NCBI GenBank assembly: GCA_001797335.1
Contig: MGPE01000009.1
Coordinates: forward strand, 1 to 64,000
Origin: Deltaproteobacteria bacterium GWA2_38_16
GTDB taxonomy: Bacteria > Bdellovibrionota > JACOXK01 > 2-02-FULL-40-11
Length of the DNA stretch: 64,000 nucleotides
Direction of reading: 5' to 3'
Positions 1 through 64,000 of the stretch are shown here, one piece after another. The notes under the pieces were generated by a model. That model was not told the origin of the DNA. It searched no databases and saw only the letters and a program-made list of their open reading frames with translations. A program made the translations under genes and the position numbers. Within the stretch, counting starts at the first letter, position 1, and each line of letters starts with the position of its first letter.

Positions 1-2317
<2,317 letters not shown>

Positions 2318-2366
2318 CCAAGTTCTGGGCTTTTTGTTATAAGGGATGACAAAGGAGGGTATCGTT

Positions 2367-2825
2367 ATGAAAAAGGGCATTTATTTTTCTTTTCTTTTCC
2401 TGTTATTTTCTTCTGTTTTGTTTGCTTCTCCAGTTCCGAGTCAACTTCAACGACAACTCATGGCAAAAGCATGGAGTGGTTTTTTAACCACGGATTTCGG
2501 TGCGGATGGATATAAACAAATCACGCTTAATTTCACTCAAGACGAAAGTAATAAACTCACTGGAATGATCACCATTTATGGGGTTCAAGTAGGCAATGGT
2601 GTTTTTAACCCTTCAGAATTTTTAACGATTGACTACCAACCAATCAATAGCACTGATGGATTTTTATCTTTAGCTTATTTGGATCCACAAACTCGCGTGG
2701 ACCGATCAACCTATACGTTAAAAGCAACGTATATTAATGAAGCCACTCATATTATTTCTGGACTTTTATATTTGACGACCGTTCAGGGAGAGATCTTCAA
2801 AATCGGAACCTTCCGCGTAGAATAA
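2367..2825 (+). CDS. Small secreted protein of unknown function
   Basis: The product is 152 aa from the ATG at 2367. I prefer this over the in-frame ATG at 2346 because AAAGGAGG (2351-2358) lies at the right distance and the protein then begins with a classic signal peptide (MKKGIYFSFLFLLFSSVLFASP). The mature part is rich in beta-prone, threonine-rich sequence (LTGMITIYGV, TYTLKATYI, GLLYLTTVQGE), suggesting a small beta-sandwich or barrel in the periplasm or outer membrane. No family is recognised. It follows the porin by about 50 bp and is probably co-transcribed. Its stop codon is directly adjacent to the stop of convergent ftsZ, with no base between them. Confidence 0.75.
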   Translation: MKKGIYFSFLFLLFSSVLFASPVPSQLQRQLMAKAWSGFLTTDFGADGYKQITLNFTQDESNKLTGMITIYGVQVGNGVFNPSEFLTIDYQPINSTDGFLSLAYLDPQTRVDRSTYTLKATYINEATHIISGLLYLTTVQGEIFKIGTFRVE

Positions 2826-4019
2826 TTATTGATCGACATCTGTAGTCTGTCGACGAATGAAGGTAGGGATGTCGTATTCATCATCGTCAAACCCCAGTGT
2901 TCCCATATCTTTAATCGGTCGACGGGAAGGCTTAGCAGCCGCTGGGGGTTCTTCTTTTGAAGCACTGGGGGGAGCTACCGTAGTTTGTTGAGGTTGAGCC
3001 GGTTTTACACCAAAACGCTCTTCTTGTTTTGGAAGAACTTGAGCAATTTTGTCTCTTTCTTCTGCTCTCTTAAAGCCTGTGGCAATCACTGTAACTCTCA
3101 CATCTTCTTTGAGTGCATTATCAATGACCGCACCAAAAATAATTTCTGCTTCCTCATGGGCAGCTTGTTGAATGAGAGAAGAAGCTTCATTGACCTCATA
3201 GAGGCTAAGCGATGGTCCACCGGTAATGTTGATGATAATACCGGTAGCCCCATCAATAGTAATATCTTCTAAGAGAGGACTTGAAATGGCCGAGGTCGCT
3301 GCTTGAATAGCTCTATTTTCACCCGATCCAACACCGGTTCCCATGAGCGCCATTCCTTTATTTTGCATAATGGTTCTAATATCGGCAAAATCGAGGTTAA
3401 TTAGCCCTCGAATATTAATTAAATCTGAAATTCCTTGAACGGCATTGAGCAACACTTCATCACATTTTTTAAACGTCTCTAAAAGCGGCATTTGTTGAGT
3501 AGCAATAGTTAAAAGTCTTTGATTGGGAATAACAATTAAAGTATCTACATTTTGCCTAAGCTCTTTAATTCCCGCTTCGGCTTGTCTCATTCTCTTTTTA
3601 CCTTCAAACGTAAAAGGCTTGGTGACCACTCCTACCGTCAGAGCTCCCAGGTCTTTGGCAATTTGGGCAATAACCGGTGCTCCTCCGGTCCCTGTTCCTC
3701 CTCCCATGCCTGCTGTAACAAACACCATATCTGCCCCTTCCAACACTTGAGCAATTTTTGAATGATCTTCCAGCGCGGCATTCTTCCCCACTTCTGGATT
3801 AGCTCCAGCCCCCAGTCCCTTCGTTAATCCCATTCCTAATTGTACTTTATGAGGAACTTTAGCTGCTTCCAACGCCTGCCGATCCGTATTGGCAATAATA
3901 AATTCAACGCCTTCTAATCCTCCACTCACCATGGTTTCAACAGCGTTACTCCCGCCGCCACCGACACCCATGACTTTAATTTTTGCCCCTAACGTTGGAT
4001 TATCATCAAATTCAAACAT
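2826..4019 (-). CDS. ftsZ: Cell division GTPase FtsZ
   Basis: FtsZ polymerises into the cytokinetic ring at midcell. The tubulin signature GGGTGTG is at about residues 106-112, and the N-terminal nucleotide loop [11 protein letters not shown] is present. A variable proline/alanine-rich linker leads to the conserved C-terminal peptide DIPTFIRRQ, which binds FtsA and other partners. The start chosen is the ATG at 4019 (397 aa, [16 protein letters not shown]), because AAAGGAG lies 8 nt upstream and FtsZ homologues commonly begin this way. The frame could extend to 4070 and overlap ftsA. It is the last gene of the dcw operon, and no terminator is visible before the convergent neighbour. Confidence 0.98.
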
Positions 4020-4048
4020 AAGATTTTCTCCTTTGGCCTTTTTTGCCA

Positions 4049-5275
4049 TTAAAAGATCTCTGCGATCCATTCCACCATTCGTGATTTAACTTTATGATAA
4101 ATATTGTGTTCTCTAATTTTAAACTTGGTATTAGACGTATCTTTACTTCCGTAAAGAACAAGCCCCACACCGGTTGCATAAATCGGAGAACTCACAATAT
4201 CCAGTAATCCTCCAAAGCCTTTTGGAACGCCTTTTTTGACAGGCAAATCAAATGTCATTTCTGCCAATTCTTGCATTCCATTTAATAATGTTGAACCTCC
4301 GGTAATCACAACACCGGACGCTAACAAATCTTCATAACCACTTTTTACAATTTCTCGTTGTACGAGAGATAAAATTTCTTCCACTCTGGGCTCAATAATT
4401 TGAGCAATTTCTTTTTTTGAAAATGTTCGAGATTTTCTTCCACCAACGGTTTGTACTTCAATCAGTTCATCTTTTTGCACTAAGGATGTCATGGCACACC
4501 CGTATTGAATTTTAAGTTTTTCAGCATCAGGGGTAGGCGTTCTTAATCCTACGGCCAGATCATTGGTAATATGATTTCCGCCTAACGATAAAACGGCGGT
4601 ATGAACAATGCTCCCCCCAGAAAAAATAGCAATATCGGTAGTCCCCCCTCCGATATCAATGAGAGCTACTCCTAATTCTTTTTCATCGGCTTCTAACACA
4701 GCTTCAGAAGAAGCAATTTGTTGAAGAACAATGTCAGAAACATTAAGACCTGTTCGATTGGCACATTTAATAATATTTTGGGCCGAAGATACTGCTCCAG
4801 TCACAATATGAACTTTGGCTTCAAGACGAACACCACTCATCCCTAAAGGTTCTTTAATACCATCTTGATCATCAATAATATATTCTTGAGGAATAATGTG
4901 AATAACTTCGCGATCTAAAGGAATGGCCACCGCTTTTGCAGCGTCAATGACACGCCGGATATCGGTTTCTTTCACTTCTTTTTCTTTAACAGCCACAATG
5001 CCATGGCTATTGAATCCTTTGATATGTCCGCCGGCAATCCCACAATAAACAGAACTAATTTCAACTCCTGCCATGAGTTCTGCTTCTTCAACTGCTTTTT
5101 TAATGGATTCAACCGTAGAATCGATATTAATGACAACGCCTTTTCGAAGACCTGTGGAAACTGAGGTCCCAATACCGACAATATCTACACCGATATCTGT
5201 TTTTTCACCGACAATTGCACAGATTTTTGTTGTTCCGATATCCAACCCAACAATGATCTCGCCTTTTTTGGCCAC
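4049..5275 (-). CDS. ftsA: Cell division protein FtsA
   Basis: FtsA is an actin-fold ATPase that tethers FtsZ filaments to the inner membrane and recruits later divisome proteins. The phosphate-1 motif GLDIGTTK is near residue 10, the phosphate-2 motif [12 protein letters not shown] near residue 205, and the adenosine motif [11 protein letters not shown] near residue 325. The C-terminal segment [16 protein letters not shown] is the expected amphipathic membrane-targeting helix. The length (408 aa) is typical. The start is GTG at 5275 with AAGGA six bases upstream. It sits between ftsQ (101-bp gap) and ftsZ (29-bp gap). Confidence 0.97.
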
Positions 5276-5376
5276 AAAACGTCCTTGCTACAATAAACTA
5301 CATTACATCTATTTTAATGTACTGCAATAGACACAATACCCCACCCCATAAAATGGGAATTTTCTATAGATTACAA

Positions 5377-6162
5377 CTATTTCGCAACCTTTACAACAAC
5401 TTTTTTGGTGAAATTAAGATCAATTAGCGTCGGGGTGACTGTTTTTTGTGCAAGGTCTTTTAAGACCCTTTCCAGACGAGAAAACTTTTTAAGAAAATCT
5501 TCTTTTCCGAGTCTAATTTCAAAAGAAGGCCCCTCAGTAAAAAAAGTAAATCCTACGCTTTCTTTCCAATGGATTTCAGAAAGACGAATGTCCTTTAAAA
5601 AATTATTTTGATGATAAAGAGCCATCACGTCATACGCTTCTAAAATCAAACGCTCTTCTTTTTCACTTACTTGAGGCCCACTCACTCCAGAAATAATGGG
5701 AAAATCCACATTTTCCCGAGGTCGAATGGGTGCAATTCTTATCCCTTTTGAATCTAAAAAATATAATTTTCCATAAGATTCATCGGAAGATAAAAGAGCT
5801 ACTGGTTTTTTTTCTTCTACTTCGATTCTAAGTTTATTGGGAAGCAGTCGAAACACATGTGCTTTTTCTACCCAGGGATGTTTTTTAACATTAGCCGTTA
5901 ATGCATTAAGATCAATTTCAAAAATATTTTCTCCTAGTGGAGCGTGAATTAATCCTTTTATTTCTTCTTCAGAAATATGTTCAGTGGATTGCGCCACCAT
6001 TTCTTGAAATTTAAAAATAGGTAACCGTTGAATTCGTGGAAGCATTTTTTGAGTAACTACCCATCCTCCTCCCACTAAAACAATAAGGAGGATAGCATAC
6101 ACGATAAGTTTTTTTTGAAGACTTCTATCTTTGGGGATTTCTTGTTTAATCTTTGTGTACAA
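5377..6162 (-). CDS. ftsQ: Cell division protein FtsQ
   Basis: FtsQ is a bitopic inner-membrane protein linking early and late divisome components. A short cytoplasmic N-terminus is followed by one membrane segment (about residues 19-38) and a periplasmic POTRA domain. Its typical elements are ISEEEIKGLI, LGENIFEIDLNAL, HPWVEKAHVFRLLPNKLRIEVEEKKPVAL and LYFLDSKG. The most upstream plausible start is TTG at 6162 (261 aa), overlapping the end of murB by 17 bp. No later start before the membrane segment looks better, so the start is uncertain by a few codons. Position between murB and ftsA supports the call. Confidence 0.92.
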   Translation of the reverse strand: MYTKIKQEIPKDRSLQKKLIVYAILLIVLVGGGWVVTQKMLPRIQRLPIFKFQEMVAQSTEHISEEEIKGLIHAPLGENIFEIDLNALTANVKKHPWVEKAHVFRLLPNKLRIEVEEKKPVALLSSDESYGKLYFLDSKGIRIAPIRPRENVDFPIISGVSGPQVSEKEERLILEAYDVMALYHQNNFLKDIRLSEIHWKESVGFTFFTEGPSFEIRLGKEDFLKKFSRLERVLKDLAQKTVTPTLIDLNFTKKVVVKVAK

Positions 6163-7054
6163 TAATCACTTCTTCTTCTAAGGTTACACCATGAACTTCT
6201 TTAACTCTCTTTTTAGCATGCTCAATAATAGCCACAATATCTTTGGCCGCTGCTCCACCCAAATTCACAATAAAATTTCCATGTTTTGTCGAAATTTGTG
6301 CATGCCCTACTCGATAGCCTTTCAGTCCCGCATCTTCAATAAGCTTTCCGGCATAGTACCCTTTGGGATTTTTAAAAACAGATCCACAGTTAGGAAAATT
6401 TAAAGGTTGAATGGCTTTTCTTTCGGCAATTACCGTTTTAACCACTTCCATCATTTTTTCCTTATCTCCATAATGAAGACGAAGAATAGCTCCCATCATA
6501 ATCTTATTTTTACAAAAATTTTGAGAACGATATGAAAAATTTTCTTTCGTTACAAGTTGTTCTTCCAATTCTCCATTGGTATTAATCATAAATATTTTTT
6601 CTGTAATATCGCAAAAGCTGCCCCCTTTTGTCCCCGCATTCATAAAAATACCACCGCCCACTTGTCCAGGAACCCCTGCTAAAAATTCTAACCCAGAAAA
6701 ACCCTGCTCTATCGACCAAAATAATAGTTTTTGTTTTAAGACGCCCGCTCCTACTTTCACTAAAATTTTTTCATCATCTTTGTGAATAATTTTTATCTCA
6801 TCAAACAAAGACAAATTAATCACAACGCCTCGATATCCTTCATCAGGCATGACGAGGTTGGACCCATCTCCTAAAACAAAATAAGGAATTTTATGTTCAT
6901 CAATTTTTTTCATGAGCTGAGAAAGCTCTACACTGTTTTTAGGATAAATAAATGCATCGGCAGGCCCTCCTACTTTAAAAGAGGTGTGAAGGGCTAAGGG
7001 CTCATTCCATAAAATCTTACTTTGAAGCCCACTTAAAATATCCACGAGTTTCAC
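6146..7054 (-). CDS. murB: UDP-N-acetylenolpyruvoylglucosamine reductase MurB (type II)
   Basis: MurB is an FAD enzyme that reduces UDP-GlcNAc-enolpyruvate to UDP-MurNAc with NADPH. Visible motifs are HTSFKVGGPAD, LGDGSNLVMPDEG, GLEFLAGVPGQVGGGIFMNAG, the catalytic-arginine region FSYRSQNF, the serine motif PNCGSVFKNP and a terminal LEEEVIIV with the catalytic glutamate. The compact form is that of type II enzymes. I place the start at GTG 7054, giving a GTGA overlap with the murC stop and 302 aa. The open frame reaches 7102, which would add 16 residues inside murC. Confidence 0.95.
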   Translation of the reverse strand: MKLVDILSGLQSKILWNEPLALHTSFKVGGPADAFIYPKNSVELSQLMKKIDEHKIPYFVLGDGSNLVMPDEGYRGVVINLSLFDEIKIIHKDDEKILVKVGAGVLKQKLLFWSIEQGFSGLEFLAGVPGQVGGGIFMNAGTKGGSFCDITEKIFMINTNGELEEQLVTKENFSYRSQNFCKNKIMMGAILRLHYGDKEKMMEVVKTVIAERKAIQPLNFPNCGSVFKNPKGYYAGKLIEDAGLKGYRVGHAQISTKHGNFIVNLGGAAAKDIVAIIEHAKKRVKEVHGVTLEEEVIIVHKD

Positions 7055-8430
7055 CGGTATTGTTTTTTTAAAACTTCTAAAAATTCTAAGCCACTCTTCC
7101 AAATATCTCCAGCCCCTAAGAGTAATACAACATCCTTTGGCCTCACATGTTTTTCCAGTTCATGAGAGATATTTCGACGACTTGCTACTAAACAAGCATG
7201 TTTATGTTTTTTTCGAAGAAGACGATATAATTTTTCTGAACTCACCCCTTTAATGGGTTTTTCTCCAGCTGAATAAATTTCTGTGAGTAATAAAACATCT
7301 GCTCTTTGAAAAGCCCCAGAAAACTCTTTCATTAAATCCCGAGTTCGAGTGTAGCGATGCGGTTGAAAAACAGCCAGCAGTCGTCTTTTAGGCCACACTT
7401 TCTTACAGGCTTCAAGCGTGGCTTTAATTTCTGTGGGATGATGCCCATAATCATCCATGACCGTAATGCCATTCACCTCTCCTCGAATATGAAAGCGCCG
7501 CTGTACGCCACTATACGCTAAAATGCCTTTTTTTATTTTTGAAAGACTTAACCCTAATTCAAGCCCCATAATAATGCAGGCCAAGGTATTTTTAACGTTA
7601 TGAATCCCTGGAGCTTTTACTGAAAATCGTCCTAATTTTTTACGTTTAACATAGACATCAAAGGAACTGGTAATGCCTTTTAATTCAATGTGCCTGGCTT
7701 GAAAGTCACATCTTGAACTTATTCCATAGGTAATAATTCTTTTATTCACCCGAGGGAGAATAGATAAAATATTTTTTTCATCTCCACAAACAATGCCTAC
7801 CCCATAAAAAGGTAAACGATTTAAAAATGTTACAAAGGCATCTTTAATAGCCTCCATATTTTTATAATAGTCCAGGTGATCCGCATCGATATTGGTGACA
7901 ATGGCAATCGTCGGAGTTAATAAATTAAAAGATCCATCACTTTCATCGGCTTCAGCCACCAAAAATTTTCCTTGTCCCAATTTAGCATTGGTCCCCCACT
8001 TATTGAGTCTTCCTCCAATCACAACGGTTGGATCCACTTTACACGTAGCCAAAAGCGTTCCAGAGATTGAAGTCGTTGTTGTTTTTCCGTGAGTGCCAGC
8101 AATGGCAATGGCATATTTCATTTTCATAAGCTCTGCCAACATTTCTGCTCTTGGAATTACAGGAATTTTTAATTTTTTAGCTTTTAAAACTTCAGGATTA
8201 CTTTTGGATACAGCAGAAGAAATAACAACCACATCAGGTTTTTTAATATTCAAAGACCTATGACCTAGATAAATCGTAGCTCCTAATTGATTTAATCTTT
8301 TAGTAATTTCTGTAGTGGCAAGATCAGAGCCACTGATTTTATAGCCCAGGTTTAATAAAACCTCCGCAATCCCACTCATCCCAATCCCACCAATGCCTAC
8401 AAAATGCACATGCCTAAAGCTTTTCTGCAT
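7051..8430 (-). CDS. murC: UDP-N-acetylmuramate--L-alanine ligase MurC
   Basis: MurC adds L-Ala to UDP-MurNAc in the cytoplasm, the first step of stem-peptide assembly. The N-terminal Rossmann motif HFVGIGGIGMSG, the ATP loop AGTHGKTTTT (about residues 110-119), EADESDGSF, NIDADHLDYY, the DDYGHHPTE motif and FQPHRYTRT are all MurC-specific. The length (459 aa) is normal and no key residue is missing. It follows murG by 42 bp and overlaps murB by four bases. Confidence 0.98.
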   Translation of the reverse strand: MQKSFRHVHFVGIGGIGMSGIAEVLLNLGYKISGSDLATTEITKRLNQLGATIYLGHRSLNIKKPDVVVISSAVSKSNPEVLKAKKLKIPVIPRAEMLAELMKMKYAIAIAGTHGKTTTTSISGTLLATCKVDPTVVIGGRLNKWGTNAKLGQGKFLVAEADESDGSFNLLTPTIAIVTNIDADHLDYYKNMEAIKDAFVTFLNRLPFYGVGIVCGDEKNILSILPRVNKRIITYGISSRCDFQARHIELKGITSSFDVYVKRKKLGRFSVKAPGIHNVKNTLACIIMGLELGLSLSKIKKGILAYSGVQRRFHIRGEVNGITVMDDYGHHPTEIKATLEACKKVWPKRRLLAVFQPHRYTRTRDLMKEFSGAFQRADVLLLTEIYSAGEKPIKGVSSEKLYRLLRKKHKHACLVASRRNISHELEKHVRPKDVVLLLGAGDIWKSGLEFLEVLKKQYR

Positions 8431-8472
8431 AAAATATTCTTTATCACATGTTGAGATAGGATTTAAAGAACT

Positions 8473-9525
8473 TTACGCGAGTAATTGATCCACAATGGCT
8501 TGGGCGGCGTAGGGATGAGAAAATTGAAGAATGTTTTTTCTCATGTGGTCAAGTTCTCTAGGATGCTCATAGGCATACTGAATTTCTTTAGCCAATTGCT
8601 GGCCATTGAGTTGCCAGTCTAAAAGTACCCGGGTCGCTCCTTTTTTTTCAAATGCACGAGCATTGGCTTCCTGATGATTATGGGCCGCATAGGGATACGG
8701 TACAAAAAGGCATGCTTTTCCTAAGACAGCAAGTTCTGCTACTGAGGATGCGCCAGCTCGACAAATGACATAATCAGATTGGGCATAAATTCTATCAATG
8801 TCGTCAATAAAATCATACACATCTGCTTTCCAATGTTGCTGAAAATAAGTGGAAGCTACCCATTTTAAATCTGTTTTTCCGGTTTGATGAATAAGATGAA
8901 TGCGATTTTTAAGCGTTTCTAAATAGGGGAGTGCTTCTAAGAGCGCTCGATTTAAGGAATGAGCTCCTTGGCTTCCTCCAAAAATAAAGACAGTAAATTT
9001 TTCATGAGGAATACTACTTGTACTCTTAAATTTTCGGACGGGATTTCCCGTTACAACACTTTTTTGAGAAGGAAAGTAGTGAACGGATTCATCAAAACTA
9101 ACAAAAATTTTTTGAACCAATAAAGAAAGAATTTTATTGGTTAGCCCTGGCCTAAAATTTTGTTCTTGAATGGCTCTTTTTTTTCTCAATACCCATGCCA
9201 TCCATAAAATAGGGAAACTGGCATAGCCTCCCACTCCTAAAATCACATCAGGATTAAATTGCCGAATAATAAAAAAAGACTGAATTAAAGAAATAGGAAT
9301 TAGACAAAGAGTAATAAATTTTTCTAAAGGATTTTTCCCTTTTAACCCATCGATAGAAACAAATTTTAAGGGATAATGAAGACTGGGTAATACTTTGGCT
9401 TCAATTCCTTTTTTGGTCCCAACAAAAAGAATTTCATGATGGCCACGACTTAAAAATTCTTGGGCAATCGCAACTCCTGGGAATAAATGCCCTCCGGTAC
9501 CACCCCCTGCAATGAGTAACTTCAT
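8473..9525 (-). CDS. murG: Lipid II synthase MurG (GT28)
   Basis: MurG transfers GlcNAc from UDP-GlcNAc to lipid I on the cytoplasmic face of the membrane, giving lipid II. The N-terminal loop GGGTGGHLFPG, the acceptor-side motif GVGGYASFP, the donor loop FGGSQGAHSLN and the C-terminal RAGASSVAELAVLGK and PYPYAAHNHQEANA are all present. The length (350 aa) is typical. The ATG at 9525 overlaps the ftsW stop as ATGA, indicating translational coupling. Confidence 0.98.
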   Translation of the reverse strand: MKLLIAGGGTGGHLFPGVAIAQEFLSRGHHEILFVGTKKGIEAKVLPSLHYPLKFVSIDGLKGKNPLEKFITLCLIPISLIQSFFIIRQFNPDVILGVGGYASFPILWMAWVLRKKRAIQEQNFRPGLTNKILSLLVQKIFVSFDESVHYFPSQKSVVTGNPVRKFKSTSSIPHEKFTVFIFGGSQGAHSLNRALLEALPYLETLKNRIHLIHQTGKTDLKWVASTYFQQHWKADVYDFIDDIDRIYAQSDYVICRAGASSVAELAVLGKACLFVPYPYAAHNHQEANARAFEKKGATRVLLDWQLNGQQLAKEIQYAYEHPRELDHMRKNILQFSHPYAAQAIVDQLLA

Positions 9526-10640
9526 CGATACGTACTCGTTGAAACATCTTGTTGTTGAGCAGAAATATTTAACAATATTCCTACCCCCGCTAAATTACAA
9601 ATAACAGAAGTACCTCCATAACTTAAAAAAGGAAGCGCTAAACCTTTTGTTGGAAGAAGCCCCATGACAACAGCAATATTGGTAATGGCTTGAAAACTAA
9701 TAAGAGAGGTAATCCCCAAGGCTAAATAAGTTCCAAATAAATCGGGTGCTTTTAAACTAATGCGAATCCCTCGATATAAAAAGAGCACAAAAAGAATAAT
9801 GACTGCCATGACTCCCATAAAACCCAATTCTTCTCCAATCACCGAAAAAATAAAATCTGTATGCGCTTCAGGAAGATAAAAAAGTTTTTGGCGCCCATCT
9901 CCAAGCCCTAATCCTAAAATATTTCCTGAATAAAATGCTAAAAAAGATTGAATAATTTGAAATCCCGTATTGGCTGGATCTTCCCAAGGATTTAAAAAAG
10001 CTAAAATTCTTTTTTTCCGATAGGGAGTACTCATCATCAGATAACACGCCGTTGGCACTAAAACGATTAGCGCAGAAATAATATATGAAAGACGGGTGCC
10101 TGCAGCAAAGAGCATTAAAAAAACAATAAAGGCAATAGAGACCGCTGTTCCAAAATCCGGTTGAAGAAGAAGAAGCCCCAAAAATAATCCTGTAACGATA
10201 AGATGAGGGACAAAACCAATGGCAAATGATTTCATGCTGCCTTCTTTTTTAGACAGTGAATAAGCCAGATAAAAAATAAGCGCATATTTAGCAAATTCCG
10301 ATGGTTGAAATCGAAAAAATCCTAAATTTAGCCATCGTCTGGCTCCTCCTACTCGATGTCCAATGCCAGGAATCAAAAGGGCAATCATTAAGACTAAACA
10401 GATAAATAAAAAGGGATAAATGATTTTATAATAAGAATGATAATCAATGAGTAAAAAAACGATAAGAGCAATAAAGCCTAAAGAAGCAAAGAGAAATTGT
10501 TTTTTTAAAAAAAAATAACTGTCATGATAATTTTGGAGGGCATAAATAGAACTGGAGCTATAGACCATGACAATACCAGAGAGCACTAAAACAAAAGTAA
10601 TAACCAACAACCAATAATCAAAAGGAATCTTTCGACTCAT
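9522..10640 (-). CDS. ftsW: SEDS-family peptidoglycan glycosyltransferase FtsW
   Basis: FtsW is the polytopic SEDS glycosyltransferase that polymerises septal glycan with its partner FtsI. About ten hydrophobic segments are visible. SEDS signatures include GIGHRVGGARRWLNLGFFRFQPSEFAK, LLQPDFGTAV, GLGLGDGRQKLFYLPEAHTDFIFSVIGEELG and LPFLSYGGTS. The length (372 aa) is normal. The ATG overlaps the murD stop by one base (TAATG) and the stop overlaps murG. The dcw location favours FtsW over RodA. Confidence 0.97.
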   Translation of the reverse strand: MSRKIPFDYWLLVITFVLVLSGIVMVYSSSSIYALQNYHDSYFFLKKQFLFASLGFIALIVFLLIDYHSYYKIIYPFLFICLVLMIALLIPGIGHRVGGARRWLNLGFFRFQPSEFAKYALIFYLAYSLSKKEGSMKSFAIGFVPHLIVTGLFLGLLLLQPDFGTAVSIAFIVFLMLFAAGTRLSYIISALIVLVPTACYLMMSTPYRKKRILAFLNPWEDPANTGFQIIQSFLAFYSGNILGLGLGDGRQKLFYLPEAHTDFIFSVIGEELGFMGVMAVIILFVLFLYRGIRISLKAPDLFGTYLALGITSLISFQAITNIAVVMGLLPTKGLALPFLSYGGTSVICNLAGVGILLNISAQQQDVSTSTYR

Positions 10641-11995
10641 TATAAATCACGCAAGAGTTCTTTAAACGTATCCCCCCTGTGCTCATAATTTTTAAACATA
10701 TCGAAACTGGCACATCCTGGGGAAAATAAAATCACATCTCCGGCTCTAGATTTTTGATACGCCATAAAAATGGCTTCCTCTAACGTTCCCACAATAAAAG
10801 TTTCTGTATAATCCCCCACGGCTCGATTAATTTTTTCCTTGGCTTCCCCTAATAAAATAAGATTTTTTACTTTCTTTTGAACCAAAGGACGCAAGAGCTC
10901 AAAGTTGGCGTCTTTGTCTCTGCCTCCCATAATTAAAATTAATGGTTTATCAAAGCTTTCTAATGATCGAATGACCGAATAGACATTTGTTGCTTTAGAA
11001 TCATTATAAAAATCCACATAACCTCGAGTTTTGACATATTCTAACCGATGCGCCACTCCTTGAAATGAATTTAATGTTTGTTGAATTGATTCTGGAGAAC
11101 ATTTTAAAATTTTAGCAGCTAAAAGAGCAGCCATAAAGTTTTCTTTATTATGATCCCCTTTTAGTTTTATTTGATCCGTTAGGTATTGCTCATGCCAATC
11201 CTTGGTTTTTAAATAAAACCGATTGTCCTTATAATAAATTCCCTCTTGTCCATGGGCTAAATTCCCTTTAGTAAAATATAAGACTTTAGCTTTGGTTTCT
11301 TCGGCATAAGTTCTAATTAAATCATCTTGGGCATTTAAAATTAAATAATCTGTCCCTTTTTGATTTTCAAAAATTCTTCCTTTAATTTTTCTATAATTTT
11401 CCATAGATCCATGACGATCTAGATGATCAGGCGTTAAATTCAGCACAAGAGCAATCTTCGGATGAAAGGTTTCTATGGTTTCTAATTGAAAGCTGCTTAC
11501 TTCTGAAACCACATATTGATATTCTTCCTTGGTTAATAAAATATTAGTTAGAGCATTCCCAATATTCCCTCCAACAAATGCTTTTTTCTTTGCATTTTGT
11601 AAAAATTGTCCCACCATCATGGTTGTCGTTGTTTTTCCGTTGGTACCTGTAATGGCAACAATGGGTTCTTTAATAAAATGATATGCAAATTCAATTTCAC
11701 TCATGATCTTTTTATTTTTCTTTTTGGCTTGTTCAATGAGAGGATTTGTTATCCAAACTCCAGGGCTTACAATAAAAATATCATTAGAAAGTAATGTTTT
11801 AATGGGGTGACGTCCCAATTCATATTTTATTTTTTTATACGACCCTAAGAGTTTTAAATAAGGCTGCAACTCTGTTTTAGTTTTAATATCGGTAACGGTT
11901 ACCTTAGCCCCACGAGAAGCTAAAAACTGAGCCACCGAAACACCACTTCTGGCCAATCCCACAACCACTATTTTTTTTCCTTTTAGTTGGATCAT
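10640..11995 (-). CDS. murD: UDP-N-acetylmuramoylalanine--D-glutamate ligase MurD
   Basis: MurD adds D-glutamate to UDP-MurNAc-L-Ala. An N-terminal Rossmann domain (VVGLARSGVS) precedes the Mur-ligase ATP loop ITGTNGKTTTT (about residues 115-125), the EVSSFQLE motif characteristic of MurD, LNLTPDHLDRHGSM, FYNDSKATN and LILMGGRDKDANF. The length (451 aa) is typical. The gene starts 4 bp after mraY ends and overlaps ftsW by one base. Confidence 0.98.
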   Translation of the reverse strand: MIQLKGKKIVVVGLARSGVSVAQFLASRGAKVTVTDIKTKTELQPYLKLLGSYKKIKYELGRHPIKTLLSNDIFIVSPGVWITNPLIEQAKKKNKKIMSEIEFAYHFIKEPIVAITGTNGKTTTTMMVGQFLQNAKKKAFVGGNIGNALTNILLTKEEYQYVVSEVSSFQLETIETFHPKIALVLNLTPDHLDRHGSMENYRKIKGRIFENQKGTDYLILNAQDDLIRTYAEETKAKVLYFTKGNLAHGQEGIYYKDNRFYLKTKDWHEQYLTDQIKLKGDHNKENFMAALLAAKILKCSPESIQQTLNSFQGVAHRLEYVKTRGYVDFYNDSKATNVYSVIRSLESFDKPLILIMGGRDKDANFELLRPLVQKKVKNLILLGEAKEKINRAVGDYTETFIVGTLEEAIFMAYQKSRAGDVILFSPGCASFDMFKNYEHRGDTFKELLRDL

Positions 11996-11999
11996 GTGT

Positions 12000-13076
12000 T
12001 CACCTTAATTTGAGTGTTGATAATGCAATAATGGCTAAAATAATAGAAATAATCCAAAATCGAACCACAATTTTAGGCTCTGGCCACCCCAAAAGTTCAA
12101 AATGATGGTGAATAGGAGCCATTTTAAAAATACGTTTTTTGGTTAATTTAAAGCTCATGACCTGCCCAATGACAGAAATAGCTTCCATAACAAAAATTCC
12201 ACCGACCAATACCAATAAAATTTCTTGTTTTACCATCACCGCCACTGTTCCTAACGCTCCTCCCAATGCCAGTGATCCTACATCTCCCATAAATACGGCT
12301 GCCGGATAAGTTGAAAACCATAAAAATCCCAACCCTGCCGTCACCATGGCTCCACAAAAAATTGCAAGTTCCCCGGTCCGAGGGATAAACATCACTTGAA
12401 GATATTGCGCAATTTTGGCATGGCCTGTCACATAACATAAGAGTAGAAACGTCCCTGCTACCGTCATTACAGGACCAATAGCTAGCCCATCTAGCCCATC
12501 TGTTAAATTCACCGCATTTGAGGTCCCCACAATCACAAACACCACAAAGGGAATATAAAACCACCCTAACGGTAAAACGAAATTTTTAAAGAGCGGAAAA
12601 GTCAAATCAGAACTAATAGAAACATTTTGGTAGAGAAAAATAGCCACCACCAAGGCAAAAATGATTTGGAAAAAAAGTTTTGTTTTCCCAGAAATTCCCT
12701 TAGAATTTTTTTGTGCAATTTTTTTGTAATCATCCAAAAATCCAATCAGCCCATACCCAACCATAATACCAATGGCACACCAAATATAACTATTGGTTAA
12801 ATCCGCCCACAAAAGAGTTGAAAAAAGAGTACAAAAAAGAATTAAAAGCCCTCCCATGGTGGGGGTCCCCTTTTTTATAAAATGACTGGAAGGCCCATCT
12901 GTACGAATAGCTTGTTCAAATTGTTTGATCTTTAAAATCTTAATGAAGGATGGCCCCACAATAAAACTTAAAAAAAGAGCCGTTAGGCCCGCTCCAAAAA
13001 TACGAAAAGTAATATACTTAAAAACATTAAATGCATTTACATATTCATAAAGCGGATATAAAAAATGATATAACAT
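12000..13076 (-). CDS. mraY: Phospho-N-acetylmuramoyl-pentapeptide transferase MraY
   Basis: MraY joins UDP-MurNAc-pentapeptide to undecaprenyl phosphate, producing lipid I in the inner membrane. It is a polytopic protein of 358 aa. Catalytic and substrate motifs are present: PTMGG, the aspartate pair in [33 protein letters not shown] and the APIHHHFE histidine motif. The ATG overlaps the murF stop (TAATG). Confidence 0.98.
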
Positions 13077-14482
13077 TAAGCATCCTTACCAAAAGCTTCG
13101 ATGAGGGCTACTACCACCTTATCCATACGCATCCCATGAGAGCCTTTGATTAATACTACTCCTGGATTTTTTATAAGCTCTTGTTTTAATTGAAGAATAA
13201 GCTCATTTTGATCTAATGTCCAAAATGATACACCTTTCTTCTTATTTTTAACTTCTTTTATAATATACTGAGAAAGCAAACCAAAGGTCAATACATTATC
13301 AATGTTATTTTCCTCAATGATTCTACCAATTTCCCGATGATACTCAATTTCTTTAGCACCCAGCTCCAACATATCCCCCAATACGGCATAGGTTTGTTGA
13401 TTTTTTGATATTTTTTTAAGCATTTGAATGGCTGCAGTCATTGAATTTGGATTTGCATTGTAACTATCATCAATCAGGGTTACTCCCTTTTTTAATCGAA
13501 TAAAGGTAGAACGACCAGAGGTGGGGATAAAAGATTCCATAGCTTTTTGAATATGAGAAACACGAATGCCAAAAGATAATGCCACAGTGACAGCCGCCAA
13601 AGCATTCATGGCGTTATGTTCTCCTGAAAGTGGAAGATGAAAGGTAACAGATTCTTTTTTTTGCTTTCCCCACTGACAGGTCATCTCTATTCCTTCTAAT
13701 CCACACTCTTCTTTAATTTTTCCAAACACATGTGCTTTAGAATCTTTTAAACTATAGGTTATGACTTCACAGGTTAATTTTTTTTGATAGGGTTTTAAAT
13801 ATGGGTCATCCATATTAATAAATGCTTTTCCTTTTTTGGGGAGTGCTTCTAAGAGCGCTCCTTTCGCATGGGCAATGGTACTTAAAGATTTCATGGTTAA
13901 AAGATGGGCCCTTCCAATATTGGTAATAAGTCCTGCGGTGGGATGAGCAATTTGACACAGCCTTTTAATTTCAAAGGGAATCGACATCCCCATTTCTAAA
14001 AGGGCAAGGGTGTGTGAGGTATTTAACCCAAAAATAGTAAAGGGAAGCCCAATGAGGTTATTTAAATTTCCCTCGGTTTTTAACACTTTAAATTGAGTTT
14101 CCAAAAGATGGGCTATTAAATCCTTGGTGGTTGTTTTTCCATTAGATCCGGTAATACCGATGATAGGAATTAAGAATTTTTTTCGATGAAAAAGAGCCAA
14201 TTGCCCCAATGCTTTTAGGGTATCTGGTACCACAAAAAATATTTTAGTGGGAAACTCTTTGGGATTATATTTTCCTTTTTGAACAATGGCTGCTTTTACT
14301 CCTTTTTCAAAGACTTCTTTTAAAAAAGAATGCCCATCAAATCGTTCCCCTTGAATAGCAATAAAAATTTGAGAGGGATCAATGGTTTTAGAATGTTGAG
14401 AAATACTGTCAAAAGATAAAGCGGTTTTAGGTCCTAAACGTTTGGCTTTGGTTGCCTTTAGGATTTCTTGAGTTGTAAACAT
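13076..14482 (-). CDS. murF: UDP-MurNAc-tripeptide--D-Ala-D-Ala ligase MurF
   Basis: MurF attaches D-Ala-D-Ala to complete the muramyl pentapeptide. The ATP loop [14 protein letters not shown] (near residue 110), [17 protein letters not shown], the [11 protein letters not shown] motif and VLGDMLELG identify MurF. The length is 468 aa. The start at ATG 14482 has GAGG four bases upstream and overlaps murE by 25 bp. No ddl gene lies nearby, so the dipeptide must be supplied from elsewhere in the genome. Confidence 0.98.
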
Positions 14483-15936
14483 ATGGCCTCATGTGCAACT
14501 TCTCGATCATCAAAATGAATTTTTGTTTTTCCTAAAATTTGGTAATCCTCATGCCCTTTTCCAGCGATTAAAATAATATCTTTGGGTTTAGCTAGGGCAA
14601 TGGCTTTTTGAATGGCACGCTTTCGATCTATTTCCACACTATAATTTTTTTGAGTAAATCCTCCTAAAATTTCTTCAATAATTTTTTGTGGCTCTTCAGT
14701 TCTAGGATTATCAGAGGTTACAATTACCTGATTGCTAAAATTTTCGGCGGCTTTAGCCATCAGTGGCCGTTTTTTTCGATCGCGATCTCCTCCGCATCCA
14801 AAAACCGTAATAATTCTATTTTTCTTTAACTTTTGAAGGGCTTGGCCTACGTTTTTTAGCGCATCATCGGTATGTGCATAATCGACCAGCACCAAATAGG
14901 GTTGGCCAGCATCTACCCGCTCAAGCCTTCCTGGAACCCTTTTTAAATTCCACACCCCTTGCTCAATAATTTTTTGAGAAATACCTAAAGCGCTGGCTAC
15001 TCCTATAACTCCTATAATATTGGATAAATTATGTTCTCCTAAAAGCTGAGAACGAATAGAAAATATTTTTTCTCCTACCTTTATTTCCGCTTTTAACCCT
15101 TCCAAATTAAATTCAAAACTTTTTACAACGATATCAGCCCCCGTAGAATGAGTGGTAAAGCACTGGGCTACTTGTTTATTTTTTTTAAGTTCTTCATATA
15201 ATTTTACTCCGTAAGGATCATCGATATTAATAATGGAAGTAGGCATTTTTTTTTGACTGTGTTTTAAAAGATCTAAAAATAATCTTTTTTTCGACGAAAA
15301 ATAATCATTAAAATCCTTATGAAAATCTAAATGATCTTGGGTTAAATTGGTAAAAAGCCCCACATTAAAGTGGCTTCCATCCACCCGTTTTAATTTTAAG
15401 GCATGAGACGATACTTCCATAACCACGTGCCCTACTCCTTCTTTTTTCATGTCATAGAGCATTTTTTGAAAATCTAAGGATTCAGGTGTGGTATTAGGAG
15501 CAGGGATTTCTTTTCCCCCATATCGGTAATTAACAGTCCCAATGACGCCCGGATTAAATCCAGCTTCTTTAAAGATAGATTCTAAAATATAGGTAGAAGT
15601 TGTCTTTCCATTCGTCCCCGTCACGCCTACTAACACTAAATTTTTTGTGGGATGGCCAAAAAATTCACACGATAACAGGGCCAAGGCTTCCCGGGTATCT
15701 GGGACAATAATTTGAATAATGCCTGGAGAGATATCTTGTTTTTTTTGAACCACAACAGCTTTAATACCCTTTTTAACAACATCATTGATATACTGGTGTC
15801 CATCGCAAACAAATCCTGGAACAGCCACGTATAAAGAAGAGGGAGTTACGGTTCTTGAATCTGCCGTTAAATGTTGAATTTCGATATCTTTATTTATTTT
15901 AACTTTTAAACTTCGAATAAGTGTAGAAAGTTTCAT
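14458..15936 (-). CDS. murE: UDP-MurNAc-L-Ala-D-Glu--2,6-diaminopimelate ligase MurE
   Basis: MurE adds the third stem-peptide residue. The ATP loop VTGTNGKTTSTY is at about residues 105-116, with MEVSSHALKLKRV, NLTQDHLDFH and GCGGDRDRKKRP following. The motif SDNPRTEEP (near residue 405) contains DNPR, the signature of ligases specific for meso-diaminopimelate, so the cell wall is predicted to be of the Gram-negative DAP type. The length is 492 aa. The start overlaps the ftsI stop (TAATG). Confidence 0.98.
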   Translation of the reverse strand: MKLSTLIRSLKVKINKDIEIQHLTADSRTVTPSSLYVAVPGFVCDGHQYINDVVKKGIKAVVVQKKQDISPGIIQIIVPDTREALALLSCEFFGHPTKNLVLVGVTGTNGKTTSTYILESIFKEAGFNPGVIGTVNYRYGGKEIPAPNTTPESLDFQKMLYDMKKEGVGHVVMEVSSHALKLKRVDGSHFNVGLFTNLTQDHLDFHKDFNDYFSSKKRLFLDLLKHSQKKMPTSIINIDDPYGVKLYEELKKNKQVAQCFTTHSTGADIVVKSFEFNLEGLKAEIKVGEKIFSIRSQLLGEHNLSNIIGVIGVASALGISQKIIEQGVWNLKRVPGRLERVDAGQPYLVLVDYAHTDDALKNVGQALQKLKKNRIITVFGCGGDRDRKKRPLMAKAAENFSNQVIVTSDNPRTEEPQKIIEEILGGFTQKNYSVEIDRKRAIQKAIALAKPKDIILIAGKGHEDYQILGKTKIHFDDREVAHEAICLQLKKS

Positions 15937-17996
15937 TATGGAGAATGTGTTTTAAATGTCACACTACATTTTTGTCCTGCTTGTAAAGCACTTCCTACTT
16001 TTAAAGACTGTTCTACGGCTACCCCACTGCCTTTAACAGTTAAAATAAGCCCTGCTTGGCGTGCAAACTCTAGTACTTCTCGCATGGATTTACCGCGAAG
16101 ATCTGGCATCTGAGAAGGGTTCTGGTCTACTCTTCGAGACACGCTATCAAATTTCCCTGCGAGAAATTTGCGCTCCCTCTCGGACTCGCTCCCCTCAGGG
16201 ACAAGTCCCTTCGGGACCATGCCCGCTCGTCCTGCGAGAGGGTCTCTTAGAATAGACCAGAACCCTTCTCTTGTAACAGTATCTTCTTCGGTGCCACCCA
16301 CCCACCTGCTTGGAAAAAGTCGTAACGTATGCAACGCCACGGATTTAAATAAGGGCGCAGCCACTTGGCTTGCATAATAATATTTTTTAGGTTCATCGAT
16401 TAAGACTAAAATCGTAAATTTTTCCCCTTTATGATCAGCCGGGGTAAATCCCAAAAAAGAAGCTAAAAATTTATTCGGATAATAGCCCCCCCGTTCTAAG
16501 TTTGGTTTTTGGGCGGTCCCTGTTTTCCCAGCCACCGCATATTCATCTAAAGCGGCCAAATATCCCGTCCCATCTTCTTCTATCACCCTCATAAGTATTG
16601 CGGTTAGCTTTTGAGATACCTCCTGGGTAATCACTTGTCTTAAAATTTGTGGCTCTGTCTCTTTTATTTCTCCTGTTTCACTTTCAATAATCTTTTTTAC
16701 CACAAATGGCCGCATGAGTTTTCCACCATTGGCAATAGCCGACATAGCAGAAATAAGTTGAATGGGCGTTACAGAAATTCCTTGTCCAAAAGCTATATTG
16801 CTTACATCAATTTTTTCCCATGTTTTAAAAGGCCGAATAATGCCAGATGCCTCACCAGGCACATCAATACCCGTTTTATTTCCAAATCCAAACTCTAATA
16901 TTTTTCGATGGAATGGAATTTTCCCTAATTGAAGCGCTACTTTTGCAGCCCCAATGTTACTTGAATATTTAAGAACATCCGCTAAGGTTAGCCATCCATA
17001 TTTGTGTTTTTGTGCTTCTCGAATAGAATCTTTGCTATTCACCTGAAAGTGTCCATTTTCACAAAAAAATTGTTCTGAGGGCAAAATTCCTTCTTCTAGA
17101 GCTAGCGCTGTTAAAAAAACTTTAAAAGTAGATCCAGGTTCCACACTTTCTGTCACCGCTTGATTTTTCCATACAGATTCAGGATATTTTTTAAACTCAT
17201 TGGGATTAAAATAGGGATACTGGGCTAAAGATAAAATTTCTCCCGTTATGCTATTTTGAACAATAGCTAATCCCCGACGTGCTTGAAACTTATGAACCTG
17301 ATTTTCCAGTTCTCTTTCAATAAAAAACTGTAAAGATTTATCTAAAGATAAAATAAGAGAATTCCCCTCTTGTGCTTCTAAAAACTGAGTTTCATCCACA
17401 GAGATGGTTCTTCCCCGGGCATCTCTCATTAAGGCTAAAGATTTTTTTTGCCCCTGAAGAATAGCATCGTACCCATATTCCAAGCCTTCGATTCCTTGCG
17501 AATCAATCCCTGTCATTCCTAAAAGTTGTCCCGCCAATTCTTGATTATTATAAAATCGCTGATACTCATAAATAATGCCCACGCCTTCCAAAGGGTGTTG
17601 AGTCAGTTTCGCCGTCACAGAATCATTCACTAACCGATCAATCCACACAAAAGATTTTTTAGATTTTAACTTTGAATAGATTTTAGAATAAGAAATCCCC
17701 GTAAGATGACTTAATTTTTGAGCCATCTGTTTAGAATTTCGAATCGTTTTAGGATTAGCAAAAATGGAGCCCACCTTGCGACTCATGGCCAACTCATTCA
17801 TATTCCGATCGTAAATAACCCCTCTTTTAGGAAAAAGGGTAATGGCAGCGCGATATTGACGTGAGGCTAATTCCAAAAGCCTTTGATTGGGAACCATTTG
17901 AAGTTGCAGAGCTCGTCCAACGATAAAAAGAAAGAAAAAGATCCCAATAAAAAAAATAATGAGTACTCGAAATCGTAAAAATCCCAAATGAATCAT
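15936..17996 (-). CDS. ftsI: Septal peptidoglycan transpeptidase FtsI (class B PBP) with PASTA domain
   Basis: FtsI cross-links septal peptidoglycan in the periplasm. One N-terminal membrane segment (about residues 10-28) is followed by the PBP dimerisation domain (KRGVIYDRN) and a transpeptidase domain. The catalytic motifs are S289-T-F-K292, SSN at 345-347 and K491-T-G-T. A single PASTA domain closes the protein (about 630-686, starting MPDLRGKSMREVL). Between transpeptidase and PASTA, residues about 576-629 are arginine/glycine/serine-rich and are encoded by a 159-bp palindromic element whose length keeps the frame open (separate entry). The protein is therefore longer than many FtsI proteins. 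An 11-bp gap separates it from ftsL. Confidence 0.97.
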   Translation of the reverse strand: MIHLGFLRFRVLIIFFIGIFFFLFIVGRALQLQMVPNQRLLELASRQYRAAITLFPKRGVIYDRNMNELAMSRKVGSIFANPKTIRNSKQMAQKLSHLTGISYSKIYSKLKSKKSFVWIDRLVNDSVTAKLTQHPLEGVGIIYEYQRFYNNQELAGQLLGMTGIDSQGIEGLEYGYDAILQGQKKSLALMRDARGRTISVDETQFLEAQEGNSLILSLDKSLQFFIERELENQVHKFQARRGLAIVQNSITGEILSLAQYPYFNPNEFKKYPESVWKNQAVTESVEPGSTFKVFLTALALEEGILPSEQFFCENGHFQVNSKDSIREAQKHKYGWLTLADVLKYSSNIGAAKVALQLGKIPFHRKILEFGFGNKTGIDVPGEASGIIRPFKTWEKIDVSNIAFGQGISVTPIQLISAMSAIANGGKLMRPFVVKKIIESETGEIKETEPQILRQVITQEVSQKLTAILMRVIEEDGTGYLAALDEYAVAGKTGTAQKPNLERGGYYPNKFLASFLGFTPADHKGEKFTILVLIDEPKKYYYASQVAAPLFKSVALHTLRLFPSRWVGGTEEDTVTREGFWSILRDPLAGRAGMVPKGLVPEGSESERERKFLAGKFDSVSRRVDQNPSQMPDLRGKSMREVLEFARQAGLILTVKGSGVAVEQSLKVGSALQAGQKCSVTFKTHSP
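16112..16270 (-). repeat. 159-bp palindromic element inserted in frame within ftsI
   Basis: An 18-bp arm, gagaagggttctggtcta, at 16112-16129 is matched exactly by its reverse complement at 16253-16270. About 11 more bp pair imperfectly. Smaller nested hairpins lie inside (around 16144-16163 and 16196-16215). The segment is visibly richer in G+C than flanking ftsI, and its length is a multiple of three, adding 53 codons without a stop. On the coding strand its start (TTCTAAGAGA-CCCTC) resembles the repeat in mfd at 49143, so it appears to be a composite member of the same repeat family. This is the behaviour known for Rickettsia palindromic elements; relationship to those is not claimed. Confidence 0.85.
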
Positions 17997-18006
17997 AGAT
18001 GAAAAA

Positions 18007-18360
18007 TCATTTCATATAAATGACTTGATGTTGTGATGGATCTTTTAATTTTAACTGATTTTTTGCCAAATAAGAAAGCCTGGAAGGAGACATTAGAGTC
18101 GCCAGTTCCACTTTAAACCGTTCATTTTTTAAATAGAGCCTTTTTTCTTCTTTAGAAGCTTCTAAAATAGCGTAATTTAATCTCACCACTTCAAGTCTAC
18201 TCCATACATAAAATAATACTGTTCCAGTTAAAAGAATCCCCAGCATCATCAGCGTTCCTAGCCCTCGCAATAAAGCTTTTTTATCAGTAATCACCGGACG
18301 TTTTTGAGAAAGTAAAAAATGTTGCTGCTGATTTCGCCTTTTTATTTTTTGTGGTCTCAT
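18007..18360 (-). CDS. ftsL: Cell division protein FtsL
   Basis: FtsL is a small bitopic divisome protein that works with FtsQ and FtsB-type partners to activate FtsWI. The 117-aa product has a basic N-terminus, one hydrophobic segment (about residues 34-53), then a short periplasmic heptad-like stretch (YAILEASKEEKRLYLKNERFKVELATL) and the typical LSYLAKNQLKLKDP tail. I chose the ATG at 18360, which overlaps the rsmH stop as TGATG; a GTG lies one codon earlier. Identification rests on position and architecture, because FtsL sequences diverge strongly. Confidence 0.88.
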   Translation of the reverse strand: MRPQKIKRRNQQQHFLLSQKRPVITDKKALLRGLGTLMMLGILLTGTVLFYVWSRLEVVRLNYAILEASKEEKRLYLKNERFKVELATLMSPSRLSYLAKNQLKLKDPSQHQVIYMK

Positions 18361-19283
18361 CACTTAACTCTTTCAATCACTCTTAATTTTGCACTCCGAG
18401 ATCTTGGATTTTTCCTAATTTCTTCATCAGATGGTACAGCTGGTTTTTGAGTGATGCGTTTTCCAACAGGCTTTTTTCCACACACACACTTTGGAAAATC
18501 CGAAGGACAAGTACACGGATTTTCAAAACTATAAAAGGTTTGTTTTACAATTCTATCTTCCAAAGAATGAAAACTAATAACACCTAGCCTTCCTCCCTCT
18601 TTCAAACACTGAAAAATATCTTTTAAGGCTTGATCCAATCCCTCTAATTCTTCATTGACAGCGATTCGAAGCGCTTGAAAGACACGGGTTGCCGGGTGGA
18701 TCGATTGCCCCCATCGAGGGGAAATTTCACAAATCAAATTTGAAAGCTGAAGGGTTGTTTGAATAGGGTCCTTTTTTCGTCTTTGACAAATGGCTTTTGC
18801 AATTTGACGACTTAATCTTTCTTCTCCAAATTGAAAAAAAATATCTGCTAATTTTTCTTCTGAAAGTGTATTTACAATATCAAAAGCTTTTTCTTTTTGG
18901 GAGCTATCCATCCTCATATCCAAAGGGCCTTCTTGCTGAAAACTAAATCCTCTCTCACTATCCGCCAATTGAAAAGAAGAAAAACCTAAATCCAGTAAAG
19001 CTCCCTGAAATTTTTGTACTGGAAATTTTTTCTTCATCGTCATAATATCTTTAAAATTTCCTTTATAGAGATACAGTCTCTTATTAAGTTCTTCTTTAAA
19101 TTTTTTTTTTACTTCTTCTAATGCTTTTTTATCCCGATCAATGCCAATCACTCTAATAGAAGGGGCTATTTTTAAAATTGCTTTTGTATGTCCCCCCAGC
19201 CCTACCGTTCCATCCAAATAAATACCTTTTTCTTTAACTCCCAATAATTGAATCACTTCATTCACTAAGACTGGCTCATGCAT
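18360..19283 (-). CDS. rsmH: 16S rRNA (cytosine-1402-N4)-methyltransferase RsmH (MraW)
   Basis: RsmH uses SAM to methylate N4 of C1402 in 16S rRNA. MHEPVLVNEVIQLL, the SAM loop DGTVGLGGHT, GIDRD, LLDLGFSSFQL, GPLDMRMD, ATRVFQALRIAVNEEL and VISFHSLEDRIVK are diagnostic. A cysteine cluster, CTCPSDFPKCVCGKKP, near the C-terminus is also usual. The length is 307 aa. It is the first gene of the dcw operon here; the usual preceding mraZ is absent and the upstream neighbour is divergent. Confidence 0.98.
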   Translation of the reverse strand: MHEPVLVNEVIQLLGVKEKGIYLDGTVGLGGHTKAILKIAPSIRVIGIDRDKKALEEVKKKFKEELNKRLYLYKGNFKDIMTMKKKFPVQKFQGALLDLGFSSFQLADSERGFSFQQEGPLDMRMDSSQKEKAFDIVNTLSEEKLADIFFQFGEERLSRQIAKAICQRRKKDPIQTTLQLSNLICEISPRWGQSIHPATRVFQALRIAVNEELEGLDQALKDIFQCLKEGGRLGVISFHSLEDRIVKQTFYSFENPCTCPSDFPKCVCGKKPVGKRITQKPAVPSDEEIRKNPRSRSAKLRVIERVK

Positions 19284-19334
19284 TTCATTGAAATCATATC
19301 ACTTTTCGGCATATTCTCCAAAATTCTTTAACGT

Positions 19335-19359
19335 GTCATCCCCACGAAAGCGAGGATCT
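19335..19359 (-). repeat. Short palindromic repeat upstream of rsmH
   Basis: This member of the GATCC...GGATGAC palindrome family lies in the presumed 5' leader of the dcw transcript, read on the minus strand as AGATCCTCGC-TTTC-GTGGGGATGAC. It could form a hairpin about 50 nt before the rsmH start. Confidence 0.7.
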
Positions 19360-19456
19360 CTCACTAGAATCTATATATAGTGTATATTAAATTTTATAAC
19401 GCAAGATATAGCACTTGATTGCAACTTTTCTTCACGATACAGCTATGATTACATCT

Positions 19457-21118
19457 ATGAAAATCGCGTATATCTATGATGCTATTTACCCTTATATAAA
19501 AATTCTTCCTTGCCTAAAAAAAGATATTTCTCCTTTTCTCTCAGGCTTATTTGGAGCTATCTTAGGAGGTTCATTTTTTCTATTACTATTTGATTTTTCT
19601 TTATTAAATCCCTTGAATATCGAGTGGCTGATGGGCGATCAAGGAGACATAACACAATCTTTTCTGGGGTGGCATTTCTTTAGAAATAGTGAATGGACAT
19701 TTCCACTAGGCAAGATTTTGCAATACAATTTTCCGCAAGGTACTTCAATTGGTTTCACTGATTCAATACCTTTTTTAGCTTTATTATTTAAGACTATGAA
19801 TCCACTCCTTTCAGATTCGTTTCAATATCTAGGTCCTTGGTTGTTCTTTTGTTATATTTTACAAGGCTTCACATCTGCTTTGCTCATTAGGGCTCATTGT
19901 AAAAATGTCGTGCTCATAATTCTGGGAACTCTTTTTTTTGTTATAAATCCAGTACTCCTTAATAGAATAGGTCATGTAGCGCTAGTTGGACATTGGATTT
20001 TATTAGCGGCTTTATGGTTTTATTCATCTTTAAAAACCTTCCAAACAAAAAAATATTTTTCTTTTTGGTTGATTCTCTTCTTCTTTAGCTGTGGAACACA
20101 CCCCTATTTAACTATTATGGTATTTTGCTTATTCTTAGCCCATAATTTTCATCTTAAAATCATTGATAAAAATTATTTAATAAAACAACTACTTTTGAAT
20201 CATGTTTTTTTTATTTTCATAATTTTGATTCTATGGTGGAATTTTGGCTATTTCTCTCGAGGATATGGCGTTTCAAATTATACAGCTGAAGGTTATGGCT
20301 ATTTTTCACTAAATCTAAATGCATTGTTTAATTTTCATTCTTCATCTCTCTTTAAGGGATTACCTTACGCAACAAAAGGTCAGTACGAGGGCTTCAGTTA
20401 CTTAGGTCTGGGCGGCATTATTTTATGCATATTATCTTTTCTAGCTCTCATTTCAAAACCAGGGCTAAAACAATATCTAAAGAAACATTCTCCTTTAATT
20501 GCAGTTTGTATCATTCTAACCTTATATGCCCTAAGTCACAAAATCACATTTGGAGATAAAGTCTTAATAAACATCCCCTTACCCTCTTTTCTAGGTGATT
20601 TTTTTTCGATATTTAGAAGCAGCGGCCGTTTTTTTTGGGTTCCTTATTATATACTTCTTACAATACCTTTTTTTATTTTAGCGGAAAGACTTAAATTGAG
20701 CTTTATGATTTTAATTCTAATTTTTACACTATGTCTGCAAGTTCTAGACTTGAAACAACTCTATCAGCAAAAAACATTTACTAAAAGATGGAGCTACACA
20801 TTAGTGTCCCATGAATGGGAAACATTGGCTAAACAATATGAACATATTGTGCTCTTGCCCCCGAGAAAATGTGCTCATCCACCACAAATTCCAATACATG
20901 ATCTTATTTTTTTTTCTGCCAAAAATCGTTTTTCACTTAATACAGGTCTTTATGCCCACCCATATATTGATTCTGAATATTGTAATTCACTGGTTCAATT
21001 AATTACAAATCACACTTTTGATTCAAAGACTCTTTATATTCCTGTTCCGAGATTATTAAGATTTCTTGACTTAAATTGTACAAAAATAGATGCCATATTA
21101 GTATGTAGAAAAATTTGA
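19457..21118 (+). CDS. DUF6311-like polytopic membrane protein, putative GT-C-type glycosyltransferase
   Basis: Large integral membrane protein (554 aa from the ATG at 19457; the open frame extends back to a TTG at 19415) with about ten hydrophobic segments. The luminal motif MGDQGDITQSFLGWHFFR, with PLGK, NFPQGTSIGFTDSIPFLALLFK and later SSGRFFW, resembles DUF6311 proteins, thought to be GT-C-type sugar transferases. The family assignment is from memory of these motifs. The first 15 residues (MKIAYIYDAIYPYIK) are identical to the N-terminus of the GT4 gene at 21178 and do not fit a membrane protein. No clear Shine-Dalgarno is visible. Confidence 0.75.
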   Translation: MKIAYIYDAIYPYIKILPCLKKDISPFLSGLFGAILGGSFFLLLFDFSLLNPLNIEWLMGDQGDITQSFLGWHFFRNSEWTFPLGKILQYNFPQGTSIGFTDSIPFLALLFKTMNPLLSDSFQYLGPWLFFCYILQGFTSALLIRAHCKNVVLIILGTLFFVINPVLLNRIGHVALVGHWILLAALWFYSSLKTFQTKKYFSFWLILFFFSCGTHPYLTIMVFCLFLAHNFHLKIIDKNYLIKQLLLNHVFFIFIILILWWNFGYFSRGYGVSNYTAEGYGYFSLNLNALFNFHSSSLFKGLPYATKGQYEGFSYLGLGGIILCILSFLALISKPGLKQYLKKHSPLIAVCIILTLYALSHKITFGDKVLINIPLPSFLGDFFSIFRSSGRFFWVPYYILLTIPFFILAERLKLSFMILILIFTLCLQVLDLKQLYQQKTFTKRWSYTLVSHEWETLAKQYEHIVLLPPRKCAHPPQIPIHDLIFFSAKNRFSLNTGLYAHPYIDSEYCNSLVQLITNHTFDSKTLYIPVPRLLRFLDLNCTKIDAILVCRKI

Positions 21119-21177
21119 TATTTCTTTAGACAATAAATTGCATTGATGAATCATCATGCCATTATTATAGTTAGCCC

Positions 21178-22164
21178 ATGAAAATAGCATATATCTATGA
21201 TGCCATTTATCCCTATATTAAAGGGGGAGTTGAAAAAAGAATTTATGGTGAAGCACAAAAACAAGCAGGGCTTGGAAATGAAGTTCATATCTATGGCTAC
21301 CAATATTGGGAAAGCCCCTCTGTAAAAAAAGAAAATAATATTACTTATCATGGCTTAATTAAAGCACCTCCCTTGGCCACAAAAACAGGAAAAAGAAGCT
21401 TAAAAGGATTATTTTCTTACAATTATTTTTTGGTCTACTCTCTTTTAAAAAATAACTACGATACAATTGAATGCCAAAACATTCCCTATCTTCCCATTTT
21501 TATTTGCTTCTTCATTAGTTTTATTAAAAAAACAAGAATCCAGGTTGTTTGGCATGAAATTTTGGGACATCATTGGTTTTCTTTTTATCCCATACTTGGA
21601 TTTTTGGGGTTTTTAATAGAAAAAATGGCTTTAACTTTACCTTTAGAACACATCGCCATTTCAAACTTTATATTCCAAAAAATTCCCTCAAAAAATAAAA
21701 AATTAATCTCTTTTTACCCAAATCAAGATGAAATTTTTCATGCCCCTACTCTAAATGACCATTTTGATATCATCTTTGCTGGACGATTTGTTCGCCACAA
21801 ACAACCAGAACTTCTGATTCAAACCCTGGACATGTTAGCTCAGAAAAATTTTTATCCTAAAACACTTTTTATTGGCGAAGGTCCTTTAAAGTCTCAGGTT
21901 CAAGCTGTAGCTCAAGAAAAGAAATTAAAAAATGTTCAATTTATTAATTTTGTGCCTAATATTTATTCTTATCTTAAATCCACAAAGCTTCTGGTTCTAC
22001 CTTCTTTAAGAGAAGGATGTAGCTTTTTAACACTGGAAAGCCAAGCCTGTAATGCAAAAGTTATTACCATCGATGCACCCCTTAACGCTGCCAAAACACT
22101 CACCCCCTATGTGTGTAAAAATAGCCCTCAAGATCTCGCTACAAAAATTATGGAAAATTATTAA
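21178..22164 (+). CDS. GT4-family glycosyltransferase
   Basis: Cytoplasmic GT-B fold enzyme (328 aa) predicted to add a sugar from an activated donor to a surface polysaccharide. The acceptor domain starts with MKIAYIYDAIYPYIKGGVEKRI (GGVE is typical of GT4). The donor domain has IFAGRFVRHKQPELLI, FIGEGPLK and PSLREGCSFLTLESQACN, containing the E(x7)E-type pair. The donor sugar cannot be told. It follows the DUF6311-like gene by 59 bp, and its stop overlaps the next start as TAATG. Confidence 0.88.
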   Translation: MKIAYIYDAIYPYIKGGVEKRIYGEAQKQAGLGNEVHIYGYQYWESPSVKKENNITYHGLIKAPPLATKTGKRSLKGLFSYNYFLVYSLLKNNYDTIECQNIPYLPIFICFFISFIKKTRIQVVWHEILGHHWFSFYPILGFLGFLIEKMALTLPLEHIAISNFIFQKIPSKNKKLISFYPNQDEIFHAPTLNDHFDIIFAGRFVRHKQPELLIQTLDMLAQKNFYPKTLFIGEGPLKSQVQAVAQEKKLKNVQFINFVPNIYSYLKSTKLLVLPSLREGCSFLTLESQACNAKVITIDAPLNAAKTLTPYVCKNSPQDLATKIMENY

Positions 22165-23429
22165 TGTTCACACTATTTTCCATAAAAAAACTAATAATAA
22201 ACATTGTGCTATGCTCGACCACTTTCTTATTTATTTTTTGCTTAATTGAAACGACACTACATATATTTAAATATCCAAAATATGCTTATGAAAACGTTCA
22301 ACAAGAAAGAGTCAAGCTTATTCAAACAATACTCAACTTAAAAAAGAATGGACTTAAAGCCTATCCTCGCTTATCCCCAGAGTTTATTCGATCACAATCT
22401 CAAAAAGAAGATGAACTATTTTTATCTAATATCGGAAATGTTTTTATTATTGGTAATGAAGAAGATGATGGTCGACTTATCACTAAAACAGATAAATATG
22501 GTTTTAGAAATCCAGTAGATATATATGATAAGCACTCAAATTTTGATATTTTCTTATTAGGAGAATCCCATACAGCTGGAGATGAGGTTCCAGATGGATA
22601 CACACCATCAGATCTGCTTCGTAAAAAAATAAATTACTTAGTTTATAATGCAGGCATGGGTGGATCTGGCCTATTACATCAAATGGCCATTTTTTTAAAA
22701 TATGGTTTACCTAAAAAACCAAAAAATGTTGTCCTTACCATCGTAGAAGGACTAACATTAAATAGAGGTTACAAAGAACTATCTGATAATCATCTCGTTC
22801 ATTGGATCAATAACTTTAAACCGGATTATAGCAATATAGATCTATCTATAGATTCAAATAAAAAAGATCACCTCTTGAAAGATGCAACCTTGGAATTATC
22901 TTCAAACTACGAATTATCTTTATTAACTCACACTAACAATGATCCCCCTCATTTAAGATTACCCTCACATTGGCCTTATTTGCACAATTCATTTAGAATA
23001 TTTAGATTTCTAAATTTATATTTTGCTAAGTCTAGTGAATTTGAAGGATATCCGGCATGCCTCAAAATACAAGAGGGGAAAAAATTAATTTCAGGCATAT
23101 TTCATAATATAAAAACAATGGTTTCTACTTATGACGGCCATTTTACAGTTGTATATCTCCCCAGTTCAAGATGGTTATATCCAAAAAACCAATGGCCAGA
23201 ATGTGAGAGAGAAATGATTTCTTCCACATCTAAAGAAATGGATATTATGTATTTGGATCTTGTGGAAAAATTTTCCAATCTAAATAATCCAAAAGATCTC
23301 TATGCCCACGTACATTTTTTTATACATCTCAATAATAGCTATGGGCACCTAAATCGTGCTGGTTATGATTTCGCAACAAACCAACTTATTTCTTTTTTAA
23401 GTTCCAATCCCAATTCAAAAAAACAATAA
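22164..23429 (+). CDS. Membrane-anchored SGNH-hydrolase-like protein
   Basis: The 421-aa product has one N-terminal membrane segment (about residues 9-30) and an extracytoplasmic SGNH-like domain. LLGESHTAGDEV resembles block I, with GES in place of GDS and serine as presumed nucleophile. NAGMGGSGLLHQ resembles the glycine block, and GHLNRAGYDFATNQL resembles the C-terminal His block. Such proteins in polysaccharide loci act as esterases or O-acetyltransferases; which applies here is unknown. The 1-bp overlap with the GT4 gene implies joint expression. Confidence 0.6.
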   Translation: MFTLFSIKKLIINIVLCSTTFLFIFCLIETTLHIFKYPKYAYENVQQERVKLIQTILNLKKNGLKAYPRLSPEFIRSQSQKEDELFLSNIGNVFIIGNEEDDGRLITKTDKYGFRNPVDIYDKHSNFDIFLLGESHTAGDEVPDGYTPSDLLRKKINYLVYNAGMGGSGLLHQMAIFLKYGLPKKPKNVVLTIVEGLTLNRGYKELSDNHLVHWINNFKPDYSNIDLSIDSNKKDHLLKDATLELSSNYELSLLTHTNNDPPHLRLPSHWPYLHNSFRIFRFLNLYFAKSSEFEGYPACLKIQEGKKLISGIFHNIKTMVSTYDGHFTVVYLPSSRWLYPKNQWPECEREMISSTSKEMDIMYLDLVEKFSNLNNPKDLYAHVHFFIHLNNSYGHLNRAGYDFATNQLISFLSSNPNSKKQ

Positions 23430-23440
23430 CCTATTTTTCA

Positions 23441-24154
23441 CTAAAATCTTAAATTATTAATCAACTGAATTTTATCCCTATCTACATATAAAATTTTATT
23501 ACACATACTATTAATTAAATTAATATCATGCGAAACAAATAAGATAGTTTTGTGATTACGATATGAATTCATGATTTCTAAAATACATTTTTTTTGAAAA
23601 TTTTCATCTCCAACAGCCAATACTTCATCAGCAATCAAAATGTCATAATCTACATGGATTGCTACAGAAAATGCTAAGCGCATAACCATACCTGATGAGT
23701 AATACTTAATCTTTGTATCGATAAACTTTCCAATTTCAGAAAAATCTACCATTTTAAGAAAATGTTTCTGAATTTCTCTTTTTTTCATCCCCAAAATAGC
23801 CCCATAAAGAAATACATTTTCTCTTCCAGTAAGCTCAGGATGAAATCCCGCTCCTAATTCTAAAAGAGGAGAAATCTTACCTTTTACAAATATTCTACCT
23901 TGATTTGGTTTTAAAATATTACATATTAATTTTAAAATTGTACTCTTTCCACAACCATTGGGACCAGTAATTCCAACAAAATCTCCTTTAAAAATAGAAA
24001 AATTAAGATCCGTAAACACATTATAAACCTGGGAATTTTTCTTTTTAAGAAATTTCGGAAAAGAAACAATCATTTCTTGAAATGTTAAATTTTTCTCAAA
24101 GTTTACTTTAAAAAATTTTTCAACTGACTCAAATTTAATAATAGATTCTTGCAT
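23441..24154 (-). CDS. Polysaccharide ABC transporter ATP-binding protein (Wzt/TagH-like)
   Basis: ATPase subunit of an exporter for a lipid-linked polysaccharide or teichoic-acid-like chain. Walker A GPNGCGKST, signature YSSGMVMRLAFS, Walker B ILIADEVLAVGD and the H-loop SHD are intact. The sequence LLELGAGFHPELTGRENV is typical of the Wzt/TagH branch. The protein stops after the ATPase domain (237 aa), lacking the C-terminal carbohydrate-binding domain of long Wzt proteins. I start it at ATG 24154, one base after the permease stop; TTG codons allow a six-residue extension. Confidence 0.92.
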   Translation of the reverse strand: MQESIIKFESVEKFFKVNFEKNLTFQEMIVSFPKFLKKKNSQVYNVFTDLNFSIFKGDFVGITGPNGCGKSTILKLICNILKPNQGRIFVKGKISPLLELGAGFHPELTGRENVFLYGAILGMKKREIQKHFLKMVDFSEIGKFIDTKIKYYSSGMVMRLAFSVAIHVDYDILIADEVLAVGDENFQKKCILEIMNSYRNHKTILFVSHDINLINSMCNKILYVDRDKIQLINNLRF

Positions 24155-24155
24155 T

Positions 24156-24932
24156 TTATGCTCTTTCAACAAATTCCCATTCTTTTCTTTTAAAAAGGAA
24201 ATATGAAATATACATGACTAAGAAAGAAAAAAAGCACACATAGAACACATGGCCATTAAACTCAAAATTATTAAAAATAATAACTTGATGATAAAGATGG
24301 ATGATTAAAGCAAATGGATTTAATAAATATAAGGTTCGATATTTTTGTGGAACTGCTTCAAGATGATATGCGATAGGGCACAGAAAAAACAAGAACTGAA
24401 AAACAACATTTAATATTAAGGGAACGTCCTTCAAATAAACCATTAACATACTAAATAAAAAAGAACTTCCTAGGATTAAAAAAAACTGGACCATCATTAA
24501 AAATGGTAAAATAAAATAATAACTTGAAATATGAATATGAGTAAAACAAATAATTGCTATTAACAGTATTGTCATAGAAATTAAGAAATGAATAAATTGA
24601 CCTACTGCTATTGCAATGGGGAAAATCTCTCGCGGAAAGTACACTTTGTTAAGCAAGTGAAAATTATGAACTATTGATTCCGATGAATTGGTAATTGCAG
24701 TTGTGAAAAAAATCCAAGGGATAAGACCGCTTAATAAATAAATGACATAGTGATCAATTTGAACCTTAAAAACATATTTAAAAACAAACGTATAGGTAAC
24801 AACAAGACTTAAAGGATGTAAAATAGTCCAAAAGAATCCAAGATATGAAGATTTATAACGATCCTTTAGATCTCTAACAACAAAACCTTCGATAACACCA
24901 TAATATGAAATAATATTTTCAAATAATTGCAT
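24156..24932 (-). CDS. Polysaccharide ABC transporter permease (Wzm/TagG-like)
   Basis: ABC-2 type membrane subunit (258 aa, six predicted membrane segments) pairing with the ATPase immediately downstream. The cytoplasmic N-terminal helix RDLKDRYKSSYLGFFWTILHPL and the segments VYFPREIFPIA and NPFALIIHLY are characteristic of O-antigen and teichoic-acid exporters. Together the two genes form a complete exporter. Confidence 0.93.
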   Translation of the reverse strand: MQLFENIISYYGVIEGFVVRDLKDRYKSSYLGFFWTILHPLSLVVTYTFVFKYVFKVQIDHYVIYLLSGLIPWIFFTTAITNSSESIVHNFHLLNKVYFPREIFPIAIAVGQFIHFLISMTILLIAIICFTHIHISSYYFILPFLMMVQFFLILGSSFLFSMLMVYLKDVPLILNVVFQFLFFLCPIAYHLEAVPQKYRTLYLLNPFALIIHLYHQVIIFNNFEFNGHVFYVCFFSFLVMYISYFLFKRKEWEFVERA

Positions 24933-24976
24933 TTTAAATACAAGATTTTAAAGAATAAACAAAATTTTCTCTGCAC

Positions 24977-25276
24977 CTACATAGGCTTGTATTGTAAATT
25001 TAACCTATCTACCACACGAACATAAATGGGCATAACAGTTTTAGAAAGATACCGATTTCGCTGAAAAAAGAAAAATAAAGAAAGAGCAAATTTATTTTTT
25101 TTTAGAGCATAAAATAAATGCTGACGACTTGTCAAACTCATCTCTTGATAAGATTTAGTAGAGGCATCTATTCGCTCTTGTAATGTCTCAATGGTCTGAA
25201 TCATATTTTGCTGCATATAAACCAGTTTTTCTTCATAATATTTAACTTTTTTCTCTAGTTCTTCAATAGTTGCCAT
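24977..25276 (-). CDS. Small coiled-coil protein of unknown function
   Basis: The 99-aa product is predicted soluble. Residues about 3-45 form a heptad-rich coiled coil (MATIEELEKKVKYYEEKLVYM), followed by a basic/aromatic C-terminal part. The start is well supported by AAGGA seven bases upstream, although the frame overlaps the preceding gene by 22 bp. No family is recognised. Position between a glycosyltransferase and the ABC exporter suggests an accessory of polysaccharide assembly or chain-length control, by inference only. Confidence 0.7.
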   Translation of the reverse strand: MATIEELEKKVKYYEEKLVYMQQNMIQTIETLQERIDASTKSYQEMSLTSRQHLFYALKKNKFALSLFFFFQRNRYLSKTVMPIYVRVVDRLNLQYKPM

Positions 25277-27522
25277 ATTTTATTCCTTTCTTCGCAATAA
25301 ATCATGTTAACTTGTGGATTAACATATGAAACCACCGTTGCAATGTTACTTGTAACATGCATCAGATAATGACTTTTTGCCAAGAGTAACATATCTATTA
25401 TAACTTGTTCTGCTAAACGAGTATCCCAATTATTGGGATCTAATGCCAACCTATGCTGAATTTGATGCCCATCGCATAATTGTTCTTCTCTGGATAATAA
25501 AGAAAAATGAGCATCTTGCTCAAGCGTTGTTCGAGGCACTACACTTACAAAAGTAAGATTTCTACCAAAGTGTTTTTGAAAAAGCTGAATAGTAGCCTCA
25601 TGATCAGTAGCGAGAAAAACCACACAATTATTATTTGAAAAATCTTTAGCTTTTATAAGTCTATGAATTTTATCAATATATAAATTAACATCAGGCATGG
25701 TTTTATTAATCTGCTCCATGGCATGACTGGGATGGCGAACATGTGCTGCTATGACAATCTTATTGGTAAAATATTGCTGAGAAAAACATTCCACCTCATT
25801 CAAAATACTTTCTCTAATTCTAACATATTTTCTAAAATAAAAATGGTACCAATTGCGCCATTCTTGAAAATCTTTTCTCTTATACAACTCATACGCCTGG
25901 ATATATGTTAATAAAGGTTCTCGTTTCTCATTAAAATCATCCACTAAAACTCCATCTGCATAAAGCCCTTCATCAGAATTATATACATCTTCACTTATAT
26001 CTACAAAAGGAAGTGGTTTAAATAATTTTAGCCAAATATTTCCATCTTCAGGCTTTCCATAACAAAAACTTTTTATTCCTTGTCCGTAAATTTTTTTGAT
26101 TTGAGTAGGTCGCCAGTCAGGCAATACAATAGCTTTGGGATCTTCGTATAACTCCCAGACAAGATAAGACATAAATCTATTAAATAAAGAGAAAAAACCT
26201 CCATCATGTCCTGGAATAATTACTTTTTTGGGTTTATTTGTAATTTTCTTGCAATTTTCTCTAGAATGACTTTCCTGAATATCATAAATTTTAGTTTTTC
26301 CCTGGAGAAATAAATATTTTGAATACAGTTTTTTATTATTAGTTACAAGTTTATCATCATCAATTCTATTGTGTTCCCCAAGTTCTATGGTGCATGGAGC
26401 AATAAGAGTCAGGTATTTTCTCTTTAAAAATTTATAAGAAAAATTTTTTGCCCATTCTTTTCGTTGCGCGATTAAATCATCTTTATAAAGAGCATGACGA
26501 TTTTGATAACATACCTTTAAAGTAGAAATAATATCATCCAGAAAGGGTTTAAATTGAACTCCACTATATGTACCAAAAGACAGATGCTTACAATGAATTT
26601 GAGAATAATAAGCCGATACAGGAATATCACACACTACGGGTTGTACTATTCCAGATTGACAAATTTCTTCTTGAGCAAATGCATGCGCAACAAGGAGAGG
26701 CTTGCCCAAGGCCAATGCTTCTCGAGGAATAATTGAATAACCCTCCCCACCACCTAAAGCAACATAACAATCAATGGAATCTAAATCATCATAATACTCT
26801 TCTTTTCGATTATAGTGCCCCGTTGAAATAGAAATGCTGGATGTTTTACTAAATTTTTTATTAGAGAAATATTTTTGATAATAACTTTGCTCCAAATATC
26901 CTGAAAAACGCAGCGTTAGCTGGACATGCGCGCTATCAAGTGGAAATGCTTTTAAAAAAGCTTCTGTCAGTAAATGAAAATTTTTTCTTTCCTCTAAAAA
27001 ACCAATTGATCCAAAAGTAAATTTTTTAGAAAAAAATCTTGGTTTTCTATCTATAAGCACCGCTAAATCTAGTGCCAAAGGTAAATAAAAAATTGGTTTT
27101 GAAATACCAGAATTTTTAAATATCGGGATAAGACACTCGGAAGGTACAAGTACGGCGTCAAAATAGTTTTCTATAATAGCTACCCATTCGGAAGGTATTT
27201 TTGTGGATTCAAAGACACAATAGGCTAGTTTTATAACGGAATCTGGAATTTTTGTATAATTAGCATCGCCGATACCATTCCATAAGACGTCTGTGAAAAT
27301 AGATATACCTTCTTTCAATGAATAACTATGCAAGTTTTGTGAAGAAATAATATTTACATTTTTAGGAAGCCCTTTCAGATTACTTTCAGGCCGGGTATTA
27401 ATGAAGTTTAACTTGTTAATAAATTGATCATTAGTAGAAATTAAATCAATAAAAGATCTACTATGCTGGCCAATACTGGTTATAGCATCAAACTTTCCAA
27501 CTACATTGATACAATAATCCAT
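25255..27522 (-). CDS. Two-domain glycosyltransferase: GT4 domain fused to a fucosyltransferase-like domain
   Basis: The 755-aa protein combines two transferase units. Residues about 1-385 resemble a GT4 enzyme: FGSIGFLEERKNFHLL, YVALGGGEGYSIIPREALALGKPLL. Residues about 430-755 resemble the GT23/NodZ/O-fucosyltransferase fold: PGHDGGFFSLFNRFMSYL, the arginine motif AAHVRHPSHAMEQ (near residue 593), FLATDHEATIQLF and LLLAKSHYLMHVTSNIATVVSYVNP. The second domain would take GDP-fucose or a related donor. Both active-site regions look intact, so it may add two sugars in sequence. Specificity is inferred. Confidence 0.72.
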   Translation of the reverse strand: MDYCINVVGKFDAITSIGQHSRSFIDLISTNDQFINKLNFINTRPESNLKGLPKNVNIISSQNLHSYSLKEGISIFTDVLWNGIGDANYTKIPDSVIKLAYCVFESTKIPSEWVAIIENYFDAVLVPSECLIPIFKNSGISKPIFYLPLALDLAVLIDRKPRFFSKKFTFGSIGFLEERKNFHLLTEAFLKAFPLDSAHVQLTLRFSGYLEQSYYQKYFSNKKFSKTSSISISTGHYNRKEEYYDDLDSIDCYVALGGGEGYSIIPREALALGKPLLVAHAFAQEEICQSGIVQPVVCDIPVSAYYSQIHCKHLSFGTYSGVQFKPFLDDIISTLKVCYQNRHALYKDDLIAQRKEWAKNFSYKFLKRKYLTLIAPCTIELGEHNRIDDDKLVTNNKKLYSKYLFLQGKTKIYDIQESHSRENCKKITNKPKKVIIPGHDGGFFSLFNRFMSYLVWELYEDPKAIVLPDWRPTQIKKIYGQGIKSFCYGKPEDGNIWLKLFKPLPFVDISEDVYNSDEGLYADGVLVDDFNEKREPLLTYIQAYELYKRKDFQEWRNWYHFYFRKYVRIRESILNEVECFSQQYFTNKIVIAAHVRHPSHAMEQINKTMPDVNLYIDKIHRLIKAKDFSNNNCVVFLATDHEATIQLFQKHFGRNLTFVSVVPRTTLEQDAHFSLLSREEQLCDGHQIQHRLALDPNNWDTRLAEQVIIDMLLLAKSHYLMHVTSNIATVVSYVNPQVNMIYCEERNKIWQLLKN

Positions 27523-27545
27523 ATTATATCACATCTAACTAATCA

Positions 27546-28535
27546 TCATAACATATTCTTAAAATATAATAATATACGTCCTATGCCTTCTTCTAAATTT
27601 ATACTTGGACTAAAACCTAATTCTTTTTGAAGCGCCACATCCCCGCCTCTCGCAAATACACCTTCAGGCATTTCTGACATTCCTGAAATAATTGGATCAT
27701 GGTATCCTAATAATTTTATCACCACTTTTGAAAAGTGGACAAAAGACGTTAAAATACCCGTTGATAGATTTATAGCTCTTCCATTATTTATTTTATCTTT
27801 TGTAATCAAGATACCTCTCACACAGTCATCAATATGAATAAAATCCCTCATCTGATAACCAGATCCCCAAACTTTAAATAATTTTTGTTGCTTGTTTTGA
27901 AGCTCCAATGCACGCAAACATAATGAAGGTACTGGATATGACCAATCTTGATCTTCCCCATATCCAGAAAAAGGTCTATAGATCACACTCTTTAAATCAT
28001 GCCTTTCATAAGCCAAGTGGGCTAGAAATTCTCCTGTTAACTTAGCCCAACCATAGGTTAAATCAGGAACACCAATAGTTTGAGAAAAATTAATATCATC
28101 TTCTTTTAAAAGACGAAAATTATCTTTCTCTTGAAGTTTTATTGGATAGGCTGCGCTTGAGCTAAAATAAATAGTTTTTGGAATTTTATTTTGTTTAGCC
28201 CATTGCCAATAAGCCGAATCTATAGACAAATCCTCGGCTATGGCCAACGGATTTTTTTCTATCATCATTCTTCCACCCACAACAGCCGCTAAATGATACA
28301 CCTCATCAAAGTATTCATTAGCGCATTGTACAAAAAAATTCCGACAATCCTCTTGATAAAAAACAAAATTATGAAAATCGAGTGGATTAAATTGATACCA
28401 TCCTTCTTGAGGATGCTTCCCTCCACATTCTTTCATCAAATTATCTACACAAACAACATCATAACCTTTTTCCAAAAAAATCTTACAAAAGCGCCGTCCA
28501 ACAAATCCTGCACCCCCTGTTATAAGAACTCTCAT
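27546..28535 (-). CDS. NAD-dependent epimerase/dehydratase (extended SDR), sugar-nucleotide type
   Basis: Cytoplasmic 329-aa enzyme modifying a nucleotide-linked sugar. The NAD loop ITGGAGFVGRRF is at residues 5-16, VDNL is present after the second strand, and HLAAVVGG, YFSSSAAYP and the catalytic pair in YGWAK (serine, tyrosine, lysine) follow. RPFSGYGEDQDW and MRDFIHIDDCVRGI complete the extended SDR pattern. The early VGGRMMIEKNP is reminiscent of GDP-fucose synthase-like enzymes, and the neighbouring fucosyltransferase-like domain fits that, but a C4-epimerase is equally possible. Confidence 0.85.
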   Translation of the reverse strand: MRVLITGGAGFVGRRFCKIFLEKGYDVVCVDNLMKECGGKHPQEGWYQFNPLDFHNFVFYQEDCRNFFVQCANEYFDEVYHLAAVVGGRMMIEKNPLAIAEDLSIDSAYWQWAKQNKIPKTIYFSSSAAYPIKLQEKDNFRLLKEDDINFSQTIGVPDLTYGWAKLTGEFLAHLAYERHDLKSVIYRPFSGYGEDQDWSYPVPSLCLRALELQNKQQKLFKVWGSGYQMRDFIHIDDCVRGILITKDKINNGRAINLSTGILTSFVHFSKVVIKLLGYHDPIISGMSEMPEGVFARGGDVALQKELGFSPSINLEEGIGRILLYFKNML

Positions 28536-29644
28536 GATTGTACTACCTTTTCATAAATTTTTACGGTCTGCAAAGCACAATTTTCCCAAGAAAATTGTTT
28601 TGCTCTTATATACCCTTTTTCAATTAAACGTTGACGAAGGCTAGAATCATTTAAAACTTGCCACATTCCATCTGCTATATCTTCCACATCCTCTGGATCT
28701 ACAAAATAAGCGGCATCCCCTGAAATTTCTTTTGGGGCACTACAATTTGAAGCTACCACAGGAGTTCCACATGACATTGCTTCTAAAAGTGGCAAACCAA
28801 AGCCTTCTATCAGTGAAGGAAAGACAAAAAGAGAAGCCTTTTCATAAAAAGACTTAAGTTGTGAAAATGAAGGATTTTCAATAAACATAATATGCTGTTT
28901 CAAACCTAATTCTTTAACTTTTTCTATAATTTTAGAATAATAAGTTCCCTTCATGCCTACAAGATAAAGAAGATGCCCTAAGCCTTTTTTATTTACAAGA
29001 AAATGATATGCTTGAATAAGACGAATCAAATTCTTATGGGAAGCGGTTCTTCCTACCCACAAAATATAACTTTGAGACATAGAGGGTAAAAATTTCGGGG
29101 GACTCAACATAAAAGATGGGAGACCATTATAAATTACTTTAATTTTTCCCTCCGGAATTCTTATGTGCTCTAAGATATCTGTTTTAGAAGTTTCTGAAAC
29201 GGTAATCACATAGGAGGATTGCATTGCTCCTCTTCTAATAGCTCCTTGCCAAAATTTTCTATCATAAAACGCTGTAACTGAAGAAGCTGCTTTAAAAGAA
29301 ATGGCATCATGAACAGTAATTACAAAAGGACAGGGCACAAATAAAACTCCCTGATTTGCTGGAAAATGTAATACATCGATATTAAATTGTTTTAAAAATG
29401 AATAAAAAAAAAGATTTCTCCAAAGTAGGGTCAACTTCAAATATTGATGAGAAACGGGGCATTTAACATAACAAAAATTTGGTGCAGAAACCCCATAGTA
29501 GTCTCCTGCATCATGATGAACAAAAATCGTATATTGGTTTTGTTGATCAATAGCAGCTAAGGCAGAAATAAGTTCTTTTGTATATATCTGGAGGCCTCCT
29601 GTATCACCAATCCTCATTCCTAAAGTATCAATCCCGATATGCAT
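28532..29644 (-). CDS. GT4-family glycosyltransferase
   Basis: GT-B enzyme (370 aa) with N-terminal MHIGIDTLGMRIGDTGGLQIYTKEL, central VTVHDAISFK and YVITVSETSK. The donor domain contains YILWVGRTASHKNLIRLI, MFIENPSFSQLKSFYEKA and FPSLIEGFGLPLLEAMSCGTPV, with the E(x7)E pair. I prefer the ATG at 29644 over the open frame to 29677, because the extra 11 residues correspond to a duplicated tail of the gene at 30939. The stop overlaps the epimerase start as ATGA. Confidence 0.92.
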   Translation of the reverse strand: MHIGIDTLGMRIGDTGGLQIYTKELISALAAIDQQNQYTIFVHHDAGDYYGVSAPNFCYVKCPVSHQYLKLTLLWRNLFFYSFLKQFNIDVLHFPANQGVLFVPCPFVITVHDAISFKAASSVTAFYDRKFWQGAIRRGAMQSSYVITVSETSKTDILEHIRIPEGKIKVIYNGLPSFMLSPPKFLPSMSQSYILWVGRTASHKNLIRLIQAYHFLVNKKGLGHLLYLVGMKGTYYSKIIEKVKELGLKQHIMFIENPSFSQLKSFYEKASLFVFPSLIEGFGLPLLEAMSCGTPVVASNCSAPKEISGDAAYFVDPEDVEDIADGMWQVLNDSSLRQRLIEKGYIRAKQFSWENCALQTVKIYEKVVQS

Positions 29645-29690
29645 ACAGTAAAGCCATAGCAGAGAGCAAGAAAACACCCAAGATGAAAAT
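29634..29690 (-). repeat. Left copy of a 57-bp imperfect direct repeat flanking the ATPase gene
   Basis: Bases 29634-29690 match 30951-31007 at 47 of 57 positions in the same orientation. This copy covers the start of the GT4 gene and its upstream leader; the other covers the 3' end of the membrane-protein gene. Confidence 0.75.
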
Positions 29691-29692
29691 AA

Positions 29693-30874
29693 TTAAAAAA
29701 TATGCCCTTTAAAAAGTTTTTCTAAAAATGTTAAAATGGGCAACACTTGTAAATCATGATAGGTTAAGATTTCTTTTCCCATATATACTCCATAAGCCTT
29801 AATGATATTAATCCCTTTTCGTCCCTGTAGAGATAAGATAGGCTTAAACCATTCTGATTTCCACTTTTTACTATATTTTACTTCAATACAGATAATTTCA
29901 GCTGGTTTATTTATCTTTTGTTTTGTTAATTCTATAATAAAATCAATTTCACTCCCTTGAGTTGTCCGATAAAAAAAAAGTCCCCGATGTTTCTTACTAT
30001 ATTCATTATAAACTCTAAGTTCATGAAAAAAAATTGTCTCTAATGCCGTACCTGCCCATATTTCATCCATCGGTTCATACACAAGGTTTGAAGCTGCCCG
30101 GGCAACACCAGGATCAAACCAGTAAAACTTAGAATGTGTTACTTCGCGAACTTTAAGATTCGGTCTATAGGAAGATAAAAAATGTCCCAAAAGAGTATCA
30201 CTTAATATGCCAAAATAATTATCTACATTACTCCTTGAAATCATTGCATCTCGTGAAATATTAGAGGCATTGATCTGCTGACCATTGAGTTTACCTGCCA
30301 CTTCTAAAAATCTTAAAAATGGGTCTAGTTTTCTCACTACCCCTTCTTCTTTAATTTCTTCTTTTATATAGGTATGAACATAGGTCTGTAAGGTTTCAGC
30401 TGCATCTTCTGGATAAAGATGTACAAGGGGTAATAAACCATATTGAATGGCTCGACCAAGATTATATTGATGACCTAATTCACCGTAAGAAAATTGTTCC
30501 ATATTTTTTGTCAGTGCACGTCCAGCCAATAAATTAGCTCCCTCTCGCTTCAGTTTACGGGCAGACGAACCACTTAAAGCAAATTTTAAATGCCGCTCTT
30601 CCATAAGGCGATGTACCTCATCCAAGAGGCGAGGCACTTTTTGTACTTCATCGATCCATATCCATTCAGGAGGATTATTCCCAATAAGAGATTCTAATTC
30701 CTCAGGATGAGCACTAAGACGAACTTGAAGGTCTGTTTTCAATAAATCAAATCTTTGAGCATTCAACAAAGCGTGGTCAAGCCAGGTACTTTTTCCTACT
30801 CCCCTGGGACCAAATAAAAAAAAGGACCTATTGGGCACTGTCAAAAGACGAGAGATAGAATGCAGTTTCTTCAT
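29693..30874 (-). CDS. AAA ATPase with C-terminal DUF4143 domain
   Basis: The 393-aa protein has an N-terminal P-loop ATPase domain: FFLFGPRGVGKSTWLDHAL (Walker A near residue 23), WIWIDEVQKVPRLLDEVHRL (Walker B), ALSGSSARKLKREGANLLAGRAL (sensor region). A C-terminal DUF4143 part ends with GSEIDFIIE and ICIEVKYSKK, resembling a PD-(D/E)xK nuclease-like core. Members of this family are common, mobile in distribution and poorly understood. It separates two sugar-related genes, is flanked by direct repeats and has its own AT-rich promoter region, so it looks like an insertion. Confidence 0.9.
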   Translation of the reverse strand: MKKLHSISRLLTVPNRSFFLFGPRGVGKSTWLDHALLNAQRFDLLKTDLQVRLSAHPEELESLIGNNPPEWIWIDEVQKVPRLLDEVHRLMEERHLKFALSGSSARKLKREGANLLAGRALTKNMEQFSYGELGHQYNLGRAIQYGLLPLVHLYPEDAAETLQTYVHTYIKEEIKEEGVVRKLDPFLRFLEVAGKLNGQQINASNISRDAMISRSNVDNYFGILSDTLLGHFLSSYRPNLKVREVTHSKFYWFDPGVARAASNLVYEPMDEIWAGTALETIFFHELRVYNEYSKKHRGLFFYRTTQGSEIDFIIELTKQKINKPAEIICIEVKYSKKWKSEWFKPILSLQGRKGINIIKAYGVYMGKEILTYHDLQVLPILTFLEKLFKGHIF

Positions 30875-30875
30875 A

Positions 30876-30909
30876 ATTGCATTTTAACATTATAATATAA
30901 AAATGCAAT
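30876..30909 (-). promoter_or_regulatory. Inverted repeat over the ATPase promoter (possible operator)
   Basis: The 10-bp arms attgcatttt (30876-30885) and aaaatgcaat (30900-30909) are perfect inverted repeats separated by 14 bp. A TATAAT -10-like hexamer on the minus strand (30894-30889) lies across the edge of the loop, ending 14 nt before the ATPase ATG. A further AAAATGCAT half-site follows near 30931. Binding here would block transcription. Confidence 0.5.
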
Positions 30910-30938
30910 GCAAATTTACATCATAGCATAAAAATGCA

Positions 30939-32471
30939 TTAACCCTTGTTCCGATACGCATAGGGTAAGGCGATAGCAGAGAGCGAGAAAACACCCAAAA
31001 CAAAAGTAAAGAGAATAAGTCGAAAGGTAAACCTTTCCCTAGGATAAACATAAATAGCCTTAACAAACCAAAGATTAAAAATGTTATCATCTGCATTTTT
31101 ATCTAACACTTCTTTTAAAGCCGTTTTATCAATAATTTCTGTATTTCTGGCATATAATTTTTTCAAACTATCCTCTGAAACATGCCTCCATTCAAATGTT
31201 TTCATCCGTTTCAAAAAATAGGGAATCCCCTTCCCTAATTGATAAATCGCATTTAATTTTGGATCGTTATAGTAACGAACCGCGTCTAGCTTATGATAAA
31301 AATATTGGGGTAAATCATACCTATAATTAGTCATATGTACATAATAAGTATAGCCTACTAATACTCCAACCATTTGAAATAGTATCCCTATAGACACCAA
31401 AATAGAGCAGATATATTTAATATATCGATTTAAAAAATTAAAGCTCTCTGCAAGAAATAATAAACAAAAAGGAATTATGACCAATAAATATCTGGGTCCC
31501 CAGACAGGATCTCCAGCAAAAAAACGAACATTGGCATAAAAAATAATATAGCTTGTACTTAGCAAGAAAATCGTCATAGCTTCCGTTTTAAATTTTTTAT
31601 AGAAAAAGGGGAATAAAAAAACGCTCAAAAGTAAAATAGGATTAAAAATAAAAATACTTTTCCCAGGACTCAATAAAAGTCCTCGTAAACCATTTAAAAA
31701 TGGTTTTAAAGAAACCATTTCAAAATAGGCATTCGCCCACCAAGAAAAATTGGCCCATGTAATAGAAAGTTTAAAAAATAAAAAAATAATGATGGGCATC
31801 AAAATAAAAGCCGGATATATAAATACTTTTTTAACATCGGCTTTTGTTTGAATGAGCAAAAAAATCCATGCTGGTAGTGTGAGTACAAACGTATATCGGG
31901 TTATAAATCCTAGAATCATCATCATTAAAGAAATATAAAAATAACGATACAACTTTAATTTTTGAAATTTTAAGAGAAAATAAAATGTGGCCAATGCAAA
32001 AAAACCTTCCTGAACAGCATCATGCATGGATTTTGAATACACCCACACCATCGTTGAAAAAGCCAAGATAAAGGTCATTGTAAAACTTATTTTTTTAGAA
32101 TAATTGAGGAGCAGTAAAAGATTAAAAAAGAAAAGACATAGGCCTGCCGCAAAAAAAGCATTTAAAAAAGTACTAAAAAAGTGCCCTCCGTGTAAAATAC
32201 CAGGCCCTAACCAATTTCCTAAAGCATAAAGAGGAATAAATCCAAATACCTGTCCCCAATGCATATTTGGAAATTGAGATAATCTAATCAGATCTTGCTC
32301 ATGATATCCTGTATAACGAAAACCTTCTTGAAAATCAGGAGGACTTTTAATAACTAAAGATTGAGCTTGTTTATAACGCACCCATCCATCTAGACAATCA
32401 AAATCACCCGCAGCTGTTAAAAGAAAACAAGAAAGCAAGAAAAGAAATAAGATAAGGTTACGTAACATCAA
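30939..32471 (-). CDS. Polytopic membrane protein, putative GT-C-family glycosyltransferase
   Basis: The 510-aa integral membrane protein has ten or more hydrophobic segments. After the first segment it has an acidic luminal stretch, GDFDCLDGWVRYKQAQSL, and then large aromatic-rich loops, an arrangement seen in GT-C enzymes that use polyprenyl-phosphate sugars. No precise family is recognised, and specificity cannot be inferred. The final 20 codons are partly duplicated upstream of the GT4 gene at 28532. Confidence 0.65.
   Translation of the reverse strand: MMLRNLILFLFLLSCFLLTAAGDFDCLDGWVRYKQAQSLVIKSPPDFQEGFRYTGYHEQDLIRLSQFPNMHWGQVFGFIPLYALGNWLGPGILHGGHFFSTFLNAFFAAGLCLFFFNLLLLLNYSKKISFTMTFILAFSTMVWVYSKSMHDAVQEGFFALATFYFLLKFQKLKLYRYFYISLMMMILGFITRYTFVLTLPAWIFLLIQTKADVKKVFIYPAFILMPIIIFLFFKLSITWANFSWWANAYFEMVSLKPFLNGLRGLLLSPGKSIFIFNPILLLSVFLFPFFYKKFKTEAMTIFLLSTSYIIFYANVRFFAGDPVWGPRYLLVIIPFCLLFLAESFNFLNRYIKYICSILVSIGILFQMVGVLVGYTYYVHMTNYRYDLPQYFYHKLDAVRYYNDPKLNAIYQLGKGIPYFLKRMKTFEWRHVSEDSLKKLYARNTEIIDKTALKEVLDKNADDNIFNLWFVKAIYVYPRERFTFRLILFTFVLGVFSLSAIALPYAYRNKG
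30951..31007 (-). repeat. Right copy of the 57-bp imperfect direct repeat flanking the ATPase gene
   Basis: This is the partner of 29634-29690 (47/57 identical). Here it encodes the last codons of the GT-C-like protein and ends in ATGCGTATCGGA, resembling the ATGCATATCGGG that starts the GT4 gene next to the other copy. Confidence 0.75.
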
Positions 32472-32508
32472 AAAAATTTAACCTAAAACCAAGAACCTTA
32501 ACTAAGCG

Positions 32509-33408
32509 TTAGGGATTATTCCCTGGAGCAGGATTATCCGGATTAGCAGCTCCTTCGGTTGTACCACCAGCTTGTATGTCTTGAGCAGCACTCGTCCCCG
32601 ACGAAATCGCTGCAGCTACTTGAGTGCTATCTGCCGCACCAGCTGGGTTAGTACTGGGACTTGTTGTTTCAGTTGCGGTTTGAGCCGTCGTCGCAGGAGT
32701 AGCAAGAGGTGCAGTAGGCGTTGCAATGCTAGGAATCTTATTCTCAGGTGGTGCAGTAATAGTTACTGTTGTTATAGTATTTCCTTTTTCATCAACAATC
32801 GCAGCCATTCCATTTTGAACTCTTTCAGGATTTAAAAATGCGCTATCTGAGGGTTTATATACAGTGATATATCCATCATAACTATTCACTTTTACGCTCC
32901 CCATTGCGAGGTGCTCGGTTATAACATCAGATCCTCGCACACCTACGGTTACCGCAGGTGTTACAACCCGTATTTCATCTCCTGTTTTTAATCCCTTGGC
33001 TAAGGTTCTTAAAATTCCTTGGGTATGCTGAACCACGACTTTTTTATTTCCAGCCTTATCAACAATGGCCTTATCAATTTTAAACTTAGAATTTTCATAA
33101 ATAAAAAAAGCCAATTGCTCTTTTGATTTTTTGCCTTCATCTAAAAGCACTCGGACAGCACTATTAGGACCGGTTGTAATCCAATCATCATAAAACAAGG
33201 GGTCATTGAGTTTTAGAATAACTGTTTTAGCTTCTCTCGTATATTTTAGTTCATTGACCTTTCCCGAAACTTCAATCACCTTACCCGCTGGGACCAAGGC
33301 TCCATGGAGTTGGTACTGATGATAGAGAAGTGTGGGTATGGTAAATAACACCACCAACATAAAGATAACTGTATAGTGAATTTTCCCAAATTGATTAAGT
33401 TTTTTCAT
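32509..33408 (-). CDS. FecR-domain periplasmic protein with low-complexity tail
   Basis: The 299-aa protein has one N-terminal membrane anchor (about residues 13-30) and a FecR-type domain in the periplasm: VIEVSGKVNELKY, DDWITTGPNSAVRVLL, GDEIRVVTPAVTVGVRGSD. The last 90 residues are alanine/threonine/proline/glycine-rich, probably an unstructured extension. It is not next to a sigma factor, so classic FecR signalling is unlikely. It follows the TPR-barrel gene by 12 bp, suggesting a shared envelope role. Confidence 0.85.
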   Translation of the reverse strand: MKKLNQFGKIHYTVIFMLVVLFTIPTLLYHQYQLHGALVPAGKVIEVSGKVNELKYTREAKTVILKLNDPLFYDDWITTGPNSAVRVLLDEGKKSKEQLAFFIYENSKFKIDKAIVDKAGNKKVVVQHTQGILRTLAKGLKTGDEIRVVTPAVTVGVRGSDVITEHLAMGSVKVNSYDGYITVYKPSDSAFLNPERVQNGMAAIVDEKGNTITTVTITAPPENKIPSIATPTAPLATPATTAQTATETTSPSTNPAGAADSTQVAAAISSGTSAAQDIQAGGTTEGAANPDNPAPGNNP

Positions 33409-33420
33409 GATCGATCCTCC

Positions 33421-34788
33421 CTAAAAGTTGTAAAACACGTTGGTTGAAACCGTAAATAAATTATAAGAAGTTGTAGCGGGCTCAGCTGTATTTCTAGCCA
33501 CCGTAGTATTGAAAGATGCTCCCACCAAGTTATCAAATACCCTCACCACCGTTAACCCATAATTTTGCCCAAAATCACGTCTGGCATTGGCATGATTAAA
33601 GAATTTCTTCAGTGCCAATTGGCTGGTTAAATTGACATTGGTTCTAAACCAAAAGGGGAAATTAGTATTGAGATGAAAGGCATGGGTATCTGAATCATAG
33701 TTTTTTCCTTCTGCACTAAAGTAAGCATAGTGGTATCCCCCATTCCAGTGCATTCCTAAGGCATGTACCCCTTCACTTAATCCCCCACTGTATTTAAACC
33801 CATCTCTGGAATTAGGTCCTCGGCCTTCTTTATAGTCTTCATAATCATAAATGGCATCAATCGTTGTATCCCATCTGGAAGAACAGATAAATTGGATAGA
33901 AGGACTAAAAGTATATGCATTTGAAATTTGATCAAAAAATCCTTTATTTACGGTACCCGTATTATTAGAAACTGTTTCAACCCCAGAAAAAGCAACATCG
34001 TACCCCAAAGGCAAAGAAAGATAGAAAGGGGTATTTTTCCAGGTTCCTGGAATTTTAACCGCGGAAGCTATTTTATATTTATACGTATCATAGGCTCTGT
34101 GATCTGACGTTAGGTTAAAGTTACTAAATAAAGTATTGCTAAAAGTAAAAACCGATCGATTTCCCAAAAAAGTGGCGTAATTAGGTTCTAATAAAATGTT
34201 TACAGCATGACCTTGCTGTTCCCTAACATTAGTATCATTCACAGCACCACTGAGAGGATGAAGAGGAACGTTGTTACTAAACATATATCCTAAAGAACTA
34301 AACATAGAAAATTTCTTTTCTTTTAAATTTTTGGTCCGATTTAAGAAGAGTTTTGAAAGCTCTGTTATGCCGCTTTGAAATCCGACATCCGTAGCAACAG
34401 CTTTTTGAAGATGATCTTGGGCTAAAGCTTTATTCCTTTTGGCATAATAACAAAGACCTGTATAATAATGAAGTTCTTGAGAAAGTTTCGTTTGACCATT
34501 TAAACTCTTCGATTTTTCAAAAGAGTCTAAGGCACTGTCCCATTGACCCATTTGATAAAACCCCAATCCTTTATGAAAATAGGCTTTGGCTTGGGCATCT
34601 TTATCTGTAAATTTTTTGGCTGCTTTTCCATAGTAACCAGCAGCATCATCAAATTTTCCAGCTTGCCAAGCTTCATCTCCTTTTTTCATGAATTCATCGC
34701 CGGTTATTTCCTTTGAGGCCGCTAACGCGGTGGACATTGAAAAAGCCATTAAAAACAAAATAACAAAATAAGATAAAGTTTTATTCAT
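33421..34788 (-). CDS. Outer-membrane protein: N-terminal TPR repeats plus C-terminal beta-barrel
   Basis: The 455-aa protein has a signal peptide ending near TALA (about residue 23). It has three to four TPR-like helical pairs (GDEAWQAGKFDDAAGYYGKAAKKF, AYFHKGLGFYQMGQWDSALDSFEKS, YYTGLCYYAKRNKALAQDHLQKAV). From about residue 160, barrel-like strands end in a terminal phenylalanine (TNVFYNF). Such a plan resembles surface-assembly or polysaccharide/lipoprotein-display proteins, but no family is named. GGGGG precedes the ATG at 34788 by 8 nt. Confidence 0.78.
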   Translation of the reverse strand: MNKTLSYFVILFLMAFSMSTALAASKEITGDEFMKKGDEAWQAGKFDDAAGYYGKAAKKFTDKDAQAKAYFHKGLGFYQMGQWDSALDSFEKSKSLNGQTKLSQELHYYTGLCYYAKRNKALAQDHLQKAVATDVGFQSGITELSKLFLNRTKNLKEKKFSMFSSLGYMFSNNVPLHPLSGAVNDTNVREQQGHAVNILLEPNYATFLGNRSVFTFSNTLFSNFNLTSDHRAYDTYKYKIASAVKIPGTWKNTPFYLSLPLGYDVAFSGVETVSNNTGTVNKGFFDQISNAYTFSPSIQFICSSRWDTTIDAIYDYEDYKEGRGPNSRDGFKYSGGLSEGVHALGMHWNGGYHYAYFSAEGKNYDSDTHAFHLNTNFPFWFRTNVNLTSQLALKKFFNHANARRDFGQNYGLTVVRVFDNLVGASFNTTVARNTAEPATTSYNLFTVSTNVFYNF

Positions 34789-34808
34789 AAGATTAGCCCC
34801 CTTATTAT

Positions 34809-34833
34809 GGATTCCCGCCTTCGCGGGAATGAC
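34809..34833 (+). repeat. Short palindromic repeat in the leader of the TPR-barrel/FecR operon
   Basis: GGATTCCCGCC-TTC-GCGGGAATGAC can form a stable hairpin. It lies between the predicted promoter (34845-34874) and the ATG at 34788, so it would be transcribed in the 5' leader. Confidence 0.8.
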
Positions 34834-34844
34834 CTGTACGAAAG

Positions 34845-34874
34845 AGTGTAAAGGATTTTGGAAAACAAAGTCAA
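34845..34874 (-). promoter_or_regulatory. Predicted sigma70-type promoter of the TPR-barrel/FecR operon
   Basis: On the minus strand, TTGACT (34874-34869) and TACACT (34850-34845) are spaced by 18 bp. The leader would be about 50 nt and contains the palindromic repeat. Confidence 0.5.
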
Positions 34875-34926
34875 CAATAATTGAACAATAATTTGCAAAA
34901 AACGTAATGATATTATAGTTTTTTCT

Positions 34927-34952
34927 GGATCCCCGCTCTTGGCGGGGATGAC
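34927..34952 (+). repeat. Short palindromic repeat directly abutting a start codon
   Basis: GGATCCCCGC-TCTTG-GCGGGGATGAC ends exactly one base before the ATG at 34953. Its GGGGAT portion lies at Shine-Dalgarno distance, so the repeat may supply or mask the ribosome-binding site. Confidence 0.8.
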
Positions 34953-35765
34953 ATGAAAAAATATTCTCTATTTCTGATCTACTTCATCCTTTTTAATACC
35001 GCCCTGGCCGAAGATCGCTGGTCGTATACTTTTTTACCCAATAAAGGGCGGCTTTTCCCAGGGCTTGTCTCAGACCCCTGGGAAACACAGTGGGCTCTTA
35101 TTGCATTGAATCGCTACCGACAACATGGAAAGATTGGAGTGGTTGTTCCCCTCTATAGGGCCCGGAGTGACAAGAAAATAGTACAAATAGGAGTGGATCT
35201 TTTAAGTTTTAACCAAACCCGCTATAGAATCCAAGAAGGAGGTGGATTTTCTTTAGAAACAACCGATACTAAATTTGGAATCCACACAGAGTATCAAAAA
35301 ACCCCATGGAATGGGAGAATTGGTCTAGAACATATCAGTGCACATCTGGCTGATGGGCTTTTGTGGCCAACCGTTAAAAAAACCAAACAATATTATAGTA
35401 GAGAATTTATACAGCTAAATATTTCTTATGATTTTTTGTGGATACGTCCCTATTTTGGATTCTTTCAAGCCTTTCACCAAAACTATCCCCCCGATGAAAA
35501 ACTCTCTACCACCTTTCAGGTGGGGGGAGAACTTTTTTGGCCCTTATCCAAAAAAATTTCTTACTTTATTGCACCTGATTGGAAAGCTGGCACAGAATAT
35601 GATTTTTTTATAAATCAAAGTTACTCTACCGGTTTTCGAATTCAGGGAGAATATCCCCAGCCTTTCCGGATTTTATTTAACTTTTATGACGGCTATGACC
35701 CTAGAGGTGAATTTGCCAATTCACGAACGCGTTTTTGGGGATTTGGGTTTCAATACTTTATTTAA
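34953..35765 (+). CDS. Outer-membrane beta-barrel protein, DUF1207-like
   Basis: The 270-aa protein has a signal peptide ending near TALA. Near the N-terminus, FLPNKGRLFPGLVSDPWETQWA resembles the conserved opening of DUF1207 proteins. Later segments alternate polar and aromatic residues (FIQLNISYDFLWIRPYFGFFQAF), and the end FGFQYFI suits a barrel. Function is unknown. Its last 45 bp overlap the convergent TPR lipoprotein gene. A palindromic repeat abuts the start codon. Confidence 0.7.
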   Translation: MKKYSLFLIYFILFNTALAEDRWSYTFLPNKGRLFPGLVSDPWETQWALIALNRYRQHGKIGVVVPLYRARSDKKIVQIGVDLLSFNQTRYRIQEGGGFSLETTDTKFGIHTEYQKTPWNGRIGLEHISAHLADGLLWPTVKKTKQYYSREFIQLNISYDFLWIRPYFGFFQAFHQNYPPDEKLSTTFQVGGELFWPLSKKISYFIAPDWKAGTEYDFFINQSYSTGFRIQGEYPQPFRILFNFYDGYDPRGEFANSRTRFWGFGFQYFI

Positions 35766-36764
35766 CTGAGTTTGAATATCATCTGTATATAAAACCAAAG
35801 GATCAATTTCTAGCGCCTTCTTAAAAAATTCTTGCGCCTTTGCATCATTTTTTAAAGCCTTATAATTTTTGCCTAAATAATAATACACTTCTGCTAAATC
35901 CACATGAATTCCAGAAGGAGATTTCTCTAAAGCAGAAGTTAAAGTTAAAATAGAATCTTCAAATTTTTCTTCTTTATATAAAAACATCCCTTTTAAATGA
36001 GGCAAATAAAAATCTAACCAAATTTGTTTTTCTTCAGGTTTATCAGAATCTTCAACAATACGTTTAGCTTTATCCAAAAGTCTTAAGACTTCTCCATTAT
36101 TTTTGTCACTATATAAATATAAATAAGCCAATTCTATAAAGGCTTGTTCATCATCTGGATTATTCTTCATAATTTCTCGGTAACTCTCTTCGGCTTTTAC
36201 AAATTGTTTTTGAGCCAGATCTTCTTTTTTTAATAGTTTATAGGCAATCCCAAGATAAAGCTCTACCGAAGGCTCAGCATCTTGAAATTCATCTGCTTTT
36301 TGAAAATGTTCTATGGCGTTTTGAAATTTCCCCTGCCAGAGATATGCCAATGCTGCATTCATATAGGACTTCCAGTAGTCAGGTTTTTCATTGATCAAAA
36401 GAAGCGCCAAATTTTGGGCATCTTTGTACCGTCCGGTAGCCAAATAGCAATAATTTAAAGAAAGCTTTCTCCAAAACTGCATTTTTTGGGAATTTAAAAG
36501 TTCTCCCGTTTCAAATCCAATAATGGCATCTTCATATTTTCCATTTAAGTAGGATTGATAGGCATTATCATAGAGATTATCCACTGTTTTTTCTAAAGTA
36601 AGTGTTTGAGAAATTTCTTTCACCACCACATCTTCTTCCTCTAACCCTTTTTGGCCATTTTCACCATTTTCAGAAGAAGGAAGAGCTTCTGGTTCAGGTT
36701 TAGAAACGGTGGCGCAACTAACTGCGAGGAAACACACAAAAAAAACTTGTAAAATCAACGACAT
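35721..36764 (-). CDS. TPR-repeat lipoprotein
   Basis: The 347-aa product from the ATG at 36764 begins with a lipoprotein signal: hydrophobic core then lipobox LAVSC (cysteine at about residue 17). After an acidic linker there are about six TPR-like repeats, for example AYQSYLNGKYEDAIIGFETGE and AEVYYYLGKNYKALKNDAKAQ. It is probably an envelope scaffold holding a protein complex. The open frame extends to 36836, but the extra residues would bury the signal sequence. Only 26 bp separate it from divergent ribF. Confidence 0.82.
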   Translation of the reverse strand: MSLILQVFFVCFLAVSCATVSKPEPEALPSSENGENGQKGLEEEDVVVKEISQTLTLEKTVDNLYDNAYQSYLNGKYEDAIIGFETGELLNSQKMQFWRKLSLNYCYLATGRYKDAQNLALLLINEKPDYWKSYMNAALAYLWQGKFQNAIEHFQKADEFQDAEPSVELYLGIAYKLLKKEDLAQKQFVKAEESYREIMKNNPDDEQAFIELAYLYLYSDKNNGEVLRLLDKAKRIVEDSDKPEEKQIWLDFYLPHLKGMFLYKEEKFEDSILTLTSALEKSPSGIHVDLAEVYYYLGKNYKALKNDAKAQEFFKKALEIDPLVLYTDDIQTQLNKVLKPKSPKTRS

Positions 36765-36790
36765 TGATAAAGACTGTAGCAAATAAAAAC

Positions 36791-37723
36791 ATGATTGTCT
36801 ACCGGACATCAAAAGATTTTCCAAAAACATTACCAAAACCCATTGTGGCTATTGGAAATTTTGATGGCGTGCACCTAGGACATAAAGAAATTTTTAGTGA
36901 CGTTGTTAAAAAAGCATCGATGATTCAAGGCACTTCTGTTGTTTATACTCTTTACCCCCATCCCTCTTGTATTATTCATCCAGAAACCTGCGAACCACAA
37001 ATTAATTCTATCGAAGAACGCCTGACCCTTATTGAAAATCAAGGGATTGATATAACGGTAGTTGAAAATTTTAATCGGGAATTTTCAGAAAAAACAGCCC
37101 AAGATTTTTTTAAAGAAATTATTTTAACTCACTTAAAAACAAAAATTCTCTATGTAGGATATAATTTTTTCTTTGGGAAAGGAAGAAGCGGCAATACAGA
37201 GCTTTTAAAAAAATGGTGTGATAAAGAAAATATTGAACTCCATATTACCTCCCCTTTTAAAATCGAAGAAGAAGTGGTGAGTTCTTCCAAAATTAGAATG
37301 TTCATTAAAGAAGGTGAAGTCAAAAAAGCCCAAGAGTTTTTAGGCCGCCATTATTTTATTCAAGGAGTTACTGTAAAAGGAGAAGGGCGGGGGAAAAAAT
37401 TAGGAATTCCCACCGCTAACATTGAAACTCATGCAGAGCTCATTCCTAAAATTGGGGTTTATATAACGCTTACAGAATATAAAAATATTCTTTACCCCAG
37501 TGTGACAAACGTCGGCCATGCACCGACCTTTTTGGAAAAAAGTCCCTTTTCCATTGAAACCCACATGATGGATTTTCATCACACACTTTATGGAGAATCC
37601 TTGATTATTCATTTTGTCGATTGGATCCGTCCGATTAAAAAATTTGATTCTCCCAAGCATTTAGTAGCGCAAATAAAATGTGATATTGAAACCGCTCAAA
37701 AACATTTTAAAAAAATTTCATGA
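36791..37723 (+). CDS. ribF: Bifunctional riboflavin kinase/FAD synthetase RibF
   Basis: RibF phosphorylates riboflavin to FMN and adenylates FMN to FAD. The N-terminal nucleotidyltransferase domain has AIGNFDGVHLGHKEIF and VGYNFFFGKGRSGN. The C-terminal flavokinase domain has GRGKKLGIPTANIE, GVYIT, NVGHAPTF and ETHMMDF. The length is 310 aa from the ATG at 36791; a TTG at 36764 could add nine residues. The stop overlaps the next start (ATGA). Confidence 0.96.
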   Translation: MIVYRTSKDFPKTLPKPIVAIGNFDGVHLGHKEIFSDVVKKASMIQGTSVVYTLYPHPSCIIHPETCEPQINSIEERLTLIENQGIDITVVENFNREFSEKTAQDFFKEIILTHLKTKILYVGYNFFFGKGRSGNTELLKKWCDKENIELHITSPFKIEEEVVSSSKIRMFIKEGEVKKAQEFLGRHYFIQGVTVKGEGRGKKLGIPTANIETHAELIPKIGVYITLTEYKNILYPSVTNVGHAPTFLEKSPFSIETHMMDFHHTLYGESLIIHFVDWIRPIKKFDSPKHLVAQIKCDIETAQKHFKKIS

Positions 37724-38850
37724 ATAAAACTGTTTCCGTTGTCATGCCTTGCCTAAACGAAGCCTCTACCGTTGGCCCGTGCGTTTCAAGTACTCGCGAG
37801 ATTTTAAATAAACACCAACTCCAAGGAGAAATTATTGTCGTGGATAATGGTTCCACGGATGACTCTGCTGTTATTGCACAAAAATGTGGAGCTTCTGTTA
37901 TTTTTGAACCTATTCAAGGGTATGGCTCTGCCTATTTGAAAGGCTTACAGGCTATAAAAGGTGATTTTATTGTCATGGGAGATAGCGATGGCACCTATGA
38001 TTTTCGTGAAATTCCAAAACTCATTGAACCTCTTTATAAAGGATACGATATGGTCATTGGTTCTAGAACGAAGGGGAATATCCAACCCGGGGCCATGCCC
38101 TGGCTCCACAGATATTTGGGCACCCCTCTTCTTTCAAGGTTACTTAACTTTTTTTATAAATTGAACCTGTCCGATATTAATTCTGGAATGCGGGCCTTTA
38201 CAAAATCTGCCTACCAAAAAATGTCTCTAACGTCATCTGGGATGGAATTTGCTTCAGAAATGCTCATTAAAGCAAGACACGTTCATTTAAAAATTGCAGA
38301 GGTTCCCATTGCTTATTCTGTTAGAAAAGGGAAATCAAAACTAAATTCTTTTAGTGATGGATGGCGTCATTTAAGTCTCATCTTGGCCTATAGTTCCACC
38401 CGACGATTTATGCTTCCGGGATTTTTATGTTTAATGGGAGGAACCGCTATCTCTGGCCTATTGGCACTGGGGCCTCTTAAAATCGGCACTTTTAAATTTG
38501 ACTACCATTATATGATGGCAGCAACACTCACTACTATTTTAAGTTTTCAAATATTGAGTTTTTTATTCCTAGCTAAAACTTTTTTGGCCAAGAAACATCA
38601 ATCTTCCCAAGATGTTCTTTTTCATGTTATCCACCGCTTTATTTCTCTTCACGGAATAAAAAGCAGTATGATCAGTATAAGCGTAGGTTTTTTGCTGGGA
38701 CTATCTATTATATATAGCTGGGTTCACACCCATTTTGGAGAACTCAATAAGGTACGAACAGGGTTACTCTGCTTTACTTTTTTAATTATGGGACTTCAGC
38801 TTTTATTTGCTACGCTCTTTCTAAAAATAATAGATTCTAGAGATAGTTGA
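37720..38850 (+). CDS. GT2-family glycosyltransferase with C-terminal membrane segments
   Basis: The 376-aa GT-A fold enzyme resembles polyprenyl-phosphate mannosyl/glucosyltransferases. N-terminal VSVVMPCLNEASTVG, IIVVDNGSTDDSA, MGDSDGTYDF (DxD-type metal motif), DMVIGSRTKG, DINSGMRAF and a QGYGSAYLKG loop are present. Three or four hydrophobic segments follow from about residue 225. It probably loads a sugar onto undecaprenyl phosphate for GT-C enzymes such as those at 19457 or 30939 (inference). Translationally coupled to ribF. Confidence 0.9.
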   Translation: MNKTVSVVMPCLNEASTVGPCVSSTREILNKHQLQGEIIVVDNGSTDDSAVIAQKCGASVIFEPIQGYGSAYLKGLQAIKGDFIVMGDSDGTYDFREIPKLIEPLYKGYDMVIGSRTKGNIQPGAMPWLHRYLGTPLLSRLLNFFYKLNLSDINSGMRAFTKSAYQKMSLTSSGMEFASEMLIKARHVHLKIAEVPIAYSVRKGKSKLNSFSDGWRHLSLILAYSSTRRFMLPGFLCLMGGTAISGLLALGPLKIGTFKFDYHYMMAATLTTILSFQILSFLFLAKTFLAKKHQSSQDVLFHVIHRFISLHGIKSSMISISVGFLLGLSIIYSWVHTHFGELNKVRTGLLCFTFLIMGLQLLFATLFLKIIDSRDS

Positions 38851-38957
38851 CAAAAAGTGTCACCGCAGTTACCATTATAGATAAGTGATATCAGTACGTA
38901 AGTGGAAAATGTTAATGACAGAATAAAAAATATAGTAATTACAAGAAGTTAGAACAT

Positions 38958-40610
38958 ATGGGAATGCCGGAAAAGCGGGGGGAACTTCTCGCTAAAAACA
39001 TTCAGTTAAAAAGTGTCTTACCTCAGCTCAAAGCTAAGGAAAATACGCTATGGTTTATGTTTTTAAGGGCTGTGGTTAATACCCTTTTACTCACCATCAC
39101 CCTTATCTACCAAATTAAAGATAGCTCCGTCATTCGCCCTCAGGATCTTTTACCCATCTATTCCCTCATTGGTTTTACCTATTTCATTACCATCGCAGGC
39201 ACTCTTCTTATGCCTAAAATAAAAGATCTCACTTACTTTATTTCGAGCCAAATTGCCTATGACGTTTTATTTATTACGGCCCTTATTTATATTACCGGCA
39301 CCCAAGAAGCCGTCTTTACCTTTCTTTATCTTTTTACCATTGCCTTTTCTTCTATCTTGTATCTTAAAACTGGCTCTCTTTACACCGCCGCTTTTAGCAG
39401 CATTTGTTTTAGTACGCTTCTTATTTTAGATCCCATTGAAAATAGAGAAAAGCATTTGATGACCTTATTTTTTAATAATGTTGCTTTCTTTTTAGTGGCT
39501 CTGTTAAGCGGCTATCTTTCAGACCAATTTAAAACCTTTCGCATGAGACTTAAAGAAGAAGAAGAAAGTGTAAAAGAATTAGAAGATCTCAATAAAATCA
39601 TTATTGACAATATGACCAGTGGCCTTTTAACCACGGACCTTCAAAATAATATTATTTATTTTAATCAGGCAGCTGAAAAAATAACAGGCCTTCATTTTTC
39701 TACGATTTATAAAAAGAATATTTTTGATATTTTCCCTGATCTTAAAAAACACTGGATTAAAAAAGCCCCCTCTAAAAAAGAAGTTCCTGTGCGAAAAATT
39801 TTTCATTTCAAAAATGCTTCTACGATAGAACTGACGTTGGGCTTTGCACTTTCCGATTTAAAAGATGCTTATAATCAAAAGTGCGGGAATATCCTTATAT
39901 TTGAAGATCTCACCAAAACCATTGAAATGGAACAACACGTACAACGCACCGATAAATTAGCAGCTATTGGAAAATTAGCGGCTGGCATTGCCCACGAAAT
40001 TAGAAACCCCCTGGCTTCGGTCAGTGGATCTATTGAAATGTTGAGCCGTGAAATTGAGGTAAAAGACGAAAATAAAAAACTCATGAATATTATTTTAAAA
40101 GAAACAGACCGGCTTAATTCTTTGGTTAACGAATTTTTAGACTATGTGAGACCTTCTGAAAAAAAACAAACCCTCTTTAAAATTAATCACATTATTGAAG
40201 ACACCCTGATGGCTTTTTCCATGGATAAGCAAGCTTCAAAACACATTGAGATGAAATTTACTCCTGAAAATAAAAATCTAGAAATTAAAGGCGATAAAGA
40301 AAAAATAAAACAAATTTTTTGGAATTTATTCTTAAATGCAGCGCAAGCCATGCCAGAAGGTGGGAAAATCAATATTCGAAGTTATGCACAGGATGAACAG
40401 CTCTATATTGATATTGAAGACACCGGAGAAGGCATTGATGAAGAAAATATTAAAAAAATTTTTGATCCCTTTTTTACAACAAAGCCCAAAGGAACGGGGC
40501 TTGGACTTTCGATGGTTCATAAAATCATCGAAGCCCATCAAGGAAGAATCAGCGTTAATTCAAAAGTGGGCAAAGGAACCACGTTTACGTTGATTTTTCC
40601 ATTAACTTAA
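38958..40610 (+). CDS. Membrane sensor histidine kinase, PilS-like
   Basis: The 550-aa kinase has about six hydrophobic segments in residues 30-190, a short coiled coil, a PAS domain (IIIDNMTSGLLTTDLQNNII onward, about 214-325) and a HisKA/HATPase core. H346 lies in GIAHEIRNPLASVSGSIEML. NLFLNAAQAMPEGG (N box), DTGEGID (G1) and GTGLGLSMV (G2) are intact. The six-segment plus PAS plan and linkage to an NtrC-type regulator and prepilin peptidase match PilS, which controls type IV pilin transcription. No pilin genes lie in the window, so the target is inferred. Confidence 0.88.
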   Translation: MGMPEKRGELLAKNIQLKSVLPQLKAKENTLWFMFLRAVVNTLLLTITLIYQIKDSSVIRPQDLLPIYSLIGFTYFITIAGTLLMPKIKDLTYFISSQIAYDVLFITALIYITGTQEAVFTFLYLFTIAFSSILYLKTGSLYTAAFSSICFSTLLILDPIENREKHLMTLFFNNVAFFLVALLSGYLSDQFKTFRMRLKEEEESVKELEDLNKIIIDNMTSGLLTTDLQNNIIYFNQAAEKITGLHFSTIYKKNIFDIFPDLKKHWIKKAPSKKEVPVRKIFHFKNASTIELTLGFALSDLKDAYNQKCGNILIFEDLTKTIEMEQHVQRTDKLAAIGKLAAGIAHEIRNPLASVSGSIEMLSREIEVKDENKKLMNIILKETDRLNSLVNEFLDYVRPSEKKQTLFKINHIIEDTLMAFSMDKQASKHIEMKFTPENKNLEIKGDKEKIKQIFWNLFLNAAQAMPEGGKINIRSYAQDEQLYIDIEDTGEGIDEENIKKIFDPFFTTKPKGTGLGLSMVHKIIEAHQGRISVNSKVGKGTTFTLIFPLT

Positions 40611-40626
40611 GAAGGAGGAACGTACC

Positions 40627-42018
40627 ATGGACGATCACAAACCTAAAATTCTCGTCGTAGATGATGAGGAAAGCTTAAGGGAATTTTTGGAAATTATGCT
40701 AAAACGAGAGGGCTATGACATTGCTACCGCCCCCGATGGAGATCAGGCCATTAAGCTTTTAACGAAAAAAAGCTTTGATATGGTCATTACTGATCTTCAA
40801 ATGCCTAAAATTCACGGCATGCAGGTTTTAGCCAAAGCCAAAGAAATTGACCCAGAACTCGTGGTTTTGGTTATTACGGCTTTTGGCTCCACAGAATCGG
40901 CTGTTGAAGCCATGAAACTAGGTGCTTATGACTACATCACCAAACCTTTTAAAATAGATGAAATTAAACTCATCATTAAAAAGGCATTGGAAAAAAGGAT
41001 CTTAGCCAGAGAAAATATTTTCTTAAAGAAAGAATTGGGTGCAAAGTTTAACTTTGGAAATTTGGTAGGAAGTGCCCAATCCATGCTTAAGATCTATGAT
41101 TTAATCCAGCGGGTGTGTGAAACCAAAACCAATGTGCTCATTACCGGCGAAAGCGGAACCGGAAAAGAGCTCGTGGCTAAAGCCATTCATTATAATGGCC
41201 CTTTAAAAGATAAGCCCTTTGTAACGGTAAACTGTGGAGCCATTCCAGAAAACCTCATGGAAAGTGAAATGTTTGGGCATAAAAAAGGCTCCTTTACTGG
41301 CGCTATTTCCGATAAACTCGGCCTTTTTGAAGTAGCCAACAATGGAACTATTTTCTTAGATGAGATTGGAGAATTACCGCTTCATATTCAAGTAAAACTG
41401 CTTCGAGTTTTGCAAGATAAAACCTTTCGAAAAGTCGGAGGCACAGAAGACATTACGGTGAATGTCCGCATTATGGCAGCTACGAATAAAGAACTTGGAC
41501 AGGAAGTATCTAAAGGCAATTTTAGAGAAGATCTCTACTATAGGCTCAATGTCATTCACATCCAACTTCCCCCGCTTCGCGAGAGGAAAGAAGATGTCTC
41601 TATTTTAGCTCAACACTTTTTAGAAAAGTTCAATAAGCAGCTTGGGAAAGACATTAAGAAAATTTCTAAAGAAGCCATGGATGCTCTGAGCCAGTACGAT
41701 TATCCTGGAAATGTGAGAGAACTTGAGAATATTATTGAGCGAACGGTATCTTTGGAAAGAGGAGCGGCTATTTTGCCAGAAAGTTTGCCACCGGTTATTT
41801 TTCATCCGGGTGCATTGTTAAGCAGGCGAGCTTCTCATTCAGACTTATCGGTGACAACCGATGGAGTTAATCTAGAAGAAATTGTGGGAAATCTGGAGAA
41901 AGATCTTATTGAAAAAGCATTGAAAAAAGCCGGAGGGGTAAAGAAAAAAGCAGCTAAGCTTTTAGGCATTAGCTTTAGATCGATGCGATACCGACTTGAA
42001 AAATATGGAATGGAGTAA
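40627..42018 (+). CDS. Sigma-54-dependent response regulator, PilR/NtrC-like
   Basis: The 463-aa regulator has a receiver domain (phospho-acceptor D56 in VITDLQMPK), an AAA+ domain (Walker A GESGTGKE near 174-181, the sigma-54 contact loop GSFTGA at 221-226, Walker B FLDEIGELP) and a C-terminal Fis-type helix-turn-helix, KKKAAKLLGISFRSMRYRL. The loop has Ser for the more common Ala in GAFTGA. AGGAGG precedes the ATG. It directly follows its kinase and probably activates sigma-54 promoters of pilus genes elsewhere. Confidence 0.93.
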   Translation: MDDHKPKILVVDDEESLREFLEIMLKREGYDIATAPDGDQAIKLLTKKSFDMVITDLQMPKIHGMQVLAKAKEIDPELVVLVITAFGSTESAVEAMKLGAYDYITKPFKIDEIKLIIKKALEKRILARENIFLKKELGAKFNFGNLVGSAQSMLKIYDLIQRVCETKTNVLITGESGTGKELVAKAIHYNGPLKDKPFVTVNCGAIPENLMESEMFGHKKGSFTGAISDKLGLFEVANNGTIFLDEIGELPLHIQVKLLRVLQDKTFRKVGGTEDITVNVRIMAATNKELGQEVSKGNFREDLYYRLNVIHIQLPPLRERKEDVSILAQHFLEKFNKQLGKDIKKISKEAMDALSQYDYPGNVRELENIIERTVSLERGAAILPESLPPVIFHPGALLSRRASHSDLSVTTDGVNLEEIVGNLEKDLIEKALKKAGGVKKKAAKLLGISFRSMRYRLEKYGME

Positions 42019-42766
42019 TTTCTTCTATTTGATGTTTGGGGCACTCCTTGGAAGTTTTTTAAATGTTTGTATCGTTCGTCTTCCAAAAGAAGAATCCATT
42101 ATTTGGCCTTCTTCTCATTGTAGACACTGTAACAAAACACTTCCGTGGTATGATCTCATCCCTATTTTAAGTTATCTCTATCTTTTGGGACGGTGCCAAT
42201 TTTGTAAGGAAAAAATTTCTGTTGAATACCCCCTCATAGAACTCATCACAGCTTTTCTTGCGCTTTGGGTATTTCATGAATTTGGATTTAGGACGCAGGG
42301 ATTTGCATACCTTATTTTTGTCTCAGCACTTCTGGTTACAACTGTCATTGATATTCACTATCGTATTATTCCAGATTCTATCAGTATCGGAGGAACGATT
42401 TTAGGATTTCTCCTCTCCTTTCATTTTTTACAAATTTCTTATATAGACTCCAGTCTGGGTATTTTACTGGGAGGAGGCGTTTTATTTATTATTGCGTATC
42501 TATATCTCAAATTTACTGGACGAGAAGGTATGGGAGGAGGAGATATTAAATTAGCCGCCATGATAGGTGCTTTTTTAGGATATAAATTTGTCTTTTTAGT
42601 GCTCTTTATTAGCTCAATTGCAGGATCTTTGGTGGGGATTGGCCTTATCCTTATACAAAGACAAGATTTAAAATCGGCGTTACCTTTTGGTCCTTTTTTA
42701 GCCGTAGGAGCTCTTTCTTCTCTTTTTTACGGAGAGCCACTCCTCTATTGGTTAGGATATTTTTAG
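42005..42766 (+). CDS. pilD: Type IV prepilin peptidase / N-methyltransferase (PilD-like)
   Basis: This inner-membrane aspartyl protease cleaves prepilin leader peptides and methylates the new N-terminus. The N-terminal domain has GALLGSFLNVCIVRLP and two CxxC pairs (CRHCNK, CQFCKE) for metal binding. The catalytic aspartates are in TTVIDIHYRIIPD and MGGGDIKLAAMIGAFLG. The length is 253 aa from the ATG at 42005, which overlaps the regulator; a TTG at 41996 is possible. Confidence 0.94.
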   Translation: MEWSNFFYLMFGALLGSFLNVCIVRLPKEESIIWPSSHCRHCNKTLPWYDLIPILSYLYLLGRCQFCKEKISVEYPLIELITAFLALWVFHEFGFRTQGFAYLIFVSALLVTTVIDIHYRIIPDSISIGGTILGFLLSFHFLQISYIDSSLGILLGGGVLFIIAYLYLKFTGREGMGGGDIKLAAMIGAFLGYKFVFLVLFISSIAGSLVGIGLILIQRQDLKSALPFGPFLAVGALSSLFYGEPLLYWLGYF

Positions 42767-42774
42767 TCTCTCAT

Positions 42775-43512
42775 ATGAAACACGCTCCTGCTTCCCAATA
42801 CCATCTTAAAGACCGCCAAGAGTTTTATGATAAAACATTTAAAACCAAAGACATTCAAGATCACCCTTCTAATTACCGCTCCATTTTAAAAATACTAGAG
42901 ATCCTTCGCTATGCTCAGGATGACCATTTTAAGTTTTTAGATATTTCCTGTGGCAGCGGAAGACTACTTCAAGAAATAAAAGATCTCACGCTTAAAACCT
43001 TTGGAGGAGATTTTTCAAAAACTGCCTTGGATCTTGCTAAAGCACGCTGCCCAAAAACAAATTTTATCCTTTTTAATGGTGAAAAACTCCCTTTCAAAAA
43101 TGATACCTTCTATATGGCTACAAACTGTGGTTCCCTTGAACATTATGAACATCCCCAGATGGGAATAAGTGAAATGTCTCGTGTTCTTAAAAAGGGGGGA
43201 AAAGCGTTGATTATTGTTCCCAATAGTTTTCAATGGAGACATATTGTAGAAGTATTTTGGCGAGGCGGGCTAAAAGATTCTTGGCAAACGTATGATTTAC
43301 ATCTTACGAAAAGCGATTGGATAAAACTTATTCAAGAAAATGGTCTAAAAGTTTTAAAAACGTATAAATTTGAAGATGTCCCAGAGCTCATTCAATGGAA
43401 CAAGGGACAGATTAAACTAAAATCTTTTAAAAAATTCCTGCGAGATCTTTTGGCAAAATACCTATTTCCACTTAATTTTACGAAACAATTCATGTTTTTG
43501 TGTGCTAAATAG
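42775..43512 (+). CDS. Class I SAM-dependent methyltransferase
   Basis: The 245-aa enzyme has Rossmann motif I FLDISCGSGRLLQEI, a following acidic motif GGDFSKTALDLAKARCP, NFILFNGEKLPFKND and VLKKGGKALIIVPN, placing it among the Methyltransf_11-type enzymes. The substrate is unknown. Residues about 42-50 (EILRYAQDD) are encoded by a short palindromic repeat, just before motif I. The start is ATG 42775, eight bases after the pilD stop; no Shine-Dalgarno is clear. Confidence 0.85.
   Translation: MKHAPASQYHLKDRQEFYDKTFKTKDIQDHPSNYRSILKILEILRYAQDDHFKFLDISCGSGRLLQEIKDLTLKTFGGDFSKTALDLAKARCPKTNFILFNGEKLPFKNDTFYMATNCGSLEHYEHPQMGISEMSRVLKKGGKALIIVPNSFQWRHIVEVFWRGGLKDSWQTYDLHLTKSDWIKLIQENGLKVLKTYKFEDVPELIQWNKGQIKLKSFKKFLRDLLAKYLFPLNFTKQFMFLCAK
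42899..42924 (+). repeat. Short palindromic repeat inside the methyltransferase gene
   Basis: AGATCCTTCGC-TATG-CTCAGGATGAC is a GATCC...GGATGAC family member. It encodes LRYAQDD in frame. Confidence 0.75.
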
Positions 43513-43521
43513 GACTTCTTA

Positions 43522-43610
43522 GACAGGAGATGTCTTCCTAGTATTTCTGAGGTAAAGCGCAGGCCTTCGGGGCCGAGCCACGAAGAAATACTAGGAAGAC
43601 ATCTCCTGTC
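43522..43610. terminator. 89-bp hairpin with perfect 27-bp arms between convergent genes
   Basis: Bases 43522-43548 are the exact reverse complement of 43584-43610. The loop holds a smaller GGCC-TTCGG-GGCC hairpin. It lies between the ends of the methyltransferase (43512) and ppiC (43621) genes, so it is well placed to stop transcription from both sides. Its size and higher G+C suggest it is also a dispersed palindromic repeat rather than an ordinary terminator. Confidence 0.7.
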
Positions 43611-43620
43611 CTGATGTTTA

Positions 43621-44445
43621 TTAGTCTTGAATTAAGCTTTCATTAATGGTGATTTTGGCGTTCTTTTTGAGTTTAGAAAAAAATCCTTCGTAAATTTCCT
43701 TTTGTTTTTGCACACGAATTTGATTCTCAAGCCTTCTCTTATCTGCACTTTTAAAATCGCGCACCCCGGTGAGTTTAATAATATGATAGCCATATTTGGT
43801 TCTCACCAGATCACTCACATCCCCTACTTTTTTAAGCTTAAAAGCAACTTCAGAAAATTCTGGAACCATACTGTCCCTCGTAAAAAAATCCAAATCTCCT
43901 CCATTTTTAGCCGAGGGACCTTCAGAATATTTTTTAGCAAGCTCCGTAAAATCTTCCCCTTTTTTAATTTTATCCAAAATCTCTTGTGCTTTTTTCTTTA
44001 TCTCTTCTTCTTTTTTGGCATCGGCATTGGCTTCTAACTTAAATAAAATATGACTGGCCCGAATTTCTGGACTTTCTTTAAAAGATTTTTTTAAATCTCT
44101 ATCTGAAATTTTAATTTTATCAAATTGCCCATAGACTTCTTTTTCTAAAAGATGCTGAGATAAAAGTACTTTATAGTCGTATTTCATTTTTTCTTCATTG
44201 GAAACACCTTGCTTCATAGCTTCTTGAGAAGAAACTTCTAAATCAATTAGATTTTTTAAAAATTCTTTTTTGGGCATTTTAAATTTAAACCGCTCCACAT
44301 ACCAATTATATCGCTGATTAAATTGCTCAAGCGTAATGGCTTGCCCATTCACTTCTGCAACTACTTGAGTGGGTTTAGCCGCTTGAGCAGAACTCATCGC
44401 CCCTATTAGAAATAATCCCAAAATATAGTGAAATCTATTTTTCAT
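43621..44445 (-). CDS. Periplasmic parvulin-type peptidyl-prolyl isomerase (PpiC/SurA family)
   Basis: The 274-aa foldase has a signal peptide ending near AQAA, an N-terminal SurA-like helical region (AEVNGQAITLEQFNQRY, KEFLKNLIDLEVSSQEA) and one rotamase domain (IRASHILFKLEANADA, FTELAKKYSEGPSAKNGGDLDFF, LVRTKYGYHIIKL). It probably assists folding of outer-membrane or secreted proteins. The start overlaps the MATE gene stop as ATGA. Confidence 0.93.
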   Translation of the reverse strand: MKNRFHYILGLFLIGAMSSAQAAKPTQVVAEVNGQAITLEQFNQRYNWYVERFKFKMPKKEFLKNLIDLEVSSQEAMKQGVSNEEKMKYDYKVLLSQHLLEKEVYGQFDKIKISDRDLKKSFKESPEIRASHILFKLEANADAKKEEEIKKKAQEILDKIKKGEDFTELAKKYSEGPSAKNGGDLDFFTRDSMVPEFSEVAFKLKKVGDVSDLVRTKYGYHIIKLTGVRDFKSADKRRLENQIRVQKQKEIYEGFFSKLKKNAKITINESLIQD

Positions 44446-45767
44446 GTTTCATGCTCCTTCGACATCAACCTATTAAACCTAAGGCTTAAAAGCAATCCCT
44501 TTAGTCCTGTCGATATAGAAATGGCCCACCAAATGGAAGACACACCAAAACCACACATATTTACAAAAAAATATGCCAGCGGATATCGCCCCAGAGTGAG
44601 GGGAATAGAAATAAGCATATAAGGACGCGTTTTCCCTATTCCATTAAAAGCCCCTTCAAAAATCATCTCCCATCCTAAAAAAAGTTCTAAAATTCCAATG
44701 ATTCTTAAATACGAAGCGCCGAACGAGATCACCTGGGGATCATTGGCGCCAAAACGTACTAAAAATTCTGGAATGAGAAGAAACATCAGGCTTAAAGGAA
44801 TAATGACCGCGGTAATTAAAAATCGCCCTTCATAAGCAATACGTTTCACCATTTCAAAATCTCGTCTACCCGTGTTTTGTCCCACTAAGGTTGAAACAGC
44901 GGTTGAAAATCCACCTGCAGCAAAATAGGCAAAGCCTTCTACCCGATGTGCTACCGTCACTCCAGCTAAAGGCTCCATCCCAAAACGAGTAATAATCGTA
45001 GACAGTAGGGGATAAACCATAGACCAAATGACTCGTGCAGAGGCAGTTGGAATTCCAATACTTAAAATTTTATAAAAATATGTTGTGCTAAACGTAAAAA
45101 ATGTTTTTAAAGAATCAATATAGTTTTTTCGTCTTAAAAACCAAAAACGCAAAAAGAGACTTAAAAAGAAACTTAAAACTGTAGCAAAAGAAGCCCCACT
45201 CACTCCCCATTTAGGAAAAGGTCCCCACCCAAAAATAAAAAAGGGATCTAAAATCGCATTTAAAACCAAGGCCACAGATAAAATTCCCACGGCTGTTTTT
45301 GAATCTCCATGGGCATAAAAAATTTGCCCCGTAAGCATAAAAATATAAAAAATAGGAAGTCCCAAAATAATGACTTTAAAATAATTATACCCTGCCTGAA
45401 AGGCCGAGGGATTAAGCCCCATCCAAAGAAGTAGTGAAGGAGTTACACAAAATAAAAGGAGCATTAAAAAAAGTGCAATGAAAAGACTCAACTGAATGGC
45501 TTCTCTGGCCACATCAAATGCCATTTTTTGATTTTTAGCCCCAACCGCTTGAGAGATAAGACTGCTGCATCCCACATAAGTGACTCCCATAAAGGATCCC
45601 AAGGCCCAATCTAAAAATCCAGCAGATGCCACTCCAGCTACCGTATCTGTGCCCAAGGAAGAAATCCAAAAAATATCGATAATATCAAATAGTAAAAATC
45701 CTAAATTGCCAATAAATACAGGAATAGCAATTCGAATCATTTCTTTATGTAATTCTTTATTGGTCAT
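44442..45767 (-). CDS. MATE-family multidrug/cation antiporter
   Basis: The 441-aa protein has twelve predicted membrane segments in two related halves. The N-terminal half opens with MIRIAIPVFIGNLGFLLFDIIDIFWISSLG and contains VGCSSLISQAVGAKN. The second half has IGIPTASARVIWSMVYPLLS and TAVSTLVGQNTGRRD, both typical MATE features. It would export cationic compounds in exchange for H+ or Na+. It lies 3 bp after mfd and overlaps ppiC. Confidence 0.93.
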   Translation of the reverse strand: MTNKELHKEMIRIAIPVFIGNLGFLLFDIIDIFWISSLGTDTVAGVASAGFLDWALGSFMGVTYVGCSSLISQAVGAKNQKMAFDVAREAIQLSLFIALFLMLLLFCVTPSLLLWMGLNPSAFQAGYNYFKVIILGLPIFYIFMLTGQIFYAHGDSKTAVGILSVALVLNAILDPFFIFGWGPFPKWGVSGASFATVLSFFLSLFLRFWFLRRKNYIDSLKTFFTFSTTYFYKILSIGIPTASARVIWSMVYPLLSTIITRFGMEPLAGVTVAHRVEGFAYFAAGGFSTAVSTLVGQNTGRRDFEMVKRIAYEGRFLITAVIIPLSLMFLLIPEFLVRFGANDPQVISFGASYLRIIGILELFLGWEMIFEGAFNGIGKTRPYMLISIPLTLGRYPLAYFFVNMCGFGVSSIWWAISISTGLKGLLLSLRFNRLMSKEHET

Positions 45768-45770
45768 GGA

Positions 45771-48700
45771 TTAAATAACACTCGTTAAGTTTCTAACGAA
45801 GGGCAGAATATGTTTCCAGTCCTCTAGATATGCAACAAATTTATTATCCACTTTTAATTGATAGTGCTTTGGATCTTTTTTAATGAAGGTAAGTAAAACT
45901 TGAGGATCTAATGGGGTTGTCTCAGAAAATGTTAGCACCGCTTTTTGATTTCCAAAATCAAGAGCTTTTACATGTAATTTTTTTAAATAAAACTTGATCG
46001 CCATCAGTTCAAAGAGATTATATACTTGGGAAGGAAGTTCACCAAAGCGATCTTTCATTTCTGCTTCAATATCTTGAAGTTCTTCTTCAGATTCCAGAGA
46101 GGCCAACTGTCGATAAAAAGAAATTTTATCTCCCATTTCTGAAATATAATCTTGGGGTATATAAGCAGCAATTTTAATATTCATTTCAGGCTCAATAGCT
46201 TCTTTGATGTCTTCTCCCTTTAATTCCCGAACGGTTTCTTCTAAAAGATCCGTATAAAGTTCAAATCCAATAGCTGAAATCATACCGGACTGATCTTTTC
46301 CTAAAATATTTCCTCCACCTCTAATTTCTAAATCGTGACTGGCAATTTTAAATCCAGATCCCAGTTCCGAGGCTCCTTGAATTACTTGAAGACGTTTCTT
46401 GGCATCGTCCGATAATCGCCCTTCTTCCGGAATTAAAAGATACGCATAGGCTCGTTCTCGTGAGCGCCCTACTCTGCCTCGAAGTTGATAGAGCTGTGCC
46501 AACCCAAAAGTATCGGCTCGATCAATAATAATGGTATTGGCAGATGGAATATCAATTCCACTCCCAACAATGGTAGTACAGACTAATACTTGAAATTCTT
46601 TATTTAAAAAATCGAGCATGATTTTTTCAATTGATGATTCTTTCATTTGCCCATGCGCAAAATGAATTTTGGCCTCCGGGACGAGCTTTTGAAGATGTTT
46701 GGTCACACCCGCAATGGTTTCTACCCGATTATGAATAAAAAAGACTTGCCCTCCTCGATGAATCTCTTGAAGCAGGGCTTCTCGAATGGTTTCATCATTA
46801 AACTGCGTCAAATAGGTTCGAATAGAAAGCCGATCTTGCGGAGGGGTATTAATAATACTGATATCTCGAATTCCCAATAGTGCCATGTGAAGAGTCCGAG
46901 GAATGGGGGTGGCTGAAAGTGTTAAAACATCCAGTGTTTTTTTTATTTTTTTAATTTTTTCTTTATGTACCACTCCAAAACGCTGCTCTTCATCGATAAT
47001 AAGAAGTCCCAAATCAAAAAATTCCACATCAGAAGATAAAAGTCTGTGGGTTCCAATAATAATATCGACTTCTCCCTTTTTTAATTTTTGAACGGTTTTA
47101 AGTTGTTCTTTTTTATTTTTAAATCGGCTTAATGCATCAACCGTCACCGGAAATTGTTCCAGGCGCTTCATAAATACACGATGGTGTTGATCTACAAGCA
47201 ACGTCGTGGGTGCTAAAACAGCTACTTGTTTTTTATCCATCACCGCTTTAAAAGCCGCTCGGATGGCCACTTCTGTTTTTCCATATCCCACATCGCCACA
47301 AATAATTCGATCCATGGGTTTAGAAGAACACATGTCAGAAAGTACTTCTTCAATGGCTTTAAACTGATCAGTCGTTTCTTCATACGGAAAGGTGGCTTCT
47401 AACTCATGAAAATAAGAATCTGCTGGGCCAAACGAAAAACCATTATACGTTTTTCGCGTGGCATAAATATTTAAAAGTTCATGAGCAATTTCTTGAATCC
47501 CTTGTTTTACTTTTTTCTTTGTCTTAATCCATTCCTTGCCGCCCAGTTTATCTAAATTAACTTTATTTTTATCTGCACCCGAATAACGATTAACGACATT
47601 AAGCCGATGCACTGGTAAATACAGTTTATCCCCTCCAGCATATTCAATAACCATGTAATCGCTTTCATGTTCATCAATTTTAAGACGAGTCAACCCTTGG
47701 TAAAGCCCAATCCCATGATCCACATGAACCAGGGGATCCCCAACGATAAGTTCAGCTAAATTGGTAACAAAGGGGGCTTTTTTAGAAATGGAAATTTTAG
47801 GAATTTTCTTTCTCTCTCCAAAAATTTCTTCTTCCGCTATAAACATTATTTTTTCTTCTTCAAATCGAAATCCCTTGGAAAGAATTCCAGACACCAACAC
47901 CACATCGTACATTAAAAAAGATTGATCTTGCTTTGCTTGAGCTATGGATTCCATCGAAAACACACTCTTTAATTCAAAAAATCTAAGCCCATAATGCTCC
48001 ATAAGTTCTCGAAAGCGTTTTCGTTGTACCTGAGTATGTGCCACAAAGAAGATGGCCCATCCTTCTTGTCTTAAAGATTTTAATTTGACAGCCAAAGGAT
48101 GAAGAATTTCAAGACTGGTTATTTTAAGACGTTTTAAATCGTGGCGAATGTCATCATTGTCCTGGGTTTTTAACGCAAGGACCGAAGATTTTCCTTCTAA
48201 AAATTCTAAAGGAGAAATATTCCAATACGGTTGAGGTAAAATCTTCTTCGCCCACTCTTCAGAGGGCACATAAAACTCTGCTACTTTACAAGATATGCGT
48301 CCTTGCTCAATGGCCTTTTCATAGTCCAACTGACATTCTTTCTCAAATTCTTCTAAGTTTTTTTGAATGGCAGTTTTATCAAGATAAACCACATTAAAAG
48401 AATCTGAAAAATAATCTAAAAAATGATCTGTTTTTGAGTAGAAAAAAGGAAGATAGTAATCAACCCCTGGAAAATAAACACGATGTTCTAAATACTCTAC
48501 AATCTGATCCCGTTTTAGCTTAGCCACTCCCATTTCATCCGCACTTTGTTTCACTCGATCCATGGCCAACTGTTGAGTGGTTTTGGTATAAATAATTTCT
48601 CGAACGGGAATAATAGAAACTTGAGAAACTTCCTCTTCAGATCGCTGAGAGGAAGCATCAAACAACCGAATGGTTTCAATAATATCGCCTAAAAACTCTA

Positions 48701-49229
48701 GTCGAAAAGGATTTTGGGTTAAAGGCGGGAAAATATCTACAATTCCCCCACGCACTGAAAACGTCCCCCGATCTTCTACGGTTGTTACCCGGCTATACCC
48801 ACTTTCTATGAGTTTTAAAAACAATTGATCTCGGTTTATTTCTTCTTCTTTTTTTAAAAAGACCGTTTGCTCCATCAGCATTTCTTGGGGGATTAATCGC
48901 TGAGACAAAGCCTCAATCGTGGTCACCACACACATGTCTTTACGTTGAAGCAATCGATATAAAATTTCTAGCCGGGCAATGACGATATCTGGATGGGGTG
49001 AAAAAGTATCAAAGGGATGAGGTTCCCAGGCTGGGAAATAACCCACTTCTTCTTTACGCTGCGGAGAAAAAAATAAAAAATCCGCTACAAGTTCTTCAGC
49101 CTGTATAGAAGAATTGGCAATGATTAAAAGCGCTTTTTTTCTGTCATCCCGAGACGAAGACGAGGGATCTCTTAGAAATTTGGAGAGCCAATAAGATACA
49201 CTTCCCCCCTTTAATCCACTAACAACCAC
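45771..49229 (-). CDS. mfd: Transcription-repair coupling factor Mfd
   Basis: Mfd removes stalled RNA polymerase from damaged DNA and recruits UvrA. The UvrB-like N-terminal module (TTVEDRGTFSVRGGIVDIFP), the RNA-polymerase interaction domain (DPLVHVDHGIGLYQGLTRL), the translocase motifs GDVGYGKTEVAIRAAF (near residue 645), LIIDEEQRFGV (near 746), VCTTIVGSGIDIPSANT and QLRGRVGRSRERAYAYLL, and the C-terminal D7 region are all present. The length (1152 aa) is typical. The start is GTG 49229. Residues about 20-29 (RDPSSSSRDD) come from a palindromic repeat inserted between the first helix and first strand. Confidence 0.96.
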   Translation of the reverse strand: MVVSGLKGGSVSYWLSKFLRDPSSSSRDDRKKALLIIANSSIQAEELVADFLFFSPQRKEEVGYFPAWEPHPFDTFSPHPDIVIARLEILYRLLQRKDMCVVTTIEALSQRLIPQEMLMEQTVFLKKEEEINRDQLFLKLIESGYSRVTTVEDRGTFSVRGGIVDIFPPLTQNPFRLEFLGDIIETIRLFDASSQRSEEEVSQVSIIPVREIIYTKTTQQLAMDRVKQSADEMGVAKLKRDQIVEYLEHRVYFPGVDYYLPFFYSKTDHFLDYFSDSFNVVYLDKTAIQKNLEEFEKECQLDYEKAIEQGRISCKVAEFYVPSEEWAKKILPQPYWNISPLEFLEGKSSVLALKTQDNDDIRHDLKRLKITSLEILHPLAVKLKSLRQEGWAIFFVAHTQVQRKRFRELMEHYGLRFFELKSVFSMESIAQAKQDQSFLMYDVVLVSGILSKGFRFEEEKIMFIAEEEIFGERKKIPKISISKKAPFVTNLAELIVGDPLVHVDHGIGLYQGLTRLKIDEHESDYMVIEYAGGDKLYLPVHRLNVVNRYSGADKNKVNLDKLGGKEWIKTKKKVKQGIQEIAHELLNIYATRKTYNGFSFGPADSYFHELEATFPYEETTDQFKAIEEVLSDMCSSKPMDRIICGDVGYGKTEVAIRAAFKAVMDKKQVAVLAPTTLLVDQHHRVFMKRLEQFPVTVDALSRFKNKKEQLKTVQKLKKGEVDIIIGTHRLLSSDVEFFDLGLLIIDEEQRFGVVHKEKIKKIKKTLDVLTLSATPIPRTLHMALLGIRDISIINTPPQDRLSIRTYLTQFNDETIREALLQEIHRGGQVFFIHNRVETIAGVTKHLQKLVPEAKIHFAHGQMKESSIEKIMLDFLNKEFQVLVCTTIVGSGIDIPSANTIIIDRADTFGLAQLYQLRGRVGRSRERAYAYLLIPEEGRLSDDAKKRLQVIQGASELGSGFKIASHDLEIRGGGNILGKDQSGMISAIGFELYTDLLEETVRELKGEDIKEAIEPEMNIKIAAYIPQDYISEMGDKISFYRQLASLESEEELQDIEAEMKDRFGELPSQVYNLFELMAIKFYLKKLHVKALDFGNQKAVLTFSETTPLDPQVLLTFIKKDPKHYQLKVDNKFVAYLEDWKHILPFVRNLTSVI
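49143..49170 (-). repeat. Short palindromic repeat inside the mfd N-terminus
   Basis: On the coding strand AGATCCCTCGTC-TTCG-TCTCGGGATGAC encodes RDPSSSSRDD in frame. The preceding TTCTAAG also occurs at the equivalent place in the ftsI element. Confidence 0.8.
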
Positions 49230-49305
49230 CCCTGCCGTATCTTTTTTGTTCTCCAGATAAGTTCATTTTTAACAAAATTGGCCGTAGTTATCCAGTTGAA
49301 AGTTA

Positions 49306-49335
49306 TTGACTCGGACTCCCCTTCTATCTGATAAT
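49306..49335 (+). promoter_or_regulatory. Predicted promoter of the DsbA-like gene
   Basis: TTGACT (49306-49311) and GATAAT (49330-49335) have an 18-bp spacer. The -10 element overlaps the upstream ATG at 49334, so translation should start at the ATG 49346, giving a leader of only a few bases. Confidence 0.55.
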
Positions 49336-49345
49336 GTTTTTTACT

Positions 49346-50386
49346 ATGAAAAAAACACTCTTTATTTTCTCTTTCCTATGGTTTCTTTCCTCTCACCTGT
49401 CTTTGGCAGAGGAAGCGACAAAAACCGATGCTTCTTGTGAAGGCACTCCTGAAAAGGTAGTCGCCGAAGTCTATGGACGAAAAATCACCGAAGCCGAAGT
49501 TCAAAAGGAATTAAGCATTGATCTTTATGAACTTCAAAAAAATATTTATAGCCTAAAGAAACGAAAACTCGATGAAATGATCGGCAATATTGTCTTAGAA
49601 AAAGAAGCCGCCCGTAAAAAAATCTCTGTCCAAGACCTTCTTGAAAAAGAAGTTCAACGAAATATTAAAAAAGTATCTGATAAAGATATTGATAAATTTT
49701 ATAACCAACAAAAAGAATATTTAAAAGGCACCAAAGAACAATACTCTGAAAGAATTAAAAGTTTTCTGCAAAATGAACGCTATAATGAAGCACTCCAAAA
49801 ATACTTAGACCGGTTAAAAAATCAAGCCAGAGCTAAAGTATATTTAGATAAACCCGAACGTCCTAGAATTGCTTTAAATCTTACCCCTGCACCCTTGTAT
49901 GGAAAAGAAAATGCTAAAGTAAAAATAGTAGAATTTTCTGATTTTGAATGCCCTTTTTGCAGTGGGTTAGTCAAAACTTTAGATAAAGTGCTCAAAAAAT
50001 ATGGGCATACCGTAAACTTAACTTTTAAAGCCTTCCCTTTGAGTCGTCATCCCAATGCACCGCTGGCGCATCAGGCTTCTTTGTGTGCACATGACCAAGA
50101 AAAGTTTTGGCCTTATCATGATAAACTTTTTGAAAACCAACAGGCTTTGGATCGTACCAATCTTGAAAAACATGCAGAGTCCCTAAAGCTCGATATGACT
50201 AAATTTAAGCAATGCTTAGATAGTGGAGAAAAATTTGCCAAAGTCCAAAAAGAGATGTTGGAAGCTCAAGAAGCCGGGGTGAGATCCACTCCCACACTTT
50301 TTGTAAATGGAAAAATTTTAGTAGGCAATCTCCCTCAAGAAGCCATTGAAGAAGTCATTAATGAAGAACTCGCCGCAAAGAAATAA
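49346..50386 (+). CDS. Secreted SurA-N-like/DsbA-like thiol-disulfide protein
   Basis: The 346-aa protein has a signal peptide ending near SLAEE. Residues about 35-170 resemble the helical SurA-type N-terminal region (VVAEVYGRKITEAEVQKEL, KRKLDEMIGNIVLEKEA). The rest is a DsbA-family thioredoxin fold with active site FECPFCSG (CPFC), HQASLCAHDQEKFWPYHDKLF, and the cis-proline region GVRSTPTLFVNG. It probably forms or isomerises disulfides in periplasmic proteins. I chose the second in-frame ATG because the predicted -10 element covers the first. Confidence 0.88.
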   Translation: MKKTLFIFSFLWFLSSHLSLAEEATKTDASCEGTPEKVVAEVYGRKITEAEVQKELSIDLYELQKNIYSLKKRKLDEMIGNIVLEKEAARKKISVQDLLEKEVQRNIKKVSDKDIDKFYNQQKEYLKGTKEQYSERIKSFLQNERYNEALQKYLDRLKNQARAKVYLDKPERPRIALNLTPAPLYGKENAKVKIVEFSDFECPFCSGLVKTLDKVLKKYGHTVNLTFKAFPLSRHPNAPLAHQASLCAHDQEKFWPYHDKLFENQQALDRTNLEKHAESLKLDMTKFKQCLDSGEKFAKVQKEMLEAQEAGVRSTPTLFVNGKILVGNLPQEAIEEVINEELAAKK

Positions 50387-50401
50387 ACACCCCAACCATA
50401 C

Positions 50402-50430
50402 TTGACTAGTCTGTCTAGGTATGAGATACT
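50402..50430 (+). promoter_or_regulatory. Predicted promoter/operator of the toxin-antitoxin operon
   Basis: TTGACT (50402-50407) and GATACT (50425-50430) have a 17-bp spacer. The start codon follows six bases later, implying a leaderless mRNA. CATAC/GTATG and CTAG/CTAG half-sites surround and fill the spacer, as expected where the antitoxin represses its own promoter. Confidence 0.55.
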
Positions 50431-50436
50431 ACTGTC

Positions 50437-50697
50437 ATGGCCAGAAATTATTCTATTTATGAAGCTAAAGCACACTTAAGTAAGCTGCTTCGCATTGTAA
50501 AGCAGGGGCATACGGTAACCGTATCTGAACGAGGAAAACCGATTGCAAAAGTTATTCCCATTTCTGAGGGAGAATCTGCTCTCAAGCGACTTAAAAATCT
50601 AGAAGAATGTGGCCTACTCATTCGCGCCAAATCCAAAACGTTTCCTAAGGGGACCAAAGTTTTAGGTGGCCTCGAAAGATTCCTGGAAGATCGATGA
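50437..50697 (+). CDS. Phd/YefM-family antitoxin
   Basis: The 86-aa antitoxin has an N-terminal DNA-binding Phd/YefM domain: YSIYEAKAHLSKLLRIVKQG, TVTVSERGKPIAKVIPI. The C-terminal half (about residues 47-86) should wrap around the toxin. The last codon region overlaps the toxin start as ATGA. It is expected to autoregulate the operon through the half-sites upstream. Confidence 0.93.
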   Translation: MARNYSIYEAKAHLSKLLRIVKQGHTVTVSERGKPIAKVIPISEGESALKRLKNLEECGLLIRAKSKTFPKGTKVLGGLERFLEDR

Positions 50698-51083
50698 ACG
50701 TCCTCTATTGTGATAGCTCAGCCATCGTCTGCCTTTTACTCGAAGAAGAAGCCCATGCTACCTATCGTCAATATCTTAAAAAGGCAGATGAAATTATCAG
50801 CTCCAATTTGATTGAGGCTGAAATTCTAGCAGTTGCAACCCGAGAAAAAATAAATCCATCGAAAGCTTCCCTATTTATTGAACCTATCACCATGATTACA
50901 CCTGATCGAAGCCTTGCACTGGAGTATCAACAAATTTTTAAAATAGACTATTGTAGAGGCGCAGATGCTTATCATTTAGCCTGTGCATTATATTTAGATC
51001 CTCGCGCCAAAGAACTTCTTTTCTTAACAGCAGATCAACGTCAAAAAAAAATTGCACATAAGTTGGGTTTTCAAACCATTTAG
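50694..51083 (+). CDS. VapC-like PIN-domain toxin ribonuclease
   Basis: The 129-aa PIN-domain protein is predicted to cleave RNA in a Mg2+-dependent way. Acidic active-site residues are visible in YCDSSAIVCLL (Asp), LIEAEILAVA (Glu), RGADAYHLACAL (Asp) and LTADQRQ (Asp). It pairs with the preceding antitoxin. Its last four bases overlap the convergent hydrolase gene. Confidence 0.93.
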   Translation: MNVLYCDSSAIVCLLLEEEAHATYRQYLKKADEIISSNLIEAEILAVATREKINPSKASLFIEPITMITPDRSLALEYQQIFKIDYCRGADAYHLACALYLDPRAKELLFLTADQRQKKIAHKLGFQTI

Positions 51084-51985
51084 TCCGCACGCCTCATTAA
51101 ATAAGCAAAAATAGCATCGGTTAAATGATAGCGAAAAGAGGATGGGGTATTGCTAGATGGCGATTCTAAGACCGTATCGGCATGATCGGCATCTATAATT
51201 CCCAAATCTGTTCCCACATTTAATAGTTTTTGCCGCTGAACTGTTACCATTCCATCATTGTCACCAAAAGTATCTAAATATTTTGCTCCCCAACCAATTC
51301 CAATAGACATCCCTACTTTTTGGCTGGTTCGTAAAAAATAAATAGGGACGGGATGCCTGGCTAAAGCATCAATAACCTCTTTAGAAAAAATTCGATCAGA
51401 CTCGTACGTGGTTAGGGATTTTAACCCTTCTTCCCCAAAAGGGAAAAAATTAACCAAAGAATTTTTCTCTTCGGCTCGGGAAGGATCCCCCATAAAAAAA
51501 TCAGCTATTTCACTTCCAAAAGCAGCTTGAATCGTAAGCACAGCGGCTATCATCTGAGAAGTTTTTTGAGGTTCATGATACAGCATCTTTAAAACTTCCG
51601 GCCCTCCCTTGCTATGAGCCATCATGATGAGTTTTTTATGATGTCTTTCATAAATTTCTTGGCTTTGTTTGAGAAGAATTCCTGCATTTTCTTCAACAGA
51701 ATTGCTTGAACTGGGTCTTAAAATATAGACTTCCTCACCGGGAACATATTCTTTTAATCGATCACGATTATCTCCAAAATATCGGCCCATCCAACCGGCT
51801 CCTTCATTTAAAAAGCCAGTCACAAATATCCACACATAACGCTGACTAATTTCCTTATCTTCTTCCGTAATTTCTAAAGATCCTTTTTGGGCATTTTCAT
51901 ATAATTTTTGAAAGTCAGGCGTTTTTTCTTGTGCCACCAAAGTCACACTTAAAAGCAATATAAAAATACACACGAATTTATTCAT
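51080..51985 (-). CDS. Secreted alpha/beta hydrolase (lipase/esterase-like)
   Basis: The 301-aa product from the ATG at 51985 (frame open to 52024) has a signal peptide (KFVCIFILLLSVTLVAQ). IFVTGFLNEGAG resembles the oxyanion-side strand-loop. The nucleophile elbow is MMAHSKGGPEVL (serine in AHSKG), a candidate acidic residue lies in TFGDNDGMVTV and a candidate histidine in DADHADTV. This triad spacing suits an alpha/beta hydrolase. The substrate is unknown. Confidence 0.75.
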   Translation of the reverse strand: MNKFVCIFILLLSVTLVAQEKTPDFQKLYENAQKGSLEITEEDKEISQRYVWIFVTGFLNEGAGWMGRYFGDNRDRLKEYVPGEEVYILRPSSSNSVEENAGILLKQSQEIYERHHKKLIMMAHSKGGPEVLKMLYHEPQKTSQMIAAVLTIQAAFGSEIADFFMGDPSRAEEKNSLVNFFPFGEEGLKSLTTYESDRIFSKEVIDALARHPVPIYFLRTSQKVGMSIGIGWGAKYLDTFGDNDGMVTVQRQKLLNVGTDLGIIDADHADTVLESPSSNTPSSFRYHLTDAIFAYLMRRAD

Positions 51986-52014
51986 CCCGGGCATCTTACT
52001 TTTAGTGAACTTCA

Positions 52015-52042
52015 TTGACAACATTTTTTACTTACGTTACAT
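52015..52042 (+). promoter_or_regulatory. Possible promoter of the nuo membrane-arm operon
   Basis: TTGACA (52015-52020) is perfect, but the best -10 (TTACAT, 52037-52042, 16-bp spacer) is weak. GGAGGAAGAGG follows at 52045-52055, somewhat far from the nuoA ATG. Confidence 0.35.
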
Positions 52043-52069
52043 CCGGAGGAAGAGGCCAAAGAAATACCC

Positions 52070-52501
52070 ATGTATACGCAATTTACAACCATTCTTCTCT
52101 TCTTAATCATTGGTGCTTGTATGGTTCCTCTTATTCTTTTGGTAGGCCGATATCTCCGCCCGGCCAATCCGGATCCTAAAAAACTATCTACCTATGAGTG
52201 CGGGGAACTTCCTAAAGGAAACTCTTGGGTTCAATTTAATTTACGATTTTATGTGATCGCCATTTTATTTTTGATTTTTGATGTTGAAATTGCCTTTATG
52301 TTTCCAGTGGCTGTAACATTTCGTCAATGGGTTACTTCTTCTCAAGCCAAAGGAGTGCTCATTTTTAGTGAAATTATTCTTTTTATTGCTATTTTACTAA
52401 TTGGATTTGTCTACGCCTGGACAAAAGGCGATTTTGAATGGATTAAGGGTTTACAAAAAAAACAAATAGATCCCCGCTTTCGCGGGGATGACTTAAAATG
52501 A
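52070..52501 (+). CDS. nuoA: NADH-quinone oxidoreductase subunit A
   Basis: NuoA is a small membrane subunit of complex I at the junction with the peripheral arm. Three membrane segments are visible. Hallmarks are STYECGELPKG, WVQFNLRFYVIAILFLIFDVEIAFMFP and a C-terminal segment ending VYAWTKGDFEW. The final 15 residues, including IDPRFRGDD, are encoded by a palindromic repeat, so the native tail seems to have been replaced or extended. The stop overlaps nuoH (ATGA). Confidence 0.96.
   Translation: MYTQFTTILLFLIIGACMVPLILLVGRYLRPANPDPKKLSTYECGELPKGNSWVQFNLRFYVIAILFLIFDVEIAFMFPVAVTFRQWVTSSQAKGVLIFSEIILFIAILLIGFVYAWTKGDFEWIKGLQKKQIDPRFRGDDLK
52468..52492 (+). repeat. Short palindromic repeat at the 3' end of nuoA
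   Basis: AGATCCCCGC-TTTC-GCGGGGATGAC encodes DPRFRGDD and ends five bases before the nuoH ATG. Its hairpin could affect nuoH initiation. Confidence 0.85.
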
Positions 52502-53604
52502 CATCACTTCCTGAATTTTTAAAAGAATTATTTGAATCTTGGCCTCTCCTAGGAATCTTACCGGTTTGGTTTTATAGTATTGTGGCTATTTTTGGTCTTC
52601 TTTTTCTCTTTTTATTTCCCTTTGCCGGAGTGGCTGTTTACGTTGAACGAAAAATTGCAGGAGATATTCAAGCCCGCATTGGTCCCAATGTGGTTGGCCC
52701 CTATGGAATCTTGCAGTGGATTGCCGATGCATTAAAACTTCTTCTTAAAGAAGATATTATTCCTACCAACGCTGATAAAAAACTTTTTATTCTTTCTCCC
52801 ATGCTTATTTTTATAAGTGGTGCCTGTGCCTATGCCGTTATTCCTTTTGCTGATAATGTTATTTTGGCCAATCTCAATATTGGTATCTTTTATCTCCTGG
52901 CTATTACCTCTATGGTTACTTTGGGACTTATCTTAGGAGGATGGGCATCCAATAACAAATGGTCTCTCTTGGGGGGACTTCGAGCCGCTGCCCAGGTAGT
53001 TTCTTATGAAATCCCTGTTGCTTTAAGTATTTTAACCGTTGTTTTGGTCACGGGAACTTTGGACATGGCTCAAATTGTAAAAATGCAAGGCCCTTTTTAC
53101 TGGAATATTTTTCATAACCCCTTCTTATTTATTTCAGCCTGTATCTATTATATAGCAGCTCTGGCAGAAGCTAATCGAACCCCTTTTGATATCCCAGAAG
53201 CAGATTCGGAACTGGTTTCAGGCTATAATACTGAATATAGTGGCATGCGATTTGCCATCTTTTTTCTCATTGAATACGCTGAGTGCTTTATTATTTGTGC
53301 GGTTGCAACCACTCTCTTTTTAGGAGGGTGGCATCTTCCCTTTTTTGATCTTTCCTCCTTAACCTTGGGACTTCGAATTCCTCTTCAAATCATGGTCTTT
53401 ATGACAAAATCTATTCTACTACTCCTTACGATGATGTGGATTCGTTGGACATTACCTCGGTATCGGGTGGATCAGCTGATGAAACTTTGTTGGGAAGTGT
53501 TTGTTCCCTTTTCTTTTGCCTGTCTTATTGGAACTGCCTTTTGGATGGTGCTATTTAAAGGAAAAGGAATTCCTGAACTTATTTTGGGATTATTTGTATC
53601 ATGA
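52498..53604 (+). CDS. nuoH: NADH-quinone oxidoreductase subunit H
   Basis: NuoH forms part of the quinone chamber of complex I. VYVERKIAGDIQARIGPNVVGPYGILQWIADALKLLLKED, SKWSLLGG-like NNKWSLLGGLRAAAQVVSYEI, and AEANRTPFDIPEADSELVSGYNTEYSGMRFA are the classic conserved loops. The length is 368 aa with about eight membrane segments. The usual nuoI does not follow; nuoJ does, with an ATGA overlap. Confidence 0.98.
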   Translation: MTSLPEFLKELFESWPLLGILPVWFYSIVAIFGLLFLFLFPFAGVAVYVERKIAGDIQARIGPNVVGPYGILQWIADALKLLLKEDIIPTNADKKLFILSPMLIFISGACAYAVIPFADNVILANLNIGIFYLLAITSMVTLGLILGGWASNNKWSLLGGLRAAAQVVSYEIPVALSILTVVLVTGTLDMAQIVKMQGPFYWNIFHNPFLFISACIYYIAALAEANRTPFDIPEADSELVSGYNTEYSGMRFAIFFLIEYAECFIICAVATTLFLGGWHLPFFDLSSLTLGLRIPLQIMVFMTKSILLLLTMMWIRWTLPRYRVDQLMKLCWEVFVPFSFACLIGTAFWMVLFKGKGIPELILGLFVS

Positions 53605-54095
53605 CTTCATACGATAGTTTATTTTATGTATTTGCCGCTGTGACTATCATTCCAGCCATTGTCACTGTTTTTCATCCCAATATCCTCTATGCTGCCTTGT
53701 CTTTATTTGGTTCTTTTTTTGGCGTTGCAGGAATTTATGTACTTTTAGGAGCAGATTTTATCGCTGCCACTCAAGTTTTAATTTATGTAGGGGGCATTCT
53801 AGTTCTTATTTTATTTGCCGTTATGCTTTCTAAAAATATTTATGGAATGACCTTTCAAGATGAAAAAAAGAAAAAAATACTCCCTACCCTCTTTGGTATA
53901 TTGCTCTTGGGATTTCTCATTAAACTCATTACAACGGTTCACTGGAACACAACTCTTTCAGAAGAAGGTCCCCTTCCCACGACTGCAGCTTTAGGAAATT
54001 TACTATTAACAGAGTATCTACTGCCATTTGAACTGGCTTCTGTTTTATTGTTAGCGGCTTTAATTGGAGCCATCATTTTAGCGAGGAGCAAATGA
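53601..54095 (+). CDS. nuoJ: NADH-quinone oxidoreductase subunit J
   Basis: NuoJ is a small complex I membrane subunit (164 aa, five hydrophobic segments). YAALSLFGSFFGVAGIYVLLGADFIAATQVLIYVGGILVLILFAVML is the conserved signature, including the pi-bulge region of the third helix. The C-terminus LLAALIGAIILAR is typical. It overlaps nuoH and nuoK by ATGA. Confidence 0.97.
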   Translation: MTSYDSLFYVFAAVTIIPAIVTVFHPNILYAALSLFGSFFGVAGIYVLLGADFIAATQVLIYVGGILVLILFAVMLSKNIYGMTFQDEKKKKILPTLFGILLLGFLIKLITTVHWNTTLSEEGPLPTTAALGNLLLTEYLLPFELASVLLLAALIGAIILARSK

Positions 54096-54400
54096 CCGTC
54101 GAACTACACCACTACTTAATTTTATCTTCTATCTTGTTTGTACTTGGTATTATTGGGATTATTTCTCGGAAAAATTCTATTGGAATTTTGATGGGCATTG
54201 AACTCGTGATGAATGCCTGTGGAATTAACTTTGTGGCCTTTTCAAAATACATTGCTTCTGACTTTTCAGGACAAATTTTTGCCTTATTCATTTTTGTCAT
54301 TGCCGCTGCAGAAGTGGTCGTAGCATTGGCCATTGTGCTAAGAATTTACCAAAATAAAGCAACCATCGATATTGAAGAGGTTAAAGATTTAAAATGCTAG
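54092..54400 (+). CDS. nuoK: NADH-quinone oxidoreductase subunit K
   Basis: NuoK is a three-helix complex I subunit involved in proton transfer (102 aa). LHHYLILSSILFVLGIIGI, GIELVMNACGINFVAFSKY with the conserved membrane glutamate, and FVIAAAEVVVALAIVLRIY with the second glutamate are present. It overlaps nuoL by seven bases. Confidence 0.98.
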   Translation: MTVELHHYLILSSILFVLGIIGIISRKNSIGILMGIELVMNACGINFVAFSKYIASDFSGQIFALFIFVIAAAEVVVALAIVLRIYQNKATIDIEEVKDLKC

Positions 54401-56388
54401 ATCCTTTTATTGTAAAACTTTTCCCAACTTTAGACCCTATGCTTGTTATTATTTCGGCCATTCTTTTTTCTCCTTTGGTAGGTTTTGTAATTCAATTTTT
54501 TATGGGGGAAAAGCTCTTTCGAAAAGGCGATTGGGTATCTCTAGGCGCTATTTTTATTTCTTGGGTTTTAACTCTCTTTTTATTTTCAGATTTTGTACAC
54601 TCCCAAAACGCCCATTTTAAGTGGGTCATGTCTTGGCCATGGATTGCTTTACCCAGTTTTTCTTTAGGAATGGGAATCCTTTTAGACAGCACTACTATTC
54701 TCATGCTTTTGGTCATTACAACGGTAAGCTTTCTCGTTCATCTTTATTCCACCGGATACATGCAGGGGGATCCCAGATATAGTCGTTTTTTTGCTTATCT
54801 TTCTTTCTTTTCTTTTTCGATGATTGGGCTTGTGCTTTCAGATAATCTTTTTGCTCTTTATGTTTTCTGGGAATTGGTTGGACTTTCTTCTTATCTTCTC
54901 ATTGGTTTTTGGTTTGAAAAACCTTCTGCTGCCAATGCCAGTAAAAAAGCATTTATTGTCACGCGCGTTGGGGATGTAGGAATGTTTATTGGAATTTTAA
55001 TTATCTTTTTTCAAACCAATGGACTTTTAAAATTTGAAGATATTTTTTCTTTTCTTTCCAAAAGTTCTTTTAACGGTGAATTTTTGGGTCTTTCTCTTCT
55101 AACGTTGGCGGGACTATGCATTTTTATGGGTGCTGTTGGAAAATCGGCCCAATTTCCCCTTCACATTTGGCTCCCAGATGCCATGGAAGGCCCCACGCCT
55201 GTTTCTGCTCTGATTCATGCGGCTACAATGGTGGCAGCAGGAGTTTATCTGGTTACCCGCATGTTTCCTTTTTTTACCCCAGAAGCTTTAACCTGCATTG
55301 CCTATGTAGGCGCCTTTACCGCTATTTTTTCAGCTACGATGGCCTTAACCCATAACGATATTAAAAAAGTATTGGCTTATTCGACGGTCAGTCAGCTGGG
55401 ATATATGATGATGGGCCTAGGTGTTGGGGCAACCATAGCCGGATTTTTTCATTTGGTCACACATGCTGCTTTTAAAGCATGCCTCTTTTTATGTTCAGGA
55501 AGTGTTATTCATGCACTTCACACGCAGGATTTAAGAGAAATGGGGGGACTTCGCAAAAAAATGCCCATTACATTTGTCACCATGCTCATTGCTACATTGG
55601 CCATTTCAGGCGTTCCTCTTTTTTCTGGCTTTGTTAGTAAAGACATGATTTTGGGAGGAACACTTTCTTTTGTCTCCAATCATCCAAATCACTTTTTAAT
55701 CCCCATTTTTGGATTTTCCGCTGCGGCTTTAACGGCCTTTTACATGTTTAGACTTATTTTTATGACTTTCTTTGGCACCGCTCGCGACTCCAAAAAATTT
55801 GAACATGCACATGAAAGCCCTTTTAATATGACGCTTCCTTTAATTATTTTAAGTCTTTCATCTTTTGCCATTGTATTTACGCCCCTTCATTTTTGGATTG
55901 AACAAGAAGAAATACCTGAAAACATACATCATCTGGCCACCGTTCTTTCTCTTTTTGTGGCTGGAAGTGGCATTTTACTTTCATATCTTATGTATATGAA
56001 AAAAGTTTTAAACCCTGACACTCTGGCTCAACGTTTTAAATATATCTATAACACCCTCATCCACCTTTATTGGATTGATGAACTCTATGAATGGGCTATT
56101 TTAAATAATGTCGTTCGTCTGAATAATCTTTTAGCTCATTTTGATAACCGAGTTATTGATCAAGTGATGGTGGATGGCTGGGCTCCCGTGACCATTCAAA
56201 CATCAAGAGGTTCTGGCAATTTTGATAATCGAGTTATTGATGAGCTCTTAGTCGATGGGACAGGACAAATGGTGGGAGCTTCAGGGAAACAAACGGTAAA
56301 AATTCAAACTGGGAAAGTGCAACAATATATTTTGGTAGGACTAGGGTCTGTCTGTGTATTATTAATTCTACTAACGCTTATTTTATGA
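54394..56388 (+). CDS. nuoL: NADH-quinone oxidoreductase subunit L
   Basis: NuoL is the distal antiporter-like proton-pumping subunit of complex I (664 aa). WELVGLSSYLLIGFWFEKPSAANASKKAFIVTRVGDVG, LHIWLPDAMEGPTPVSALIHAATMVAAGVYL, STVSQLGYMMMGLGVG and THAAFKACLFLCSGSVIHA are intact. Near the C-terminus, before the last membrane segment, FDNRVID recurs at residues 583 and 610 in an 81-bp period, forming an unusual partial duplication in the lateral-helix region. Confidence 0.97.
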   Translation: MLDPFIVKLFPTLDPMLVIISAILFSPLVGFVIQFFMGEKLFRKGDWVSLGAIFISWVLTLFLFSDFVHSQNAHFKWVMSWPWIALPSFSLGMGILLDSTTILMLLVITTVSFLVHLYSTGYMQGDPRYSRFFAYLSFFSFSMIGLVLSDNLFALYVFWELVGLSSYLLIGFWFEKPSAANASKKAFIVTRVGDVGMFIGILIIFFQTNGLLKFEDIFSFLSKSSFNGEFLGLSLLTLAGLCIFMGAVGKSAQFPLHIWLPDAMEGPTPVSALIHAATMVAAGVYLVTRMFPFFTPEALTCIAYVGAFTAIFSATMALTHNDIKKVLAYSTVSQLGYMMMGLGVGATIAGFFHLVTHAAFKACLFLCSGSVIHALHTQDLREMGGLRKKMPITFVTMLIATLAISGVPLFSGFVSKDMILGGTLSFVSNHPNHFLIPIFGFSAAALTAFYMFRLIFMTFFGTARDSKKFEHAHESPFNMTLPLIILSLSSFAIVFTPLHFWIEQEEIPENIHHLATVLSLFVAGSGILLSYLMYMKKVLNPDTLAQRFKYIYNTLIHLYWIDELYEWAILNNVVRLNNLLAHFDNRVIDQVMVDGWAPVTIQTSRGSGNFDNRVIDELLVDGTGQMVGASGKQTVKIQTGKVQQYILVGLGSVCVLLILLTLIL

Positions 56389-56398
56389 GGAGAGATAT

Positions 56399-57952
56399 AT
56401 GACATTGCCAAATATCATCATGGATCATTTACTGACAGGAATCGTCTTTTTACCTGTTATAGGAATATTAATTATCTTACTGCTCCCCAGCAATCGTCCT
56501 TCTCTCATCCGCTGGACATCAGCAGCATTCACGTTTCTCCCCTTATGCATCGCTGCAGAACTTTTTTTACTTTTTAATCGCAATGAAGCTGGCTTTCAAT
56601 TTGTAGAAAAATTTTCTTGGATCCCCACTTTTAATATCCATTATTATATCGGAACCGATGGTCTTTCCATCACCATGCTTTTATTGACAGCACTTCTTTC
56701 TTTCCTTTGTGTTTTTGCCTCGTGGGGTATTACTCAAGGTGTAAAAGGCTACTTTACAATGTTTCTTCTCTTAGAAGCCGGCATGATGGGTGTGTTTGTT
56801 GCCCTTGATTTTTTCCTTTTTTATATTTTTTGGGAACTCATGCTTTTGCCTATGTATTTTCTCATTGGCATTTGGGGAGGTCCTAAAAAAGAATATGCTG
56901 CTATTAAATTCTTTTTATATACCCTCTTTGGTTCTGTCTTAATGCTCGTTGTCATGTTAGCCTTTTATTTTTACTCTGATCCGCATACGTTTGATTTAGT
57001 AGAACTGGCTAGGCCTGGAATCTTAAAAATAAAAGATTTAACCATTTTTGGATTGCCTATCACCATTGCTCTTTTTAAAAAGATTTTATTTATTCTTCTT
57101 TTTATTGGCTTTGCGATTAAAGTCCCTATTTTCCCTTTTCATACATGGTTACCGCTGGCCCACGTAGAAGCTCCTACTCCGATTTCAGTAATTCTTGCCG
57201 GAGTGCTTTTAAAAATGGGTGCTTATGGACTGCTTCGAATTAGTTTTCCTATTTTACCCCAAGAAACCTATTGGTTTTCTTATGCCTTGGCCATTTTAGG
57301 ACTTATTAATATTGTTTATGGTGCTTTTTGTGCGATGGCTCAAATTACGCTTCCTCAAGAAAAAGGAGGCAATGATTGGAAAAAACTCATTGCCTATTCT
57401 TCCATTAACCACATGGGCTACGTGCTTTTAGGAATGGCCGCCTTTACCGTTGAAGGAATCAATGGGGCTGTCTTTCAAATGTTTAACCACGGCATTACTA
57501 CCGGCATGCTCTTTCTATTAGTAGGCGTCATTTACGATCGTGTTCACCATAGACGCATTGATGGATTTGGTGGGCTTCGAGTTAAAGCTCCTATTTACAC
57601 ATCGATTGTTGCTCTGGCTTTTTTTGCTTCTTTAGGACTTCCTGGCCTTTCAAGTTTTATTTCAGAAGCGTTGGTCTTTTTAGGATCTTTTAAAGTCTAT
57701 CCATCTCTCACCATTCTAGCCACGATTGGTATTCTCATTAATGCTGCTTTTTTCCTGTGGGTTTTACAAAAAATATTCTTAGGGCCTCTGAATACTACGT
57801 ATAAAGATCTCTCTGATATTAATTTTAGAGAGCTCGTTACCCTAGTTCCTTTAGCCGTATTGGTCATTTTTTTAGGGGTTTTTCCGATGCCTATTTTAGA
57901 TTTAATGAAAATAACTTTAGATAAACTTTTAACCGTTATTCAATCTGTGTAA
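56399..57952 (+). CDS. nuoM: NADH-quinone oxidoreductase subunit M
   Basis: NuoM is an antiporter-like subunit (517 aa) of the proton-pumping arm. YYIGTDGLSITMLLLTALLSF, FFLFYIFWELMLLPMYFLIGIWGG, FPFHTWLPLAHVEAPTPISVILAGVLLKMGAYGLLR and YSSINHMGYVLLGMAAF are diagnostic. GAGGAG precedes the ATG. It lies 10 bp after nuoL. Confidence 0.98.
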   Translation: MTLPNIIMDHLLTGIVFLPVIGILIILLLPSNRPSLIRWTSAAFTFLPLCIAAELFLLFNRNEAGFQFVEKFSWIPTFNIHYYIGTDGLSITMLLLTALLSFLCVFASWGITQGVKGYFTMFLLLEAGMMGVFVALDFFLFYIFWELMLLPMYFLIGIWGGPKKEYAAIKFFLYTLFGSVLMLVVMLAFYFYSDPHTFDLVELARPGILKIKDLTIFGLPITIALFKKILFILLFIGFAIKVPIFPFHTWLPLAHVEAPTPISVILAGVLLKMGAYGLLRISFPILPQETYWFSYALAILGLINIVYGAFCAMAQITLPQEKGGNDWKKLIAYSSINHMGYVLLGMAAFTVEGINGAVFQMFNHGITTGMLFLLVGVIYDRVHHRRIDGFGGLRVKAPIYTSIVALAFFASLGLPGLSSFISEALVFLGSFKVYPSLTILATIGILINAAFFLWVLQKIFLGPLNTTYKDLSDINFRELVTLVPLAVLVIFLGVFPMPILDLMKITLDKLLTVIQSV

Positions 57953-57955
57953 ATA

Positions 57956-59431
57956 ATGAGTAATTTAACCTCTAGTTTAATGCTCTATTCTAGCGAAATC
58001 ATCTTAACGTTGACGCTCTCTTTTGTCTTAATCATCCACATGATTTCTCGGAATAATTTTCTGACATTTTTAACGGCTCTGGTGGGACTTGCTGCTGCAG
58101 CTCTTGCAGTGGGAACGTTATATAGCTATGCCCCTCAATTTTATTTTTCAAATCACTTAAGCCACGATCCTTTTAGTCTCTTTTTTAAACTCTTTTTCAT
58201 TGTTGCTACTTTTTTTACGTTTCTTTTTAGCTACCGTTCCTATGAAATTGACTCCAATAGAACCGCTGAATTTTATCTTCTCACCCTTTCTGTTACCCTA
58301 GGCATGTGCACGCTGGTTTCTTCTTTAAATCTACTCACTCTTTATCTTTCCTTAGAACTCGTAAGTATTGTTTCTTATGCCCTGGCTGGATTTAGAAAAG
58401 AACACCCCGCATCTAATGAAGCAGCCATTAAATATCTTTTATATGGAGCGTTTGCATCGGGGACCATGCTTTTTGGGATGTCTTTATTATATGGACTCAC
58501 AGGCTCTTTAAATATTTATTCTATTAATGCTACCTTATCGACCGCCTTTTTAGATCCTTTGGTTTTATATTCAGTACTTTTGATGATTCTTTTTGGATTT
58601 GGATTTAAAATTTCCATGGCTCCCTTCCATATGTGGGCTCCGGATGTGTATCATGGAGCGCCCACCCCAACGGCCGCTTTTTTTACCGTAGCCCCCAAGG
58701 CTGCCGGATTTGCTGTCTTCATTCGCTTTTTTTATACCGTTTTTGCCAACATGGGAACTACTCCCAATCAGTGGGATGAACTGACTAATCTCAATTGGGC
58801 ACTTATTCTTTCTATTTTATCTGCCATTACGATGACCATTGGAAATTTAAGTGCTCTTCGGCAAAAAAATGCCAAACGAATGTTGGCGTATTCCAGTATT
58901 GCACACGCAGGATATATGCTCATGGGATTTATTGTTTTAAATAAACAAGGGCTTTCTTCCGTCTTATTTTATCTAGCTATTTATTTTTTCATGAATTTTG
59001 GTGCTTTTTTTGCCGTAGGATTAGCTTCTAACAAATTTAAAAATGAAGAAATTTCTAGTTTTAAAGGATTGGGGTGGACATCTCCCTTATTGGGAGTTTC
59101 TTTGGCCATATTTTTATTTTCTTTAACAGGCATTCCGCCTTTTGGCGGATTTATTGGGAAAGTATATTTATTTTCAGCACTGGTTCATAAAGAGTTATAT
59201 TGGCTACTCCTTATTGCTATTTTAAATACCGTCATCTCGCTTTATTACTATACGTATTTGGTCCGAGAAATGTTTTTACAAAAATCTAAGGATTCCGAAA
59301 GTGTAGCGCTTACCCCCCTTCATACAATAGCGCTACTTCTTTTGGTTATTCCAACCCTTGTCTTTGGCATTTACTGGGAACCTTTATTAGCCTTTGTCTC
59401 CCACTCACTTCAATTTATCGTCACTCCGTAA
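57956..59431 (+). CDS. nuoN: NADH-quinone oxidoreductase subunit N
   Basis: NuoN is the third antiporter-like subunit (491 aa). LYLSLELVSIVSYALAGFRKE, AIKYLLYGAFASGTMLFGMSLLYGLTGS, MAPFHMWAPDVYHGAPTPTAAFFTVAPKAAGF and YSSIAHAGYMLMGFI are characteristic. It starts three bases after nuoM ends. It is the last gene of the operon and is followed by a clear terminator. Confidence 0.98.
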   Translation: MSNLTSSLMLYSSEIILTLTLSFVLIIHMISRNNFLTFLTALVGLAAAALAVGTLYSYAPQFYFSNHLSHDPFSLFFKLFFIVATFFTFLFSYRSYEIDSNRTAEFYLLTLSVTLGMCTLVSSLNLLTLYLSLELVSIVSYALAGFRKEHPASNEAAIKYLLYGAFASGTMLFGMSLLYGLTGSLNIYSINATLSTAFLDPLVLYSVLLMILFGFGFKISMAPFHMWAPDVYHGAPTPTAAFFTVAPKAAGFAVFIRFFYTVFANMGTTPNQWDELTNLNWALILSILSAITMTIGNLSALRQKNAKRMLAYSSIAHAGYMLMGFIVLNKQGLSSVLFYLAIYFFMNFGAFFAVGLASNKFKNEEISSFKGLGWTSPLLGVSLAIFLFSLTGIPPFGGFIGKVYLFSALVHKELYWLLLIAILNTVISLYYYTYLVREMFLQKSKDSESVALTPLHTIALLLLVIPTLVFGIYWEPLLAFVSHSLQFIVTP

Positions 59432-59448
59432 AATTATATCCCCTTTAG

Positions 59449-59480
59449 GTGTTTCAAAAGCTTGAAACACTTTGTTATTT
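59449..59480 (+). terminator. Rho-independent terminator of the nuo operon
   Basis: A perfect 9-bp stem, GTGTTTCAA/TTGAAACAC, with loop AAGC (59449-59470) is followed by the T-rich run TTTGTTATTTT. It begins 17 bp after the nuoN stop. Confidence 0.8.
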
Positions 59481-59487
59481 TACCCTA

Positions 59488-59516
59488 TTGAGTTTCTGAA
59501 ACTTCCCTGTTATAGC
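59488..59516 (+). promoter_or_regulatory. Predicted promoter of the TIGR02147 regulator gene
   Basis: TTGAGT (59488-59493) and TATAGC (59511-59516) have a 17-bp spacer. The palindrome AGTTTC-T-GAAACT (59491-59503) spans the -35/spacer edge and could be an operator. The ATG at 59528 is only about five bases beyond the likely transcription start. Confidence 0.5.
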
Positions 59517-59527
59517 CTTTCCCAACC

Positions 59528-60298
59528 ATGAATGACCAAAGAGCTATACAAAGTGTACTTCAGTCGAAACTGACAGAGTTTCAATTAAAAAACACTGCCT
59601 TTTCACTTCGTGCTTTTTCAAATAGGCTTGGAATGAGCCCAGGGGCCGTTTCTCAAATTTTGAATGGAAAAAGATTTGTTTCTAAAAAGATAGCCCAAAA
59701 AATTTGTGATAAACTTCTCTTAGATCCTCAAGAAAAATCAGAGATTGTTGGGCTTTTTCCTGAACAAAAAAAAGAACTCTTAAATAATACTGCTTTAGAA
59801 CCCAATTATCTTCAACTTCAGTCAGACCAGTTTCGAGTGATTTCAGATTGGTATTATTTGGCCATTCTCTCTTTAATGAAAACCCGAGGGTTTAAACAAA
59901 GCCCACAATGGATATCTAAACGTCTTGGCATATCCCAGAAAGAAGCCAAAGAGGCCATGACCCGATTAAAAAGATTGGGGCTCATTGAGAAAGATAAAAA
60001 GGGTGGGTTAAAGCGTTCCGTTCCACGTTATCGAACCTCTGATGACACAAAAGATGTATCTGTACAAAAATCTCATTTTCAAAGCTTGGAACTCGCACAA
60101 AAGTCATTAACAACGGATCCCGTTCAAGAAAGAGATTTTACTTCAATCACCATGGCCATTAATTCTAAGAAATTGGCTGAAGCAAAAGTTTTGATTCGAA
60201 AATTTCAAGATGAATTAAGTGGTCTTTTAGAAGATTCCACCCCTGATCAAGTGTATCGATTATGTGTTCAACTTTTTCCATTAAGTCAAGGGAGGTAA
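59528..60298 (+). CDS. TIGR02147-family (DUF4423) helix-turn-helix regulator
   Basis: The 256-aa cytoplasmic protein has an N-terminal XRE-like HTH (FSLRAFSNRLGMSPGAVSQILNGKRFVSKKIAQKI, about residues 25-60). A central winged-helix-like part reads ISDWYYLAILSLMKTRGFKQSPQWISKRLGISQKEAKEAMTRLKRLGLI. This arrangement and the DWYYLAIL/RLGL(I/V) motifs are typical of TIGR02147 proteins, abundant in Fibrobacter and Bdellovibrio-like bacteria. Its last codons contain the GGGAGG ribosome-binding site of the next gene, so the two are one transcription unit. The C-terminal third (FTSITMAINSKKLAEAKVLIRKFQDEL) probably binds a signal or dimerises. Confidence 0.9.
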   Translation: MNDQRAIQSVLQSKLTEFQLKNTAFSLRAFSNRLGMSPGAVSQILNGKRFVSKKIAQKICDKLLLDPQEKSEIVGLFPEQKKELLNNTALEPNYLQLQSDQFRVISDWYYLAILSLMKTRGFKQSPQWISKRLGISQKEAKEAMTRLKRLGLIEKDKKGGLKRSVPRYRTSDDTKDVSVQKSHFQSLELAQKSLTTDPVQERDFTSITMAINSKKLAEAKVLIRKFQDELSGLLEDSTPDQVYRLCVQLFPLSQGR

Positions 60299-60390
60299 AT
60301 AATATGCGTAACTTATTCTATATCGGACTTTTAATGGCAGGGCTCATCTCACCCACTTTTGCTGGAGATAAAGTAGGAAATGGGGGAGAT
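60291..60390 (+). repeat. Conserved 100-bp 5' module, copy 1
   Basis: Covers the Shine-Dalgarno GGAGGTAAATAAT, the ATG and the first 29 codons. It is nearly identical to 61950-62049 and 63175-63274. It encodes the signal peptide MRNLFYIGLL...SPTFA and GDKVGNGG. Confidence 0.9.
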
Positions 60391-61935
60391 GTCGTGGTTT
60401 GCCGGAATACAGTAAATGAAGTTACTTCGATTGAAGCCTTAGATATTTATGAAGGGAGAGTGCGCTGGACTATCGAACTTGATTTGGGAGATGCTTCTTT
60501 GTCTCCTCTTCAAAAAGTGGAATTGGCTCTTTCAAGGTTAGGGCGAATTTCGTCTATCCGAGCAGAGAGGTATTTAGAAAAAGCCAAGCAGTTTGACGCT
60601 AACGCTCTCTTTTTAGATAATACCGAGCTTCCAGATATTTCTGATTCTAACCATTTAATTTTTCCAAAAGGCTGTAAAGTCGAACAAATTATTGTCCAAC
60701 GAACTCCTCATTTTTCAGATGATAGACGATATTTGGTCAGTAATGATCTTTGGAAACAACTAGACTCTACAAATAAAGCTGCTCTTATACTTCATGAAAT
60801 TATTTATGAAGAAGCATTAGAATTTGGGCATCAAGATTCTGTCCCTACCCGTTATTTTAATGCTCATCTCATGTCCCATCGATTTGAAACTTTTACGCCA
60901 AAAGAAATGGCTGCTTTTTTTAAGACAATTGATTTTAAGAAATTTGATTATCAAGGTTTTATTTATGCTTCTTCTAGACTTGAATGCCATCACCAATTCA
61001 TCAAAGAAGAGATGTGGCCCATTCAATTTTTTGATAATGGCATGGTTGTTAAAAGTGGCTGTATTTTAAGTGGCTCTATCGAAGTTCAAGGACAAAAAGC
61101 AAATGTGGCAGGATTTATTTCTTTTCATGATAACGGACAGCCTCATTCTTTCATGGCCAGTTCTCCCGATCCACAAAAACCACTCATGGTCAGAATTAAT
61201 GAAAAAGATTATGCCCCATATGATGGGGGAGAAATCCAGCTCTATCAAGATAGTAGTTTGAAAGCGGTCGTTTTGGCCTTAGATGATAAAAATGGATTAG
61301 TTTTTGAATCCACCAATTATTCTTTGAATACAGTCGCAGTCGATAATCCATGGGGAAAGGGGAGTCGTCCCTTAACTGTAATCCTTTATCCGAATGGGGG
61401 CATAAGTAGCCTGATAGCCATAGAACCAGATAGGCATTATCCCAAACAAATTAAAGGATGGGGAATGAGTCGAGGTCAAAGGATATATATTAGATCAAAT
61501 CGTGTTGATTTTTTTTCAGATGAAACTGTAAAAATGGCAACCATCTCTTATGAAACACCTTTAACTTTTACGATTGATGAGCATCAGTTGAAATTTGCAG
61601 GGTATGTAGAGCTCTACGAAACAGGGGAATTAAAAAGTGGTATTTTCATTGCAGAACCTCAGAAATCGTTCTGGGGAAATACGTACTTTGAAAAAATAGC
61701 GATTCCTTTTTTGGTCGGAGATCAAAAAACTAAATTTTGGCTAAAAAAAGAAACAAATGATTGGTTTGAAGGAAGATATATTCACTTTTATCCTGGATAT
61801 AAAGTTAAACAAGGAATGTTAGCGCAGTCCGCAACATTTAAAACTACGGATGGGCAAACAATCGTTGTTCAAGAAGGACAGATAGTATCTTTAGATGAAC
61901 AAGGACGATTATTACAGGGGCAAAGTGAATACTAA
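60304..61935 (+). CDS. Secreted GNGGD/HE-motif protein with C-terminal YwqK/MORN-like beta repeats
   Basis: The 543-aa protein from the ATG at 60304 (GGAGGT 7 nt upstream) has a signal peptide cut near TFA-GD (residues 18-22). It then has the GNGGDVVVC motif with C33. A second cysteine, C124 (PKGC), precedes SNDLWKQLDSTNKAALILHEIIYEEA, containing H164-E165, then GHQDSVPTRYFNAHLMS. From about residue 255, repeats of the form (L/F)Y-x-x-G-x-(L/I) recur (FHDNGQPHSF, LYPNGGISSLI, FFSDETVKMA, LYETGELKSG), resembling MORN/YwqK sheets. No biochemical function is known to me. The HE pair suggests a metal or catalytic site but HExxH is not present. Confidence 0.8.
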   Translation: MRNLFYIGLLMAGLISPTFAGDKVGNGGDVVVCRNTVNEVTSIEALDIYEGRVRWTIELDLGDASLSPLQKVELALSRLGRISSIRAERYLEKAKQFDANALFLDNTELPDISDSNHLIFPKGCKVEQIIVQRTPHFSDDRRYLVSNDLWKQLDSTNKAALILHEIIYEEALEFGHQDSVPTRYFNAHLMSHRFETFTPKEMAAFFKTIDFKKFDYQGFIYASSRLECHHQFIKEEMWPIQFFDNGMVVKSGCILSGSIEVQGQKANVAGFISFHDNGQPHSFMASSPDPQKPLMVRINEKDYAPYDGGEIQLYQDSSLKAVVLALDDKNGLVFESTNYSLNTVAVDNPWGKGSRPLTVILYPNGGISSLIAIEPDRHYPKQIKGWGMSRGQRIYIRSNRVDFFSDETVKMATISYETPLTFTIDEHQLKFAGYVELYETGELKSGIFIAEPQKSFWGNTYFEKIAIPFLVGDQKTKFWLKKETNDWFEGRYIHFYPGYKVKQGMLAQSATFKTTDGQTIVVQEGQIVSLDEQGRLLQGQSEY

Positions 61936-61949
61936 TTATTCTTTGCAAA

Positions 61950-62049
61950 GGAGGTAAATAATATGCGTAACTTATTCTATAGTGGACTTTTAATAATGAG
62001 CCTGCTCTCACCCACTTTTGCTGGAGATAAAGTAGGCAATGGGGGAGGC
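61950..62049 (+). repeat. Conserved 100-bp 5' module, copy 2
   Basis: This copy has the same Shine-Dalgarno, start and signal-peptide block as copy 1, with GNGGG in place of GNGGD. Confidence 0.9.
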
Positions 62050-63171
62050 GCTGTTGTTTGTAGAAGTTTGACTGATAACAGCGTTTTTTCTTCAGAATTA
62101 CTTGATTTATGGGAAGGTAAAGAATTCCTTGATCTTTCCATACCAGAATCATCAAAAGAGGTGAATGAACAGCATTTGTCTGCATTAGAGGTAATAAGAA
62201 ATGTAGGAAAACCAGAGAAAAAGTTGTCTGACAAAAATCTTCTTAATTCTATAAGTGATTTCACAGAAAGAATTTATTTAGATATTTTAGAGGCCACTCG
62301 TCATATCGATAATTCAACAAGCGATCTGCCTTTGGATATGGGTATCAATTTAACCAATGATATTTATGCAGTCTACTATAAGAAGACATTACGAAGTATG
62401 AGCACGCCGAACCTTCGATGTGGATTAGAGATGGTGGCATATTATAGGCCAGATGGCACTTTAGAGAGAGACACTGAAATCTATGACCATTTTACGTTAA
62501 CCAGTAAAGCCGCTTTAAAAACACACGAATCTATTTACAAGGCAGCCCGAGAATTTTCAACCTTTGCTCATGGAAAGAAAAAAGTTTTAAATGATTCAAG
62601 AGACGTTAGAGAACTTGTTGCGTATTTATATTCTCAAGAACCAGACCAGGGTAAAATTTTAAATAGTCTTCACGCTCTCTTCGGTTATCGCCCAACTGAG
62701 CAGAAATATGTTGATGTTAAACCCGATGATCATCAAGAAACAAATCTCAGGATCTCAATTCTTACATCCAAAAGTCTCGAAAAAGGGGGATTTATAGATA
62801 GTTTTATAGATCGAGAAAGTTTAAGGGGAGTCCAACTCGGTTACAATGCTTATTTATATGATGAAACACGCTCAAATCCTGTTAAAATTTCTGGGGCAAC
62901 ATTAGATTCAAAACAGAATCCAAAAGAACGCTTTTTGTTGTCTCAAAACATACAGGACTTACGTCATAAAATAATCTATATTGAGGGTTTTTTCTCACCT
63001 CGTCGTAATGCAACTGAGTACCTGAGAGAAGACTCGATAGAAATGACCGTTGCGGTAAAACTTGAATTATTGGGTAACAATGATGTCGTTTTGGCGGAGA
63101 GGTCTGGCACATTAATCTTTTCAACAAATACGCTTGAACCCTTTGTCATGCTTTTCTGTGAACTATATTGA
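61963..63171 (+). CDS. Secreted GNGGD/HE-motif paralogue
   Basis: The 402-aa protein has the same leader (MRNLFYSGLL...SPTFAGDKVGNGGGAVVC, C33). C153 (NLRCGLEMVAYYRPDG) precedes HFTLTSKAALKTHESIYKAAREF with H188-E189, then NDSRDVRELVAYLYSQEP. Compared with its upstream paralogue, the N-terminal framework and the KAA-L-x-x-HE-x-I-Y core are shared, while the C-terminal part (about 230-402) is different and predicted beta-rich. Predicted periplasmic or extracellular. Function unknown. GGAGGT lies 7 nt before the ATG. Confidence 0.8.
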   Translation: MRNLFYSGLLIMSLLSPTFAGDKVGNGGGAVVCRSLTDNSVFSSELLDLWEGKEFLDLSIPESSKEVNEQHLSALEVIRNVGKPEKKLSDKNLLNSISDFTERIYLDILEATRHIDNSTSDLPLDMGINLTNDIYAVYYKKTLRSMSTPNLRCGLEMVAYYRPDGTLERDTEIYDHFTLTSKAALKTHESIYKAAREFSTFAHGKKKVLNDSRDVRELVAYLYSQEPDQGKILNSLHALFGYRPTEQKYVDVKPDDHQETNLRISILTSKSLEKGGFIDSFIDRESLRGVQLGYNAYLYDETRSNPVKISGATLDSKQNPKERFLLSQNIQDLRHKIIYIEGFFSPRRNATEYLREDSIEMTVAVKLELLGNNDVVLAERSGTLIFSTNTLEPFVMLFCELY

Positions 63172-63174
63172 AGA

Positions 63175-63274
63175 GGAGGTAAATAATATGCGTAACTTAT
63201 TTTATATAGGACTTTTAATAATGGGCCTCATCTCACCCACCTTTGCGGGAGATAAAGTGGGAAATGGGGGGGAT
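63175..63274 (+). repeat. Conserved 100-bp 5' module, copy 3
   Basis: This is the third copy of the Shine-Dalgarno plus signal-peptide block. It ends in GNGGDG, after which the sequence diverges at once from the other two. Confidence 0.9.
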
Positions 63275-64000
63275 GGCACGGCTTTGGAATTTAAGCATAT
63301 AGCAATGGATTTGTATGATTACTTTAAAACTCTCCCTCCAGCTATGTTACCTGAAAAAATGCAAGATATAGACCTTCTTGTATTTAAAAACTTTATAGAT
63401 AATCTCAATGTTACTTCCAAGGCGCAATTTGATCCACCCCATGAAAATTTCACTGCTATGAATTTTAGTTACCCTCATGAAACAGATTTGGAAGGAGGAC
63501 AAATTATTATCAATAGAAGTCGGTGGAGTGAAGAAACTCAAAAGAAAGCTGTTGTTTTGCATGAATTATTGGGATTGATGGGGAAAGATAGAAAATACGA
63601 CGTGTCTCATGAGTTTGTAAATACCATCGTAGATAATGAAGCAGCCTTTTCTCAGATCTATGATCTTATACAGGGGATAAGATCAGCACACGGATTTTTT
63701 GAAACGGCCATGAGTTATTTTCAAAGTGTGCATAGCGGTAAAGCATCGGAACTTACTCATCAATTGATGTGGACACATCCAAACAAAACGGCCATGAGTG
63801 AAATGCCAAAGAGAGAGGCCTTAGAAATGATCGAGCTATTTCAAGGTGGAGCTAGAGAGTATAAAACTTTTTATGAACAGTCATTTCAATTACAACATAG
63901 TATTTTGAGTTTGGCTTTAACCCTAATAGATTTAGAGGTATATCCAGAAATTCAAGCTGCTAAAAAAGCGTTGATTTGGGATGAAACTGTTGTTCCTGAC
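63188..64000 (+). CDS. Secreted GNGGD/HE-motif paralogue, truncated by window edge
   Basis: The 271 visible codons remain open at base 64000. The leader is MRNLFYIGLLIMGLISPTFAGDKVGNGGDG, but the VVC cysteine block of the two upstream paralogues is missing. GGQIIINRSRWSEETQKKAVVLHELLGLMGKD carries H125-E126, the counterpart of the HE pair in the other two, then KYDVSHEFVNTIVDN. The remainder is helical and lacks the paralogues' C-terminal parts in the visible region. Predicted periplasmic or secreted. Function unknown. Confidence 0.78.
   Translation, partial: MRNLFYIGLLIMGLISPTFAGDKVGNGGDGTALEFKHIAMDLYDYFKTLPPAMLPEKMQDIDLLVFKNFIDNLNVTSKAQFDPPHENFTAMNFSYPHETDLEGGQIIINRSRWSEETQKKAVVLHELLGLMGKDRKYDVSHEFVNTIVDNEAAFSQIYDLIQGIRSAHGFFETAMSYFQSVHSGKASELTHQLMWTHPNKTAMSEMPKREALEMIELFQGGAREYKTFYEQSFQLQHSILSLALTLIDLEVYPEIQAAKKALIWDETVVPD

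Follow-up and report, generated by a model that had tools for sequence, protein, structure and literature searches.

At the end of the window, by which we mean the whole 64,000-nt stretch of DNA that was analysed, lies an operon in which a regulator gene is followed by four secreted genes, two of them complete in the window, a third cut by the window end and a fourth outside it (Table 1). The regulator and its run of secreted genes are located downstream of nuo genes. The initial annotation had assigned the regulator to the TIGR02147 type, and profile searches bear this out, with 128.4 bits against an NCBIfam cut-off of 50 for TIGR02147 and a strong match to DUF4423 (PF14394; 5.7e-51, 173 versus a cut-off of 30). 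It had also placed the ribosome-binding site of the first secreted gene within the last codons of the regulator, and this site is indeed GGG AGG, the final two sense codons.

Table 1. Coordinates of the operon and of the candidate regulatory features upstream of it.
Feature	Position	Strand	Basis or remarks
Perfect 22-nt inverted repeat GTGTTTCAA-aagc-TTGAAACAC	59449..59470	.	Second candidate operator, or terminator of the upstream nuo operon
Candidate regulator promoter TTGAGT, 17 nt, TATAGC	59488..59516	+	Read from sequence; weak
Inverted repeat AGTTTC-t-GAAACT (AGTTTCtGAAACT), candidate operator	59491..59503	.	Overlaps putative -35 box
TIGR02147/DUF4423 regulator, 256 aa	59528..60298	+	Domain profiles, AlphaFold model
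Leader cassette copy 1 (ribosome-binding site, signal peptide, GDKVGNGGD)	60291..60391	+	DNA repeat family
Secreted gene 1, 543 aa	60304..61935	+	ATG at 60304, 5 nt past regulator stop; signal peptide, GDKVGNGGD tag, GNGGD-HE domain ~20-200, then LYxxGxLKxA repeats
Leader cassette copy 2	61950..62050	+	87% identical to copy 1
Secreted gene 2, 402 aa	61963..63171	+	Same leader; diverged GNGGD-HE domain
Leader cassette copy 3	63175..63275	+	89%
Secreted gene 3, cut by window end	63188..64000	+	Complete form 476 aa, contig 63188-64618
Secreted gene 4, 430 aa	contig 64620-65912 (beyond window end)	+	Leader copy 4, 98%

The signal peptide and GNGGD motif first described as common to the secreted proteins belong to a 101-nt leader that occurs in all four genes, runs from the ribosome-binding site through the signal peptide to GDKVGNGG, and is 87-98% identical in DNA between copies, far beyond chance. 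Beyond the leader the genes differ. At least three secreted paralogues had been proposed; genes 1 and 2 are true paralogues that both carry the HE domain (2.3e-77 and 2.5e-18, four sequences searched), whereas genes 3 and 4 have the leader in common with them and match the gene 1 domain solely over it. The cysteine pair ascribed to two of the proteins is present as C33/C124 in gene 1, with GNGG at residue 25 and HE at 164, and as C33/C153 in gene 2, with GNGG at 25 and HE at 188. Gene 3 likewise has GNGG at 25, contains no cysteine, and has an HE at 125 among others; the aligned core K-A-(A/V)-(L/V)-x-x-HE is real in genes 1 and 2 but unproven in gene 3, whose matches cover the leader only. 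The repeats that follow the gene 1 domain look MORN/YwqK-like when judged by eye.

DNA identity between cassette copies ends at the motif, with genes 1 and 4 being 90-100% identical over their first 90 nt and unrelated beyond. A paralogue of the gene 1 body, with 63% protein identity, lies at a different regulator locus (L057), and these two genes are about 77-90% identical in DNA from the motif onward and have unrelated signal peptides. With the leader and body identities each breaking at the motif, leader and body behave like separate modules joined at the tag. A leader common to all four cargo genes, together with exchange at the tag, would fit a cargo that has to match the local regulator.

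Upstream of the regulator, the candidate promoter is weak because a consensus scan did not list TTGAGT/TATAGC; its -10 box is only 11 nt from the ATG, and a nearly leaderless mRNA is therefore predicted. The position of AGTTTCtGAAACT over the putative -35 box is consistent with autoregulation, and inverted repeats are enriched upstream of regulators (47/110 versus 19.7, sd 4.8, in shuffles). The palindrome at 59449-59470 scored terminator-like and may be the nuo terminator instead of an operator.

We examined the His-Glu pair using a profile of the gene 1 domain built from 31 sequences from across the phylum; with this profile, relatives were detected in 63/144 genomes of the phylum. The initial annotation had made conservation of HE across homologues a test of its proposal, and the pair is kept in 30/31 sequences, alongside one invariant Asp, a near-invariant Cys pair, near-invariant GNGG, Asp and Glu (LLDxYE), and a Gln. 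The pair is probably important in this one partner family. A system of secreted hydrolases, zincin-like and possibly degenerate, with GNGGD and HE as its hallmarks would accommodate these residues, as it would the HESLH at residue 150 of gene 4 and one weak Pfam match (E 0.08) between the HE region and a phage metallopeptidase. However, gene 1 reads HEIIY and therefore lacks HExxH, as does gene 2 (HESIY), leaving HESLH in gene 4 as the sole instance. The Pfam scan placed the gene 1 HE domain in no family, a PDB sequence search returned no relative of it, and the domain is absent from most partners elsewhere, which are unrelated in sequence. With HE kept in 30/31 members of one family and genes 3 and 4 matching the domain over the leader only, the pair does not define the array. 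HE as a shared theme is not supported and a zincin site is unproven; we regard a hydrolase system of this kind as extremely improbable. Viral relatives of the domain were also sought and none were found, the one pattern match, in a phage tail-like contig, being a reading frame that arises by chance.

The arrangement of regulator and glycine-rich N-terminus recurs throughout the source genome. Of its 14 TIGR02147 regulators, 13 have a secreted protein, as called by hydropathy rather than SignalP, encoded only a few bases downstream, and the mature N-terminus of that protein is rich in glycine. These N-termini carry GNGGD or variants such as GSGGS, GGGGGVDE, VEGGGDY, VTGGGDY and IGNGK. The usual junction between regulator and partner is a 4-nt ATGA overlap. 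A genome-wide DNA pattern search found no further secreted protein with GNGG near its N-terminus, and all N-terminal GNGG proteins found in this genome are regulator-linked.

Enrichment of TIGR02147 genes beside GNGG-type secreted proteins, which had been suggested as something to survey, is borne out beyond this genome. A TIGR02147 regulator lies upstream on the same strand in 28/30 fetched GNGGD-HE loci, the other two being a tandem array and a contig end. A regulator-based scan of genome contigs gave 80 loci, among them loci from Bdellovibrionales, Fibrobacter (locus L147 is F. intestinalis ATCC 43854), Myxococcales, Desulfobacteraceae, Nitrospira and Raymondbacteria, and the pattern is found in Fibrobacterota, Myxococcota, Desulfobacterota and others. 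Most of the 80 regulators have directly downstream a lipoprotein or secreted protein with the tag right after the signal peptide, in forms such as GTDVGNP, GTETGNP, AGIEIGNPE, GGVDVGN and GFEIGNG; GNGGD is one dialect of this N-terminal tag. The expression G-x-x-[VTILFSQ]-G-N, written with the test sequences already in view after the motif was first seen in a separate set, matches the partners of 50/65 non-redundant regulators versus 2/343 control exported ORFs, which were other signal-peptide-like ORFs of the same loci (Fisher 5e-48).

In six full genomes, a coupled exported partner accompanies 49/61 high-scoring (canonical) regulators, 10/17 intermediate ones and 0/12 low-scoring ones, and the low-scoring branch therefore seems to be a partnerless subfamily. 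A broad GG/GN tag is present in 47/59 partners in these genomes versus 39/469 controls (4e-32), and about one fifth of coupled partners have no obvious tag. Regulator and partner overlap by -4 in 57/111 cases; at locus L012 the gap is +5, a -37 reading being an alternative-start artefact. The partner bodies are mostly unrelated to each other, with the tag as the constant part; a body clustering at the looser E<1 was discarded because all families chained together. Some partners reach 700 aa or more, which would be odd for a mere pheromone precursor.

Across 88 strict cases, the tag has the consensus [G/A]-G-[TVIF]-[ED]-[VTI]-G-N-[GPA] and is located directly past the signal peptide or lipobox, in lipoproteins and signal-peptidase-I-type proteins alike. 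Third codon positions within the tag vary like those of other Gly and Asn codons, indicating that selection acts at the peptide level; the same variation rules out the motif as a nucleotide-level operator or RNA site. Small partners of about 70 aa carry two tags (71 aa with 2x GTEVGNGG; 67 aa with two copies), and further partners carry three (L183) or four copies (L109). Several tag dialects are present together in one genome.

These properties bear on whether the tag is addressed to the envelope. A sorting or processing signal could plausibly sit at the mature N-terminus, where the tag is found in lipoproteins as well as in signal-peptidase-I-type proteins, and large unrelated proteins carry the tag, as would be expected if an envelope localisation or maturation factor read the motif and the regulator merely controlled a class of envelope proteins. 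We consider this unlikely, since the tag occurs in merely 2/343 other exported ORFs nearby, the N-terminal GNGG proteins found in the source genome are all regulator-linked, several dialects occur within one genome, and the two-tag peptides of about 70 aa contain no cargo to sort.

We then compared tags with regulators, using pairs of loci whose partner bodies are not detectably homologous. Variable tag positions were more alike as the regulators were more alike (rho 0.19; permutations gave a maximum of 0.13, sd 0.04), a small covariation for which phylogeny was controlled, imperfectly, via permutation and flank comparison. In the same locus pairs, the regulator was not tracked by the 14 residues preceding the tag, by the N-terminus of the protein or by the 8 residues after the tag. 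Within single genomes, tag similarity follows that of the regulator's C-terminal domain (rho 0.22, p 0.016) more than that of its N-terminal part (p 0.12), and a partial test on a larger set gave 0.141 for the C-terminal domain versus a permutation maximum of 0.136. Any sorting machinery is constant within a genome, and these effects, small as they are and with phylogeny imperfectly controlled, speak for the regulator recognising the tag rather than for a general sorting signal. Repeated duplication of an ancestral operon of regulator and secreted protein, with the tag as a structural remnant that does not contact the regulator, would account for coupling being conserved throughout, and co-inheritance of regulator and partner alone gives some covariation. 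We find descent alone very unlikely, because seven residues stayed while the bodies diverged beyond recognition and because the covariation involves the tag alone and not the adjacent, equally co-inherited residues.

The regulator comprises an XRE-like HTH (~1-75), a winged helix (~97-170) and a C-terminal alpha-beta-alpha-beta domain (175-253). Its AlphaFold model, made with 44 relatives, has a pLDDT of 86, and the C-terminal strands in this monomer model are confidently placed yet unpaired, as might be expected of an intertwined dimer. The best fold match of the model (VIA-align) is the hood of HetR (Z 8.6, rmsd 2.1 A over 77 residues, model 175-253 versus 222-298), with a second HetR entry at Z 7.6. 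In a second AlphaFold model, of the regulator from Fibrobacter intestinalis, HTH domains fill the match list and HetR is not among the matches listed. The HetR_C sequence profile (PF18460) gave no match over cut-off in 20 genomes and is absent from the families listed for 44 regulator members, and hhalign scored below shuffles; by profile, family listing and hhalign alike, sequence homology between the regulator and HetR was rejected. A PDB sequence search with the regulator returned HTH-level matches only. We take the resemblance to the HetR hood as a lead, not as membership.

In HetR, the hood is an entwined alpha-beta-alpha-beta dimer, and the PatS hexapeptide (PatS6) binds along hood strand 3 and to Asp residues of the other subunit's next helix (PMC4649674). 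PatX is exported by Sec and cut in the periplasm by PatP, and the HRGTGR peptide binds HetR and blocks its DNA binding (PMC12756182); patX invariably accompanies hetR (PMC7761841). The DUF4423 domain has two strongly conserved basic residues, R202 and K220, and R202 is kept in 110/111 tag-partnered regulators versus 8/12 partnerless ones, several of the latter being orthologues of one another. If the near-gapless aligned range is read straight across, R202 and K220 would fall approximately in the elements of HetR strand 3 and the next helix, and R202 could face the tag's acidic residue. Such a putative basic site for a Glu/Asp tag would mirror the acidic site of HetR for Arg-containing peptides.

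The pairing of a regulator with a glycine-tagged exported partner in several phyla points to an apparently undescribed form of sensing, with the tag probably being read by the regulator. By analogy with HetR and PatX, an autoregulated TIGR02147 factor may sense the N-terminal tag of its exported partner, a reading that we hold tentatively and place slightly short of probable. On this view the operon is one copy of a widespread module, in which a TIGR02147 (DUF4423) factor, autoregulated and translationally coupled to a tagged exported protein, would have the tag as its presumed ligand. After export, the N-terminal tag would be released or displayed, and the cytosolic regulator would bind the tag peptide, or the unexported precursor, with its C-terminal alpha-beta-alpha-beta domain, which would change its hold on palindromes that overlap its own promoter. 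The cell could thereby sense how much cargo there is, whether it is exported or what becomes of it outside the cell, or the cargo of its neighbours, and in this operon a single regulator would serve four cargo genes with the same leader on each. Its working would parallel that of HetR-PatX, where the peptide bound by the HetR hood comes from a precursor exported by Sec.

The regulator could instead bind the tag on nascent or unexported precursor and so monitor secretion flux with no released peptide. An importer would not be needed, the -4 overlap coupling (57/111) would put the partner N-terminus beside newly made regulator, and the leader is common to every gene of the array. However, the tag sits past the signal peptide and not within it, and the repeats in small partners better suit a released peptide, making sensing before export improbable in our view.

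Known systems resemble the present one in some respects and differ from it in others. As in HetR-PatX/PatS, a cytosolic DNA-binding regulator stands beside an exported precursor with a short Gly-containing motif, and the C-terminal alpha-beta-alpha-beta domain that forms the peptide site in HetR is the top structural match in one model here. Unlike HetR, to which it has no sequence similarity, the regulator has an XRE-like HTH and a winged helix. The PatX motif RG[ST]GR is basic, whereas the tag here is acidic (G-x-[ED]-[VTI]-G-N) and does not match RG[ST]GR; it also usually heads a large, diverse protein, and a genome may contain up to 14 or more regulators. The RRNPP receptors (Rgg, PlcR, PrgX, ComR) have an N-terminal XRE-type HTH, with the gene for the exported precursor immediately downstream. 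The present loci likewise combine an XRE-type HTH regulator with an exported-protein gene directly downstream, but Pfam scans of the regulators gave HTH, winged-helix and DUF4423 domains only, with no RRNPP-type TPR ligand domain. The hosts here are Gram-negative, the partners are mostly full-size exported proteins, and the motif follows the signal peptide instead of lying at the C-terminus.

A regulator encoded beside its exported ligand precursor is a known kind of system, represented by HetR-PatX and RRNPP. What appears to be new is the receptor family and its tag, the display of that tag on cargo that is large and diverse, and the number of such systems in one genome. A broader and rather doubtful generalisation is that TIGR02147 proteins are intracellular peptide receptors of Gram-negative bacteria across phyla, each having its own tag dialect at the start of its own exported cargo, which would give 10-25 parallel private channels per genome that cargo genes join by taking up the leader at the tag. 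The proposal offers a testable role for uncharacterised regulators whose family has expanded in bacteria that are predatory or degrade cellulose, and likewise for many secreted proteins now classed as hypothetical. Should the tag be the ligand, HetR-PatX-like signalling would reach well past cyanobacteria, and the gene next to each regulator would directly reveal its cue.

The TIGR02147 (Fsuc_second)/DUF4423 family appears to have no assigned function and its tagged partner appears to be undescribed. In open-licence full-text literature, no paper was found on TIGR02147, PF14394, or GNGGD-type or GTDVGNP-type strings, in agreement with the earlier remark that no assigned role was known for the secreted partners. 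DUF4423 is named in one open-licence full-text paper that we found, in a proteome table only. In that table, where no partner is mentioned, the DUF4423 protein Bd3700 is up-regulated late in Bdellovibrio predation (PMC12546842).

Single regulators followed by tandem genes of the GNGGD-HE family, to which the first secreted gene behind the window's regulator (gene 1) belongs, also occur at three further loci, L202, L201 and L203. At L202 both leaders (ribosome-binding site, signal peptide and glycine-rich tag) are almost alike; at L201 and L203 they differ within the array. In the C-terminal half of gene 1 (window 60900-61935), LYxxGxLKxA-type units recur that recall MORN/YwqK repeats. The nuo cluster, which ends about 100 nt before the regulator, is ordinary.

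Tandem arrays and upstream neighbourhood
Feature	Location	Remark
Tandem GNGGD-HE array L202	G128 contig 50	
Tandem GNGGD-HE array L201	G122 contig 24	
Tandem GNGGD-HE array L203	G128 contig 36	
NADH dehydrogenase genes, nuoJ, K, L, M, N-like	window 53601-59431	directly upstream of regulator

Strong TTGAC..-N17-TATAAT-like promoters precede the regulators of loci L005-L011, and because they stop only about 5-12 nt before the ATG, this spacing suggests that the regulator mRNAs are leaderless.

At L106/L151, L105/L126, L109 and L183, the partners, meaning the exported proteins encoded directly after the regulators, resemble multi-copy peptide precursors: they are either small or contain the tag in two to four copies. 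A second tag dialect, VEGGGDY/VTGGGDY, is found at L008, L009 and L010, whose partner proteins, all from one genome, are similar to each other. The Fibrobacter intestinalis partner (L147) is a tagged lipoprotein ending in a CBM_4_9 carbohydrate-binding domain (7.4e-12), and so the regulator/tag module in Fibrobacter may report on a surface protein that binds cellulose.
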